A stretch of DNA of 48,844 nt. Source: Phycisphaerae bacterium (lineage in GTDB: Bacteria; Planctomycetota; Phycisphaerae; JAAYCJ01). Positions 1 to 48,844 of this stretch are shown here, in pieces. The DNA lies in the NCBI GenBank assembly GCA_012729815.1, contig JAAYCJ010000037.1, positions 1 through 48,844 of the forward strand, given 5' to 3'. The position numbers and the translations under genes are program-made. Position 1 is the stretch's first letter, and every line of letters begins with the position of its first letter. The notes under the pieces were generated by a model. The model ran no database searches, had not been told where the DNA came from, and saw nothing but the letters and a program-made list of their open reading frames with translations.

Positions 1-369
1 CGCGGCATGCGATCGGTCCTCAAGCCGGGCGGTATGCTGATCCTGGACACGCGAAACTGGGAGAAGTACCGTAAGGACCGGGTGCGGTTCGAGAGCTTCT
101 CCTCGCCGCGCGTCCGTGACGGGATTCGCTGTATCGTGTTGTACGTGCGAACGACGCCGGAGAGTTGGTCCGACCCGCACCTGACCGAGGTCGTGTTCAT
201 ACTGGAACAGGACGGCCGCGTCTCCCAGCGGAGCTATCCGATCGTCTACTGGCCGTTTCGGTACGCGGACCTGATCGCGAGAATCCGCGCCGCCGGATTC
301 GACGCCGTAGAGAGCGACCATAGCGAGAACCAGGACGGCTACGTCGTGGAGGCCCGGGCACATCCGTAG
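1..369 (+). CDS. Class I SAM-dependent methyltransferase, C-terminal part (cut by left edge)
   Basis: The frame is open to the left edge, so the start and the SAM-binding motif I lie outside the window and only about 122 residues are visible. The visible part starts near the typical post-motif segment (VLKPGGMLILDTRNW), which in class I methyltransferases forms strand beta-5 and the following helix. It ends with a C-terminal module (YADLIARIRAAGF) like that of glycine/sarcosine-type or generic small-molecule methyltransferases. The substrate is unknown. It is the first of a run of methyltransferases on the same strand and is followed 26 bp later by the next one. Methyltransferase assignment is fairly sure; any subfamily is inference. 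Confidence 0.8.
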   Translation, partial: RGMRSVLKPGGMLILDTRNWEKYRKDRVRFESFSSPRVRDGIRCIVLYVRTTPESWSDPHLTEVVFILEQDGRVSQRSYPIVYWPFRYADLIARIRAAGFDAVESDHSENQDGYVVEARAHP

Positions 370-395
370 CAACAGCGAACCATTGGAGTACCGTG

Positions 396-1154
396 ATGAA
401 TCAAGAGAACGTGTGGCATGAAGATGATGAGTTCTGGGACTTGTTCGCCGCGTCGATGTTCACGCCCAGGAAATGGGAGGAGGCGGTCGAGGAGGTCGAT
501 CACCTCGCCAGACTCCTGGACCTCGCGCCGGGCGCCGCGGTCTGCGACCTGGCTTGCGGGCCCGGACGCCACAGCATCGCCCTGGCGCGGAGAGGCTACG
601 CGACCACCGGCGTCGACCGGACCGCATCGTACCTCGCCGCCGCCGGCGACAAGGCTCAGGCTGAGGGTCTGCACGTCGAGTTCGTCCAGGCCGACATGCG
701 GACCTTCCGCCGGCCCGAGGCGTTCGACGCCGTGATCAACATGCTCACCGCGTTCGGCTATTTCGAGGATCCCGACGACGACCGCCGGGTGGCGGAAAAC
801 GTCCACCGCTCGCTGCGGCCGGGCGGGGCGTTCCTGCTCGACGTGGCGGGCAAGGAGTGGGTGGCCCGCATCTTTCAGCCGCGCGACTGGTCGCGCCTCG
901 ACGACGGCACGATCTTTCTGGCTGAGCGGAAGGTCCTGAAGAACTGGTCGTGGATGTGGAACCGCTGGATGCTGTTCAAGGACGGGCGGTGGTTCGAGAA
1001 GGAGCTCTCGCACCGGATTTACTCAGCCGTTGAGCTCGAGACGCTGCTCCGCCAGGCGGGTTTCGCTCGCGTGGACATCTACGGCCACATCAGCGGCGAA
1101 CCCTACGACCACCAGGCCAAACGCCTGATCGCGGTGGCGAGAAAGGCTTCCTGA
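396..1154 (+). CDS. Class I SAM-dependent methyltransferase
   Basis: 252-residue soluble protein. SAM-binding motif I is DLACGPGRHS at about residues 51-60. An acidic residue ends beta-2 (GVDR, about 67-70), and the post-motif segment LRPGGAFLLDVAG is near residue 145. I chose the ATG at 396 because a GGAG lies seven bases upstream; an in-frame GTG at 393 is the alternative. The C-terminal half (WSWMWNRWMLF, then YSAVELETLLRQAGF) is typical of generic methyltransferase_11/25-type enzymes with an inserted beta-sheet over the active site. The substrate cannot be told. It lies in a co-directional series of four methyltransferases with gaps of about 20-33 bp or a 4-bp overlap, so co-transcription is likely. 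Confidence 0.88.
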   Translation: MNQENVWHEDDEFWDLFAASMFTPRKWEEAVEEVDHLARLLDLAPGAAVCDLACGPGRHSIALARRGYATTGVDRTASYLAAAGDKAQAEGLHVEFVQADMRTFRRPEAFDAVINMLTAFGYFEDPDDDRRVAENVHRSLRPGGAFLLDVAGKEWVARIFQPRDWSRLDDGTIFLAERKVLKNWSWMWNRWMLFKDGRWFEKELSHRIYSAVELETLLRQAGFARVDIYGHISGEPYDHQAKRLIAVARKAS

Positions 1155-1187
1155 ACGGCCAAAAGGCAAGCGAAGGTGGAGTCCGTC

Positions 1188-2048
1188 ATGACAATCGATT
1201 TCGAATGCGAAAAAACCTGGTGGGACGCCAAGGCGTCCCGGGAGGAAAACGACACCGGCGCCGAGCCGATCAACCGGGCCCTGCGCTGGCGTGAGATCGA
1301 GCGCCGTCTGGACGGCGTCCGGACGATCCTCGACGGCGGCGGCGGAACCGGACGGTTCTCGATCCCGCTGGCCAAGCGCGGGTACGCGGTGACGCACCTG
1401 GACCTTTCGCCCGCGATGCTCGATTTGGCGCGGACCAAGGCCGAGGGTCTGAGCAACATCGCGTTCGTCGAAGGCAACGCCGCCGACCTGTCGCGCTATG
1501 CCGACCGGTCGTTCGATCTGGTGCTGGCCACCGACGGAGCCGTCTCGTTCTGCGGGCCGGAGGCTCAGAACGCTTTGGGCGAATGTGCCCGCGTGACCGG
1601 CGGCACGCTGATCGCGACGGTCTTCCACCGGGCCAAGCTGATCGCCCAGTGGGTTGACTGCAGCGTCCAGGCGACCGGCCGGCTGTTGCCCGCCGTCTAC
1701 GCGATGGCCGACCGCGGCGAGTGGCGGCAGGACCAGTTCGCCGAGAACGGTCTGCTGACCACGAAGAACACTCACGGCCGAATGGCCCCGATCAAGGCGT
1801 TCCTGCCGGATGAGTTGCGGACGGTTCTGGAGCAGGCGGGCTTGGAGGTGGTGCGAGTCGGTGGACTCGGCTCGCTGACGCATCTGTGCGAGAAGGAAAC
1901 GATCGAACGCGTCTTGCGCGACGAAGCTCTGCTGGCTGAGTTCATCGAGCTCTGCGACCGCTACGACCATGAGGTCCTTCCCGACGGTCCGGGGGTTCGC
2001 GAGCGGTGCGGCCTGATCGCTGTGGCCAAGCGACCGGCACGGGTCTGA
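1188..2048 (+). CDS. Class I SAM-dependent methyltransferase (paralog of the gene at 2882)
   Basis: 286 residues from the ATG at 1188, which has GGTGGAG upstream; a GTG at 1176 is in frame but overlaps that ribosome-binding site. Motif I is LDGGGGTGRFS at residues 48-58, beta-2 ends in LDLS and beta-4 reads FDLVLATDGAVSFC. The C-terminal part (AFLPDELRTVLEQAGL, then RYDHEVLPDGPGVRERCGLIAVAKR) matches the gene at 2882 position for position, so the two are paralogs separated by a different methyltransferase. The ligand is unknown. It is probably co-transcribed with its neighbours: 33 bp from the upstream stop and 18 bp to the next start. Confidence 0.9.
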   Translation: MTIDFECEKTWWDAKASREENDTGAEPINRALRWREIERRLDGVRTILDGGGGTGRFSIPLAKRGYAVTHLDLSPAMLDLARTKAEGLSNIAFVEGNAADLSRYADRSFDLVLATDGAVSFCGPEAQNALGECARVTGGTLIATVFHRAKLIAQWVDCSVQATGRLLPAVYAMADRGEWRQDQFAENGLLTTKNTHGRMAPIKAFLPDELRTVLEQAGLEVVRVGGLGSLTHLCEKETIERVLRDEALLAEFIELCDRYDHEVLPDGPGVRERCGLIAVAKRPARV

Positions 2049-2066
2049 TGAAAACCGTGGAGCACA

Positions 2067-2885
2067 ATGATGTTGTTGGATAGCATACAAGTTGTGGAAA
2101 AGACATACGGCACCCCTGAACTGGAATGGAATCGTCTGGAGCGCCGGCGGATGGAGTACGCGGTGACGCTGCGGGCGCTGGAGGAGCATCTTCCCGCCGC
2201 GCCGGCCGACGTGGTCGATATCGGCGGCGGGCCGGGACGGTACGCGATCGAGTTGGCGCGGCGCGGGTACCGGGTGACGCTGGCCGACCTGTCCAAGCCG
2301 TCTGTGGACTTTGCCCGGCGCAAGGCGATTGAGGTCGGCGCGCCACTGGCGGATTGCGTGAAGGCCAACGCGATCGATATGCCGTGCTTTGCGTTGGAGA
2401 GTTTCGACGCGGTGCTGCTGATGGGGCCGCTGTACCACCTGATCGACCCGGGCCATCGGCTGCGGGCGGTCAGGGAGGCCTACCGGATCGTCAAGCACGG
2501 CGGCGTGATCGTGGCGGCGTTTCTTGGTCCGTACCGCGCCCACATCAACGCAGTTGCCAATACCCCGCGGTACATCGTGGATGATCGCAATGAGTCCGAG
2601 ATGATCCTGAGTACCGGCATACACCGGGTGAAGAACCCCGGCACGGGCTTTCCCGATGCCTGGTTCGCCCATCCGAGCCAGATCGAGCCGTTGATGGCCG
2701 AGGGCGGCTTCAGACAGGTCGCTCTGCTCAGTTGCGAGGGACTGACGACCGAAAGGGACGACCAGTTCAACCTTCTCGACCCGGCGGTCTGGCAGGCCTG
2801 GGTCGAGCTGAACTACCGCGTCGGACACGATCCGGCTTTGCACGGAGCGGCCCAGCATCTGCTCTACGTGGGCGGAAAGGAATGA
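2067..2885 (+). CDS. Class I SAM-dependent methyltransferase
   Basis: 272 residues. Motif I is VDIGGGPGRYA at about residues 50-60, beta-2 ends in LADLS, and the MGPLYHLID segment plus IVKHGGVIVAAFLG are typical of the Methyltransf_11/25 type found in Firmicutes and Planctomycetes. The start ATG at 2067 is followed directly by a second ATG; GTGGAG lies five bases upstream. Its stop overlaps the start of the next gene as ATGA (2882-2885), indicating translational coupling. It sits between two paralogous methyltransferases (1188 and 2882) but belongs to a different subgroup. Substrate unknown. Confidence 0.9.
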   Translation: MMLLDSIQVVEKTYGTPELEWNRLERRRMEYAVTLRALEEHLPAAPADVVDIGGGPGRYAIELARRGYRVTLADLSKPSVDFARRKAIEVGAPLADCVKANAIDMPCFALESFDAVLLMGPLYHLIDPGHRLRAVREAYRIVKHGGVIVAAFLGPYRAHINAVANTPRYIVDDRNESEMILSTGIHRVKNPGTGFPDAWFAHPSQIEPLMAEGGFRQVALLSCEGLTTERDDQFNLLDPAVWQAWVELNYRVGHDPALHGAAQHLLYVGGKE

Positions 2886-3760
2886 CCATGACACGCACAA
2901 CCGACACGCAACACCTTTCGGTGCTGGAGAACTACTGGAACGGCCGGGCCGATCGCGAAGCCGGGCGCGAAGGGGTCGATCCGCGCAAGCGGGTCCACAC
3001 CGACCTGCTGTGGCGGGAGATCTGGCGGTGCGTCGGCGGGCGCGAGCGGCTGACCATCCTCGATGCCGGCGGCGGGACCGGGCGGTTCTCGATCGGCCTG
3101 GCCGAGGCTGGGCACCACGTGGTGCACCTGGACATCTCGGGCAAGATGCTCACCGAGGCCCGACGGCGCAGCCGCCACGTCCAGACCATGCGGTTCGTTC
3201 AGGGCAGCATCACGAGTCTGGGCGTGTTCGAGGACAACGCCTTCGACATGGTGCTGTGCCTCGACGCGCCGCTGTCGTTCTGCCACGATCGCTACGAGCA
3301 GGCCCTGGGCGAACTGGTCCGCGTGTGCCGCTCGACGCTCGTACTCAACGTGTTCAGCCGCCTGGCCATCGTGCCGCTGGGCGTGCCGTTCGACGTGAAG
3401 CACTACCGGCGGCTCAACACCGTCCATCAGGTTTTCGATACCGGCACGCTTGAAGTCACCGAAGAGTTGCGGCGTCTTCAGCCGAGCATCATGCCGAGCT
3501 GGCACGCGTTCATGCCGGACGAGCTGGCTGCGATGCTCGAAGACGAGGGCTGCCGGCCGGTCCGCGCCTCAGCCCCCGGAGCACTGGCGTGCCTGGTCGA
3601 GCCGGAGACGCTGCGGGAGATCCTCGACGAGCCGGACCTCTACGAGGAGTACCTGGAGTTCGAGGAGCGTTACGACGCCAGCCCGTTCGTGCGGGGCATC
3701 GCGTGTCCCGGCGGCAGCGGCCTGCTCGTGACGGCTCAGAAAGCAAACGGAACCCGCTGA
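2882..3760 (+). CDS. Class I SAM-dependent methyltransferase (paralog of the gene at 1188)
   Basis: 292 residues from the ATG at 2882, which overlaps the upstream stop (ATGA) and follows GGAAAGGA; a second in-frame ATG at 2888 is possible. The frame is open upstream to 2732, but that part only shadows the preceding gene. Motif I is LDAGGGTGRFS (about residues 60-70), beta-2 ends in LDIS and beta-4 reads FDMVLCLDAPLSFC. The C-terminal half (AFMPDELAAMLEDEGC ... RYDASPFVRGIACPGGSGLLVTAQK) is shared with the gene at 1188. The pair probably arose by duplication and then diverged. Substrate unknown. Confidence 0.9.
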   Translation: MTMTRTTDTQHLSVLENYWNGRADREAGREGVDPRKRVHTDLLWREIWRCVGGRERLTILDAGGGTGRFSIGLAEAGHHVVHLDISGKMLTEARRRSRHVQTMRFVQGSITSLGVFEDNAFDMVLCLDAPLSFCHDRYEQALGELVRVCRSTLVLNVFSRLAIVPLGVPFDVKHYRRLNTVHQVFDTGTLEVTEELRRLQPSIMPSWHAFMPDELAAMLEDEGCRPVRASAPGALACLVEPETLREILDEPDLYEEYLEFEERYDASPFVRGIACPGGSGLLVTAQKANGTR

Positions 3761-3803
3761 CGCTTTGGTCCGCGCGTCGGCGTCATGCGACAGAGATATC
3801 GCC

Positions 3804-4054
3804 ATGAACATTATGGAGATGACCATCGACGACTACGACGAGACGATCGCCCTGTGGCGGGCGGCGTCGGGCGCGGGCTGGTCGAGACGGCTTTGTCCGC
3901 CCTGCGTGAGACCGGCATCGGCAAGTGCCACATCATGGTGTTCGCGGACAATCGCGCCGGCAGCGCGTTCTGGCGGCGCATCGGCTGGTCGCTTCGCGAC
4001 GACCTGCGTTTCATGTCGAAGATGATCGAGGAACCGATGCTCGGTCTGGCGTAG
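3804..4054 (+). pseudogene. GNAT N-acetyltransferase remnant with internal deletion and frameshift
   Basis: Two pieces of one GNAT protein lie in different frames. From 3804 a frame reads MNIMEMTIDDYDETIALWRAASG, the usual N-terminus of this GNAT group. From about 3865 another frame reads GRGLVETALSALRETGIGKCHIMVFADNRAGSAFWRRIGW and runs to the TAG at 4052-4054, which is the end of the acetyl-CoA loop plus the C-terminal half. The roughly 50-60 residues expected between them (central beta strands and most of the Q/R-x-x-G-x-G/A loop) are absent. The join falls inside a GC-rich repetitive stretch (GGCGGG/CGTCGGGCGCGGG), compatible with a slippage deletion. A non-functional remnant is the simplest reading. 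Confidence 0.8.
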
Positions 4055-4093
4055 GGCGGGTGGTTCTGCGGCAACGCCGCAGGTTCACCCGCC
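4051..4093. repeat. GTAGGG palindromic repeat, copy 1
   Basis: Nested perfect palindrome directly at the stop of the GNAT remnant. The outer arms are GGCGGGTG (4055-4062) and CACCCGCC (4086-4093). Then comes a symmetric GTT/GTT internal loop, inner arms CTGCGGC and GCCGCAG, and an AAC triloop. The leading GTAG supplies the upstream stop codon. Copy 2 (7790-7830) has the same outer arms and GTT loops but a different, still paired inner stem. There is no T-tract, so a classical terminator is unlikely. Confidence 0.85.
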
Positions 4094-4121
4094 ACGAGAA
4101 AGCAAAGCAAGGAGAACGATT

Positions 4122-4817
4122 ATGATACAGCAACCCGCGTGGCAGTTTGATGAGTTGAGTCAGGTTGGGGTCGATTATGCCGATCCGGCCGAGGTGGCGG
4201 CGTATGAGGAGCGGCATCGGCGATTTCGCGATCTGGACGGCGAAAACCGCCGGTTGATCGAGCGGCTCGGATTGAGCGGGCAAGAGACGCTGATCGATAT
4301 CGGGTCGGGCACCGGGCTGTTCATCCTGGCGGCGGCGCCGCACTGCGCGAAGATTCACGCGGTGGATGTTTCGGAGGCGATGCTGGCGTTCGCGCAGGGG
4401 CGGGCGAAGGCGGCTGGGGTCGGCAACATCGCGTTTCATCGCGGCGGGTTCCTGACCTACGAGCATGCGGGCGAGCCGGCGGATGTGATTGTGACGGCAG
4501 CGGCATTGCACCACCTGCCGGACTTCTGGAAGCAGGTGGGCTTGAACCGGTTGGCCGCGATGCTGAAGCCCGGCGGGCGGCTGTACGTCAAGGACGTGGT
4601 CTGGTCGTTCGACCCGGCTGGATACCGAGCGTTTTTTGACGGCTGGCTCGCCGATACGCCGGCGGTGCGGGACCAGGCGCTGGTGCACGCCCGCCAGGAA
4701 TTCAGCACGACGGCGTGGATCATGGAAGGCCTACTCGAACGGGCGGGGCTGACGATCGAGAGCGTCGAGCACCACGGTGGCTTCATGGCGGAGTACTTCT
4801 GTCGACGGCGGGAGTAG
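4122..4817 (+). CDS. Class I SAM-dependent methyltransferase (UbiE/COQ5-like fold)
   Basis: 231 residues. Motif I is LIDIGSGTGLF (about residues 57-67) and beta-2 ends in VDVSEAML. The AALHHLPDFWKQ segment and LKPGGRLYVKDVVW are typical of Methyltransf_11/25 enzymes. The C-terminus carries an aromatic-rich segment (YRAFFDGWLADTP). The start ATG at 4122 has a good AAGGAG ten bases upstream. It follows the GNAT remnant and palindromic repeat copy 1, and its own stop codon is again followed immediately by a palindrome (4818-4837). Substrate unknown; no quinone-biosynthesis neighbours, so I do not call it ubiE. Confidence 0.9.
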   Translation: MIQQPAWQFDELSQVGVDYADPAEVAAYEERHRRFRDLDGENRRLIERLGLSGQETLIDIGSGTGLFILAAAPHCAKIHAVDVSEAMLAFAQGRAKAAGVGNIAFHRGGFLTYEHAGEPADVIVTAAALHHLPDFWKQVGLNRLAAMLKPGGRLYVKDVVWSFDPAGYRAFFDGWLADTPAVRDQALVHARQEFSTTAWIMEGLLERAGLTIESVEHHGGFMAEYFCRRRE

Positions 4818-4837
4818 CGACCCGCCGCTGCGGGTCG
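4818..4837. repeat. Short palindrome at stop codon
   Basis: Arms CGACCCGC (4818-4825) and GCGGGTCG (4830-4837) around a CGCT loop, beginning one base after the TAG at 4815-4817. It resembles the GTAGG palindromes elsewhere in the window in placement and in the TAG-hairpin layout, but the arm sequence differs. There is no T-tract. Confidence 0.6.
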
Positions 4838-5357
4838 GCTGGACACGGTAGTTGGCATCGTGCGACTTCCCTTTGTGGAGGGCACGGAACAGGCGGAGCA
4901 CGCGGAAAGCGCGGTTTGGAGAGGCGGGCTTTGGAGAGACCGTGGAGGCCTGTTGGCCGGCGCGGGTTGGTTGTACGTTTTGTACAATTGGCGCGGTCTT
5001 GTACAAAACCGCGGTTGCGGTGTAAACTTCGGCGGCGGCGTGGGATGCGCGGGTTTTGTACAAATCGTAAGATTTGTCGCGGCCCGCCTCGTTCCCGCCG
5101 GAGCGTCAAGCGGGTCAGAAGATCGGAGGCGTATTGAGTTGTCAAGCGTCACTGGTCGACGCACGGGGGAGCGGAGGCTTCGCCCGCACAATAAAGATAC
5201 CACATGAATTTGGGAGCTCGGAACACGGGTTTTTGGGCCGGCAACAGGATCGCATAGGGATTTCCATAGAGACTTGCGAGACCAATGCGGAATGAATGGA
5301 GAGTCCGCCGAGGGCGGCGGACCCACATGGAGCCGCCGACAAGACAGGAGAAAGGCG
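4838..5357. other. Non-coding stretch with TTGTACAA palindromes
   Basis: About 520 bases without a convincing gene. The octamer TTGTACAA occurs at 4980-4987, 4999-5006 and 5056-5063, with a TTGTAC half-site at 4971-4976. Starts are 19 and 57 (3 x 19) bases apart. The middle copy is the centre of a 22-bp palindrome (4992-5013) with ten of eleven pairs matched. A seven-bp hairpin with a GTAA tetraloop (5060-5077) overlaps the third copy. Short frames read FVQN-, LYKT- and NCTK-like peptides but no protein family. A regulatory region or a decayed dispersed repeat are both possible. AGGAG at 5347-5351 serves the gene at 5358. Confidence 0.7.
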
Positions 5358-5906
5358 ATGGTGGAGTTGCGGACTGAACGGCTGGTGCTTCGCGAGTGGC
5401 GTGAGGGCGATTTCGGGGCGGTGCATGCGTACGCTACGGACCCGCAGACCGTGCGTTTCATGGCGTTCGGGCCGAATACGGAGGAGCAGACGCGGGAGTT
5501 TCTGGTTCGTCAGATCGAACGGCAGGGTCAGGATCCGCGGACGGACTACGGGCTGGCGATGACGCTGCGGGAAGGCGGCCGGCTGATCGGCGGCTGCGGG
5601 ATCTATCTGCGCGAGCGGGAGGGGGCGTCGATGGGGTACATGCTTCGCCGCGACTGCTGGAATCGCGGGTACGCCACCGAGGCGGCCAGGGCGCTGCTGG
5701 GTTTGGGGTTTGAGCAGCTTGGACTGCACCGCATCATCGCCAAGTGCGACACCGGGAACGGAGCGTCGGCGCGGGTGATGGAGAAGATCGGCATGCGGCG
5801 TGAGGGGCACTTCCGGCAGTCCGATCTGGTGCGCGGCGAATGGCGCGACGAGTATCTCTATGCGATGCTCGAGTCCGAGTGGCGGGAGAAGCACGATGGC
5901 CAATGA
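5358..5906 (+). CDS. GNAT N-acetyltransferase, RimJ/RimL type
   Basis: 182 residues. It starts LRTERLVLREWREGDFGAVHAY, the canonical beginning of Acetyltransf_3 (RimJ/RimL-like) proteins. ASMGYMLRRDCWNRGYATEAARALLGLGFEQLGLHRIIAKCDTGNGASARVMEKIGMRREGHFR covers the acetyl-CoA loop (R-D-C-W-N-R-G-Y-A) and the N-x-A-S-x-R-V-M-E-K-I-G-M signature. The group transfers acetyl from acetyl-CoA to N-terminal amino groups of ribosomal proteins or to small amines or antibiotics; the substrate here is unknown. The ATG at 5358 has AGGAGAAAGG upstream. Its end overlaps the next gene by 11 bp, pointing to coupled translation of two acetyltransferases. Confidence 0.9.
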   Translation: MVELRTERLVLREWREGDFGAVHAYATDPQTVRFMAFGPNTEEQTREFLVRQIERQGQDPRTDYGLAMTLREGGRLIGGCGIYLREREGASMGYMLRRDCWNRGYATEAARALLGLGFEQLGLHRIIAKCDTGNGASARVMEKIGMRREGHFRQSDLVRGEWRDEYLYAMLESEWREKHDGQ

Positions 5907-6957
5907 GAATCTGCAGCTCGTCGAGCTTTCGGTTAGGCACCGGGACGCGTTGCTGGCGATGGTCAAGGAATATCACGACCAGGGTGATCCGCGGCACGGC
6001 GGGGTTTTGGAGGACGTTGACGCATACATCCGGCGGCAGCAGGACAACTCCGCTGGGCGGACTCTCGACGAAGGCATCGTGCCGCAGACGACGTACGTTC
6101 TGGTCAGCGACGGGGCGCTATTGGGCACGGCGCGGCTGCGGCACGCGCTGGTTGAAAGCCTGAAGATCGAAGACGGCCACATCGGCTACGACATCCGGCC
6201 GTCGCAGCGGCGAAAGGGGTACGGGACGGCCATTCTCCGTCTGGTCCTGGCGGAGGCCCGCAAGCTCGGCCTGGACCGCGTGCTGGTGACCTGCGACATC
6301 GACAACGTCGGTTCGGGCAAGATCATCCGCGCCAACGGCGGCGTGTTCGACCGCGAGACCATCTCGCCGCGCTCCGGCAAGCGGGTCTCGCTGTATTGGA
6401 TCGACCTGTCCGCGCGGGTTGCCGAGGGCGAGATCATCATCCGCGACGCGACGCTGGAGGACATTCCGGGCATGGTCGCCGTGCGGATCGCCACGTGGCG
6501 GACGACTTACGTCGGGATCGTACCGGACCACGTGCTGGACGAGCAGTCGCAGGAGAAGATCGAGGCCCGGTGGCGGCAGTGGCATCTGGAGATGAAGCCG
6601 GATGACGTGACGCTGGTGGCGGAGGATAACGGGACGGTCGTCGGTTTCGCCAAGGGCGGGGCCCACTGGGGTGACGTGCCCGGTTACGACGGGCGGCTCG
6701 GCGGGTTGTACATTCTCAAGTCGCACCAGCGTCGCGGGTTGGGCCGGCGGCTGGTGGCGGCGTTTGCCAAGCGGCTTGCCGCCCGCGGCTGTCGTTCGCT
6801 GGCGATCTGGGTGTTGGCCCGGAATCCGTCGCGCGGCTTTTACGAGCGTCTCGGCGGGACGCCGGTTGCGGAGCAGCCGATCGATATCGGCGGTGTGGCA
6901 TTGCCCGAGGTGGCCTACGGCTGGCCGGATATTTCGGTGCTGTTCCAGGCGAAGTGA
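5896..6957 (+). CDS. Tandem two-domain GNAT N-acetyltransferase
   Basis: 353 residues with two complete GNAT domains. Domain 1 (about 1-170) resembles the COG3981-type predicted acetyltransferases (HIGYDIRPSQRRKGYGTAILRLVLAEARKLGLDRVLVTCDIDNVGSGKIIRANGGVF). Domain 2 (about 180-350) has the ordinary loop SHQRRGLGRRLVAAFAKRLAARGC and ends in NPSRGFYERLGG. Both acetyl-CoA loops (RRKGYG and RRGLGR) look intact. The ATG at 5896 lies inside the end of the preceding GNAT gene. Two-domain GNATs are known (for example mycothiol synthase), but this one does not resemble MshD closely enough to name. It could be a fusion of two enzymes or one catalytic and one structural half. Confidence 0.88.
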   Translation: MANENLQLVELSVRHRDALLAMVKEYHDQGDPRHGGVLEDVDAYIRRQQDNSAGRTLDEGIVPQTTYVLVSDGALLGTARLRHALVESLKIEDGHIGYDIRPSQRRKGYGTAILRLVLAEARKLGLDRVLVTCDIDNVGSGKIIRANGGVFDRETISPRSGKRVSLYWIDLSARVAEGEIIIRDATLEDIPGMVAVRIATWRTTYVGIVPDHVLDEQSQEKIEARWRQWHLEMKPDDVTLVAEDNGTVVGFAKGGAHWGDVPGYDGRLGGLYILKSHQRRGLGRRLVAAFAKRLAARGCRSLAIWVLARNPSRGFYERLGGTPVAEQPIDIGGVALPEVAYGWPDISVLFQAK

Positions 6958-7013
6958 GCGTCCCAGCCGCGCGAGCTCAGCCGAACCTGTTCGTATTGGG
7001 AGACAATTGAGCG

Positions 7014-7793
7014 ATGAAAGAAGCCTTCGTGGTAAACGCTCCGGTCGGCTTCGACTGGCGCGGTTGGATCGAGCGCTGGGACCGCATGCAGGAGCGGTAC
7101 ATTCCGTTTCGCGGCGAGCGGATGACGTTGATGGTGGAGTTGATCCGCCGGACGCAGGAGACGCCGAAGCGGGTGGTCGATCTGGGGTGCGGACCGGGTT
7201 CGCTGATGCACGCGATTCTTGAAGCGCTGCCGGACACCCAGGTGATCGGCGTCGACTTCGATCCGACTCTGCTGGGCCTGGCCCGCAAGCGATTGGAGGC
7301 GTTCGGGCAACGGGTCGCACTGCTGCAGGCCGATTTGAGGAGTCCGCATTGGTCTGACCGGATCGACGGGCCGTGCGGGGCCGTGGTCTCGGCCACCTCG
7401 CTTCACTGGCTCAGCGAATCGCAGTTGGCTTCGTTGTACGGGCGGATCGGCCGGCTGCTTATTCCGGGCGGCATTTTTCTGAACGCCGATCACGTCGGCA
7501 GCGTCATCCCAGCCGTTCAGCGGTTCTGGGGCGACCGGCGGTCCGCGATGCTCGACCGGGCCGATCCGAACGTCGACGACTGGAAGGGATTCTGGCGGCG
7601 CGTCGGCGAGGCGCTCGGCCTTGACACCGACGCTCTTCACCGCGAGATTATTGGCGATTGGTCCGGCGTCGAGGAAGGCCTGCCGCTTTCGTGGCATTTC
7701 GAACGGCTTGGCGAGTCCGGATTCGGCGCGGTCGACTGTTTCTGGCGGTCGGGCGGCGACGCGATTTACGGCGGCCTGCGCGGCGATGGGTAG
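7014..7793 (+). CDS. Class I SAM-dependent methyltransferase (trans-aconitate methyltransferase-like)
   Basis: 259 residues. Motif I is VVDLGCGPGSL (about residues 54-64), beta-2 ends in GVDFDPTLL, an acidic motif II reads LLQADLRSPHW, and the segment AVVSATSLHWLSESQLASLYGRIGRLLIPGGIFLNADHVG resembles trans-aconitate 2-methyltransferase and its relatives. The substrate is not certain. Its TAG stop (7791-7793) is part of palindromic repeat copy 2. It is preceded by the two-domain GNAT (56-bp gap) and followed by the HIT gene. Confidence 0.9.
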   Translation: MKEAFVVNAPVGFDWRGWIERWDRMQERYIPFRGERMTLMVELIRRTQETPKRVVDLGCGPGSLMHAILEALPDTQVIGVDFDPTLLGLARKRLEAFGQRVALLQADLRSPHWSDRIDGPCGAVVSATSLHWLSESQLASLYGRIGRLLIPGGIFLNADHVGSVIPAVQRFWGDRRSAMLDRADPNVDDWKGFWRRVGEALGLDTDALHREIIGDWSGVEEGLPLSWHFERLGESGFGAVDCFWRSGGDAIYGGLRGDG

Positions 7794-7830
7794 GGCGGGT
7801 GGTTCTCGCCGGAGGCGAGGTTCACCCGCC
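7790..7830. repeat. GTAGGG palindromic repeat, copy 2
   Basis: Same architecture as copy 1. The outer arms are GGCGGGTG (7794-7801) and CACCCGCC (7823-7830), with GTT on both sides of the inner stem. The inner stem is CTCGCC / GGCGAG with a GGA loop, whereas copy 1 has CTGCGGC / GCCGCAG with AAC. The inner stems differ in sequence but both pair fully, and the stop codon of the upstream methyltransferase lies inside the element. Confidence 0.85.
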
Positions 7831-7854
7831 GTTTGACTTGTTGAGGAATCGAAC

Positions 7855-8361
7855 ATGGTCTTCGTTCCCGACCGGCAGTACATCGTTTACGAGACCGCGC
7901 ATTGGCGGGTGAATCATCGGGTGGATACGGCGTATCCCGGCTACCTGATGGCGGCGCCGCGCGATCCGCGGGCTGGGAGTCTGCCGGACCTGGGGCCGGA
8001 TGCGCTGTCGGAGCTTGGGCCGCTGCTGGCGTGGATCAGCCGCGTCATCGAGACCACGCTGCAGCCCCGACACCTCTATCTCGGCCGGTTCGGCCATCAG
8101 AGCGGCCATAACCTGCACTTTCACATCATTCCCATCTACGACTGGACGATCCGGCTTTACCATTCAGACCCGCGATACCGGATGCTCAAGCAGTTCTATC
8201 GCGACGCTGACGGCGACGACAGCCCGGACGGAGCCGACCTGACGCTGTTTGTGTGGCGGGAGTGCTGCGAAGGCGGGAAACCGCTGCCGCCCGAAGCGCC
8301 GTCGGTGGCTCGGACGGTTGAAACTCTCAGAGAGGCCTTCGCTGCGGAGCGCCGGGCTTGA
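7855..8361 (+). CDS. HIT-family protein (histidine triad hydrolase/transferase)
   Basis: 168 residues. The signature GHNLHFHIIP (about residues 83-92) provides the H-x-H-x-H-x-x triad of HIT nucleotide hydrolases and transferases, which cleave phosphoramidates or dinucleoside polyphosphates such as Ap4A. Upstream the typical GYLMAAPRDP strand precedes the helix region. The C-terminal 60 residues extend beyond the compact HIT core, including LFVWRECCEGGKPLPPE. The ATG at 7855 has GAGGAAT upstream. It sits among methyl- and acetyltransferases with no obvious partner; substrate unknown. Confidence 0.88.
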   Translation: MVFVPDRQYIVYETAHWRVNHRVDTAYPGYLMAAPRDPRAGSLPDLGPDALSELGPLLAWISRVIETTLQPRHLYLGRFGHQSGHNLHFHIIPIYDWTIRLYHSDPRYRMLKQFYRDADGDDSPDGADLTLFVWRECCEGGKPLPPEAPSVARTVETLREAFAAERRA

Positions 8362-8430
8362 AAACAACCTGACGGGTCGTTATGTTGTCGTGACGGGCTG
8401 AATCGACCGACGACTTTTGCGCGAGGCGAG

Positions 8431-9198
8431 ATGATCAAGGGCGTTTTTTTTGATTTGTACGGCACGTTGCTGGTGATGGACAACCCGGCTGAGGGGTGGG
8501 AACGGTGGCTCGATCGGCTGTATGACCAGGCGCGGCGGTGCGGATACCGCCGATCCCGCGACGAACTTGCGCAGCGGTGCGAGGGTCTGTTCACGCGGCC
8601 GGAGCCGGCGGCGAACGACGGGTTGACCATCTACGAGTCGCGCATCGCAGCGTTGTACGGCGAGCTGGGCCTGCGCCCGGCGCCGGATGACGTGCGGGCC
8701 GCGGCTGAGGCCACGGTCAACGCGTGGAACGATCGGTTGCGGCTCGATGAGGATACGCGCGAGGTGCTTTCGCGGCTTGGCGAGCGCCGCCGGTTGGCGT
8801 TGATTACCAATTTCGATCATCCGCCGTTTATCCCGACGGTTTTGGCGCGGATGGGCCTCGACGGGTTCTTCGAGCACGTGACGATCTCGGGGCAGGTGGG
8901 CGTCAAGAAGCCCGATCCGCGGATTTTCGCTCCGGCGCTTGGCGCGACGGGGCTTTCGCCGGACGAGGTGGTCTACGTCGGCGACAGCGTCGAGGACGTG
9001 GAAGGGGCGGTGGCGGCGGGGATTGCGCCGATCCGGATCGAGCGCGGCGGCGTGGACCGCAGCGGGGTGATCCGCGACTACCGGCCGGACCGGACGGCCC
9101 AGCAGCTCGCCGACGAATACGCGACCGATCAGCCGGCCCGGACGATCGCGAGTTTGAGCGAGTTGGTAAGCGTCGTTGATGAACTGCGTATCAAATGA
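8431..9198 (+). CDS. HAD-superfamily hydrolase (predicted phosphatase)
   Basis: 255 residues. HAD motif I is FFDLYGTLL (nucleophile Asp8; the usual second Asp is Tyr, as in many 2-haloacid-dehalogenase/phosphoglycolate-phosphatase-like members). Motif II is RLALITNFDHP, motif III GVKKPDPRIF, and motif IV VYVGDSVEDVEGAVAAG. The cap domain is the helical type inserted after motif I. Likely a small-molecule phosphatase in the cytoplasm; the substrate is not readable. GAGGCGAG stands directly before the ATG. A similar HAD protein occurs at 13795. Confidence 0.88.
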   Translation: MIKGVFFDLYGTLLVMDNPAEGWERWLDRLYDQARRCGYRRSRDELAQRCEGLFTRPEPAANDGLTIYESRIAALYGELGLRPAPDDVRAAAEATVNAWNDRLRLDEDTREVLSRLGERRRLALITNFDHPPFIPTVLARMGLDGFFEHVTISGQVGVKKPDPRIFAPALGATGLSPDEVVYVGDSVEDVEGAVAAGIAPIRIERGGVDRSGVIRDYRPDRTAQQLADEYATDQPARTIASLSELVSVVDELRIK

Positions 9199-9237
9199 TC
9201 GGTGTTCTGACGATCCGGACGCTACTCGCGACAGAAT

Positions 9238-9262
9238 GGTGCGTCGGGACGACGCACCCTAC
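9238..9262. repeat. GTAGGG-type palindrome on the minus strand
   Basis: Perfect nine-bp arms GGTGCGTCG (9238-9246) and CGACGCACC (9250-9258) around a GGA loop, followed by CTAC. On the minus strand it reads GTAGG then the hairpin, the same order as copies 1 and 2. It lies in the 81-bp gap between the HAD gene and the next methyltransferase. Its orientation opposes both genes and there is no T-tract, so it is better seen as a dispersed repeat than a terminator. Confidence 0.7.
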
Positions 9263-9279
9263 AATCGTGGAGGCCTGTC

Positions 9280-10053
9280 ATGGCCGATGGGAATCTCAAG
9301 CGTTACGAGCTGTTCGGCTGGGACTATCCGCTGGTCAACGCTTTGAGCGATCAGGAGGTCGGTTGGTATCGCGGTTACGCCGAGCGGACGGGCGGGCCGG
9401 TTTTGGGGCTGGCGTGCGGGACGGGGCGGTTGTTGTGCCGTCTGGCAGAGGCGGGTTTCGAGGCGGTCGGGCTCGATATCACGGAGCGGATGCTCGATCT
9501 GGCCCGCGGGTTCGCAGCCGAACTGGACGAGGCCGCGCGGAAGCGAATGACGCTGATCCGCGGCGACATGGCTGAGTTCGATCTGGGCCGGCAGTTCGGC
9601 CTGATCACCGTCGCCGACAATTCGTTTCGCGAACTGGCGACGCGCGAGCAGCACCTCGCATGCCTCCGCTGCGTGCGGCGGCACCTTCGCGATGACGGCA
9701 TCTTCTTGATGACCGAACGGCGGTTTCAGGCGCATCTGTATCCGGGCGGCCGGCGCGAGTTCGGCTGGAGCGAGCCGACGGTCGATCCGCGCAGCGGGTG
9801 CCTGGTCTCGCGGCGGGGCGAGTTGCGTCTCGTAAAGGATGGCACGTGGATATCCGGCGCGTTCCACTATAGAATAACCGCATCCGACGGATCGGAGCGG
9901 ATCGAGCGTTGCCCGATCGAGAGTCCGATCCTTTTGGTCGAGGATTACCATCGGCTTTTCTCCGAGGCGGGTTTGTCGGCGGAGTTGCACGTCGGCTACG
10001 AGCATCGTTCGGACGACGGCCAGGATCCGATCCTCTGTTTTGTCGCCAGGTAG
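9280..10053 (+). CDS. Class I SAM-dependent methyltransferase
   Basis: 257 residues. Motif I reads VLGLACGTGRL (about residues 41-51), with Leu-Ala where Asp-Leu is more common. Beta-2 ends in GLDITERML. Motif II is RGDMAEFDLGRQFGLITVADNSFRELATREQ, a pattern of the Methyltransf_25 type. The C-terminal part contains a beta-rich extension (LRLVKDGTWISGAFHYRITASDGSERIE) seen in relatives that methylate small molecules. The start ATG has GTGGAGG nine bases upstream. Substrate unknown. It is the last methyltransferase of the run. Confidence 0.88.
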   Translation: MADGNLKRYELFGWDYPLVNALSDQEVGWYRGYAERTGGPVLGLACGTGRLLCRLAEAGFEAVGLDITERMLDLARGFAAELDEAARKRMTLIRGDMAEFDLGRQFGLITVADNSFRELATREQHLACLRCVRRHLRDDGIFLMTERRFQAHLYPGGRREFGWSEPTVDPRSGCLVSRRGELRLVKDGTWISGAFHYRITASDGSERIERCPIESPILLVEDYHRLFSEAGLSAELHVGYEHRSDDGQDPILCFVAR

Positions 10054-10089
10054 CCTCCGGTACGAACGACGCCGTTACGAGGACAGCTC

Positions 10090-10929
10090 ATGTCTCAGCC
10101 TGCGGGGAACATCGAACCGCCCGCGGTTACGCACAGCCGGTTGGTTAAGGACCTGAGCGCGCTGGGCGTGGCTCGCGGGCAGCTTGTCATGCTCCACGCT
10201 TCAGTGAAGTCCATCGGTTGGGTCGTCGGCGGCCCTGATGTGGTCCTTTCGGCCCTGTTCGAGGTTCTGGGTCCCGAGGGCACGCTGATGATGGTGGTCG
10301 GCTGGGAAGACAGCACCTACGAGATGGATGAGTGGCCCGCTGAGAAGCGACAGGCCTATCACGACGAGTGCCCTGCGTTCGATCCCTCGCGGTCGCGGGC
10401 GTGTCGCAACATGAGCATCCTGACCGAGTATCTGCGCACGTGGCCGGGGGCCCGTCGCAGCGGACATCCCGACTGTTCGTACGCCGCGGTCGGTCCGCTG
10501 GCCGAGTGGATCGTCCGCGATCATCCGCTGCAGTACGGTCACGGCGTTGGTTCTCCACTGGCCAAGCTGTGCGAGGCCGGCGGTTCGGTGCTGCTGCTCG
10601 GCTCGCCGCTGGTTCACGTCACGTTGCTGCATTACGCTGAGTGCCTGGCCGACGTTCCCGGCAAGCGGGTGGTCCGGTATCGAGCGCCCGTTCTTCGCGA
10701 CGGCCGCCGCGTGTGGGTTGAACTGGAGGAGTACGACACCTGCAACGGCATCGTCGGTTCCTCGGACCAGTACTTCCCGGCCATCATGGAGGCCTACCTC
10801 ACCGTCGGACACGGCCGATCCGGACTGGTCGGCCACGGCCGATCTTATCTCTTTCATGCTCCACACCTGACACGTTTTGCCGTAGAATGGATGGAACGGC
10901 ACCTGCGGGGAAAAGCTCCCGCGGTGTAG
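10090..10929 (+). CDS. AAC(3)-family N-acetyltransferase (Antibiotic_NAT)
   Basis: 279 residues. It matches aminoglycoside 3-N-acetyltransferase-like proteins: LHASVKSIGWVVGGPDVVLSAL near the N-terminus, GPEGTLMMVVGW, SGHPDCSYAAVGPLAEWI and GHGVGSPLAKLCEAGGSVLLLG in the middle, HYAECLA (the conserved His-Glu/Asp area), and GHGRSYLFHAPHLTRFAVEWM at the end. The family transfers acetyl from acetyl-CoA to an amino group of aminoglycosides, but many environmental members act on other amines, so resistance cannot be assumed. GAGGACAG precedes the ATG. The stop codon is followed by the palindromes at 10932-10985. Confidence 0.88.
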   Translation: MSQPAGNIEPPAVTHSRLVKDLSALGVARGQLVMLHASVKSIGWVVGGPDVVLSALFEVLGPEGTLMMVVGWEDSTYEMDEWPAEKRQAYHDECPAFDPSRSRACRNMSILTEYLRTWPGARRSGHPDCSYAAVGPLAEWIVRDHPLQYGHGVGSPLAKLCEAGGSVLLLGSPLVHVTLLHYAECLADVPGKRVVRYRAPVLRDGRRVWVELEEYDTCNGIVGSSDQYFPAIMEAYLTVGHGRSGLVGHGRSYLFHAPHLTRFAVEWMERHLRGKAPAV

Positions 10930-10985
10930 GACGGGCGGTCGCGCCGCCCGAAACAGACAAAATCACAACGGTGGGCTGTGCCCAC
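10926..10985. repeat. Two adjacent palindromes after the AAC(3) gene
   Basis: The first hairpin has arms CGGGCGG (10932-10938) and CCGCCCG (10944-10950) with a TCGCG loop. It starts three bases after the TAG stop (10927-10929), again in a GTAGG context. The second has arms GTGGGC (10971-10976) and GCCCAC (10980-10985) with a TGT loop. Neither has a T-run. They resemble the other stop-codon palindromes in this window. Confidence 0.65.
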
Positions 10986-10999
10986 GTACAGGTGAAACC

Positions 11000-12046
11000 A
11001 TGACCGAACAATTCTCATACGAAAAGGCCGGGGTCAGCATCGAAACGGCGGATGCGGCGAAGCGGCGGATGGCGGCGAGCATGCAGTCGGCCGATCCGCG
11101 GGTGCTGAATCGGCTCGGACCGTTCGCGTCGCTGTTCGCAGCGGATTTTCCCGAGTGCCGCGAGCCGGTGCTCGTGTTGAAGATGGAGGAGCCGGGCTCG
11201 AAGCAGAAGCTCGCGTTCCAGCACGGCCGCGTGCGGTCGATCGCGTACGACCTGATCCATCACCTGATCGACGATATCATCGTGATGGGGGCGGCGCCGC
11301 TGGCGGTGCTCGACACGATCATCTGCGGCAAGCTCGAACCGCGGCAGGTGACCGACATGGTCGACGCGATGGCTGAGGCGTGCCGGTTGCAGGGCTGCAG
11401 CCTCGTGGGCGGCGAGACGTCGGAGCAGCCGGGCGTGATCGACGCGGGCCTCTATGTGCTGGCGGCGGCGATCGTGGGCGTGGTGGATCGCTCTAGAATC
11501 ATCGACGGCTCGAAGATCGCCGAGGGCGATACCGTCATGGCCGTGGCGTCCAACGGCCTGCACACCAACGGCTATTCGCTGGTCCGGGCGCTGCTGGCCA
11601 AGGATCATCACCTGGCCGAGCGGCGGGTCGGCGACGAGAGTTTTCTCGACGCGATCCTGCGGCCGCACACCTGCTACTATCAGCCGTTCCGGGGCCTGTT
11701 CGGCAACGACGGCCTGCACGGCCTCGCCCACATCACCGGCGGCGGGATCGAGGGGAATCTCAACCGCGTCATGCCCGACGGGCTCGGCGCGCGGATCGAC
11801 CTGGGACAGATCCGCATCCTCGACGTGTTCAAGGTCATTCGCGAAGCCGGCGCGGTGAGCGACGCCGACATGCGGCGGACGTTCAACCTCGGCGTCGGCA
11901 TGACGATGGTCGTCGCGCCCGACGCCGTCGAGTCGATCCGCTGGCACCTGGAAGGCTTTGACCTGGCGGCGTATCCGATCGGTCGGATCGAACGGCGCGA
12001 GGCGAAGGTCGTTTTTGACGGAGCGCTCAACTGGCAGCGTCCGTGA
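11000..12046 (+). CDS. purM: Phosphoribosylformylglycinamidine cyclo-ligase-like protein (AIR synthase, divergent PurM)
   Basis: 348 residues, close to the usual PurM length. It opens YEKAGVSIETAD and has GCSLVGGETSEQPG, DGSKIAEGDTVMAVASNGLHTNGYSLVRALL and HITGGGIEGNLNRVMPDG, all PurM signatures, with the FNLGVGMTMVV end. AIR synthase closes the imidazole ring of aminoimidazole ribotide with ATP in purine synthesis. The phosphate loop normally written DGVGTK is MEEPGSKQK here (about residues 56-64), and the following NDL becomes DDI. This is therefore a divergent family member whose catalysis is not assured. The other purine gene in the window is purL at 40067, not linked. AGGTG precedes the start. 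Confidence 0.82.
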   Translation: MTEQFSYEKAGVSIETADAAKRRMAASMQSADPRVLNRLGPFASLFAADFPECREPVLVLKMEEPGSKQKLAFQHGRVRSIAYDLIHHLIDDIIVMGAAPLAVLDTIICGKLEPRQVTDMVDAMAEACRLQGCSLVGGETSEQPGVIDAGLYVLAAAIVGVVDRSRIIDGSKIAEGDTVMAVASNGLHTNGYSLVRALLAKDHHLAERRVGDESFLDAILRPHTCYYQPFRGLFGNDGLHGLAHITGGGIEGNLNRVMPDGLGARIDLGQIRILDVFKVIREAGAVSDADMRRTFNLGVGMTMVVAPDAVESIRWHLEGFDLAAYPIGRIERREAKVVFDGALNWQRP

Positions 12047-12058
12047 GGAAGAGGCGCG

Positions 12059-12838
12059 ATGCCGGCCGACGCGGTTGGGATTCTCGATGCCTTCTTCTCC
12101 CGATATCTCGGCTGCGATCTTGGCGGCACTGCATCCGGCGAGACGTGTATCGTCGCCTCGCCGCGGCGATTTGCCGCTGAGGTTGGTTACGGGCCGATCT
12201 TCGCGATCTGGATCCTGATGACCCGCGGACGCTGTGGGGCCTCACTCCAACAGCCGCTGGCCGCCGAGGCGAAGCGCATTCTGGGCGATGACGGTGTGGG
12301 TTCGACTCTCGATCGCGAATGCCGGTCCGCGCTGACCGAACTGGTCTGCCGGGCCGTCGGTCGCAGGGACGTCACCGCGGTCAGCGGGCCGATCCTTTTC
12401 TGCACGCGCGAGTCGCTACGTCCGCAATCGCTCCACCCATGCCGGCGGGTCGGACCCGGCGACGTGCCCGCACTGGTCCGCGCCGGTCTGCACAACGACT
12501 CGCTGGCCGAGGCCATCGACGCCGGTTTCTGTTTCGCTGCGTGGTCCGGCGGCGAGGTTGCGTGTGTCGCCGCGACCAATCCCATCGACGCCGTTCGCGC
12601 CGCCGACGGCGTCGCGGATATCGGGATTAACACCGCAGCCGCCCACCGCCGCCAAGGTTTTGGCAAGACCGCGCTGTCGGCCCTCACCGCCGCGCTGCTC
12701 GAAGCCGGCTGCGTTCCCGTGTACGCCGCCTCGGACCACAACGAGCCTTCCATCCGCACCGCGACGTCGGTAGGATACGTCCAGTACGCGTGGCAGTTCA
12801 GGGTTCAAGTCGCTCGTCAGGGTGGTTGCCGATCATGA
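12059..12838 (+). CDS. GNAT-like N-acetyltransferase with N-terminal extension
   Basis: 259 residues. The C-terminal third is a GNAT acetyl-CoA-binding unit of the FR47/GNAT_acetyltran sort: VADIGINTAAAHRRQGFGKTALSALTAALLEAGC, then PVYAASDHNEPSIRTATSVGYVQYAWQF. The loop Gln-Gly-Phe-Gly is intact. The first half (about 1-120) is not recognisable, though it ends SGPILFCTRESL before the LHPCRRVGPGDVPALVRAGL turn, similar to two-part GNAT proteins with a degenerate first domain. GAGGAAGAGG stands before the ATG. Its stop overlaps the next gene (ATGA, 12835-12838). Confidence 0.8.
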   Translation: MPADAVGILDAFFSRYLGCDLGGTASGETCIVASPRRFAAEVGYGPIFAIWILMTRGRCGASLQQPLAAEAKRILGDDGVGSTLDRECRSALTELVCRAVGRRDVTAVSGPILFCTRESLRPQSLHPCRRVGPGDVPALVRAGLHNDSLAEAIDAGFCFAAWSGGEVACVAATNPIDAVRAADGVADIGINTAAAHRRQGFGKTALSALTAALLEAGCVPVYAASDHNEPSIRTATSVGYVQYAWQFRVQVARQGGCRS

Positions 12839-13764
12839 CGCCCGATCCGTCGCCGCATATCGACCGCGAAACCGCCACCGCGATCGTTCGCGATCACGTC
12901 GATCGCGGGCTTGGCGTGGTGGACATCCGCCCGCTGCACGGCGGCATGATCAACCGCGTCGAGCAGTGGTTCACCGACGGCGAACCGGCGAGCCTCGTGG
13001 CCAAGATCACAGAGGAGTCCGACCATCGGGACTTTCGCGATGAGGCGGCGGCGCTGGCGTGGTATCGCCGCAACACGCAGTTCCCGGTTCCCGCACCGTA
13101 CGCCTGCGTATCGGATGAACGGTATTTCCGCGGCACGGTGCTGCTGATGGAGACGCTGGCCGGGCGGCACCTGGGCGAGGCGCGGCTCAGCGCCGAAGGC
13201 ATGCGTCGCGTCCAACTCCAGCTTGCCGGGCACGTGGCCGATCTGCATCGGCACAAACAGCCGACCTACGGCAGCGCTCTGTCCAATGCGCCCGGCTTTA
13301 CGAGTTGGCTCGACTGTTTCGGCCCGATGATCGAGAGGAACCTGCACCGCGCGGCGCCGCGTCTGGACGACCGCACGCGGCAAATCGCCGGGCGGCTGAT
13401 CCGCGAGCTGGACGGCTGGCTGCCGGAGTTCGGCGCTCCGACGCTCGTGCACGGCGACCTGTGGTCGGCCAACATCATGGTCGACGACGCCGATCCGGAT
13501 CAGCCGACGATCACGGGCTTTATCGACGGCACAGCCGCGTTCTGCGAGGTCGAGTCCGAACTGGCGTACCTGCTGGTGTTCCAGACCGCCGACGAGACGT
13601 TCTTTCGCGAGTACCGTCGCCGCCATCCGATTCGCGAGGGTTTCGACCGCCGCTGCCGCGTCTACTGGCTCAACACGATGCTGATCCACGTGTGGCTCTT
13701 CGGCGACTCGTACCTGCCGCGGTGCCGGCGGTTCGCCCGGGAAATCGAGCGGCTGTCCTCCTAG
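12835..13764 (+). CDS. Fructosamine-kinase/APH-family kinase
   Basis: 309 residues. N-terminal kinase lobe: VVDIRPLHGGMINRVEQWF, VAKI (ATP lysine) and DFRDEAAALAWYRRN. Catalytic loop LVHGDLWSANIMVD (about residues 205-218), then FIDGTAAFCEVESELAYLLVF in place of DPA-YGD-E-D. The C-terminus (FFREYRRRHPIREGFDRRCRVYWLNTMLIHVWLFGDSYL) is typical of the fructosamine kinase family (PF03881). Those enzymes phosphorylate ketoamine adducts on proteins or free amino acids, which leads to deglycation. APH antibiotic kinase is the alternative. The ATG overlaps the upstream stop and a HAD phosphatase follows 30 bp later. Confidence 0.85.
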   Translation: MTPDPSPHIDRETATAIVRDHVDRGLGVVDIRPLHGGMINRVEQWFTDGEPASLVAKITEESDHRDFRDEAAALAWYRRNTQFPVPAPYACVSDERYFRGTVLLMETLAGRHLGEARLSAEGMRRVQLQLAGHVADLHRHKQPTYGSALSNAPGFTSWLDCFGPMIERNLHRAAPRLDDRTRQIAGRLIRELDGWLPEFGAPTLVHGDLWSANIMVDDADPDQPTITGFIDGTAAFCEVESELAYLLVFQTADETFFREYRRRHPIREGFDRRCRVYWLNTMLIHVWLFGDSYLPRCRRFAREIERLSS

Positions 13765-13794
13765 AATTGACAAAACCGTCATGGGAACCGAGTT

Positions 13795-14517
13795 TTGAGC
13801 GAGATCAAGGGCATTACGTTCGATTTCTATTACACGCTGGCCCACTACTGGTCCGGCCGGAACCGCGGCGCCCGCTGGCAGGAGCACCTGGCCACCCACA
13901 AGCTCGCCGCCGACCCGTGGCACGACGAGATGCTCTACCGCGTCTTCCACTTCTACGCCGACGTCTACCATCCCAGCATGGCCGACGACCAGAAGCGGTT
14001 CTTCTGGAAGGAATTCACCCGCCGGCTCTTCGCCGCCTGCCGGGTCCGGGTCCAGACGCCTTCCGAGTTCCTTCGCCACGTCGAGCCCGTCCGCGAGATA
14101 TTCGGTTCGTCCTGCCTGGCCCTCTATGAGGAGGCGCCGGGCGTCCTGGAGGAACTGGCCGACCGCGGCTACCGGATGGCGATCATCTCGAACTGGCACC
14201 GCGGGTTGTCCTACTTCTGCCAGGAGCTGGGCATCCTGGACTACTTCGACGCGGTCGTCGCCTCGGACGAGGTCGGCGCGGTCAAGCCGGACCGGCGCAT
14301 CTTCGACGAGGCCAGCAAGCGTCTGAGCCTGCGGCCCGAACAGATCGTCCACGTCGGCGATAACCACGTGGACGACCTGCAGGGGGCTGAGGCGGCTGGG
14401 TTCGCCGCCGTCCTGCTGGTCCGCGAGCATCATCCCAATTTCGGGCGGATCAAGGCGTGCAAAAACCTCATCGAGTTTCAGGAGACCCTTGACAGCCGGC
14501 CGCCGGCTGGTAAGTAA
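13795..14517 (+). CDS. HAD-superfamily hydrolase (TTG start)
   Basis: 240 residues from the TTG at 13795; the ATG at 13781 is in another frame and stops after five codons. Motif I is TFDFYYTL (nucleophile Asp10; the usual DG of DxDGT is replaced by YY). Motif II is MAIISNWHRG, motif III AVKPDRRIF and motif IV VHVGDNHVDDLQGAEAAG. The helical cap follows motif I. Probably a small-molecule phosphatase like the gene at 8431, though the altered motif I could change activity. It directly follows the fructosamine-kinase-like gene, and its stop (TAATG) touches the first possible start of the next gene. Confidence 0.82.
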   Translation: MSEIKGITFDFYYTLAHYWSGRNRGARWQEHLATHKLAADPWHDEMLYRVFHFYADVYHPSMADDQKRFFWKEFTRRLFAACRVRVQTPSEFLRHVEPVREIFGSSCLALYEEAPGVLEELADRGYRMAIISNWHRGLSYFCQELGILDYFDAVVASDEVGAVKPDRRIFDEASKRLSLRPEQIVHVGDNHVDDLQGAEAAGFAAVLLVREHHPNFGRIKACKNLIEFQETLDSRPPAGK

Positions 14518-14579
14518 TGACCAACGCGATCGGACGGACCGGCCGTCCCCGCCAACGTGATCCGAAACCGAGGCCCCCA

Positions 14580-15518
14580 ATGACCCGCCGAGAACTCGTC
14601 AAAGCCGCCATCGCCCACCATCCGACCCCGCGCGTGCCCTACGTGATTGACCTGTGTCCCGACGCCTGGGAGGCCCTGGCCCCTCTGGCGGACGGCTGCA
14701 CAGCGGAGGAGTTCATTGACAACGACGTGCGCGACTTTCTTATTCCCTGGTGGAACTGGCACGAGTTGGGGTCCGACTGGTCCGGTCCCGATACGCCCAC
14801 CAGCCCCGCCAGAGTCATCGGCTACGGCAGTTACGAGCAGTTCGTCGATGAGATCAAACGGGCCGCCGACCAGTGCGACAAGTACTTCCTGGTTCGCATT
14901 TATGGCAGTCACTTCGAGAAGGCGTACTTTTCGCGCGGCATCGAGAATTTCCTGGCCGACATGGCGGGCGACCCGCCATTCGCCCGCCGGTTGCTGCAGG
15001 GCATCATCGACCGCAACATGGTGATGATCGAGAATATCATCGGCCTGCCCGAGATCGACGGGATCCTGCTCGGAAGCGACTGGGGCTCGCAGATGGGCCT
15101 GCTGATGGCGCCGGACGTCTGGCAGGAGATGATCCGGCCGGGCGAACAGCGGGAGTACGACCTGATCCACGCCTGGGGCAAGGACGTCTGGATCCACTCC
15201 TGCGGCAACATTGAGCCGATCATTCCGTCGCTGATCGAGATGGGCGTGCAGGTGCTCAACCCCGTTCAGCCGGAGGCCATGGACCTTGCCAGGCTCAAGC
15301 GCAGCTACGGCGAGAAGCTGACCTTCTGGGGCGGGATCAGCACGCAGCAGACCCTGCCCTACGGCACGCCCGACCAGGTGCGGGCCGAGGCCCGCGCCGT
15401 GCGCGAGCTGATGGCTGAGGGCGGCGGCTACGTCTTCTCACCCGCCCAGTCCATCCAGGGCGACGTGCCCGTGGAGAACATGCTGGCCCTGCTCGAGGTG
15501 GCCAGAGAGACCCGTTAA
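14580..15518 (+). CDS. Uroporphyrinogen-decarboxylase-like protein (URO-D superfamily)
   Basis: 312 residues from the ATG at 14580, where MTRRELVKAAIAHHPTPRVPYVIDL gives the usual URO-D-superfamily beginning and GAGG lies six bases upstream. An in-frame ATG at 14517 overlaps the previous stop but adds an unconserved GRPRQRDPKPRPP stretch. Other family marks: IHSCGNIEPIIPSLIEMGVQVLNPVQPEAMD, the beta-strand and helix series ending FWGGISTQQTLPYG, and a C-terminal Y-V-F-S-P-A-Q-S-I. The family includes haem enzymes and corrinoid methyltransferases. Members beside glycan genes in Planctomycetes and Verrucomicrobia are uncharacterised, and haem decarboxylation is unlikely here. It is 12 bp upstream of the glycosidase-like gene. 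Confidence 0.82.
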   Translation: MTRRELVKAAIAHHPTPRVPYVIDLCPDAWEALAPLADGCTAEEFIDNDVRDFLIPWWNWHELGSDWSGPDTPTSPARVIGYGSYEQFVDEIKRAADQCDKYFLVRIYGSHFEKAYFSRGIENFLADMAGDPPFARRLLQGIIDRNMVMIENIIGLPEIDGILLGSDWGSQMGLLMAPDVWQEMIRPGEQREYDLIHAWGKDVWIHSCGNIEPIIPSLIEMGVQVLNPVQPEAMDLARLKRSYGEKLTFWGGISTQQTLPYGTPDQVRAEARAVRELMAEGGGYVFSPAQSIQGDVPVENMLALLEVARETR

Positions 15519-15530
15519 GCGAAACCGCCA

Positions 15531-18500
15531 ATGGATACGCGCTATCAGCCGGTCGATGACGGCTATCGGATCGTCGGCAGCACGAGCATCTTCAATCGCA
15601 CCCTCTACGGCGGTCACGCGCAGGACGACCTGCCCGAGCGCTATTTCACCTTCGCCGGCGATGCGCCGATGGTCATGGGCGCGATCACCGACTGGCGCAA
15701 GCGGCCCGACTGCAGCGACGCCAAGTGCGGGACGTTCATGGCCGGCGTGGCGGCCACGCCGGGAGTCCGCGTGCCGGTCTTTTACTATCAGGGCGAGCGC
15801 GACGGCGACCGCTACGGCCAGTGGTTCCACGAATCGCCGGGCACGATCAGCACCTACCGCAACGGCTGGACCGAGCACCAGGTGCGGCCGTTTTTTCAGT
15901 GTTTTCCGCGCGTCGAGGCGCTGATCGAGGTCCTGCCGCTCCAGGAGCACGCGGGATTTCTCGTGCGGCTGAAGGTCTCGACCGACCAGCACGTGCACCT
16001 GGCGATGGGTTTCGGCGGGGTCACGGATTTCCTGGGCCGCTTGGAGTTTCCGTACGTCAAGGCCCGCTGCTTCGGCCCGAAGGACTGCGAGGGCAATCGC
16101 GTGGAGCTTGGCGAAAACCGGGCGCTGATTTGCGGGCCGGACGGCGCGGCCATCGAGTCGCGGATGTGGATTGGGGCGTCGTTTCCCGTCGAGGTCTCGC
16201 TGGGCGATCCGAAGCTGGTGGATGAGGGCGTCGGGCCGTTCCTGAGCCCGGACGCCGATCCGGACCCGCGGTCGCCGATGGTCCGCATGAGCTGCCCGCT
16301 GATGCCGGGCCAGACGCTCGACGGCTTTGTGGTGGTCCTGCGGAACGTCGAAGAGCAGGTTCTGGATCGCTACCTGTCCAGCAGCGACCCAGCCGTCGAG
16401 ATCAAGCACGCGATCTGGCGCAAGCATGAGGTCATCAAGATTGAAACGCCCGACCGCATGCTCGACCTGACCGTGCCGTCCGCGGTGGTCGCGCTGGATG
16501 CCTGCTGGCATCAGAATACGTTCTGTCACGGGGCCTATGCGTGGCACTGCCCGTACATGGGCTGGCGCAACTGGTACGGCCCGACCGCGATCGGCTGGCA
16601 CGATCGGGTCGCCGCCGCCATCCGCGCGCACGCCGCCACTCAGGTCCGTCCGGACGAAGTCAATGGTCCGGAGCACGTGGTTCAGACGGAAGGCGACTAC
16701 AACCACCTCGAGAACAGCCACGGCTACATTCCCGAAATCCCGGACGGCCGGCGCGGCATCTTCTACAACATGCAGGAGGTCTACGTCGATCACGTCCTGC
16801 ACTACCTGGAGCGCACCGGCGACCTGGCCCTGGCCCGCGAGGTGTTTCCGGTGATCGCCGACGTGCTCGACTGGGAACAGCGGATTCTGGACTCGGACGA
16901 CGACGGGCTCTACGAGAACAAGCTCAACACGTGGATTTCCGACGCCCATTCGTACAACGGCGCCGGCTGCGCCCAGTCCAGCGCGTACAACTACCGGGCC
17001 AACCGCACGATGGCGCTCCTGGCCGAGATGCTCGGGCGCGACGCCGCACCGTTCGCCGCACGCGCCGAGAAGATTTGCGAAGCCGTCTTCGAGAAGCTCT
17101 GGCAGGCGGACCGCGGCATCCTCGCCGAGTACGTCGATACGCTCGGCCACCGCCTGGTCCATCCATCGCCCGAACTGGCCACGATCTACCACGCGATCGA
17201 GGCGGGCCTGGTCGATCCGTTCCAGGCCCACACCATGCTGCGCTTCACGCACACCGACCTGCGCAACGAGCGGACAGGCCCGCGCGGCGGGCGGCTCGTC
17301 TGGTCGTCCAACTGGTATCCGCAGAACTACTCGAGCTGCGGCCTTTACACCGCCGAGAATCTGCACCTGGCCTGGGCGTGCTTCCAAGCCGGTCAGCCGG
17401 CCCAGGCGTGGCCGATCCTGGCCGCCGTCGCCGACACCCATTTCATGGGCGACAACCCGGGCATGGCGTGCCATTGCCTCACGCCCAGCGGCTATGCCGA
17501 CTCGGCCCAGGATTTCACCGAGATCATGAGCCTGCACCTGCGGACGATCGTCGAAGGGCTCTTCGGCCTGCGGTGCGACCTGCTGCGCCGGCGCATCGAG
17601 ATCGCTCCCGGATTCCCCGACGACTGGAAACACGCCCGGCTGAAGGTTAGGGACGTCGAACTGACCTACCGGCGCCAGGGCCGGACAGAGACGCTGACGG
17701 TCCGCTCGGCGCTCGCCGCCCGGCGGATCATCCGCCTGCCGCTGCGGGCGACCGCGCTGGAGTCGGTGCGAATCAACGGATCATCCGTCGAGTACCGGAT
17801 CGAGCCGGGCATCGGCCGGTCGCTGCTGGTCGTCGAGAGTGACACGACAGAGGAACTCACCCTGACCGTCCGCCACGGCGGCAAGCGTTCGCCGTCGCTG
17901 ACCTCGCCGCGCCAGGTGACGCGCGGCAACGCCTTGGCCATCAAGGTCGCCCGCGGCCGAGCCACCGAACTGCTCGACCCGACCGGATGCCTGCACGACC
18001 AGCGGATCGAGGCGGACGCCGTCAACGCCTCAGCCGCCAGCCGTCCCGGCCATCACACCGCGTTCGTCCGCGTCCAGGCCGACCGATACGACGCGTGGCT
18101 GCCCGTCGATTTCGAAATCCTCGACAAGCGCCAAGCCCGCCGAAAATCGCCGATAGGCAGATTCGAGCCGATCGACCTCGCCGACTGTTTCAACGTCGCC
18201 CTGGCTGAGATCCACGATCTGGACTATTGCCACCCGCGCCCGGAGACCTTCTCGATCATGACCCGCGGGAACGGCCGGTTCATCTGGGACTGGAACCAGG
18301 GCGGCTATCAGAAGGTAGTGATCGACGACTCGACACTCCGCCGGTGCGGCGGAACCTTCACCACCGCCTCCGGCATTCCGTTCCTCACGGCGGCCGACGG
18401 ACCCAACGCCGCGTGCGTCTCGATCTGGGACAACTTTCCCGAGCAACTGACCGTCCCGCTGTCAGGCAAGGGCACGGAACTGGCGGTGCTGCTGATCGGC

Positions 18501-18788
18501 GTGACCAACCCGATGCAGGCCCACGTCGAGAACGCCCGCCTCGACGTCCGGTACGCCGACGACGCGGTCGAGCAAGTGTCACTGGTCAACCCGGTCAACT
18601 TCGACGACTGGCTCGTGGCTGCGGTCCAGAGGGAAAACGAGACCGTCTACTTCAGCCGCACCAATCACGCCATCGTCCAGCGCATCGCGCTCGATCCGGC
18701 CAAGCCGCTGGCGTCGCTGACCGTCCGCGCCGTGGCCAATGAAGTGGTCGTCGGACTCCTGGGACTTGCCATCCGCCGGAAAAAGTGA
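15531..18788 (+). CDS. Large six-hairpin glycosidase-like protein (probable DUF4450 type)
   Basis: 1085 residues, no signal peptide, so probably cytoplasmic. The first 300 residues are beta-rich (RYFTFAGDAPMVMGAITDWRK, then GTFMAGVAATPGVRVPVFYYQGERDGDRYG). The central 320-700 segment is aromatic-rich and helical: CHGAYAWHCPYMGWRNWYGPTAIGWHDR, YNHLENSHGYIPEIP, NMQEVYVDHVLHYLERTGD and NKLNTWISDAHSYNGAGCAQSSAYNYRANR. This is the layout of an (alpha/alpha)6-barrel sugar hydrolase. C-terminal beta domains follow (ELTYRRQGRTETLTV and onwards). I believe this is the family known as DUF4450, but that is from memory. Its neighbours are a URO-D-like protein and a carbohydrate esterase. Substrate unknown. 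Confidence 0.8.
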   Translation: MDTRYQPVDDGYRIVGSTSIFNRTLYGGHAQDDLPERYFTFAGDAPMVMGAITDWRKRPDCSDAKCGTFMAGVAATPGVRVPVFYYQGERDGDRYGQWFHESPGTISTYRNGWTEHQVRPFFQCFPRVEALIEVLPLQEHAGFLVRLKVSTDQHVHLAMGFGGVTDFLGRLEFPYVKARCFGPKDCEGNRVELGENRALICGPDGAAIESRMWIGASFPVEVSLGDPKLVDEGVGPFLSPDADPDPRSPMVRMSCPLMPGQTLDGFVVVLRNVEEQVLDRYLSSSDPAVEIKHAIWRKHEVIKIETPDRMLDLTVPSAVVALDACWHQNTFCHGAYAWHCPYMGWRNWYGPTAIGWHDRVAAAIRAHAATQVRPDEVNGPEHVVQTEGDYNHLENSHGYIPEIPDGRRGIFYNMQEVYVDHVLHYLERTGDLALAREVFPVIADVLDWEQRILDSDDDGLYENKLNTWISDAHSYNGAGCAQSSAYNYRANRTMALLAEMLGRDAAPFAARAEKICEAVFEKLWQADRGILAEYVDTLGHRLVHPSPELATIYHAIEAGLVDPFQAHTMLRFTHTDLRNERTGPRGGRLVWSSNWYPQNYSSCGLYTAENLHLAWACFQAGQPAQAWPILAAVADTHFMGDNPGMACHCLTPSGYADSAQDFTEIMSLHLRTIVEGLFGLRCDLLRRRIEIAPGFPDDWKHARLKVRDVELTYRRQGRTETLTVRSALAARRIIRLPLRATALESVRINGSSVEYRIEPGIGRSLLVVESDTTEELTLTVRHGGKRSPSLTSPRQVTRGNALAIKVARGRATELLDPTGCLHDQRIEADAVNASAASRPGHHTAFVRVQADRYDAWLPVDFEILDKRQARRKSPIGRFEPIDLADCFNVALAEIHDLDYCHPRPETFSIMTRGNGRFIWDWNQGGYQKVVIDDSTLRRCGGTFTTASGIPFLTAADGPNAACVSIWDNFPEQLTVPLSGKGTELAVLLIGVTNPMQAHVENARLDVRYADDAVEQVSLVNPVNFDDWLVAAVQRENETVYFSRTNHAIVQRIALDPAKPLASLTVRAVANEVVVGLLGLAIRRKK

Positions 18789-18802
18789 GAGGATAGACCA
18801 CC

Positions 18803-19849
18803 ATGAACGGCAACGGCTATTCGGCACTCCCGTACTTCCGCCGGCGATTCGACGCGGTCGCCCGCCGGTCTGCCTTCTCCGCCGGCAGCGCGGACCAGTG
18901 CAAGGCCTGGCAGCGGACCCTGCGGCGAAAGCTCAAGCAGCTCACCGGCTACGAAACCATGCAGCCGACCGACCCGCAGCCGCAGATCACCGAACAGATC
19001 GAACTCGATGACTGCTTTCGCCAGCACGTCGAGATCCGCACCGAACCCGGCGTGGTCATGACCCTCTACGTACTCGTTCCCAAAACCGGCTCGGCCCCCT
19101 GGCCCGCCGTCATCGCCACCCACGGTCACGCCAGCGGCGGCAAAGCCGCCGTCGCCGGCGACCGCACGCATCCGGAGGTCGCCCGCACCATCGACGAGCA
19201 CAACTACGACTACGGCCGGCAGTTCGTCCGACAGGGCCTGATCGTCTTCTGCCCCGACGCCCGCGGTTTCGGCGAGCGCCAGGAGCCCGCCGTCGCCAAC
19301 GAAGGCGTCCTGGCCTCTTCATGCCGGCACCTCAACAGCATGGCCTACCCGCTCGGCCAGACCGTCACCGGCATGTGGACCTGGGACCTGCATCGCCTGG
19401 TCGATTACATCCGAACCCGGCCGGACTGCCGCGGGACTCGGATCGGCTGCGCCGGCCTTTCCGGTGGCGGGCTTCAGACGCTCTGGGCCGCCGCCCTCGA
19501 TCCACGGATCGGCTGCGCCGTGGTCAGCGGCTATTTCTACGGCTACAAGCAGTCGTTGCTCGACATGTACCAGTGCTCGTGCAACTACGTGCCGCACCTC
19601 TACGAATACGTGGATATGGGCGACATCGCCGCCCTGATCGCCCCGCGCCCGCTGCTGATCGAGACCGGCGACAGCGACCCGCTCAACGGGGCGGGCGGCC
19701 TGCGGAACGTCCAGCCGCAGGTGGCCATCGCCCGCAAGGCCTACCGCCTGCTCGGGGCCCAACGCCAGCTCAAACACCACGTTTTCCCCGGCCCCCATCG
19801 CTGGTGCGGACAGCAGGCGTTGCCCTGGATGAAGGAACATCTGGCCTGA
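18803..19849 (+). CDS. Acetylxylan-esterase-like alpha/beta hydrolase
   Basis: 348 residues, no signal peptide. It has the AXE1/abhydrolase layout: WPAVIATHGHASGG (oxyanion strand), nucleophile elbow GCAGLSGGGLQTLWAAALDPRIGCAVVSGYF (Ser in GLSGG, about residue 217), acid candidate GDSDPLN and base His in PGPHRWCG near the C-terminus. Such enzymes remove acetyl groups from xylan or other sugars or cleave small esters. It starts 14 bp after the glycosidase-like gene, so the two probably act on the same glycan, and the URO-D-like gene lies upstream. No terminator is evident after it; a 123-bp gap follows. Confidence 0.85.
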   Translation: MNGNGYSALPYFRRRFDAVARRSAFSAGSADQCKAWQRTLRRKLKQLTGYETMQPTDPQPQITEQIELDDCFRQHVEIRTEPGVVMTLYVLVPKTGSAPWPAVIATHGHASGGKAAVAGDRTHPEVARTIDEHNYDYGRQFVRQGLIVFCPDARGFGERQEPAVANEGVLASSCRHLNSMAYPLGQTVTGMWTWDLHRLVDYIRTRPDCRGTRIGCAGLSGGGLQTLWAAALDPRIGCAVVSGYFYGYKQSLLDMYQCSCNYVPHLYEYVDMGDIAALIAPRPLLIETGDSDPLNGAGGLRNVQPQVAIARKAYRLLGAQRQLKHHVFPGPHRWCGQQALPWMKEHLA

Positions 19850-19972
19850 GCACGGCGAAGCCGAACGCTGGGCCAACGCGAATAAGCGACGTTTCAGGTG
19901 AATAATTCGCCATTGGTTTCGTCTAGACCAATGTAACAAGGGTCAGAAACCCTGGCAGTGGAGGATCGGACG

Positions 19973-20563
19973 ATGTTCGATAATCTGTCGGATATGACCG
20001 TGCTGGAGAAGATTTACGCCTTTACCGCCCTGATCGGAGGCATCGCCTTCGCCATCCGGCTGGTGATGCAGTTCGTCGGGGCGTTCGGCGACGTCGGCGA
20101 TCTGGATCTGGATCCCGGCGACGGGGGCTTCGAGGTGCACGACGCCGACACCGACATGAGCTTCAAGCTGTTGTCGATCCAGGGACTTACGGCGTTCTTC
20201 CTGATGTTCGGGCTGGTGGGGTTGGCCCTGTTGCGGGCCAGCCACGTCAGCGAGGGATGGTCGCTGGTCGGCGCGGTGATCGCCGGCCTGGGCATGGTCT
20301 GGCTGTTGAGCCAGATGTTCAAGCAGGCCAAGAAGTTACAATCCAGCGGGACCATCAATCCCCAGCGGGCGGTCGGCGAGCAGGGGACGGTGTACCTCTC
20401 GATCGCCGCCGGCGAGACCGGCAAGGTCCAGATCCGCGTCCAGGGCCGGCTGAGGATCATGAATGCCGTTGCGGAGAATCACGAGCAGATCGCTACCGGC
20501 GAGCAGGTCCGCGTCGTGCGGGTCCTGCCCGGCAGTATTTTGGTAGTGGACAAAACCAACTAG
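19973..20563 (+). CDS. NfeD-like membrane protein with OB-fold
   Basis: 196 residues. Two hydrophobic segments, IYAFTALIGGIAFAIRLVMQFVG (about 13-36) and LTAFFLMFGLVGLALL followed by WSLVGAVIAGLGMVWLLSQMF, frame an acidic segment (VGDLDLDPGDGGFEVHDADTD). The C-terminal part (PQRAVGEQGTVYLSIAAGETGKVQIRVQGRLRIMNAVA) is the OB-like NfeD/YqiJ domain. NfeD proteins of this short type accompany flotillins and help form membrane microdomains. The start is ATG 19973 with GGAGG eight bases upstream; the GTG at 19958 would overlap that site. It precedes flotillin by 20 bp, the classical arrangement. Confidence 0.86.
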   Translation: MFDNLSDMTVLEKIYAFTALIGGIAFAIRLVMQFVGAFGDVGDLDLDPGDGGFEVHDADTDMSFKLLSIQGLTAFFLMFGLVGLALLRASHVSEGWSLVGAVIAGLGMVWLLSQMFKQAKKLQSSGTINPQRAVGEQGTVYLSIAAGETGKVQIRVQGRLRIMNAVAENHEQIATGEQVRVVRVLPGSILVVDKTN

Positions 20564-20583
20564 TATTCATAAGGAGCAAGACG

Positions 20584-22164
20584 ATGGATATGGGAACCTG
20601 GGCCATCATTATTGGCGTCGCCCTGCTTATCCTGTTCTCGATGGGAATGTTCCTGGCCTCGCGCTACAAGCGGTGCCCCTCGGACCGGATTCTGGTGATC
20701 TACGGCAAGGTGGGCGGGGCCCAGTCGTCGCGGTGCATCCACGGCGGCGGCACGTTCGTCTGGCCGCTGATCCAGGATTACGCGTACATGAGCCTGACGC
20801 CTATGACCATTGGCATTCCGCTCCAGAACGCGCTGTCGATGCAGAACATCCGCATCAACGTGCCGAGCACGTTCACCGTCGGCGTCAGCACCGACGCCGA
20901 GACCATGGCCAACGCGGCGGAGCGCCTGTTGCGGCTCGGCTCGCGCGAGATCGAGGACATGGCCAAGGAGATCATCTTCGGCCAGTTGCGTCTGACCGTG
21001 GCCTCGCTGACCATCGAGCAGATCAACCAGGACCGCGAGAGTTTCCTGACGTCCATCCGCAAGAACGTCGAACCGGAGCTCAACAAGATCGGGTTGTACC
21101 TGATCAACGTCAACATCACCGACATCACCGACAGCTCGGACTATATCGAGAGCATCGGCAAGAAGGCGGCGGCCGAGGCGATCAACCAGGCCAAGATCGA
21201 CGTGGCCGTGCAGGAGAAGCTCGGCTCGATCGGCGAAGCCGAAGCCGTACGCGAGAAGGAAATCCGGGTGGCGGAGAATCTGGCCCAGGCCGACAAGGGC
21301 AAGAAGAAGGCCGACGCGGACCGGCGCGTGTTCGTCCAGCAGCAGGAGACCACCGCCACGATCGGCGAGGCCGAGGCCAACCGGGAAAAGGAAATCCGCG
21401 TCGCTGAGAACGTGGCCCAGTCGGAGAAGGGCAAAAAGAAGGCCGAAGCCGACCGCCGCGTGTTCGTCCAGGCCCAGGAGGCCGAGGCGGTCTCGGGCGA
21501 GAACAAGGCCAAAGCCGACATCGCCGACGCCGAAGCGCTGCTGGCGGTCAAGCAGGCGGCCGCCCTCCAGCAGGCCGAGGTCGCCAAGCGCGAAGCCCAG
21601 GTCGAGATCCAGAAGGCCCAGTACAAAGCCGAGCAGGAACGGTTGACCGCGGAAGAGGTGGTCAAGAAGGAGATCGAAAAGCGCAAGATCGAAATCGCCG
21701 CCGAGGCCGAAGCCGAGCGCATCCGCCGCGAGGCCAAGGGTAACGCGGACGCGATTTTGATGAAGTACGAAGCCGAGGCTGAGGGTATCCGCAAGGTGCT
21801 CGACAGCAAGGCGGCCGGTTACGAGTCGCTGGTCAGGAGTTGCGACGGCGACGCCCGCGCCGCGGCCACGCTGCTGATGATCGAAAAGATCGAGGAGATC
21901 GTCAGCCGTCAGGTCGAAGCGATCAGCAACCTCAAGATCGACAAGATCACCGTCTGGGACGGCGGCGGCAACGGCGACGGGTCGTCAACCTCGAACTTCA
22001 TCTCGAGCCTGATCCGGAGCCTGCCGCCGCTGCACGACGTGGCCGAGATGGCAGGCGTGGATCTGCCCAAGTTCCTCGGCGAGATGGCCGACCGCACCGC
22101 GGCCAAGCCGCACGCCTCGCGCCTGACCGACATCGAGGAAAACCAGGACCGGACCGAGCTGTAG
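20584..22164 (+). CDS. Flotillin family protein
   Basis: 526 residues. An N-terminal membrane anchor (WAIIIGVALLILFSMGMFLASRY) is followed by an SPFH domain (SDRILVIYGKVGG, RIHGGGTFVWPLIQDY-type region, then FTVGVSTDAETMANAAERLL, NVNITDITDSSDYIESIGKKA). After that come a long Glu/Ala/Lys coiled coil and the C-terminal NLKIDKITVWDGGGNGDG end. Flotillins scaffold ordered membrane microdomains. The coil holds a tandem duplication: residues 216-259 repeat as 260-303 (IGEAEA[V/N]REKEIRVAEN...), exactly 132 bp apart. It is flanked by NfeD and a membrane bactofilin-like protein. Confidence 0.93.
   Translation: MDMGTWAIIIGVALLILFSMGMFLASRYKRCPSDRILVIYGKVGGAQSSRCIHGGGTFVWPLIQDYAYMSLTPMTIGIPLQNALSMQNIRINVPSTFTVGVSTDAETMANAAERLLRLGSREIEDMAKEIIFGQLRLTVASLTIEQINQDRESFLTSIRKNVEPELNKIGLYLINVNITDITDSSDYIESIGKKAAAEAINQAKIDVAVQEKLGSIGEAEAVREKEIRVAENLAQADKGKKKADADRRVFVQQQETTATIGEAEANREKEIRVAENVAQSEKGKKKAEADRRVFVQAQEAEAVSGENKAKADIADAEALLAVKQAAALQQAEVAKREAQVEIQKAQYKAEQERLTAEEVVKKEIEKRKIEIAAEAEAERIRREAKGNADAILMKYEAEAEGIRKVLDSKAAGYESLVRSCDGDARAAATLLMIEKIEEIVSRQVEAISNLKIDKITVWDGGGNGDGSSTSNFISSLIRSLPPLHDVAEMAGVDLPKFLGEMADRTAAKPHASRLTDIEENQDRTEL
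21229..21492 (+). repeat. 132-bp tandem duplication inside flotillin gene
   Basis: Copy 1 starts at 21229 and copy 2 at 21361. Each encodes 44 residues that begin IGEAEA-REKEIRVAEN and end with RRVFVQ plus a variable Q/E tail. The copies differ at scattered synonymous and conservative positions, so the event is not recent, but the period is exact and in frame. It lengthens the coiled coil by 44 residues. Confidence 0.88.
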
Positions 22165-22188
22165 CGGACAACTTGCGGGAGTGACCCG

Positions 22189-22722
22189 ATGAACAACCAG
22201 ACCATTTCCACCCCAGGCCCGGCCAGGCCTGGCCTTTCGGGTACGATGAAAGTGCTGATCGGCTGCGGCGTCGGCTGCCTGGTGATGATCGTCCTCCTGG
22301 TCGTGCTTCTGATCGTCCTCTACAAGGTCGGCATGAGCTACTACAACGAGTGGGTCGACGAGTTCGCCGAGCAGGGCTATCGCCAGGTGATGGGCCAGAC
22401 CATCGAAGTGACCGATCCGGTGACGGAAAAGACCCTGTTCACCGCGCAGATGGTCAAGCTGATCGCCGACAGCCAGACCGACGTGGCGATCATCGCCCAA
22501 GGGGCCGAAGTGCACGGCCGCATCGAGGGCGATCTGCACTTCCGCGGCCAGGCGATCACCATCGAACCGAACGCCGTTATCGAGGGCGACCTCGAGGTGC
22601 AGGCCCAGGCGGTGGTCATCCACGGCCGGGTGCTCGGGCAGATCACCGGGTCCTATCAGGCGATCGAGGACAACCGGCCGACCACGGCGACCGCGCCGGC
22701 GACGCAGCCGGCATCGCCGTAG
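22189..22722 (+). CDS. Membrane-anchored bactofilin-like protein
   Basis: 177 residues. A short cytoplasmic N-terminus is followed by a strong transmembrane segment (about 20-47, LIGCGVGCLVMIVLLVVLLIVLY). The second half has short beta repeats (IIAQGAEVHGRIEGDLHFRGQAITIEPNAVIEGDLEVQAQAVVIHGRVLGQI), the rhythm of a bactofilin beta-helix. The C-terminus is Thr/Ala/Pro-rich (PTTATAPATQPASP). Bactofilins polymerise into cytoskeletal filaments. It starts 24 bp after flotillin and ends with the operon terminator. The bactofilin match is by repeat pattern, not by full-length family, so I place it as bactofilin-like. Confidence 0.78.
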   Translation: MNNQTISTPGPARPGLSGTMKVLIGCGVGCLVMIVLLVVLLIVLYKVGMSYYNEWVDEFAEQGYRQVMGQTIEVTDPVTEKTLFTAQMVKLIADSQTDVAIIAQGAEVHGRIEGDLHFRGQAITIEPNAVIEGDLEVQAQAVVIHGRVLGQITGSYQAIEDNRPTTATAPATQPASP

Positions 22723-22751
22723 CATCCGCCGTTTGACGCGCGAACACCGAC

Positions 22752-22780
22752 AACCGGGGCGGACCCTTCCGCCCCGGTTT
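22752..22780 (+). terminator. Rho-independent terminator of the NfeD-flotillin operon
   Basis: Twelve-bp perfect stem AACCGGGGCGGA (22752-22763) / TCCGCCCCGGTT (22768-22779) with a CCCT loop and a short T tail, 30 bases after the stop of the bactofilin-like gene. The clearest terminator on the plus strand in this window; it separates the membrane operon from the URO-D-like gene at 22879. Confidence 0.88.
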
Positions 22781-22878
22781 CGCATTGGGCCGGTCGGCGA
22801 AATATGCTTGCCTCCCGCGGCCCGTCGCCGCAGAATCCCCTGCAATTCCAGCAACCAGGATACAAAGGAACGACCAGC

Positions 22879-24018
22879 ATGAACTTCAAGGAGCGTTTCA
22901 ACGCGACGATGCACTATCAGCCGGTGGATCGGGTTCCGCTGATGGACTTTGGATTCTGGAACGAAACGATCCCTGAGTGGGAAGCGCAGGGTCTGCCGGC
23001 GGAGCTGGCGAAATGGGGCGGCGGCAACCGCTGGGACATCACCAAGTGGATGGGCATGGACGGCGGCTGGAACACCTACGGACCCGTGGGCATGATGCCC
23101 GCGATGGAGACGCAGGTCATCGAGGAGACGGCGGAGTACGTGGTCTACCGCGACTCGACCGGCGTGCTGCTCAAGGAGAGCCGGACCTCGCGGAGCATTC
23201 CGCTCTACCTCGACTGGCTGCTCAAGGACCGGGCGACGTGGGAAGAGCATTTCAAGTGGCGGTTCGATCCGGACATGCCGGAGCGGCGAAAGGCCATTGC
23301 CGAGACGATCGAGGCGGTGGATCGTGATGGAAAGGGTTCCGATCCGCTGTGCCTGAACATCGGCAGTCGTTACGGCTGGATCCGCAACTTCATGGGCGCC
23401 GAGAACGTCTCGCTGCTGCTGTACGACGATCCAGCCCTTTTCGAGGAGATGGTGGCGACGATCGGCGATTGCATCTATGCCGTCTGCCGGCGGATACTGG
23501 AAGGCGGGGCGAAGTTCGACTTCGCCGGCGGCTGGGAGGACATGTGCTACAACGCCGGCCCGCTGATCTCGCCGACGCACTTCAAGCAGTACCTGGTGCC
23601 GCAGTATCAGCGGATCTGCGACCTGTGCCGCTCGCACGGGATCGACGTGATCTGGACCGACTGCGACGGCAAGATCGACGACCTGATTCCGCTGTGGCTG
23701 GGGGCCGGGCTCAACTGCATGTTCCCGCTGGAGATCGGCACGTGGGGCGCCGATCCGATCAAGTACCGCCGGCAGTACGGCAAGGAACTGCTCATCATCG
23801 GCGGATTCGATAAGCACATCCTGGCCCAGGGCCCGCGCCAGATCGAAGCCGAAATCGTCCGCCTCAAGCCACTCGTCGATGAGGGCGGCTACATCCCGCT
23901 GTGCGACCACCGCGTGCCGCCGGACGTGAGCCTGGCCAACTACCTGCACTACGTCCGCGAGGCCAAGGAAATCTGGTGCGCCAACCGCAACGTCGGTCCG
24001 ACGCCGAACGTCGCCTGA
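22879..24018 (+). CDS. Uroporphyrinogen-decarboxylase-like protein (URO-D superfamily), second copy
   Basis: 379 residues from the ATG at 22879 with AAAGGAACG upstream. NFKERFNATMHYQPVDRVPLMDFGFW is the classic opening, VIWTDCDGKIDDLIPLWLGAGLNCMFPLE is the pocket strand in place of the haem-enzyme HSCGN motif, and LLIIGGFDKHILAQG closes the barrel. It is longer than the copy at 14580 and from another subgroup; haem decarboxylation is unlikely. Planctomycete and Verrucomicrobia genomes hold many such proteins near sugar-catabolic or glycan genes, and their reaction is not established. The next gene is a secreted beta-helix protein 84 bp on. Confidence 0.82.
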   Translation: MNFKERFNATMHYQPVDRVPLMDFGFWNETIPEWEAQGLPAELAKWGGGNRWDITKWMGMDGGWNTYGPVGMMPAMETQVIEETAEYVVYRDSTGVLLKESRTSRSIPLYLDWLLKDRATWEEHFKWRFDPDMPERRKAIAETIEAVDRDGKGSDPLCLNIGSRYGWIRNFMGAENVSLLLYDDPALFEEMVATIGDCIYAVCRRILEGGAKFDFAGGWEDMCYNAGPLISPTHFKQYLVPQYQRICDLCRSHGIDVIWTDCDGKIDDLIPLWLGAGLNCMFPLEIGTWGADPIKYRRQYGKELLIIGGFDKHILAQGPRQIEAEIVRLKPLVDEGGYIPLCDHRVPPDVSLANYLHYVREAKEIWCANRNVGPTPNVA

Positions 24019-24102
24019 GCCGGCGCGCCGTGTCCGCAAAAACGGCAGCGGCCAGTCGGACGACACGGCGGAAGCTGCCGCACGTAAAATGGAGAGACAA
24101 CG

Positions 24103-25179
24103 ATGGTGATGTTGGTGTCCGGCCTCGCGCTCGCGATCGGGTCCGTGGGAGTCTTCCTCTGCGTCGACGGGTCGGCGGGTGGCGCACCCACCACCCGTCC
24201 AGCCGATCGGTTTCTGCACGACTTTGCCAGCAACGACGGGAAACACCCAAACGGTTTGGACGACCGGGCGGACGATACCGCTGCGATGCGCAAAGCTTTG
24301 TCCGCCGGTCCGGGCGTCGTTCGCATCGGTCCGGGCTTTTACCGGTTCGGTGAGGTGACGGTTCCGGAAGGGGTCACGGTGCAGGGATCGGGGCCGGGAA
24401 CCGTGGTACGAGGCGGCGGATTCAAACAGATCTTCCGGCAAGAGAAGGTCGCCCACTGGGCCATTCGCGATCTTGTCCTCGACGGCGAAGCCCCCGGCAA
24501 CTGGAAGGGGCGAAAGGATGAGGGGCGGTCGGGCATTCTGTGCGAAGGGTGCTCGCATTTCGAGATCGTGGGCGTGACGGTTCGCAATGTCAACGGGGCG
24601 GGAATCCAACTGCTCCGGATCGGCGGAGCGGGCGAGGGTTGGGGCAGCGGTTCGAACCTGCATCGGATCACCGCCGTCGGGAACTACGCCGGGGTCCGGT
24701 TCGACTTTCGGGCGGAGTACATCAACGCATCCCAGTTAAGCTGCCAGAACAACGTCGTCGGGTGCATCGTGCATGCCGGAAACGCCAAGATCACCTGCTC
24801 GAATTTCACGAGCAACCTCGACGGACTCGTCATTGAGGACAAGGAGAACGGCTCGCACGGGGTGATTGCCGATTGCCTGGTCAACCACAACGACCGCTAC
24901 GCCCTGCTTGGGCGGGGAATTCGGAATGGGATGGTCGTCAGCAACTGCTGTTTCTTCTGCGGGACAATCCGCTTGGAGGATTGCGTCGGCGTCGGCATCA
25001 CGTCGGGAATCATCAACGCAGCCATGGAGATCACAGGAACCGGCACCAACCGCATCGCGGGAAACTACATCATCCCAGCCGAACTCGGCTTCGAATTCTC
25101 TCCCGCCACCCTCGTGCGGGACAACTTCACCGACCAAGGGCCGTGGGATCGGAACACGATGACCGAACGGGGAGACTGA
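24103..25179 (+). CDS. Secreted right-handed parallel beta-helix protein (pectate-lyase-like)
   Basis: 358 residues. The first 26-27 residues look like a signal peptide (VMLVSGLALAIGSVGVFLCVDGSAGGA). DFASNDGKHPNGLDDRADDTAAMRKALS is the standard start of pectate-lyase-3-type folds, followed by repeated beta-helix turns (GVVRIGPGFYRFGEVTVPEGVTVQGSG, HFEIVGVTVRNVNGAGIQLLRIGGAG, SNLHRITAVGNYAGVRF and so on). These proteins bind or cleave uronate glycans, but no catalytic residues can be assigned here. GGAGAG precedes the ATG. The gene faces the convergent TPR gene across a 42-bp gap, so the 3' ends are very close. Confidence 0.83.
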   Translation: MVMLVSGLALAIGSVGVFLCVDGSAGGAPTTRPADRFLHDFASNDGKHPNGLDDRADDTAAMRKALSAGPGVVRIGPGFYRFGEVTVPEGVTVQGSGPGTVVRGGGFKQIFRQEKVAHWAIRDLVLDGEAPGNWKGRKDEGRSGILCEGCSHFEIVGVTVRNVNGAGIQLLRIGGAGEGWGSGSNLHRITAVGNYAGVRFDFRAEYINASQLSCQNNVVGCIVHAGNAKITCSNFTSNLDGLVIEDKENGSHGVIADCLVNHNDRYALLGRGIRNGMVVSNCCFFCGTIRLEDCVGVGITSGIINAAMEITGTGTNRIAGNYIIPAELGFEFSPATLVRDNFTDQGPWDRNTMTERGD

Positions 25180-25221
25180 CGCAATCCGTCGGTGGCACGG
25201 GTCGCGACTCGCTTTACAGGC

Positions 25222-28200
25222 TCACTGGGCGGTCTGCGTGGTCGGGGCTGAGGTGGTGGTTGGGGCTGTGGCCGGTATCGTCGCGGGGAGAGTCGTGGTG
25301 ATCGGCGGGCGGGTGTACTCGAGCTTTTCGCGGACCCGCTCGATGAACTGCGGCTCCAGGTCGATCTCGTCGTAGTCGGCGGCGGTTTCGAGGGCCTGCC
25401 GCCAGAAGTGGAGGGCCTCCTCGGTTTTGCCTCTTGCGGCCAGGATGTCGGCCAGATGCTCGACGATCACCGGGTCCGCGTCGAGATGCCGCAGCGAGTC
25501 GGCGCCGCCGATGTAGCCCAGCAGCACGGTCATCGGCTGCTTCATTTTGGCCAGCGCCATCCGCGCCGCCTGCTCGGCCTGTTCCAGATCGCCCTTTCGG
25601 TACAGCGCCCAAGCCAAACTATCGAGATACGCGTAGCTGCCCGGCTCGCCCGCCAGGGCCTGGCGGATCAACTCCTCGCCACGGTCCAGGTCGCGGCCGG
25701 CGTCCACCAGCGTATAGCCCAGCGAGTTGTTCGCCCACGGCGTATCGGGCTCAGCCGCGATGATTCCTTCCAGCAGTTCGATCGCCTTATCCGTCTCGCG
25801 CGAGGCGAAGTAGACCCGCACCAACATCTGCTGCCACTCCCGCTGGGCCTCGGTCGCCTTGAGCTGATCCAGCACGAACCGCTCGGCCCGGTCGAACTGC
25901 CCAGCCAGCAGCAACACCCGCACCAGGCGGAACTGGAAATCCATCCGGTGCGGCGACTCCTCGGGATACTCCGAAAGGTGCTCGAGGATGAAAAGCTCAG
26001 CCTCCTCGAAACGCTCGGCCTCCTGCAGCACGTAGACCAGGCTCAGAGCCCGGGCGAAACGCTCCAGCCCGCCCGACGAATTCCATCGCGCCCGCGCCAA
26101 GTTCGCCGCCTTCTCAAACTCTTCCGCCGTGACGTACACCGGGAGCTTGAGCCCGGTGATCAGTTCGCGTTCCTGCGGGTCGGTGCTCTGGTCGAGCCAT
26201 CCGTCGATGCGGGCCAGCGCCTCCGCCAACCTGCCGCTGCGAACCAGCGCGGCGATCAGCCCGGTCCGCCACTGCCGCTGATTGCCCGGATCGTCGGCCA
26301 AGAGGGCCTCGAACTGCTCGATCGCCTCCGGATAGCGATTCTCGGTCAGGTACGCCGCCGCCAGCAGCCGGCGCAGCGCCTGCCGCGTGCCGGCCTCCGA
26401 TCCGTCCATCCAGCCGCGGATCAGGGCCGCCGCCCCGTCCAAATCGTTCTGCCCGAGCTTGGCCGTGACGATCTGCTCCTGGACGCCCAGCCGCTGCTGG
26501 TCGTCCTCTTCCTGCGCCAATTGCTCCATCAGGATCGCGATCGCCCGATCGAAATCCAGCGTCTCCAGGTATATCCCGGCCAACGCGGTGCGGAACGCCG
26601 TCCGGCTCGGCCAGTCGCTCAGCAGTTGCATCCACGTCCGCTCCGACTCGGCGTACTCCATCAGCCGCCGCTGGGCCAGCGCCTTGGTCCAGAGAATCCG
26701 CTGATAGTCCCGCGGCATCAGCGCCGTCGACGGGCCCGTCAGCTCGTCCGCGATCCGGATCGCCTCGCGGTAGTCGCCGTTCTGGTACGTCAGGTCCGCC
26801 AGCTCGATCCGGGCCAGGCCCGGACGTCCCGTCTTGCCGATCAACTCGCCCAACGCCGTCCGGTAGGCCTGCGCGTCCTCGTTGCGGCGGTACTCGAGCT
26901 TGGCCCGCAGCAGTTGACAGTACCCGTCGTCGCCGAACCGCTGACGGTACTGGTCGAGGATCTGCTCAGCCGTGTCCAGATCGTTGCTCTGGAGCATGAT
27001 CTGGACCAGCTCAGCCAGCGAATCCCGACCCAGGAACTTGCCCTCCAGCGCGTTCTTGAAGATCGCCACCGCCGGCGTCGCCTGTCCACGCTTGATGTAC
27101 AGCTCCGCCAGCGCCAATGCGATCTGGTCCGAGCGCGGGCTCAACTCCACCGCCTGCTCCAGCGCCTCCTGCGCCTCAGCCATCCGGTCGAGCTCCGCCA
27201 ACGCCACGCCGCGAATGTACAGCAGCCCAGCCGTCGCCTCGTTGGCCTCCAAAGCCCGGTCGATCAACTCCGCCGCCTCGCGCCACCGCCGGTCCAGCAG
27301 CAGCATCTGACCGTGGGCCAGGTAGCCGGGCACAAACCGCGGAGCGAGACTCCACGATCGGCGATACAACTCCGCCGCCTTCAGCCGCCGCCCCTGAACC
27401 TGGGCCACGATCCCCCGCAAATACGTCCGCGCGTATTCACGATCCGGATCGACTTCAAGCCGGTCCACCGCCTCCGCCAGCGGCTCGATCTCCGACGGCG
27501 CCAGCCACTCGGTCAGCGCGCCGGGCCCCGTCCCGCCGTACCCGCCCGCCGCCAGCGCCGCCACCAGCAGTTCGGCGCAGCGGTCAAGCTGGTTCAACTC
27601 GCGATAGCACCGCACCGCCAGGCGCAGCACCGTGCTGTCGCTGGGATCCACCGCGATCAGCTTTTCCAACAATCCCGCCGCCTGCGTCCACATCCCGCCC
27701 TCGATCATCTGCCGGGCCAGGCTGAGCCCCACGTGCAGATTCTCCGGCGTGGCCTGGTAGACCTTCATCAGATGATCGCTCCAGCCGCCGTCCGGATACA
27801 GCTCGCGGTAGAGGCCGACGATGTTCTCGTCGATCACCTGCTCGGTCGCCAGCTCGTCCAGCCGCCGCCGCGCCTCGTCGATCCGGCCCGCCTGCTGCTC
27901 GCAGCGGACCAGCCCGATCTGCGCCCGCGACCGCACCGCCGGAAACCGCAGCGCCTTCTCATAAAACTCCCGCGCCTCATCCGGCTGATCGAGCCGGCAG
28001 AGAAACTCCGCCACCAGCAGGTGCAGGCTCGGACGGTACAGAAGGTGAAGCTGCCGCAGACGCGGATCCTCCGGCGGCGAACTGTCGAAATCCTCCAGAT
28101 AGACCAGCAGCGGCTCGTAGATCTCCACCGCCGCCCGCGGATAGTTCCGGCTCGCCAGCGCCTGGCCCAGCAGGAACCGCGCCATCAGCGCGTTGGTCGA

Positions 28201-28740
28201 ACGCGCCTCACCGCTCGCCTGGGCCCAGACCACCGCCTGGTACAGATGCCGCGCTGCGGGCAGAAACTCGTTGTCCCGAAGCAGCATGCTGCCGATCACG
28301 AAATGACCCAGCACGTCCCGCGGATCGAGCTGCAGCAGAATCTCAGCCTGTTCGCGGGCCAGCGTGTGCTGCCCCTGCTCCAGGTACGTCTCGGTCAACA
28401 GCCGACGCGCGGGAAGGTGGTTGGCGCTGAGCTCCAGCGCCCGGTTCAGGTGCTCGACCGCCTCCTCGAACTCCCGGCCGACCAGCGCCCGGCGGGCCTC
28501 CATGTAGGCCAGCGTCGCCTCGCCGTCCATCGGCCCGGCGCCCGCCGGCTGCGTCGCCGCCGCCGCGACCGGCGAACCCAACAACTCCTCGACCGAGATC
28601 GTCTCCGATCCCGGCCCGTCCGGCGCCGCCGACGGCTGCGTGCTCATCGGCTTCATCTGGCAGCCCGCCGCGGCGACCAGCGTCACGCAGGCCGCCGCCA
28701 GCACCCCGAACCTCGGCAGACGCACCCGGTGGATGGTCAC
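25222..28740 (-). CDS. TPR-repeat lipoprotein
   Basis: 1172 residues. Starts with GTG (28738-28740), overlapping the hisG stop as GTGA. The N-terminus has a lipoprotein signal (LVAAAGC, lipobox Cys about residue 27). Many degenerate TPR units follow, for example [29 protein letters not shown]-type helices near residue 80 and [30 protein letters not shown] near the C-terminus. A Thr/Pro-rich tail ends [12 protein letters not shown]. Probably anchored to a membrane and facing the periplasm, as an assembly scaffold. It is the last gene of the nusA run, but coupling to hisG does not imply a histidine role. Confidence 0.88.
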
Positions 28741-29627
28741 GGAATCACCTTGTTCAGCGGATAGGTTATGATGCCGCTCGCCCCCGCCTCCTTCAGCTTC
28801 GGCACCAGGTCTCGCTCCGTTCGTTCCTCAAGAATCACCTCGATCGCCGACCAGCCCTTCTCCGCCAGCGAGCTGATCGTCGGCGACTTCTCCGCCGGCA
28901 GCAGCGCCAGCACCCGCTCCAGCGACTCCTGCGGCACGTTCATCTTCAGCCCCACCTTCTCCGACGCGTCGATCGCGCCCTTGACCAGCAGGGCCACCGC
29001 CTCGATCTTCCTGCGCTTCCACGGATCGTTCCACGCGCTGCGGTTCGCGATCATCCGCGTGGTCGACTGGAGCAGTTCGGCCACGATCCGCAGGTTGTTG
29101 GCCCGCAGGCTCGAACCGGTCTCCGTCACGTCCACGATCCCGTCCAGCAGCCGGGCCTTGACCTCCGTCGCGCCCCACGAAAACTCCACCCGCACGTTCA
29201 CCCCGCGGTCCGCGAAGTACTTGCGCGTCGTGTTCACCAGCTCCGTGGCGATGATCCCGCCGGCCAGATCCTCGACCCGCGTGACCTCCGACTCCAGCGG
29301 CACCGCCAGCACCCACCGCACCGGACGCCGCGTCGCCTTCGAATACTCCAGCTCGCAGACCTCCACCACGTTCGAGCCGTTCTCGCAGATCCAGTCGTAG
29401 CCCGTGATCCCCACGTCCACCACGCCGTCCTCGACATACCGCGACATCTCCTGGGCGCGGAACATGATGCACTCGAGCTCCGGATCGTCCACGCTCGGAA
29501 AGTAGCTCCGCGAGCCGGTCGAAATGTTAAACCCGGCCCGGCGGAACAGGTCGAACGTCGAGTCCTGCAGGCTGCCCTTGGGCAGGCCGATCTTCACCTT
29601 CTTCGATTCATCTACCTTGCCGTCCAT
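28737..29627 (-). CDS. hisG: ATP phosphoribosyltransferase, long form (HisG)
   Basis: 296 residues from the ATG at 29627 ([21 protein letters not shown]); in-frame upstream starts at about 29651 and 29672 are possible. First step of histidine synthesis: ATP plus PRPP gives phosphoribosyl-ATP. The [17 protein letters not shown] start, [14 protein letters not shown], the PRPP-binding strand ([18 protein letters not shown]) and the C-terminal regulatory domain ([39 protein letters not shown]) show the long form with feedback domain, so no HisZ is needed. No other his gene is near. The stop overlaps the start of the TPR gene. A 63-bp gap separates it from the HhH-like gene upstream. Confidence 0.93.
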
Positions 29628-29690
29628 CGTCGTTGTCTGACCCTCCAGCATGCGTGTTCGCCTGGCATTCAAACCGCCCTCGTCGCGCCG

Positions 29691-30410
29691 TCACTTGCGG
29701 CTTCGCGGGGCGGTCGTTTTCTTCCTGGCCGTCGCGGCCGTCTTCGCCGTCTTGCTCTTGGCGGCCGTCTTCTTGACCGCTTTGGCCTTCGGTTTGGCCG
29801 GCGGCGCGGCGCTCTCCGACGCCGCCTTCACCAGCAGATAGAACTCGCGGACTTCCGCCGCCTTGAGCTGCCGCTCCACGTAGTGCTGGGCCTCGGCCGC
29901 CGCCACCTCCTCCGGCAGCACCTCCGCCACCTTCAGATAGTCCAGCATCTGCTGATCCACCGGAAACACCGGCACGCCGAAACTCAGCAGCAGCATCGCC
30001 TTGCGGGCGTGGTCCGGGCACTCCGGAATCGTCTCGAACGTCGCCAGCAGGGCCGACTGCTGCTGCTCCCGCAGGCCGCTTAAGTCCATCGTGTCGAACT
30101 TGTTGAACAGCCAGCTCAACGAGCCGACGATCGCCTGCGCCTTCTCCGGCGCACCCTTGACGTTCGGCTCGAGCAGGTCGGCCAGTTCGGCCGCCGGCGT
30201 CACCCGCAGCTCGTTGAAGTCGATCATCTCCTCCAGCAGGCCGTGCAGGGCGCCGCGGGCCCGGCGCGTGTTGGCGTCGGTGGCCAGAATGCTCAGGATC
30301 AACTGCTCCGCCGGGTCCGTCAGACCCTCATCCGGCACAGCGCCCGACTCCCGTCGCAACCGGTTGAACAACGTCCGCATCCGCTTGGCGAATTGACTGG
30401 GGATTCTCAT
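29691..30410 (-). CDS. Endonuclease-III-fold (HhH-GPD-like) protein with lysine-rich tail
   Basis: 239 residues from the ATG at 30410 (MRIPSQFAKRMRTLFNRLRR). The frame is open 183 bases further upstream but that part overlaps rbfA. DPAEQLILSILATDANTRRARGALHGLLEE resembles the endonuclease III opening, and ETIPECPDHARKAMLLLSFGVPVFPVD aligns without gaps to its HhH-to-Asp segment. The Gly-rich hairpin is ECP, the catalytic Lys is His134, Asp152 is kept, and no Cys4 cluster follows. From about residue 200 a Lys/Ala/Thr tail (KKTAAKSKTAKTAATARKK) resembles histone H1. Likely a DNA-binding protein derived from a glycosylase. It sits between rbfA and hisG. Confidence 0.78.
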   Translation of the reverse strand: MRIPSQFAKRMRTLFNRLRRESGAVPDEGLTDPAEQLILSILATDANTRRARGALHGLLEEMIDFNELRVTPAAELADLLEPNVKGAPEKAQAIVGSLSWLFNKFDTMDLSGLREQQQSALLATFETIPECPDHARKAMLLLSFGVPVFPVDQQMLDYLKVAEVLPEEVAAAEAQHYVERQLKAAEVREFYLLVKAASESAAPPAKPKAKAVKKTAAKSKTAKTAATARKKTTAPRSRK

Positions 30411-30424
30411 CGCGCCGTTCCCGT

Positions 30425-30853
30425 TTACCTGGATTCCTGGGGGTTGGCCTCCGGGTCCTCCGGAGGCGGCTGGTCGGGAAACTCCTCCTGCTCCTGACGG
30501 TCCGCAAGCTCGGCCATTGTCTTGTCGATCAACTGAATCGTCTCGAATCCCTTCTTGAGCGACTGGTCCAGGTGAAACCGCGCGGTCGGACACGTCCGCG
30601 TCCGAAGCTTCCGCGCCACCAGCGACTGCAGATGCCCGTGCGCACGGTCCACCGCCTTCATGTAGGCCTTCTGCTGACCCTCAGTTCCCATCACGGATAT
30701 GTAGACATCGGCGTACGACAGATCCGGCGACAGCTCCACCCGCGTCACGCTCGCCAACCGCTCCAACCGAGGGTCCGACAGCTTGTTCTGCAACGCGTCG
30801 CTCACCACGAGCCGGATCTGCGAGGCCAATCGCTTCAGCCCGATGCTCGACAT
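30425..30853 (-). CDS. rbfA: Ribosome-binding factor A
   Basis: 142 residues. LKRLASQIRLVVSDALQNKLSDPRLERLASVTRVELSPDLSYADVYISVMGTEGQQKAYMKAVDRAHGHLQSLVARKLRTRTCPTARFHLD covers the whole RbfA domain (KH-like fold); a Pro/Glu-rich tail follows. RbfA helps maturation of the 16S rRNA 5' end in the small subunit. It sits 8 bp downstream of DUF503 and after infB, the usual order nusA-infB-rbfA. The HhH-like gene begins 14 bp on. Confidence 0.93.
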   Translation of the reverse strand: MSSIGLKRLASQIRLVVSDALQNKLSDPRLERLASVTRVELSPDLSYADVYISVMGTEGQQKAYMKAVDRAHGHLQSLVARKLRTRTCPTARFHLDQSLKKGFETIQLIDKTMAELADRQEQEEFPDQPPPEDPEANPQESR

Positions 30854-30861
30854 TCGCTCAC

Positions 30862-31152
30862 CTATATCAGATCTATCTGGTAGTCCACCAGCGACGCGCC
30901 GCGAAAGCCGCGCAGCCGCTCCACCACCCGGTCCAGGCTCGACCGCACAAACTCGCCGTCGTTGCCCACCAGGCTCACGCCCAGCACCGCCTTGCGGTGC
31001 CGGTCCAGCGCGTCGATCTCCGCGATCGAGACGTTGAAGTCGTGGGCGATCCGGTCCTTGATCGACTTGACCACCCGACGCTTGTCCTTCAGCGTCATCG
31101 CGTCGTGCACGATCAACTCCACCTGCAATACGCCGACGACCAGGCTCGGCAC
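30862..31152 (-). CDS. ylxP: DUF503 (YlxP-like) protein
   Basis: 96 residues, the normal size for DUF503. VVGVLQVELIVHDAMTLKDKRRVVKSIKDRIAHDFNVSIAEIDALDRHRKAVLGVSLVGND is the recognisable core, with the usual SLKDKR-type loop. Such proteins regularly stand between infB and rbfA and are thought to act in ribosome assembly or rRNA binding; the role here is inferred from that. Spacing is 19 bp from infB and 8 bp to rbfA. Confidence 0.9.
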   Translation of the reverse strand: MPSLVVGVLQVELIVHDAMTLKDKRRVVKSIKDRIAHDFNVSIAEIDALDRHRKAVLGVSLVGNDGEFVRSSLDRVVERLRGFRGASLVDYQIDLI

Positions 31153-31171
31153 GGCCGTCTCCTTGTTCGTC

Positions 31172-33937
31172 CTAGCTCGAACCGGCCGACTGCAGCTTCC
31201 GCGCCACCTCGACCATCTCGTACGCCTCGATCACGTCGCCTTCCTTCAGGTCGTCGAACCCGGCGATCTTCATGCCGCACTCGAGGCCCTGACGCACCTC
31301 GCGAACGTCGTCCTTGAAGCGCTTCAGCGACTCGAGACTCGCGTCCTCCCGCACGATCACGTTCTGGCGAATCACGCGGATCTTCGCCGACCGCTCGATC
31401 TGGCCGTCGTTGACCAGACAGCCCGCGATCGTGCCCACCCGCGACACCTTGAACACTTCCTTGATCGTCGCCCGGCCCTTGACCGTCTGCTGGTACGTCG
31501 GCTCCAGCAGGCCCTCGATCGCCTGCGAGATCTCCTCGATCAGGTGGTAGATCACCGTGTACGTCTTGATCTGAACGTCCAGCTCGTGCGCCTTGCCCCG
31601 CGCCGCGTCGTCGGCCACCACGCCGAAACCGATCACGATCGCCTCCGACGCCTCGGCCAGCAGCACGTCGCCCTCGGTGATCCCGCCGGTGCCCACGTGC
31701 AGGATCCGCACGTGCACCTCGTCGGTGCTCAGCTCCTCCAGCTTGGTCCGCAGCACGTCCACCGAACCCTGGGCGTCCGCCCGCACGATGATGTTGAGCT
31801 GCTTGACCTGGCCCGCCTCGACCTGCTGGAAGATGTTCTCCAGCGTCACCTTCGGACGGGTCATCCACGTGTTCTGCTGATCCTCCTGGCGCTTCTCCTC
31901 GGCGATCCCCTTGGCCGTCTGCAGGTCCGCCACGCCGTAGAAGTGCTCGCCGGCGTCCGGCACCTCGTCCAGGCCCAGAATCTCGACCGGAGTGGCCGGA
32001 CCCGCCGACTGGATCGACTTGCCCAGGTCGTTGAAGATCGCCCGCACCCGGCCGAAGCCGCGGCCCGCCGCGATCACGTCGCCGACCTTCAGCGTCCCTT
32101 CCCGGATCATCACGTCGGCCACCGGGCCGCGGGTCAGGTCCTGACGCGCCTCGATCACCACGCCCGCCGCCGGCCCGTCCGGATCCGCCTTCAGGTCCAG
32201 CAGCTCCGATAGCGTATAGAGGTGCTCGATCAGGGAGTCCATCCCTTCGCCGGTCACCGCGCTGGTCTTGATCACGTCCGTCTCGCCGCCCCATTCCGAC
32301 GGGGCCAACTGGTGCTCGGCGAGCTGCCCGTAGATCCGGTTGAAGTCCGCGTTCGGCAGGTCCACCTTGTTCAGCGCCACCACGATCGGCACCTCGGCCG
32401 CCTTCGCGTGGCTGATCGCCTCGACCGTCTGCGGCATCACCCCGTCATCCGCCGCCACCACCAGCACCACGATGTCCGTCATCTGCGCCCCGCGGGCCCG
32501 CAGCGCCGTAAACGCCTCGTGGCCCGGGGTGTCCAGGAACACCACCGCCCGACCGTCGTGCTCGTAACGGTACGCGCCGATGTGCTGCGTGATCCCGCCC
32601 GCTTCGCCCTGGGCCACCCGCGCGTGACGCAGACGGTCCAGCAGCGACGTTTTGCCGTGGTCCACGTGGCCCAGGAACGTCACGATCGGAGGACGCGGCT
32701 TCACATTCGTCCGCTCCCGCTGCTCGAACTGATAGACCAGCTCCTCGTAGCGGCTCTTCTGACGCACCACCTCGACCTCCAGCTCGAAGGCCAGGGCCAG
32801 CATCTCCGCCTGCTCGCCCGTGATCGCCTGGTTGATCGTCGCCGGAAGGCCCAGCTCCATGAGCTTGGGGAACAGCCGGTTGAACGGAAGACCCGTCGCC
32901 GCGCAGAAATCTTTCAGAATCATCGGATCGGTTACCTGAATCTTGGTCGGTTTCGCTTCCCGCTGACGGCCGCCCACCTTGCGGGTCTCGGTCTTGCGGA
33001 CCATCTGCGGATGATCCGCAGCCGCCGCCAGACGCTGGCTCCGCTCCAGCAGGTCCTTGTCCCGCCACTCGCGAATCTGCTCGACCGCGTCGCCAACCCG
33101 ACCGCGGCGAGGATGGAAACGGCTCTTGGCCTTTTTCTTGGCCGCCTCGTCTTCCGCCGGCGCCTCGCCCGCCCGGCCCGGCCGACGCGGCCCGCGGCCC
33201 GTGCTCGGCAGCGACGTCTCGACCGGACCGCCCGACGACGACGGGGGCCGCGGCGGACCTTGACGTGCCGGACCCGGACGGCGAACCACCTCCGGCTTGT
33301 CCATCCGAACCACCCGCGGGCCCTGCAGCACCGCCGGCGCCGGAACGTGCGCCTGACCGACCGGCTTGACCGGCTCGCGCGGCTTCTCGGGCTCGGCCTC
33401 CGCCACCGGCGCCGCTTCCGCCGGCGCCTCCGCTTCAACCGCCTCAGCCGACGCCTCGATCGGTTCCGCTTCCGCTGCGGGTGCTTCCTCCGCCGGCGCC
33501 GCCTCCGCTTCGACTTCGACCGCCGCCTCCGGATCGGCCGGCGCCTCGGCTTCCGCCGCCTCCGTCGGCGCCGCCTCGACCTCCGCCGCCGGAGCTTCTT
33601 CCGCCGCCGACGCCTCGACCGTCACCGCGTCCGATTCCTCGAACACGTCGGCTTCCGGCTCCTCGCCGGCTTCGGCCGATTCGTCTTCCGGCGATTCCGG
33701 TTTCTTCTTGCGGCGACGGGGCTTTTCCTTCACCTTCTCCAGGTCCACCCGGTCCGCCGTCTCCTGCGTGGTCGCGTGATCGCCTTCGCTGAACCATTCG
33801 CGAATGGTCGCCTCGAGCCCAGCCGACAGGATGGACATGTGATTCTTGATGTCCAGCCCTTCGGCCTGGCACTTGTCCAGGATCGCTTTGCTCTTGACGC
33901 TCAGCTCTTTCGCTAACGTATGTACCCTGATAGCCAA
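31172..33937 (-). CDS. infB: Translation initiation factor IF-2
   Basis: 921 residues from the TTG at 33935-33937, which has GGAGG six bases upstream and gives [22 protein letters not shown], the IF-2 N-terminus. The ATG at 33958 precedes that site and is less likely. An Ala/Glu-rich acidic stretch (about residues 60-200) and a Pro/Arg-rich part lie before the domains. GTPase motifs: [19 protein letters not shown] (G1), [30 protein letters not shown] (G2/G3) and [15 protein letters not shown] (G4). The C-terminal C2 domain ([26 protein letters not shown]-like) binds initiator tRNA. Placed after nusA. Confidence 0.95.
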
Positions 33938-33970
33938 CAGGCACCTCCACAAGGTCATCCAGACCTTTGA

Positions 33971-35260
33971 CTAACCTTCCGACGGCTCGGACTCGGTCTT
34001 TTCTCCTTCCGTCTCCTCGCCCACGCGGGCCGAGAAACGCGCCGGCGCCGCGGACTCAGCGTCCGACGCCGCGGCCGCCGCGGCCTTCGCTTCGGCCTTC
34101 GCTTTTTCCATCTCCACCGCCGCCCGCTCCGCCTCGCCGGCGCACGCCTGCACCAGACGCTGCGACTCCTCCTCCGACATCGACAGCTCGCTCATCAGCG
34201 GCTCGGCGCCCACCTCCGACACGTCGCCCACCGACACCATGCCCAACGCCACGATCTTGCCCAGCAGCGTCGAGTCGCCCACGCCCGCCGACTGGATCAC
34301 ACGCTCCAGACGCTCGATCCCGGCGTTGTACTCCGCCGGCGTGATGATGTCGATATCCCAGCCGGTCAACCGGGCCGCCAGACGCACGTTCTGCCCGCGC
34401 TTCCCGATCGCCAGCGACAACTGCTCGTCGTCCACCAGCACCGTCGCACGGCCCAGCTCGAACGACAGGTAAATGTTCGTCACCTCCGCCGGCTTCAACG
34501 CGTTCCCGATCAGCACCGTGCTCGACTCGTTCCACCGCACGATGTCGATCTTCTCCCCGTTGATCTCGTCCACGATGCTCTTGATCCGGCTCCCGCGAAC
34601 CCCCACGCACGCCCCCACCGCGTCCACCTTGCTGTCCAGGCTCACCACCGCCACCTTCGTCCGGTATCCCGCCTCCCGGCCCAACGCCTTGATCTCGATG
34701 ATCCCTTCGGCCACCTCCGGAACCTCCAGCTCGAACAGCCGGCGGATAAAGTCCGGATGCGTCCGCGACAGCACGATCTTCAGCTGCGTCCCCGTCTCCC
34801 GCACATCGCGGATCAGCGACCGAAGCCGCTGGCCCGGCTGGTACGTCTCGCCCGGAATCTGCTCGCTCCGCGGCAAAAATGCCTCCACCCGCCCCAGATT
34901 CACCGTCACCGCCGAACCTTCCTGACGCACCACCGTCCCCGTGACGATCGTGTCCTTGCGCTCCAGGAACTCGTCGTACAGACTCCCCCGCTCGGCCTCC
35001 CGAATCTTCTGAATCATCACCTGCTTGGCCGTCTGCGCGGCGATCCGCCCCAGGTCGCGAAGGCTGATCGACTGCCCGTCGTGGCTCGCCTGGATCTGAC
35101 CGTTGTGCCGGTCGATCGTCACCGTGACCTCATCCGTCGCCCCGAAGTATTTCCTCGCCGCCGACACCATCGCCGCCTCCAGGTCCGAAAACACCGTCTC
35201 CCGGTCGATGTTCCGTTCCTTCGCGATGACGTCCACGATCCTGAGTATGTCCTGGTTCAT
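33971..35260 (-). CDS. nusA: Transcription termination/antitermination factor NusA
   Basis: 429 residues from the ATG at 35260 (MNQDILRIVDVIAKERNIDRETVF), preceded by AAGGAAG. NusA N-terminal RNA-polymerase-binding domain, S1 domain (TIVTGTVVRQEGSAVTVNLGRVEAFLPRSEQIPGE), and KH1/KH2 (VAVVSLDSKVDAVGACVGVRGSRIKSIVDEINGEKIDIV; LSLAIGKRGQNVRLAARLTGWDIDI). The C-terminus has an HhH-type repeat region and an acidic/Ala-rich end. NusA modulates pausing and termination and rRNA antitermination. It heads the run nusA-infB-ylxP-rbfA; the terminator at 35304-35336 isolates it from the ABC ATPase gene. Confidence 0.95.
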   Translation of the reverse strand: MNQDILRIVDVIAKERNIDRETVFSDLEAAMVSAARKYFGATDEVTVTIDRHNGQIQASHDGQSISLRDLGRIAAQTAKQVMIQKIREAERGSLYDEFLERKDTIVTGTVVRQEGSAVTVNLGRVEAFLPRSEQIPGETYQPGQRLRSLIRDVRETGTQLKIVLSRTHPDFIRRLFELEVPEVAEGIIEIKALGREAGYRTKVAVVSLDSKVDAVGACVGVRGSRIKSIVDEINGEKIDIVRWNESSTVLIGNALKPAEVTNIYLSFELGRATVLVDDEQLSLAIGKRGQNVRLAARLTGWDIDIITPAEYNAGIERLERVIQSAGVGDSTLLGKIVALGMVSVGDVSEVGAEPLMSELSMSEEESQRLVQACAGEAERAAVEMEKAKAEAKAAAAAASDAESAAPARFSARVGEETEGEKTESEPSEG

Positions 35261-35303
35261 CCGTTCTGTCTTCCTTTCACTGAACGTCTTCGTTCCGTTC
35301 AAC
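35261..35303 (-). promoter_or_regulatory. nusA leader with short hairpin
   Basis: Between the terminator and the nusA start, arms TGAACG and CGTTCA (35281-35286 and 35296-35301) pair on either side of a nine-base loop. No -35/-10 pair is convincing here, so the nusA promoter may lie upstream of or within the terminator. The hairpin could have a role in autoregulation of nusA, but the evidence is only the arms. Confidence 0.3.
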
Positions 35304-35336
35304 AAAAAAAGTGGGTGCGCAGCGCTTCCCACTTTT
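35304..35336 (-). terminator. Rho-independent terminator after the ABC ATPase gene
   Basis: Minus-strand reading gives AAAAGTGGG, a 12-base loop that contains GCGC twice, then CCCACTTTT followed by TTT (seven T in total). It lies 164 bases beyond the stop of the ABC ATPase gene and 44 bases before the nusA start, so it ends the ATPase transcript and separates it from the nusA operon. Confidence 0.8.
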
Positions 35337-35499
35337 CCTCCGGTCACCCGCGGCATCCGCGCCGCGCTCCGTTCGCCGCCGTCGCGGCGCCCGATACCTT
35401 ACGGTTCGACCTGGCTCGGCCCTGGTCGGTTTGTCACCGCACTCAGTTCATATGCCGGCCTCCTCGCACCGAACCGACCGGAAGAACTCGCCGCACCGC

Positions 35500-36630
35500 C
35501 TAGCCATGTCGGCCCTTCTCCAGCGTCACGTTCTCGCCGGTGTCGCCCGGCTCAAACACGTGCAGGCGAGATGCATCCACGTACATCCGCATCTCCTCCC
35601 CTTCCTTCACCGCCATCCGCGAATCCACGCGGGCCACGATGTGGTCGTGCGCCGCCGTCCGCATGTACACGTCCATCTTGTCCCCCAGCGGCTCGATCAC
35701 GTCCACCTTCACCTTCAAACTGCTCCCCTCGTCGCCCGGCTCGCCCGCCTTCGGGGACAGATTCTCCGGACGAATCCCCAGCACCATCGTCTTGTCCTTG
35801 TACGGGGCCAGCCGGTCCTTCCACGACCCGTCAAGCCGCACCCGGTTGGCCTCGCCCTCCTGGAAGTATACGCTGCCGTTCTCGAACGTCACCCGACCGT
35901 CGAAGAAGTTCATCGGCGGCGTCCCCAAAAAACCCGCTACGAAACGGTTCACCGGCCGGGCGTAAATCGTCAGCGGCGCCCCGCACTGCTGGACCAGCCC
36001 GTCCTTCATCACCACCACCCGGTCGCCCAGCGTCATCGCCTCTTCCTGGTCGTGCGTCACGTAGATCGTCGTCGTCTTGAGCCGCCGGTGCAACTTCTTG
36101 AGCTCCGCCCGCGTCTCCACCCGAAGCTTGGCGTCCAGGTTCGACAGCGGCTCGTCGAACAGGAACGCCTTCGGCTGGCGAACGATCGCCCGGCCCACCG
36201 CCACCCGCTGGCGCTGGCCGCCCGAAAGGGCCTTCGGCTTGCGGTCCAGAAGCTTCTCGATCCCCAGTATCTTGGCCGCCTCCATCACCCGCTGGCGAAT
36301 CTCCGCCTTCGGGTACTTCCGCAGCTTCAGCCCGAACGCCATGTTCTTGTAGACCGTCATGTGCGGGTACAACGCGTAGTTCTGGAACACCATCGCGATG
36401 TCCCGGTCCTTCGGCGGCACGTCGTTAACCACCCGCTCGCCGATCGAGATCGTCCCGTCGGTGATCTCCTCCAGGCCCGCGATCATCCGCAGCGTGGTCG
36501 TCTTGCCGCACCCCGACGGACCGACCAGGACGATGAATTCCGCGTCCTGAATCTCGAGATTCATGTCCTTGACGGCCAATACACCGCCCGGATAAACCTT
36601 CATAACGTCCTTCAAGAGAACATGTGCCAT
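35500..36630 (-). CDS. ABC transporter ATP-binding protein, multiple-sugar type (UgpC/MsmX/MalK-like)
   Basis: 376 residues from the ATG at 36630 (GGAG six bases upstream; the TTG at 36642 overlaps that site). Walker A GPSGCGKTTT, Q-loop FQNYALYPHMTVYKNMAFG, signature LSGGQRQRVAVGRAI, Walker B FLFDEPLSNLDAKLR, H-loop YVTHDQEEAMTLGDRV. The C-terminal regulatory/OB part (GFLGTPPMNFF onwards, then GIRPENL) is typical of the MalK/UgpC/MsmX class that powers sugar or glycerol-phosphate importers. No permease or solute-binding gene stands beside it; such solitary ATPases can serve several importers. It has its own promoter and terminator. Confidence 0.92.
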   Translation of the reverse strand: MAHVLLKDVMKVYPGGVLAVKDMNLEIQDAEFIVLVGPSGCGKTTTLRMIAGLEEITDGTISIGERVVNDVPPKDRDIAMVFQNYALYPHMTVYKNMAFGLKLRKYPKAEIRQRVMEAAKILGIEKLLDRKPKALSGGQRQRVAVGRAIVRQPKAFLFDEPLSNLDAKLRVETRAELKKLHRRLKTTTIYVTHDQEEAMTLGDRVVVMKDGLVQQCGAPLTIYARPVNRFVAGFLGTPPMNFFDGRVTFENGSVYFQEGEANRVRLDGSWKDRLAPYKDKTMVLGIRPENLSPKAGEPGDEGSSLKVKVDVIEPLGDKMDVYMRTAAHDHIVARVDSRMAVKEGEEMRMYVDASRLHVFEPGDTGENVTLEKGRHG

Positions 36631-36695
36631 CGACCACTCCAAATTTCAATTGCCGCATACCGGCCGCGAAAGAACACGGCCAATAATAACAGAAC

Positions 36696-36722
36696 TAGCC
36701 CGCACCATCTCCGTACGGGCTA
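36696..36722 (-). promoter_or_regulatory. Leader hairpin before the ABC ATPase gene
   Basis: Arms TAGCCCG and CGGGCTA (36696-36702, 36716-36722) with a 13-base loop. In the minus-strand RNA it is followed by a T-rich stretch (GTTCTGTTATTATT). Within the leader of the promoter at 36742-36769, so a weak attenuator-like stop or a 5' stability element are possible readings. Confidence 0.4.
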
Positions 36723-36741
36723 TTTCAGCCGTATTCAGGTA

Positions 36742-36769
36742 ATTATAACTACGCCAGCCCCACTGTCAA
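36742..36769 (-). promoter_or_regulatory. Sigma-70-type promoter of the ABC ATPase gene
   Basis: On the minus strand TTGACA (36764-36769) and TATAAT (36742-36747) are both perfect consensus hexamers separated by 16 bp. Transcription would begin near 36735, giving a leader of roughly 100 bases before the ATG at 36630. It stands just downstream of the prfB stop, so it seems to make the ATPase gene independent. Confidence 0.82.
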
Positions 36770-36857
36770 CAACCGGATTGGAAACTCCTGATCCGCCGTG
36801 CCTTACGCCACAGATGCCCCCTCGCCACCTACATCTGGGAGTGGCTCGTCCACCTAC

Positions 36858-36878
36858 CCCCACATCTTGGGGCTTTTT
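36858..36878. terminator. Small hairpin next to the prfB stop
   Basis: CCCCA (36858-36862) / TGGGG (36868-36872) with a CATCT loop, then CTTTTT on the plus strand. Four bases from the end of prfB, which lies on the minus strand; on that strand the T-run stands on the wrong side. A plus-strand terminator has no obvious upstream gene to serve. A 3' hairpin of prfB mRNA is possible. Confidence 0.3.
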
Positions 36879-36881
36879 GCC

Positions 36882-38022
36882 CTACCCGTGGTTCCGCTGC
36901 CGGGCCCGCTCCCGAAGGTAACTCTCGATGAACGCCTGAATATCCCCGTCCAGCACCGCCCCCGTATCGCCCGTCTGGTGGTCCGTCCGGTGATCCTTGA
37001 CCATCTGGTACGGCTGAAGCACGTAGCTGCGAATCTGGTTGCCCCACGCGATCTCGCCCTTCTCGCCCACGATCTTGGCCAGTTCGGCGTCCCGCTTCTG
37101 CTCCTCAAGCCGCAGCAGCTTGGCCTTGAGCATCTGCATCGCCACCCGCCGATTCTGGTGCTGCGACCGCTCGTTCTGGCAGCCCACCACGATCCCGCTG
37201 GGAAGGTGCGTGATCCGGACCGCCGACGAGACCTTGTTGACGTGCTGGCCGCCCGCTCCGCCCGCCCGGAAAAAATCGATCCGAAGATCCTCGTCGCGGA
37301 TCTCGATCTCCCCCTCATCGTCCAGTTCCGGCATCACGTCCACCGAGGCGAAACTGGTGTGCCGGCGATGCTGCGAGTCGAACGGGCTGATCCGCACCAG
37401 CCGGTGCACGCCCATCTCGCACGAGAGATAACCGTAGGCGTAGGGGCCCTTTACGTGCAGTGTCACCGACTGGATGCCCGCCTCCTCACCGTCCCGGCGA
37501 GACACCTCCTCCACGTCATAGTCGGTGTTCTGGAAGTACTTGAGGTACATTCGCAGGAGCATCTCAGCCCAGTCGCAACTCTCCGTGCCGCCGGCGCCGG
37601 CCTGAATGCTGAAAAAACAGTCCGATTCGTCGTGCGGCCTGCTCAGGAGCTTCTGAAGCTCCAGCTTGTCCAACTCGGACCCGATCGACTGCAACTGGCC
37701 CGTCATCTCCGCGACCAGCGACCGGTCCTCTTCCTGCTCCGCCAGCTCCAGCAGATCGGCCAGATCGTCGGTCTCACGGCCGAGGCGCTCCATGGGCTCG
37801 ACCACGCTCTTGAGCGATTTGAGTTCCCCCACCGTCTTCTGGGCCCGCTCCTGGTCCGACCAGAAATCCGGCTGCTCCAACTGCCGGTGAAGCTCAGCCA
37901 GGCGGGCCTGCTTGCCTGCGAAGTCAAAGACTGTCCTTCAGCGCCACCACCCGGGAGCGCAATTGCTCCAGGTAGGCGCTGGGGTTCTCGATCGCCACCC
38001 CGTTGTTGACTTCCTTACCCAC
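36882..38022 (-). CDS. prfB: Peptide chain release factor 2, with programmed +1 frameshift
   Basis: The reading frame starts at GTG 38022 or GTG 37998 and reaches CTT-TGA at 37929-37924. A +1 shift then continues in the next frame (DFAGKQARLAEL...) to 36882. With the 37998 start the protein has about 371 residues, normal for RF2. The SPF tripeptide (RISPFDSQHRRH) and the GGQ motif (AGGAGGQHVNKVSS) mark RF2, which releases at UGA and UAA. The GTG at 38022 overlaps the rpmH stop (TAGTG) and follows AGGTGG; the GTG at 37998 has AAGGAAG ten bases before it. Both fit. Confidence 0.93.
37923..37938 (-). promoter_or_regulatory. prfB autoregulatory frameshift site
   Basis: On the minus strand AAGGA, four spacer bases (CAGT), CTT, TGA, C. 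The slippery CTT is followed by an in-frame UGA and C, the classical RF2 +1 site, with a Shine-Dalgarno-like AAGGA just upstream. When RF2 is low, ribosomes pause at UGA and shift, which raises RF2. The frames join as S-L-(TGA skipped T)-D-F-A-G-K. Confidence 0.92.
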
Positions 38023-38156
38023 TAAACCACCTGCAACTTCCGGCCCGCCCGACGTTTGCGGTTCAACATCTTGCGGCCCTTGCTCGTGCGCATCCGCACC
38101 AGAAACCCGATCTTGCGCTTCCGGTGCCGTCTGCTGATCTTACGCGGATAATGCAT
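38022..38156 (-). CDS. rpmH: 50S ribosomal protein L34 (bL34)
   Basis: 44 residues, small and very basic. ISRRHRKRKIGFLVRMRTSKG followed by RKMLNRKRRAGRKLQVV matches the L34 pattern (KRKRRRKHGFRARM-TKGGRKVLNRRRAKGRK). Its stop TAG overlaps the first possible prfB start by one base. In most bacteria rpmH is next to rnpA/dnaA; here the next gene is prfB and no rnpA follows, an unusual neighbour. A promoter with TATAAT lies 56 bases upstream of its start. Confidence 0.9.
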   Translation of the reverse strand: MHYPRKISRRHRKRKIGFLVRMRTSKGRKMLNRKRRAGRKLQVV

Positions 38157-38211
38157 CGCCGTCTCCTTCCACCTATGCCAGATCGCCTGTCGATCTCGTT
38201 AGAAACCCTCT

Positions 38212-38240
38212 ATTATACAGTTGGGTCTGATCCAATTCCA
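38212..38240 (-). promoter_or_regulatory. Promoter of rpmH-prfB
   Basis: On the minus strand a perfect -10 (TATAAT, 38212-38217) with a 17-bp spacer and a weak -35 (TGGAAT, 38235-38240). Predicted start near 38205, leaving a leader of about 50 bases before the rpmH ATG at 38156. Confidence 0.6.
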
Positions 38241-38305
38241 CCCCTACTTCGACGATTTGCTCCGGACTCGTTGGCCCCCCGCCGAGACGCTGGTCCATCG
38301 GTCCC

Positions 38306-38344
38306 ATTAAAAATGCAACCGGCGGCCGCCCGACCGCCGGTTGC
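38306..38344 (-). terminator. Rho-independent terminator of the HtrA gene
   Basis: Eleven-bp perfect stem GCAACCGGCGG (38315-38325) / CCGCCGGTTGC (38334-38344) with an eight-base loop. In the minus direction it ends in ATTTTTAAT. It is 87 bases beyond the HtrA stop and before the rpmH promoter. Confidence 0.82.
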
Positions 38345-38430
38345 TGCTCCAACCTCAAACCGCACCCATCAATCTCTTGTCAGACCCCGGTTTCCCAAGG
38401 GCGGCTGATACTATAACACGACCGGGCCGG

Positions 38431-39984
38431 CTATTCCAGCGCAATAAAGATATTCCGGGTCGCTCCACCCTGGGTCAGGAAGTACAGGCGGATCCCCCCT
38501 CGTTCCCTCGCCGCTTCAACCGCCTGGGCGAATTCGTCGAGATTCGTCACCGGGCGGCCGTTGGCCCGCATGATCAGGCTCCCTTCGCTCAACCCAAGCC
38601 GGGCCGCGTTGCTGGTCGGGTCCACCTGCGTCACCAGCACGCCCTTGACGTTCTCGTACCCGTAGCGCTGGGCGCTCTCCGGGTCCAGCTCGCTGACCGT
38701 CACGCCCAGGTCATCGAAGCTGCGCTCCCCGTACTCCTGGTCCTCCATGCCCGGCATGCCGCCTTCCTGCTGGAAGAACCCCGCCGGCATCTTCTCCAGC
38801 GTGACGTTCAACTCCACCTTCGCTCCATCGCGCCAGACCGTCAGCGCCACCTCCTGGCCCGGAGGCGTCTGACTGACCAGCGTCTGGAGCTGCTGATTGT
38901 TGGAGATCGGCGTTCCGTTATAGGAAAGAATGACGTCATCCACCTTCAGCCCCGCCCGGCTGGCCGGGGTGTCCGGCATGACCTTGACCACCAGCGCGCC
39001 CTGCGTGTTCTCCAAACCGTACGATCGCGCCAGCGGCAGCGTCAGGTCGCCCGGCTGAAGCGCCACGCCCAGGTAGCTTCGCGTCACTTCCTCATTGTCG
39101 CGGAGCTGATCGGCCACGAAACGGGCCGTGCTCGACGGGATGGCAAAGCCGATCCCCGCGAACGACTGTGTGCCCGAAATGATCGCTGTGTTGACCCCGA
39201 TGATCCGGCCCCGCATGTCCACCAGCGGACCGCCCGAGTTGCCCGGGTTGATCGCCGCGTCCGTCTGGATGTAATTCGTATAAATGCTCAGCGGAACGTT
39301 GCCGCGACCCAGGTAGCTGATGATCCCCTGCGTGACCGTGTTGTCCAATCCGAACGGATTGCCCGCCGCCATCACCCAGTCGCCGACCTGCAACCGTTCC
39401 GAATCGGCAAACTCCAGCGCCGCCAGACCTTCCGCGTTGATCTTGATCAGCGCCAGGTCGGTCGGCGGGTCGGTCCGCACCCACTGGGCTTCGTACGACC
39501 GGCCGTCCGGGAACAGCACGCGAACCTTGTCCGCTCCCTGCACCACGTGGTTGTTGGTCAGGATGTAGCCGTCCGAGCCGATTACCACGCCGCTGCCCAA
39601 CCCGCCGCCGGGACGCTGACGCGGACGCCGACGCGGCGAGTCGGGATCGCGGAAAAACGGCCCGAAGAACCGCTCGAAATCCTCATCCGGGAACATCCGC
39701 GGACGCTCGCGGCTCGGCGTCGGCTCTTCCTGCGCCGCCGCCACCGACTCGATGTGCACCACCGACTGGCTGATCTTCTTGGCCACCGCGTTGAACACCC
39801 GGCTGATCCGCTCCGCCGCCGCCAGATCCTCCTCGGCGATCTCCAGGACCGGACGGGTGGTCGGGCTTCCCTGTTCTACCTGGGCCAACCCCGAAAGCGG
39901 CCCCAGGTTCCAGTAGAAGACCAGCAGCACCGCAAACGCAAAACCCAGTCCGAATCCCAACAGAGTCGATCTGCTCAGCTTCAT
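38431..39984 (-). CDS. HtrA/DegP-type periplasmic serine protease
   Basis: 517 residues from the ATG at 39984 (GGGAGG seven bases upstream). A single N-terminal hydrophobic anchor (LLGFGLGFAFAVLLVFYW) places it in the periplasm. Trypsin-fold triad: His in ILTNNHVVQGA, Asp in TDLALIKI, Ser in NPGNSGGPLVD (GNSGG). Two PDZ domains follow (YLGVALQPGDLTLPLARSYGL... and VTVSELDPESAQRYGYENVKGVLVTQV). An Arg/Pro-rich stretch (about residue 120) before the triad is odd but common in planctomycetes. Such enzymes degrade misfolded envelope proteins. It is downstream of purL across a short gap with a hairpin. Confidence 0.94.
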   Translation of the reverse strand: MKLSRSTLLGFGLGFAFAVLLVFYWNLGPLSGLAQVEQGSPTTRPVLEIAEEDLAAAERISRVFNAVAKKISQSVVHIESVAAAQEEPTPSRERPRMFPDEDFERFFGPFFRDPDSPRRRPRQRPGGGLGSGVVIGSDGYILTNNHVVQGADKVRVLFPDGRSYEAQWVRTDPPTDLALIKINAEGLAALEFADSERLQVGDWVMAAGNPFGLDNTVTQGIISYLGRGNVPLSIYTNYIQTDAAINPGNSGGPLVDMRGRIIGVNTAIISGTQSFAGIGFAIPSSTARFVADQLRDNEEVTRSYLGVALQPGDLTLPLARSYGLENTQGALVVKVMPDTPASRAGLKVDDVILSYNGTPISNNQQLQTLVSQTPPGQEVALTVWRDGAKVELNVTLEKMPAGFFQQEGGMPGMEDQEYGERSFDDLGVTVSELDPESAQRYGYENVKGVLVTQVDPTSNAARLGLSEGSLIMRANGRPVTNLDEFAQAVEAARERGGIRLYFLTQGGATRNIFIALE

Positions 39985-40035
39985 GACCCAGCCTCCCTTA
40001 GTATCATGCAGAATTACTGAAGTAGCCTCGCTCAT

Positions 40036-40056
40036 TGTGGGGTGTTGCCCCCCACA
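40036..40056. repeat. Hairpin between purL and HtrA genes
   Basis: TGTGGGG (40036-40042) / CCCCACA (40050-40056) with a seven-base loop, 11 bases past the purL stop and 51 bases before the HtrA start. There is no T-tract on the minus strand, so it may be an intercistronic processing or stability element rather than a terminator. Confidence 0.4.
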
Positions 40057-40066
40057 GGCTTTCCTA

Positions 40067-42964
40067 TTATCCCAGACGCATTCCACCCTGCCAACTGTTT
40101 TTTAGGCCCTCGATCGGCTCGCACAGGAGCTGTCGGCCGCTGGCATCCACCATCCGCACCTGCGGCGAGTCCGTCACCACCCCCAGCCGACAGACCGGAA
40201 TCCGCGCCGCCACCCGCAGGAACTCCCGCTCGTGCGCCGGGGCCACTTCGACCACCAGCCGGGTCGGCGACTCGCTGAAGATCAGCTCATCGATCCGCTC
40301 GATCTTCGACCGCTCAGCCAGCTCCGCAAGCGCCACGTCCAGCCCCCATCCGCCGGCAAACGCCATCTCCGCCAGCGCCACCGCCAACCCGCCCTCCGAA
40401 CAGTCGTGGCAGCTTCGCACCAGGCCCCGTTCGATCAGCCGGTGCATGTTCTTATAGATGAGCCGCGCCTCCTTGAAGTCCACTTTCGGCACCGAATTGC
40501 CCAGGTGACCCAGGATCGACCAGTAGTGCGACCCGCCCAACTCGGCTTTGGTCCGACCAATGAGATATATCACATTGCCCGGACGCTTGAGGTCCATCGT
40601 CACGCACCGGTGGATGTCGTTGACCAGCGCCATCGCACTGATCAGCAGCGTCCCCGGAATGGCGATCCGCTCGCCGCTTTCCGTGATGAACTCGTTGTTC
40701 AGCGAGTCCTTGCCCGAGACGAACGGCGCTCCCAGCGCCTTGGCCGCCGCATAGCAGCCCTGGGCCGTCCTCACGAAAGACCCCATCTTCTCCGGATCCT
40801 CGCAACTGCCCCAACAGAAGTTATCCAAAATCGCGCAGCGGCTCGGATCGCCACCGACCGCCACCACGTTGCGGATCGCCTCGTCGATGCAGCACGCCGC
40901 CATCCAGTACGGGTCGACCTCGCCGTAGTTCGGGTTGATCCCGCAGCCGATGGCCAACCCCTTGGACGAGGACAGGATCGGCTGGATCACCGCCGCGTCG
41001 CCCGGCCCTTCGTTGGTCACGCCCACCAGGGGTTTGACCACCGAACCGCCCTGGACCTCGTGGTCGTACTGGCGGATCACCCACTGCTTACTCGCGATGT
41101 TCAGGTGTCCCAACAGGTTATGGAGCATCCGCCCGCAATCCGGGCAATCGCCCTGGGGCTCGGAGTGCTGTTTGGGCTGCCAGCGGGCCTGCTTGACCGT
41201 CTTGGGATCGCCCTCGTGCAGGAACTCCATCTCCAACTCGCCGACCGCTGTGCCCTGATAGCGGAGGATCAGCTTCCGGTCGCTGCGGAACTCGCCGATC
41301 GCGGTCGCCTCGACGTCCTCAGCGTCGCAGATCGCCTTGAGTTGCGGCCACTGGGCCGGCGGAACCGCCAGCACCATCCGCTCCTGGGCCTCGCTGATCC
41401 AGATCTCGTCGTACCGGAGCCCCTCGTACTTCAGCGGCACCTTATCGAGGTCGATCTCGGCCCCGATCTCCGCCCCCATCTCGCCCACCGCGCTCGAGAG
41501 GCCGCCGGCGCCGCAGTCGGTGATGGCGCTATAGAGCGTGCCGCTTGGCCAGTCGCGGGCCTGGAGGATCACGTCCGTCACCTTCTTTTCCGTGATGGCG
41601 TTGCCGATCTGGACAGCGTGCGAGAACTCCTGGTCCGATCGGTCGGTCAGCTCGCCCGAGCTGAACGTGGCTCCGTGAATGCCGTCGCGCCCCGTCCGTC
41701 CGCCCACCACGACCACCAGGTCGCCCGGTTTGGCGGCTTTGAAGCACTTGTCCCTGGGGATCAGGCCGATGTTGCCGCAGTAGACCAGCGGGTTGCCCAG
41801 GAACCGGTCGTCGAACCAGATCGCCCCGTTGACGGTGGGGATGCCCATCCGGTTGCCGTAGTCGCGGACGCCCGAGACCACGCCCTTGAGCACCTTCCGC
41901 GGGTGCAGCACGCCGGCGGGCAGATCCTTGAGCTCGTAATCCGGCCTGGCAAAACAGAATACATCCGTATTGGCCACCGGCTTGGCCCCCAGCCCCGCCC
42001 CCAGCGGATCGCGGATCACCCCGCCGATCCCCGTCGACGCCCCGCCGTAGGGCTCGATCGCCGAGGGATGGTTGTGGGTCTCGACCTTGAAGCACACGCC
42101 GTACGTCTCATCGAACTCGATGATGCCCGCGTTGTCCTTGAACACGCTGATGCACCACGGGCGGTTCAACTCCTTGGTCGCCCTAAAAACCGTCGATTTC
42201 AACAGATTCTTGATCTTCCGGCGGCCTTCGGGCCCCTGATAGTCCACATCGCTACGGAAGGTCTTGTGGCCGCAGTGCTCGGACCAGGTCTGGGCGACCA
42301 TTTCGATTTCGACGTCGGTGGCCTCCCGGCCGATCCGACGATAGTACTCCTGGATCGTCCGCATCTCGGTCAGGTTCAGGAACAGGTCCGAAGCCTTCGA
42401 GAGCTCCATCAGGCCCTTCTCGTCCAGGTCGCGGATCGGCACGTGGCGGACCTGGAAACGGTGATCGGGCACCTCCACCGCCGGCTGAGCCCCGGTCGAA
42501 CCGAAGACGACCTGCTCGATGCAGTCGTTGGCGATGATCCGCGAGGCGATCAGGGCCTTCTGCTCCTGGTTAAGATTCCCCTCAAAAAAGTACATCCGCG
42601 CCGTCCGCACGTCGGCGGCCTCGATGCCGAGCTGGCGGATCGCCTGCTGCGTCGAAAGGGCCACCGGGTCCATAACTCCAGGCTTGGGGCTAACTTCCAT
42701 CACCACCCGGCCGTCGGCCTCGCCGGCAAAGCCCGGCGAATCGCACCAGATCTCCACCCGCTCGTGGACCGCGTCGGCCAGCAGGCGGGTCGCCAGTCCT
42801 TCGATCCGCTCGCGAGGCGCGTCGGAAGTGATCAGAAAGACCCGCCGGTGCTCGACGTTCCTGACGCCGCTGATGCCGAAATCGGCCAGCTCGTGCAAAA
42901 CGCCCTGGGCGTGGGGGTCGCCCGATCCGCCCAGACGCGATACTTCAATCCGCCAAACGTTCAT
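40067..42964 (-). CDS. purL: Phosphoribosylformylglycinamidine synthase, PurL type with PurS-like N-terminus
   Basis: 965 residues. Residues 1-75 ([25 protein letters not shown]) and about 88-160 ([34 protein letters not shown]) look like two PurS-like modules. The synthetase core follows: [10 protein letters not shown] (active-site His), [31 protein letters not shown]-like segment, NVDTKGG-type region [19 protein letters not shown], and [15 protein letters not shown]. No glutaminase domain, so PurQ must be elsewhere. Converts FGAR, ATP and glutamine-derived ammonia to FGAM. The ATG at 42964 overlaps the thioredoxin-like gene's stop (ATGA). Confidence 0.93.
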   Translation of the reverse strand: [965 protein letters not shown]

Positions 42965-43485
42965 TCGTGACTCCGATGCTCCTGTGTGGTAGTGCTCTGG
43001 GTGGTCGGCCCGTGGGCCGCCCGCCCGACCCTCTCCATGCCGCGCCCGATGAATTCCACGAAGTCCTCCTTGTCCATCGCGCCCACGTGGCGGGCCACCG
43101 GGTGCAGATGGCCGTCATGCACCGCCGCCAGCACGCCCGACGGCGGGCCGGGGATGCCGAAGTTCTCCGCCAACTCCGCGTTCGCGTCCAGGTCGATCCG
43201 GGCCACCACGACCTGCTGGAGGACCTGGCGCACCTCCGGATCGATCAAGACCTCCCGCTCGAACTCGGTGCAGTACACGCACCAGTCCGCGTAAAACTCC
43301 ATGTAAATCGGCTTGCCCTCAGCCGACGCCTGTTCGACCGCCTGCTCGAGGGCCATGCCCGGCCCCAGCACGCTCTGCGCCGTCGGCGCGGACCACCGGA
43401 CGACCAGCAGGATCGCCGCTGCGCCCACGATCACCGTTAGCGCCGTCAGCATCAGGTTTCGCGTCGAACCGCTTTGTTCCGTCAT
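42961..43485 (-). CDS. Membrane-anchored thioredoxin-like protein
   Basis: 174 residues from the ATG at 43485, with AGGAGG nine bases upstream. A hydrophobic segment (MLTALTVIVGAAAILLVVRW) is followed by a thioredoxin fold: EGKPIYMEFYADWCVYCTEFEREVL (redox motif CVYC), VVVARIDLDANAELAENFGIPGPPSGVLAAV, and a Thr-rich tail. It resembles the thioredoxin part of DsbD (DsbD_C/thioredoxin_7). Orientation is periplasmic by prediction. Its stop overlaps the purL start (ATGA), an odd pairing of purine synthesis with thiol redox. The weak promoter at 43516-43544 lies just upstream. Confidence 0.88.
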   Translation of the reverse strand: MTEQSGSTRNLMLTALTVIVGAAAILLVVRWSAPTAQSVLGPGMALEQAVEQASAEGKPIYMEFYADWCVYCTEFEREVLIDPEVRQVLQQVVVARIDLDANAELAENFGIPGPPSGVLAAVHDGHLHPVARHVGAMDKEDFVEFIGRGMERVGRAAHGPTTQSTTTQEHRSHE

Positions 43486-43515
43486 CGCTCGATACCTCCT
43501 CCCAATCGCCACTAT

Positions 43516-43544
43516 CTATTACCCGAAAGGCCGCTCCGGTTCAA
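43516..43544 (-). promoter_or_regulatory. Possible promoter of thioredoxin-purL
   Basis: Minus strand: TTGAAC (43539-43544), 17 bp, TAATAG (43516-43521). Four and three consensus bases, so only a weak match. It would give a leader of about 25 bases to the ATG at 43485. No better candidate is seen in the 138-bp gap. Confidence 0.35.
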
Positions 43545-43623
43545 TGAGCCTCAGACACTAATTCTAGCTCCGCGCGAACCCAAAGCGCCCGCTGTCGGAT
43601 GCAGGACGAGAAATGGGCGACCG

Positions 43624-44793
43624 TCACGCCGGCGCGTACGCGTTCGGCGTGGGCCAGCCGACGCGGGCGATCCAGACGCTGCCGTTGCCGCCGCGGTCGG
43701 TGGGTTTGTAGCCGGCGCGGAGCCAGAGGAACTCAGCGTCCGTCACCCATGACTCCGACGGGCTGATCGGTCCGGCCCCGAAGTTGCCCAGCATCAATCC
43801 GCGATTCGGGATCAGCACGCGCTCCGTCGCGCGGATCACGCACAGACGCTCGACGTCCACCCGCGCCATGAACAACGGAGCCCGCGAACGCGGGATATCG
43901 TCGTTGTCCGCCCCGCTTCGCGTGTAGCAGAGAAACAGGCCCTCCGGATGGGCCAGCCAGTGCTGCTGCGTGTTGACGCTGCCCAAGGGCGTCCCGTCGT
44001 CGAACGTCCACGGCGCGATCCTCGCGAAGTTCAATCCGTCGTCGCTGACGCCCACGTACCCGTTGACGTCCACCTCGCCGCGCAGCGTCAGGTAATACCG
44101 GCCGCGATAGCGGACGAGCGAACTCTCGGTGAACCCAGCCGCCTCGTCGCGGACGATCTCGTTGCCGCACCGCCGATAGCTCAACGTCCGTCCGTCGAAC
44201 CCGCATTCGAGCACCACCACGCCGTACCCCTTGCCCGGCCGGCCGGCCGGAACCGGATAGTACACCGGCGCCAGCACCGTCCCATCCTCGCGCTCCACCC
44301 ACTGGCACGCTCCGCTGGCCGCCAGGTCGAAAATCCCGCCCTTCGGAAGCGCCAGGTCGTGGATCGGACTCCACGCGTCGGCCGCCGCGTCATAGACCGC
44401 GTAGCACGTTCGGATACGCCCCGGCTTGTCGTTGGCGTGCGAGCCGTCCGCCGCGTACGACGTTTTGGTCCCGATCGCCAGCACCGTCCGCGCCGCCGCG
44501 TGCCAGCCGGGCGTCACGTCGTGAAACGACGAATGGATGCCCGGCTCGTCCTCGCTCGCCGCCAGGGCCGCCGGCTCGAACGGTCCGGCCCAACTGCGCC
44601 CCAGGTCGTCGCTGGTCATGTACCACAGGCCGGAGTAATGATCGTCCGCGTCCATGTGGCGGCTTAGCACCATCACCACCCGCGGTTGCCCGTCGCGACC
44701 CGCGCCGGGAATCGCCGCCGCCCGCGGATGAAACCAGCAGAACGCCTCGTTGACCTCCTCAAGAGGAATCTCACGGGTGATTTTGACGTCCAT
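43624..44793 (-). CDS. Sialidase-like beta-propeller protein
   Basis: 389 residues from the ATG at 44793 (AAAGG upstream); the open frame above this ATG is not conserved. One Asp-box (MTSDDLGRSWAGP, S-x-D-x-G-x-x-W) and a second weaker one (GVSDDGLNFARI) fit a six-bladed sialidase fold. FCWFHPRAAAIPGAG at the N-terminus supplies the typical Arg of the first arm, and YTRSGADNDDIPRSRAPLFMARVD and WVTDAEFLWLRAGY are further blades. No signal peptide is visible, so either it acts in the cytoplasm or the sorting signal is not recognisable. Substrate unknown; in planctomycetes such proteins are often glycan-related. It follows purL and its thioredoxin, no partner seen. Confidence 0.78.
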   Translation of the reverse strand: MDVKITREIPLEEVNEAFCWFHPRAAAIPGAGRDGQPRVVMVLSRHMDADDHYSGLWYMTSDDLGRSWAGPFEPAALAASEDEPGIHSSFHDVTPGWHAAARTVLAIGTKTSYAADGSHANDKPGRIRTCYAVYDAAADAWSPIHDLALPKGGIFDLAASGACQWVEREDGTVLAPVYYPVPAGRPGKGYGVVVLECGFDGRTLSYRRCGNEIVRDEAAGFTESSLVRYRGRYYLTLRGEVDVNGYVGVSDDGLNFARIAPWTFDDGTPLGSVNTQQHWLAHPEGLFLCYTRSGADNDDIPRSRAPLFMARVDVERLCVIRATERVLIPNRGLMLGNFGAGPISPSESWVTDAEFLWLRAGYKPTDRGGNGSVWIARVGWPTPNAYAPA

Positions 44794-45017
44794 AGCAGCC
44801 TTTCGATAACTCGCACAACAGCATCCGCACCGCCGGAAACTATAGTGACCGGCCTTCAATTGAGCAAGCATCGACGGAATCCTCGAGAACCAGCCGGCGG
44901 CGCGCAACAAAAAGTCCGGCGCGCCCCGTGCCTTTCAACGCGGGACTCACCGGACGGCTCTGATCCTGAATTCGCCGACCGCCGGCGCGACGCGCCCCGA
45001 TCGCCAGTTCCCGTTCG

Positions 45018-45197
45018 CTACGGCGCGGCGCGCCCGCCGAACAGCCCAAGAATGAGCAGGACGACGAACACCACCAAAAAGATGAAGAACAGGATCTTGG
45101 CGATCCCCGCAGCGGCGCCGGCCACCCCGGTAAACCCCAGGGCCGCGGCGATCAACGCGATCACCAGGAATAAAATGGTCCAACCTAACAAACCCAT
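45018..45197 (-). CDS. DUF1328 small membrane protein (YtjA-like)
   Basis: 59 residues: [22 protein letters not shown], then [31 protein letters not shown], two transmembrane helices joined by a short Gly-Ala loop, ending GGRAAP. This is the DUF1328 family, unknown role, often stress-linked in other bacteria. AAAGGAG precedes the ATG at 45197. It is preceded by the PRC-barrel gene (start at 46740, stop at 45364), leaving 166 bp without a clear signal. Confidence 0.87.
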
Positions 45198-45363
45198 GAT
45201 CCGCTCCTTTCTGCGATCCTCCGACCGAACGCCGTTGCTTGTTTCGCCGTCCGATCGCCCCGTGTTCGCAACGCTTGTCTTCGTATGCCAATTCGCTCGG
45301 CCAGCATCACTCTTCATTCGGCGAAACGCCGGCCAGGCCGCGCTTCCGCCGATTACGATCACG

Positions 45364-46740
45364 CTACTTGTTGGCATCCTTCTGAGGATGCTGCTTCTGG
45401 GCCTCACGCTGGGCCTGGCGCTCTCTGGCCGGCACGGCCCGCAGATCCTCGGTCGTCCACTTCGGTTCGCCCGTCGGGCTGCGCAACTCAAGCGTCTGAT
45501 CGCCCTTCTGAATCTGGCCCGCCATCAGGACCGAGCGCCCGTTGACCTTCGTGGACGAGCCCTTGACCGTCACGCGGTCGCCGTAATAGAACTCGATCCC
45601 CTGGCGGTGCGCGTAGGCCTCCGGACCGGCGTACACCGTCACGGTGCCGCCGTCGGTGGTCTTGACCCGCAGCCGCAGGCCGGGCAGCGCGTTGGTGTCC
45701 GGCCGGAACGTCCCGACGCTCTGGATCGTCCCGCGAATCGTCTGGATCTGCTCCGGATCGAAGTTCTCGTTGTACGTGCTGCCGGGCAGCCACGGTTCGC
45801 TGCTCAGCGTCCCGTCGCCCTCCACGTACCCGAACACCTGCCAGTACGGCTCCTGGTCAAAGTGGCTGTGGATCCGCCGCGCGTACGCCGGGTTCGACAG
45901 GTCCGGCGCGTCGCCCTCGTTGTACGCGATCGACTTCAGCGAGTTCTTGGTCACGTCCAGGCGGAACGTGTCCAGCCGCGGACGCGCCTCCAGGGCGCTC
46001 CACGGCGCCGCGGCCAGCTCCTCGCCGATCCCCAGGATGCCGCCCCACGAGAGGATCGCATACACCAACCGGCCCTCGTGCATGTCGATCACCACGTTCT
46101 CCACGTCGCCGAGCGAGACGCCCTCGAGGTTCTTGACCTCCGTGCCGATGACCTTGCTCAACCGGCGAAACTCCATCTTGTCCTTGGCCACGGTCGTCCG
46201 CTGACCCGGCTGGTCGGCGGTTTCAGCCTCGGCGCTCACGTCGCCGTTGGTCGGCTGATTCTCGCGGTACTGCTGCGACTCCTCCTGGTAGAACTGGTGC
46301 ACGCCTTGGCTCCACCGCGGATCGCCCATGTTCGGCCAGTTATCCTTGTTAAATCCGGGCGCCGCCTTGAGGCGATCCTTCTCGACGTCCAGCACCATCG
46401 CGTCGTTGGCCGCCGACATCGTCAGGGCCGACCACGGAATGGCGAAGTACTTGTCGCCGATCCCGAGGAACCCGCCGCGGGCCAGCACCGCGTACGATAC
46501 GCGATCCTCGTTGGCGCTGAGCACCAGGTCGTCAATTCGGCCCAGATCCTCACCGGCCGGATTCTGCACCTTCAGGCCGATCAGGTGCGACGCCTTCTGA
46601 AGCAGCGGCTGAAACTCCCCTTGTCGCTCCGGCTGATCCGACTGCGCCTGCTGCTGGCCGACCACCGGAACCGCGACGAGCGTGAACAGCGCGCCGCCTA
46701 CCAGAAATAGACTTGTCCAAAACCATCGTGTGCGATCCAT
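45364..46740 (-). CDS. Secreted PRC-barrel protein with OB-like C-terminal domain
   Basis: 458 residues from the ATG at 46740 (AGGAGG nine bases upstream). Signal peptide: [32 protein letters not shown]-barrel 1 at about 45-115 ([56 protein letters not shown]). PRC-barrel 2 at about 188-265 ([54 protein letters not shown]). OB-like segment at about 325-440 ([34 protein letters not shown]). Tail [10 protein letters not shown]. Paralog of the gene at the right edge. Periplasmic or cell-surface role inferred from the signal peptide; function unknown. Confidence 0.88.
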
Positions 46741-47233
46741 AGCTGAACCTCCTATTGGCTCAGGCGACGAGTTGCCTGTGCAGCGGACGATCACCCAATC
46801 GCCACCTTGCCCCCGGAACTGCAGACAACTCCATCAACCCCCTAGGTTTCTACCCAAGTATAGAGCCACCACCGACCACCCACAATCGGGACAGGCCATG
46901 AATCTCCCATCAGGGAAACGGCGGATGCCGCGCCACCCGCACCCAGGCGGCATCGGTCCGATCCGCCGCCGCGCCATGCCACAAACGCTGGAGTCCCAAC
47001 CCGCTGAACCCAACACCTTTCCTGCCTGACGGTAAATTGATGGTGCCGCCCCCAGCCGCGTCGCAAGCCTTGACTCGCCTCAACCCGTCGGCGCACCGGC
47101 CCGAAACCGGCGCAACACAGAGGGCCCGACGAAACGATCGCTCGCTTCGCCGGGCCCAATCCCCTTGCCGGCCATCGTGATGCCGGCCTGTTGCCCACAC
47201 TGTCAGCAGTTCCAGATCACGCGTCGGACCAGG
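46741..47233. other. Non-coding gap between the two PRC-barrel genes
   Basis: About 490 bases. Besides the promoter candidate at 46857-46885, two hairpins stand out. GGGCCCG...CGGGCCC (47122-47157) carries a CGAA/TTCG inner pairing. GCCGGCCATC-GT-GATGCCGGC (about 47167-47187) has one bulge. Neither has a T-run on the minus strand, so neither is a classical terminator for the downstream-end gene at 47234. Short frames here look like GC-rich shadows. No tRNA-like segment was found. Confidence 0.6.
46857..46885 (-). promoter_or_regulatory. Probable promoter of the PRC-barrel gene
   Basis: Minus strand TTGTGG (46880-46885), 17-bp spacer, TATACT (46857-46862, five of six -10 bases). It would give a leader of about 110 bases before the ATG at 46740. 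The best candidate in the gap; the -35 is weak. Confidence 0.45.
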
Positions 47234-48844
47234 CTACTCCTTGTGCTCCTGCTTCTGCTGTCTGTCCTGATCCTTTTGCTTCTCCTGATCCTGCTGGCCC
47301 TGTTGCCCCTGGCCCTGCTGTTGCATCTGCTCGAGCTGGCTGGCATCCCACTGGGGCTGGCCCTGCTCATCGCGCAACTGCAGCGTCTGGTCGTCCTTCT
47401 GGACCTGCGTGGCCATGATGATGGACTGGCCCTCATGCTGCGCGGTCGCGCCCTGGATCTGGACCTGATCGCCCTGGTTGAACGAGAGCCCCTTCTGCTG
47501 GACGAAGGCCACCGGCCCCAGATGGACCATCTGGGTCTGGCCCTCCTGCGCCTGGACCAGCAGCATCAGCCCCGGCATCGCGCCGGCCTCCGGCTGGAAC
47601 ATCCCGACCTGCTGGACCGTGCCCTGGACGCTCTGGACCTGGTCGGCCTTGAACTGCTGGTTGTACTGGCTCTCAGCCTTCCAGGCATCGACCGCACCGC
47701 CTGGCCGGCCCTGCCCTTGCTTCTGTTGCTGTCTCTGGCGGTCCTGCTGACGCTGCTGGGCGCCCTGCGGCTGGCCTTCCTGCGCGCTCTGGCGGAACTC
47801 GCCGCCGCGCTGCATGCGCTGCTGCTCCATCTGCTGGAGCTGGTTGGCGTCCCACTGCGGCTGACCCTGCTCGTTGCGCAACTGCAGCGTCTGGTCCCCC
47901 TTCTTGAGCTGCGAGGCGAGCACCACGTTCTGACCGTCGATCTTGGCCTGCGACCCGGTGATGGTCACCTCGTCGCCGTAATGGAAGTTCAGGCCCTTCT
48001 GGCTCGCGTAGGCCCGCGGACCGGCGTGCACGATCATGCTCTTGCCGTCCTGGGTTTTGACCCGCAGACGCAGTCCCGCCGTCGAGCCCGACTCCGGATG
48101 GAACGTCCCGACGCTCTGGATCGTCCCCTGCATCGTCTGGACCTCGTCGGCCTTGAACTGCTGGTTGTACTGGCTGTCGGCCTTCCACGCCTCGATCGAC
48201 CCGGCCTGTTCCCGCCCGGGCACGTACCCGTAGACCTGCCAGTACGGCTCCTGATCGAACTGCTGGTAGAGGTTCATCACGTAGCTGCGGTCGAACTCCG
48301 GATACTCACCGCCCTCCAGCTTGGCGGCCTCGAGCATCTTCTGATCCGCGTCGATCCGCGCCACCTCCTGGCGCGGCCGGATCGTCACCGAACTCCACGG
48401 CACCGCCGACATGTCCTCGCCGATGCCAAGGACGCCGCCGTACGAGATGATCGCGGCCACCAGGTGCCCGCTGTTCGTGTCGATCATTACGTTCTCGATC
48501 TCGCCGAGATCCTCAGCCTGGCGGCCCTGGACCTCCGTCCCGATCAACTGCGAAAGCCGGCGGGTCCAGAAGTACTCGCCCTGGCCCTCAGCCCCGCCGC
48601 GGCCCGACGCGCTCTGGCCCGTCTCCCCGCCACGGCCCCAGCCGTCGGTCTCGCCTTCCTCTTCAATGATGAGCACGTCCGTCTCGCCATTGTCCCCGCC
48701 GGTCAACGCCTCACCGCTCCGTCGGCCGCGCTCCATGCCGCTCTCCCCAGCCTCGCCGACGTCCTCCGCCCCGCGACCGACGTCTTCGGCTCCGCGCTCC
48801 GCGGCACGGCCGACGTCCTGAGCCCCGCGGCCGATGTCCTCGGC
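47234..48844 (-). CDS. PRC-barrel protein with two OB-like domains and Gln-rich linkers (5' end cut by right edge)
   Basis: At least 536 residues; the frame is open through the right edge, so the N-terminus is missing. The first visible residues form seven-residue units (AEDIGRG, AQDVGRA, AERG, AEDVGRG, AEDVGEA). One PRC-barrel follows (LSQLIGTEVQGRQAEDLGEIENVMIDTNSGHLVAAIISYGGVLGIGEDMSAVPWSSV). Then come two OB-like units that repeat each other: AWKADSQYNQQFKADEVQTM...QPQWDANQ and AWKAESQYNQQFKADQVQSV...QPQWDASQ, about 165 residues apart. A Gln/Arg-rich stretch joins them and a Gln/Lys-rich tail ends the protein. Paralog of the gene at 45364. Confidence 0.87.
   Translation of the reverse strand, partial: AEDIGRGAQDVGRAAERGAEDVGRGAEDVGEAGESGMERGRRSGEALTGGDNGETDVLIIEEEGETDGWGRGGETGQSASGRGGAEGQGEYFWTRRLSQLIGTEVQGRQAEDLGEIENVMIDTNSGHLVAAIISYGGVLGIGEDMSAVPWSSVTIRPRQEVARIDADQKMLEAAKLEGGEYPEFDRSYVMNLYQQFDQEPYWQVYGYVPGREQAGSIEAWKADSQYNQQFKADEVQTMQGTIQSVGTFHPESGSTAGLRLRVKTQDGKSMIVHAGPRAYASQKGLNFHYGDEVTITGSQAKIDGQNVVLASQLKKGDQTLQLRNEQGQPQWDANQLQQMEQQRMQRGGEFRQSAQEGQPQGAQQRQQDRQRQQQKQGQGRPGGAVDAWKAESQYNQQFKADQVQSVQGTVQQVGMFQPEAGAMPGLMLLVQAQEGQTQMVHLGPVAFVQQKGLSFNQGDQVQIQGATAQHEGQSIIMATQVQKDDQTLQLRDEQGQPQWDASQLEQMQQQGQGQQGQQDQEKQKDQDRQQKQEHKE

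Follow-up and report, generated by a model that had tools for sequence, protein, structure and literature searches.

The HhH-GPD fold is that of DNA glycosylases such as E. coli-type Nth and MutY, which carry canonical catalytic residues and an Fe-S cluster. DrEndoIII-1 (DR2438; PDB 4unf/8a5f) and DrEndoIII-3 have the HhH GVG, the catalytic Lys (GVGVKTA and GVGHKTV) and the Fe-S cysteines, DrEndoIII-1 being mostly a monofunctional glycosylase (PMC10523315). In plants, the ROS1/DEMETER glycosylase domain (PDB 7yho-7yhq) forms an active 5mC glycosylase/lyase within a very large protein. Assembly of the 30S ribosomal subunit involves, among other factors, RimM, which acts on the 30S head, and RbfA, which acts on the platform (PMC10582724). 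The locus described here brings a protein of the former kind into the gene neighbourhood of the latter.

The window, by which we mean the whole 48,844-nucleotide stretch of Phycisphaerae DNA that was analysed, carries on its minus strand the gene order nusA (33971..35356), infB for initiation factor IF-2 (31172..33958), a DUF503 gene (30862..31152; PF04456, E 6.3e-27), rbfA for the 30S assembly factor (30425..30853; PF02033, E 1.2e-27), a gene for a 239-aa protein here called X (29691..30410), and hisG (28737..29672; PF01634, E 5.4e-43). The open reading frame of X is genuine, with an ATG start at 30410, 14 nt from the stop of rbfA, and a stop codon at 29691-29693; a GTG further upstream, at 30593, is the less likely start since it would make X overlap with rbfA. 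We hold, with some confidence, that X is a non-catalytic HhH-GPD protein with a role in translation, probably in 30S subunit assembly, a function suggested by its genomic context.

When searched alone, X has no Pfam match, PF00730 included, a match to NCBIfam NF053634 (DR2438-type monofunctional glycosylase) at E 5.6e-6 that lies far under the cut-off, and a weak PDB match to DrEndoIII-1 at E 0.07. The profile of the X family, in turn, matches DrEndoIII-1 at E 8e-18, DrEndoIII-3 at E 2e-12 and plant ROS1 at E 1.5e-10, or at E 5e-12 over residues 45-167 with another alignment. The AlphaFold model of X, computed with 56 family sequences, is all helical (mean pLDDT 91, pTM 0.81, core >95), and its top Foldseek matches are all HhH-GPD glycosylases, namely DrEndoIII-1, DrEndoIII-3 and EndoIII-DNA complexes, with E-values down to 2.7e-7 and a probability of 1.00. 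A second model, of an Fe-S-bearing Gemmata member, is of lower confidence (76.6) and returned matches identical to those of X. As the family profiles, the AlphaFold and Foldseek results and the Gemmata model agree, the predicted two-domain, all-helical EndoIII fold can be taken as firm and places X in the HhH-GPD structural superfamily; a preliminary description of the window had proposed just such a fold and named an unrelated predicted fold as the outcome that would speak against it. X shares with DrEndoIII-1 and DrEndoIII-3 the fold, homology over the full-length core and the DWxx and PVD surroundings, and with ROS1/DEMETER profile homology over residues 45-167, but has neither the Lys nor the additional domains of the plant proteins. 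It likewise has the HhH-GPD fold of Nth and MutY, both of which are also encoded in its genome, but belongs to a separate clade: in the tree, a 93/89 split separates the X family from a fused glycosylase and from two proteins of the same genome, Nth and the EndoIII-like one, with the Phycisphaerae members forming a single clade (100/97).

What had initially looked like a single odd protein belongs to a phylum-wide family. Homologs of X at E <= 1e-3 were present in 284 of 298 Phycisphaerae genomes, including 228 of the 230 of high quality, and at the loci inspected in this class all copies lie beside rbfA. A broader profile gave matches at E <= 1e-5 in 92 of 99 genomes sampled across Planctomycetota, the weakest of these matches being perhaps other EndoIII-type proteins. 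Scanning genome contigs with the single X sequence recovered no relative, the patterns being peculiar to that sequence, and it was a query from a tighter alignment of the X family that recovered relatives in the contig scan. A single-motif scan of 84,980 genomes returned Planctomycetota records, with a few exceptions whose labels were different or vague (L079, L100, L082) and which carry the same operon. The family thus searched for appears near-universal in Planctomycetota and not a one-off. Two of the exceptions, titled Alphaproteobacteria (L079) and Leptolyngbya (L100), show the Planctomycetota-type order infB-DUF503-rbfA-X in whole or in part and are probably mislabelled or mixed assemblies.

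The company that X keeps was surveyed in 58 genomes from 41 families. It lies immediately after rbfA in 11 of the 41 families, immediately after rpsP (bS16) in 12, in the order ffh-rpsP-X and often followed by maf, and immediately before yebC in another count of 12; hisG follows X in 10 of the 41. Only a few of the surveyed genomes have X beside none of rbfA, rpsP and yebC, and the chance of X adjoining any one named gene is about 1 in 1000-2000 per genome. The rbfA-, rpsP- and yebC-linked sets hardly overlap, the exception being that yebC or hisG may follow an rbfA-linked copy. As X has come, again and independently, to lie next to one translation gene or another in lineages far apart, gene order provides strong evidence for a putative role in translation, widening the link to a ribosome-factor operon that had been seen in the window; since most linkage groups keep different neighbours, X would have no single fixed partner. 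Gene neighbourhood reports pathway company and not the mechanism or what X touches.

In most bacteria, rpsP is followed by rimM, which encodes a beta-barrel protein. Searches for RimM with PF01782 were positive in 10 of 10 bacterial controls and in 0 of 99 Planctomycetota genomes, and with TIGR02273 they gave a single full match among the 99 (L180), plus sub-threshold noise in three genomes. The full match sits in a 2.2-kb locus on a small contig, adjoined by ABC-transporter and trmD-like sequence, and is probably a contaminant. Similar searches found RbfA in 58 of 59 Planctomycetota, TrmD in 51 and RsgA above cut-off in 42, as well as RimP in 12 (10 of them above cut-off), which leaves about four fifths of those sampled without RimP. 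In the genome of X, ffh, rpsP (PF00886) and trmD (PF01746) follow one another, rpsP and trmD having no rimM between them; another Phycisphaerae genome has the order ffh-rpsP-trmD-rplS-like. RimM therefore appears, as far as profile searches can tell, to be absent from the whole phylum. With RimM in all ten control bacteria and not credibly found in 99 Planctomycetota, 30S maturation in this phylum would proceed without it, and the X family offers a testable lead.

Because X is conserved beside ribosome-assembly genes in organisms where the usual RimM is missing, it may be an unrecognised ribosome-assembly protein. The helical core could make a specific contact with pre-30S rRNA or with a 30S protein, without any base excision, the Lys-rich tail might add general RNA affinity in the species that have one, and binding of X would in this way help 30S subunit maturation. 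Counting against the assembly reading, the core is not basic, which does not favour direct binding of rRNA by the core. With RimM and RimP, X has in common the slot after rpsP and the company of rbfA, and X occurs where RimM is lacking, but no resemblance in sequence or fold was found: X is all helical, gives no Pfam match and no RimM NCBIfam match, and is predicted to have an EndoIII-like fold. That X takes over the task of RimM on the 30S head, or that of RimP, is possible, though only a guess. The sharper form of this idea, with X as the Planctomycetota substitute for RimM, a dead glycosylase fold maturing the 30S head after the loss of RimM and mostly also of RimP, we regard as tentative and on balance doubtful. 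If it were true, X would be the first member of the HhH-GPD superfamily with a task on the ribosome, and throughout a phylum a DNA-repair fold would have been turned to ribosome assembly. Annotation as it stands, with no Pfam match and a weak glycosylase label at best, would then mislead counts of repair genes in Planctomycetota. The limited literature collection searched contained nothing on the X family or on the absence of RimM in Planctomycetota; in these sources the HhH-GPD fold family is known, but a branch of it that appears non-catalytic, spans a phylum and keeps to ribosome genes is not described.

The strongest rival to an assembly role is a broader one, in which X serves translation or gene expression without taking part in subunit assembly, as a regulator or an RNA-binding cofactor working with NusA, SRP or YebC-type control. 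The nusA-infB-rbfA, ffh-rpsP and yebC contexts speak for it, having translation in common and not one assembly step, but rbfA and rpsP both have to do with the 30S subunit, and the rimM that normally comes after rpsP is missing, so that we judge this broader role unlikely.

The C-terminal tail of X suggested a different role, that of a nucleoid-associated protein binding DNA in the manner of histone H1. Residues 201-239 (29694..29810, minus strand) form the tail of about 40 residues rich in Lys, Ala and Thr that the preliminary description had noted, with 11 K, 12 A, 6 T, 3 R and no acidic residue, a net charge of +14 and low model confidence (about 58-77). Among 81 Phycisphaerae members, Lys makes up 25% or more of the last 30 residues in 44, and it averages 26% over that stretch, a composition which fits DNA binding of this kind. 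Yet the tail reaches several hundred residues in some orthologs and is short or lacking altogether in L003, L014, L031 and L041, of which L031 is 46% identical to the X of the window, while the core is conserved; a conserved Lys/Ala-rich DNA-binding region, as in histone H1, is not what the family has. Being of variable length and missing in some orthologs, the tail cannot be what carries the core function of X; it is an accessory and not a defining part. Moreover, the core is acidic, with a net charge of -8 in the window protein and a family median of -2, and the genes linked to X are rbfA, rpsP and yebC, translation genes and not nucleoid genes. The chromatin-like role that had been proposed is accordingly very unlikely, and of the expectation that homologs would share both the losses and the tail, the loss of Lys holds throughout the family and the tail, missing from L031, does not. 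A diverged clade of the X family (f16; L159, L160, L164) has no Fe-S cysteines and lies upstream of yebC, some of its members having very long Lys/Pro/Ala/Glu tails that bring the total to as much as 571 aa.

The assembly reading takes X to be non-catalytic, and here the residues at the former active site can be compared directly. A phmmer alignment of X with DrEndoIII-1 (LPGVGVKTASLVLLFNYARPVFPVD) runs without gaps from the HhH through the Asp, over a degenerate stretch at residues 127-152 (29955..30032, minus strand), in which ECP replaces GVG at residues 130-132 (30015-30023), His134 (30009-30011) stands at the Lys site and Asp152 (29955-29957) is kept. The only Cys of the whole protein is Cys131, which leaves the window protein without Fe-S ligands. 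The ungapped match, ECP, His134, Asp152 and the absence of Fe-S cysteines had been read from the window before, and all proved right. X differs from DrEndoIII-1 and DrEndoIII-3 in having no Lys and a broken HhH and, in Phycisphaerae, no Fe-S cluster; of the features of a bifunctional EndoIII, it has neither the catalytic Lys nor the HhH GxG nor the C-terminal [4Fe-4S] cysteines. In a non-redundant set of 170 X homologs, Lys at the catalytic column was found in none, Tyr or Phe being the commonest residues there and present in most, with Lys one column earlier, at the Arg position of Nth, in a few. The second Gly of the HhH is retained in 10 of the 170, and the Asp152 column holds Asp in 118, most others having N, T, S, G or E. 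The best-conserved motif lies elsewhere, at residues 63-70 (I-D-F-N-E-L-R-V; 30201..30224, minus strand; family motif V-D-W/x-N-E-V/L-R-V), Arg69 being present in 170 of 170, Asn66 in 169 and Asp64 in 163. Arg69 and the HxxPVD stretch occur also in the fused glycosylase L141, which does not have Asn66, and their conservation may therefore be partly ancestral, perhaps a structural inheritance. In eight close pairs with measurable dS, dN/dS was 0.015-0.20. With the Lys lost, residues near-invariant and dN/dS low, X is under purifying selection for a function that is not lyase catalysis, and the recurrence of the same losses in orthologs across the class is well above chance.

The four Fe-S cysteines are present in Gemmataceae and several other lineages, the homologs of Gemmataceae, f52 and f93 having the same operon position as X, including L145 and L146, where X lies between rbfA and hisG, and are lost in the Phycisphaerae and Pirellulaceae-type members, with seven changes on the tree. 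Homologs with both an active Lys and an Fe-S cluster in the same position had been named as evidence against the loss of catalysis; the cluster is found there and the Lys is not. An active, Lys-bearing ancestor in the same operon was likewise looked for among the X homologs and not found. A joint loss of cluster and Lys is out, as the Fe-S-bearing members are also without Lys.

Loss of the Lys alone is compatible with a monofunctional glycosylase, in which Asp152 would suffice to repair DNA or process an unusual base. MutY has Tyr at the Lys column and Asp without Lys can suffice in MutY-type enzymes; the MutY of the X genome reads GIGRYTA, with Tyr or Phe also commonest at this column in the X family, and Asp152 is present in the window protein, as is Asp in the 118 homologs. 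Since DrEndoIII-1, the closest characterised relative of X, is mostly a monofunctional glycosylase (PMC10523315), such activity is possible for the Asp152-bearing members. However, some 30% of proteins that are otherwise orthologous have another residue in place of Asp, very few keep the second Gly of the HhH, loss of the Fe-S cluster has occurred several times, and the basic DNA cleft of DrEndoIII (PMC10523315) has no counterpart in the net charge of X. Furthermore, the genome of X already encodes a canonical Nth, a MutY and an Fe-S EndoIII-like protein, and its neighbours are translation genes, which together make a retained glycosylase activity improbable. Decay of X into a drifting pseudo-glycosylase is out, given the near-invariant residues, the low dN/dS and the presence in 228 of 230 high-quality class genomes.

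Two other HhH-GPD proteins were observed along the way. The third such protein in the genome of X (L059:1366-2070, minus strand) contains Fe-S cysteines, reads GIGPETA with Glu at the Lys column and is probably a monofunctional glycosylase. The fused glycosylase L141 (L141:3973-5769, minus strand; genome G137, contig C5) is a 598-aa open reading frame joining an Fe-S EndoIII-1-like glycosylase (E 1e-28 to DrEndoIII-1), with Tyr at the Lys column, to a DNA cytosine-C5 methyltransferase (PF00145, E 1.7e-65), the glycosylase being, on one reading, a mismatch-repair partner of the methyltransferase.

Follow-up and report, generated by a model that had tools for sequence, protein, structure and literature searches.

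Results

The window, i.e. the whole 48,844-nucleotide stretch of DNA that was analysed, ends with two genes for paralogous proteins, P1 and P2, that combine PRC-barrels with OB-like units; these genes and all features described below lie on the minus strand. P1 (45367..46740) encodes 458 residues from an ATG at 46740, with a Shine-Dalgarno sequence AGGAGG upstream and a signal peptide assigned by heuristic. As an earlier note on this DNA had described it, P1 contains two PRC-barrels and one OB unit, and profile searches recovered the coordinates of all three: PRC-barrel 1 at 46372..46593 (54.5 bits against PF05239), PRC-barrel 2, with the tail PYWQVFGYV, at 45946..46176 (40.9 bits), and the OB unit at 45442..45801, delimited by alignment and by a 218-bit match to a profile that includes the P1 unit itself. 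P2 (47237..48844) is open at its 5' end, where the contig stops, and has 536 visible residues. Extending the contig, a check the earlier note had proposed, yielded the missing end: the final 38 bp of the window recur, in frame, as the start of contig C347, and this sequence is unique genome-wide to the C37/C347 junction with up to 3 mismatches allowed. P2, which continues on C347:692-1, is thus a secreted protein of 754 residues once joined, comprising a signal peptide, a PRC-barrel (C347:243-467, 57.1 bits), a repeat, a second PRC-barrel (48350..48559, 46.0 bits), OB unit 1 (47837..48196), a Gln-rich linker (47693..47836) and OB unit 2 (47333..47692), the OB units being supported by alignment and profile. 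The two OB units previously seen in P2 stand, while its single PRC-barrel was an artefact of P2 running off the contig edge; likewise, the proposed extracytoplasmic location holds, but not for one secreted copy as an exception, since a signal peptide heads the joined P2 and both proteins look secreted, each with two PRC-barrels.

All four PRC units score above the Pfam gathering threshold of 21.2 bits, and the whole proteins match the PRC model with E-values of 3.9e-25 (P1) and 1.1e-10 (P2). PF05239 includes the C-terminal domain of RimM and the reaction-centre H subunit; the PRC units of P1 and P2 differ from the wider family in being exported, arranged in tandem and joined to OB units. Kinship with RimM beyond the PRC fold was rejected, with scores of 14.5 and 12.7 bits against a cut-off of 66.2 for the RimM model (TIGR02273). 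The YWQV-(F/Y)GYV stretch shared by both proteins is genuine and forms part of the second PRC domain's C-terminal tail: two solo PRC proteins encoded in this genome end in EPYWLHV and EPYWQHV. Relatives built as PRC-PRC-OB mostly have a P-(Y/Q)-W then G(Y/F) motif ahead of the OB unit.

Gln-rich linkers are a property of P2, with 40% Q in the 48-residue linker and 47% Q in the C-terminal tail, but not of P1 (7% Q). The starts of the P2 OB units are 168 residues apart, in line with the roughly 165 claimed before. At 48710..48844 (limits approximate), P2 carries the AEDVGRG-type repeat, which is genuine, with 19 identities at lag 7, a score reached by none of 20000 shuffles, yet not of pure period 7: lag 11 scores 22, above lag 7, indicating a mixed period of 7+11 = 18 residues. 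At the C347 end of the repeat, the DNA shows a 21-bp period. The repeat probably forms an amphipathic helix.

The three OB units are 41-59% identical, and the assignment of an OB fold was borne out by an AF2 model of P2 OB unit 1 (pLDDT 92, pTM 0.86), which has the five barrel strands that define this fold and the helix placed between the third and the fourth of them (E20-32, E41-48, E53-60, H61-66, E76-86, E89-99). Foldseek (best E 1.1e-4) and VIA returned SSB/PriB/RPA-type OB folds, with Z 10.1 and rmsd 2.0 over 82 aligned residues for PriB; neither TIMP nor YgiW (1NNX) is among the 50 fold matches listed. In a full-length model of P1 the OB unit is the confident part; quality elsewhere was too low (pLDDT 55), and the model was set aside. 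Conserved positions of the OB alignment are W, Y, G-P and R-D..G.P.W, and a conserved Cys or His set was not found in it. The units carry net charges between -7 and 0, and both proteins are acidic in their mature form (net -12 and -34). A tree of OB units, which left out fragments of <85 residues, duplicate sequences and five overlapping loci, did not resolve whether P1 and P2 arose by recent duplication.

A Pfam profile search assigned the OB unit to no family. Matches to DUF7055, DUF7012, DUF3947 and similar families were under the cut-off and scattered, and matches of the OB profile to polyubiquitin proved to be summed domain hits, with single-domain E-values of 39-1100. BOF gave no Pfam match at E <= 1, and TIGR00156 (YgiW/YdeI bacterial OB fold) matched 1 of 12 OB units, at E 0.16. 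The best NCBIfam match was MamS (NF040991, an equivalog model) in all eight proteins searched (E 3.8e-8 to 0.013); it was also matched by 10 of 12 separate OB units, the match in P2 OB unit 2 lying at 47348-47791. Across the 18 PRC-OB genomes, every match to the MamS model with E <= 0.001 falls within a PRC-OB ORF (9 genomes); in G000, E was 0.0012. At 15.6-33.7 bits, however, the OB proteins score far under the curated 200-bit cut-off, which none of 22 genomes exceeds, so that the units are not MamS itself. The OB unit covers MamS residues ~80-182 of 186 and shares its OB fold, but in P1 and P2 it is fused to PRC-barrels. By this weak but specific match, the OB unit is probably a distant MamS-like homologue.

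Among 298 genomes sampled from the class, 17, spread over several orders, encode a protein with both PRC and OB units, whereas none of the 23 out-of-class loci retrieved shows the fusion; the architecture is thus recurrent within the class. The set of 18 PRC-OB genomes includes G276, in which the PRC lies outside the OB frame. Seventeen of 18 PRC-OB ORFs have a signal peptide by heuristic, as do P1 and P2 on inspection. Beyond the class, the OB unit is mostly standalone: secreted proteins of ~160-195 residues from Syntrophus, Desulfobacca and Acidobacteriaceae MAGs (36-37% tblastn identity over the OB domain) are homologous to the P1/P2 units but have one or two OB units only and no visible PRC domain. 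Further OB loci are found in Stanieria and in probable Brocadiales. HZS_alpha hints at, but does not prove, an anammox identity of the f68 and f113 genomes, since it has a match within the window's own class too; assignment to phylum Planctomycetota and class Phycisphaerae is accordingly tentative. In a plasmid search, no record covered 80% of P2, and the matches listed were mostly solo PRC proteins, with one Stanieria locus matching both OB units.

The gene directly upstream of P2, on C347, encodes a DUF1570 protein (PF07607, 67.7 bits; cut-off 22 bits), separate from the PRC-OB gene. In 8 of the 18 PRC-OB genomes, this one included, the gene immediately upstream, in the same orientation, is a DUF1570 gene (0.03 expected), and these eight span five families; the pairing is missing in the other ten, among them all seven with PRC-OB-PRC order. 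All eight paired genes encode HExxH with a downstream EGxA...E, and the H, E, H and E are invariant in a 7-sequence alignment, which matches the sequence signature of gluzincins (HExxH plus a downstream Glu) and predicts a metallopeptidase. Among the best 30 DUF1570 loci of the class, the eight paired and three unpaired loci form one clade (support 100/99); the remaining 19 are unpaired.

Directly downstream of P1, at 45018..45200, lies a gene for a small membrane protein of the DUF1328 family (PF07043, E 1.6e-14; 57.5 bits at 45060-45176), the sole copy found in the genome, with an approximate start at MGLLGW. Six of the 18 PRC-OB genomes have DUF1328 next to the PRC-OB gene (0.025 expected); in the DUF1570 and DUF1328 counts, neighbourhood extents are approximate for G285, G142, G292, G106, G171 and G276, none of which has a near hit. 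Pmp3, DUF892, catalase, peroxiredoxin and FUR are neighbours in single genomes. In this genome, one contig carries two solo PRC genes and an OB-OB gene together with DUF883 and DUF2254 genes. A 16-bp hairpin with a T-containing tail follows the P2 stop (47122..47157) and may divide P2 and P1 into two transcription units, although the evidence for a terminator is weak, as two hairpins were found where 1.8 are expected. Together with intergenic gaps of ~350-500 bp in this genome, this possible terminator argues against one tight operon. A promoter search found no sigma-70-type promoter.

Discussion

Computation establishes the domains of P1 and P2, their secretion signals, the OB fold, the recurrence of the architecture and its conserved gene pairing. 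We propose, with a probability of roughly 45%, that these proteins act as an extracytoplasmic, stress-associated adaptor or scaffold together with the DUF1570 protein encoded upstream, a predicted secreted metallopeptidase. P1 and P2 would be exported beads-on-a-string proteins, probably periplasmic or in the outer envelope, in which PRC-barrels would dock proteins, MamS-like OB units would bind the ligand and the Gln-rich or repeat linkers would space these modules; the scaffold might present, protect or restrain substrates of the peptidase within an envelope or oxidative-stress response that also involves DUF1328 and similar small membrane proteins of the stress type. The partnership with the peptidase, the type of ligand and induction by stress are what we infer here. 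In line with this reading, periplasmic OB-fold proteins of the SipA/YgiW type are reported to protect from peroxide and cadmium, SipA binding peptides (PMC6370654), and a PRC-barrel gene of Sinorhizobium meliloti appears among RpoE2 general-stress targets (PMC6180224). P1 and P2 share an exported OB domain with the YgiW/YdeI/SipA proteins, and their own stress-type context would be comparable. Against a partnership with the peptidase, 3 of 11 DUF1570 genes in the supported clade have no PRC-OB neighbour. PRC and OB folds by themselves do not specify function.

The stress-type context could also be accommodated by a passive hydration or stress protein that buffers or cross-links the envelope under desiccation or oxidative stress, with DUF1570 merely co-inherited. 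The DUF1328 adjacency and other stress-type neighbours, the low-complexity Gln-rich linkers, the 11/18-residue repeat and the PRC-OB-PRC type without DUF1570 linkage all fit such a role. A same-strand upstream DUF1570 gene in eight genomes from five families is, however, more than co-inheritance alone would readily produce, and the conserved W, Y, G-P and R-D..G.P.W positions suggest a defined OB domain rather than filler, so that we regard this explanation as somewhat unlikely.

The gene pairing, predicted secretion and OB fold would also suit a protein that inhibits the metallopeptidase or keeps it latent, by analogy to animal TIMPs, whose OB-fold N-terminal domain inhibits metalloproteinases. 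This is improbable, as the OB units show neither the N-terminal cysteine nor the disulphide pattern of TIMPs, TIMPs are absent from the fold matches listed, and solo OB proteins exist. Similarly slim is the chance that the OB unit, as kin of MamS and MamX, which act in magnetite maturation (PMC3905215), handles envelope metal or redox chemistry at metal or mineral surfaces: MamS is its top NCBIfam match, but far below the model's cut-off, and the alignment offers no conserved Cys/His set. Binding of extracellular DNA, suggested by the best fold matches, which are ssDNA-binding OB proteins, is very improbable given the neutral to acidic units, the acidic mature proteins and the fact that fold likeness alone shows no function.

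Returning to the scaffold-peptidase proposal, our results suggest that P1 and P2 are assembled from known domains into an apparently undescribed system. The earlier note had found the combination unfamiliar, and no published description of PRC/MamS-like OB proteins was found in the literature searched, in which one paper mentions DUF1570 by name; nor does the OB unit, with its lack of a Pfam model and its weak MamS similarity, turn out to be a well-described domain in a common architecture. The proteins thus form a recurrent secreted family whose OB domain is tied to MamS, a magnetosome protein that is itself poorly understood. One might go further and see in the OB unit a general MamS-like module, of which MamS and MamX are offshoots and which here serves a PRC-OB scaffold under control of a dedicated secreted metallopeptidase. 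We consider this broader idea unlikely; if true, it would describe a protease-coupled envelope system parallel to the MamE protease with MamS/MamX in magnetosomes and offer a way into what MamS does. Owing to the conserved partner, a predicted metallopeptidase, function is directly testable in non-magnetotactic bacteria.

Results

P1 and P2, neighbouring paralogous proteins encoded on the minus strand, both combine PRC-barrels with OB-like units, as the earlier note had claimed. P1 (ATG at 46740, preceded by AGGAGG; stop just below 45367) carries two PRC-barrels and one OB unit, and the visible part of P2, which is 5'-open at 48844, one PRC-barrel and two OB units, again as described. The three OB units share 41-59% identity over 120 residues. 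The AEDVGRG repeat seen in P2 is genuine and mixes periods of 7 and 11, and the YWQV-(F/Y)GYV linker is genuine too. The latter represents the C-terminal tail of the PRC subfamily found in P1 and P2: the genome's two solo PRC proteins terminate in EPYWLHV and EPYWQHV.

Extension past position 48844 located the remainder of P2 on another contig of this genome, C347. The final 38 bases of the window, which spans all of contig C37, are identical to the first 38 of C347; a genome-wide search tolerating up to 3 mismatches places this 38-mer at just those two sites, and the overlap keeps the reading frame, with AEDIGRGAQDVG encoded on both sides. C347 adds a signal peptide, a Gln-rich stretch and a further PRC-barrel, so that the joined P2 comprises 754 aa in the order signal peptide, Q-rich stretch, PRC, repeat, PRC, OB, Q-linker, OB. 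The join is independently supported by a gene for a predicted metallopeptidase, DUF1570, which on C347 lies just upstream of the P2 start, as it does for the PRC-OB gene (one combining PRC and OB) in seven other genomes; the resulting one-strand local order is therefore DUF1570, P2, P1 and DUF1328, a small membrane protein gene. As a repeat probably broke the assembly at this point, the repeat count at the P2 junction may be wrong.

None of the 12 OB units in our alignment reached a Pfam cut-off, nor did seven further homologues, and a PDB sequence-profile search with the OB unit gave no credible match. Structure prediction of the repeated unit, a check proposed earlier, returned an OB fold: the AlphaFold2 model of the first OB unit of P2, computed from six aligned sequences, has a pLDDT of 92, a pTM of 0.86 and the strand order b-b-b-a-b-b. 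Foldseek retrieved 37 chains with this model at E <= 0.001, and VIA ranked PriB best (Z 10.1, rmsd 2.0 over 82 residues), by which the predicted structure is placed among the SSB/PriB/RPA/LysRS OB folds.

In NCBIfam, the magnetosome protein MamS was the best match in 8/8 proteins tested (E 3.8e-8 to 0.013); across the alignment, it was matched by 10/12 members (best E 1e-5), MamX weakly by two and YgiW/YdeI by one (E 0.16). Conversely, when 22 genomes were searched with the MamS model, nine of the 18 PRC-OB genomes gave matches at E <= 0.001, each time within the PRC-OB ORF, and the source genome gave one at E 0.0012, within P2. At E <= 1 it matched 16/22 genomes, with a few matches outside PRC-OB ORFs, and weakly 2/14 control genomes. 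Judged by sequence similarity, the OB unit is thus best described as a MamS-like domain. Identity with MamS itself was rejected, as no genome among the 22 attains the MamS cut-off. OB folds have been described for MamS and for the C-terminus of MamX in a structure-prediction paper (PMC3905215).

Among 298 genomes sampled from the class, 21 matched a profile built from the three OB units of the window, and the PRC-OB combination recurred in a single ORF in 17 of these. The remainder are G005 and G026 with tandem-OB proteins, G130 with a lone OB, and G276, in which a PYW tail precedes an OB frame that showed no PRC; the 17 plus G276 constitute the 18 PRC-OB genomes. Architectures include PRC-PRC-OB, PRC-PRC-OB-OB (joined P2), OB-PRC-PRC-OB, PRC-OB-PRC and PRC-OB-PRC-OB. 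By a simple heuristic, 17/18 PRC-OB ORFs have a signal peptide; the start region of the exception, in G293, also looks hydrophobic. In the phylum sample, the profile matched 36/392 genomes, seven of them from the same class, and PRC was absent from all 23 out-of-class OB loci fetched. Standalone OB proteins are present in MAGs of Syntrophus, Desulfobacca and Acidobacteriaceae; on a Stanieria plasmid, one locus matches both P2 OB units. Four loci from other phylum genomes (L009, L010, L012, L063) encode secreted proteins rich in D, Y and W that contain between two and four MamS-like OB units and lack PRC.

DUF1570 lies directly upstream of PRC-OB on the same strand in 8/18 genomes, against 0.03 expected, and DUF1328 within 2 kb in 6/18, against 0.025 expected; the probabilities calculated for these counts assume independence among the genomes, which holds only in part. 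The DUF1570 pairs fall into five family codes (G000, G055, G069, G134, G185, G218, and G178 and G217 from one genus); in G185, the DUF1328 gene sits between DUF1570 and PRC-OB. DUF1570 is a broad family, its paired profile matching 245/298 class genomes. In a tree of the 30 top loci, the eight paired members and three unpaired ones from family f10 form one clade (support 100/99), the other 19 being unpaired; the profile was built from seven of the eight, which renders the ranking alone partly circular, the tree less so. All eight paired proteins contain HExxH, embedded in HExxHQL...GLxKRxVMYPxWxxEGxA or a near variant of this pattern. Two pairing-clade genes without PRC-OB, in G174 and G140, adjoin collagen-like G-X-X repeat proteins.

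Discussion

PRC-barrels elsewhere are protein-docking domains. A PRC-barrel gene of S. meliloti is listed among RpoE2 general-stress targets (PMC6180224). YgiW-type periplasmic OB proteins confer protection from peroxide as well as cadmium, and antimicrobial peptides are bound by SipA (PMC6370654). Because of these precedents, we favour a reading by analogy in which PRC-OB would be an exported scaffold whose OB modules bind peptides or proteins, and which, when the envelope is under stress, would act together with the DUF1570 peptidase. That PRC-OB might bind nucleic acids is disfavoured by its acidic charge. Open-licence literature searched for PRC-barrel, OB-fold, DUF1570 and DUF1328 yielded no description of a PRC-OB family; PRC-barrel led to work on archaeal chromosomal proteins and DUF1570 to a deep-sea metagenome.

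Further stress-type neighbours of PRC-OB, chosen by eye and with no background count, are Pmp3, DUF892 (two genomes), catalase, peroxiredoxin and FUR; two of ten neighbour proteins scanned, one DUF883-like and one glycine-rich, stayed below every cut-off. A few kb from P1, the window encodes an HtrA-type protease (Trypsin_2 and PDZ; 38434-40101, minus strand), separated from it by a thioredoxin-like gene and a long ORF that we take, by eye, to be purL-like.

The HZS_alpha domain occurs in families f68 and f113 of the phylum, which suggests that these are anammox bacteria and the phylum accordingly Planctomycetota; the class of the window is probably Phycisphaerae. The domain is only indicative, as G055, from the window's own class, has three HZS_alpha-domain matches on its contig C1, so that this Pfam domain also occurs outside anammox hydrazine synthase.

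Elsewhere in the source genome, a 20 kb locus (C242:28000-47900) contains two solo PRC genes, a P-type ATPase, DUF883, a Zn-alcohol dehydrogenase, DUF2254 and a Gln-rich secreted OB-OB protein with an EF-hand-like DWDQDGTFDAYEY stretch; it is possibly a stress island in which PRC and OB are deployed on different proteins.
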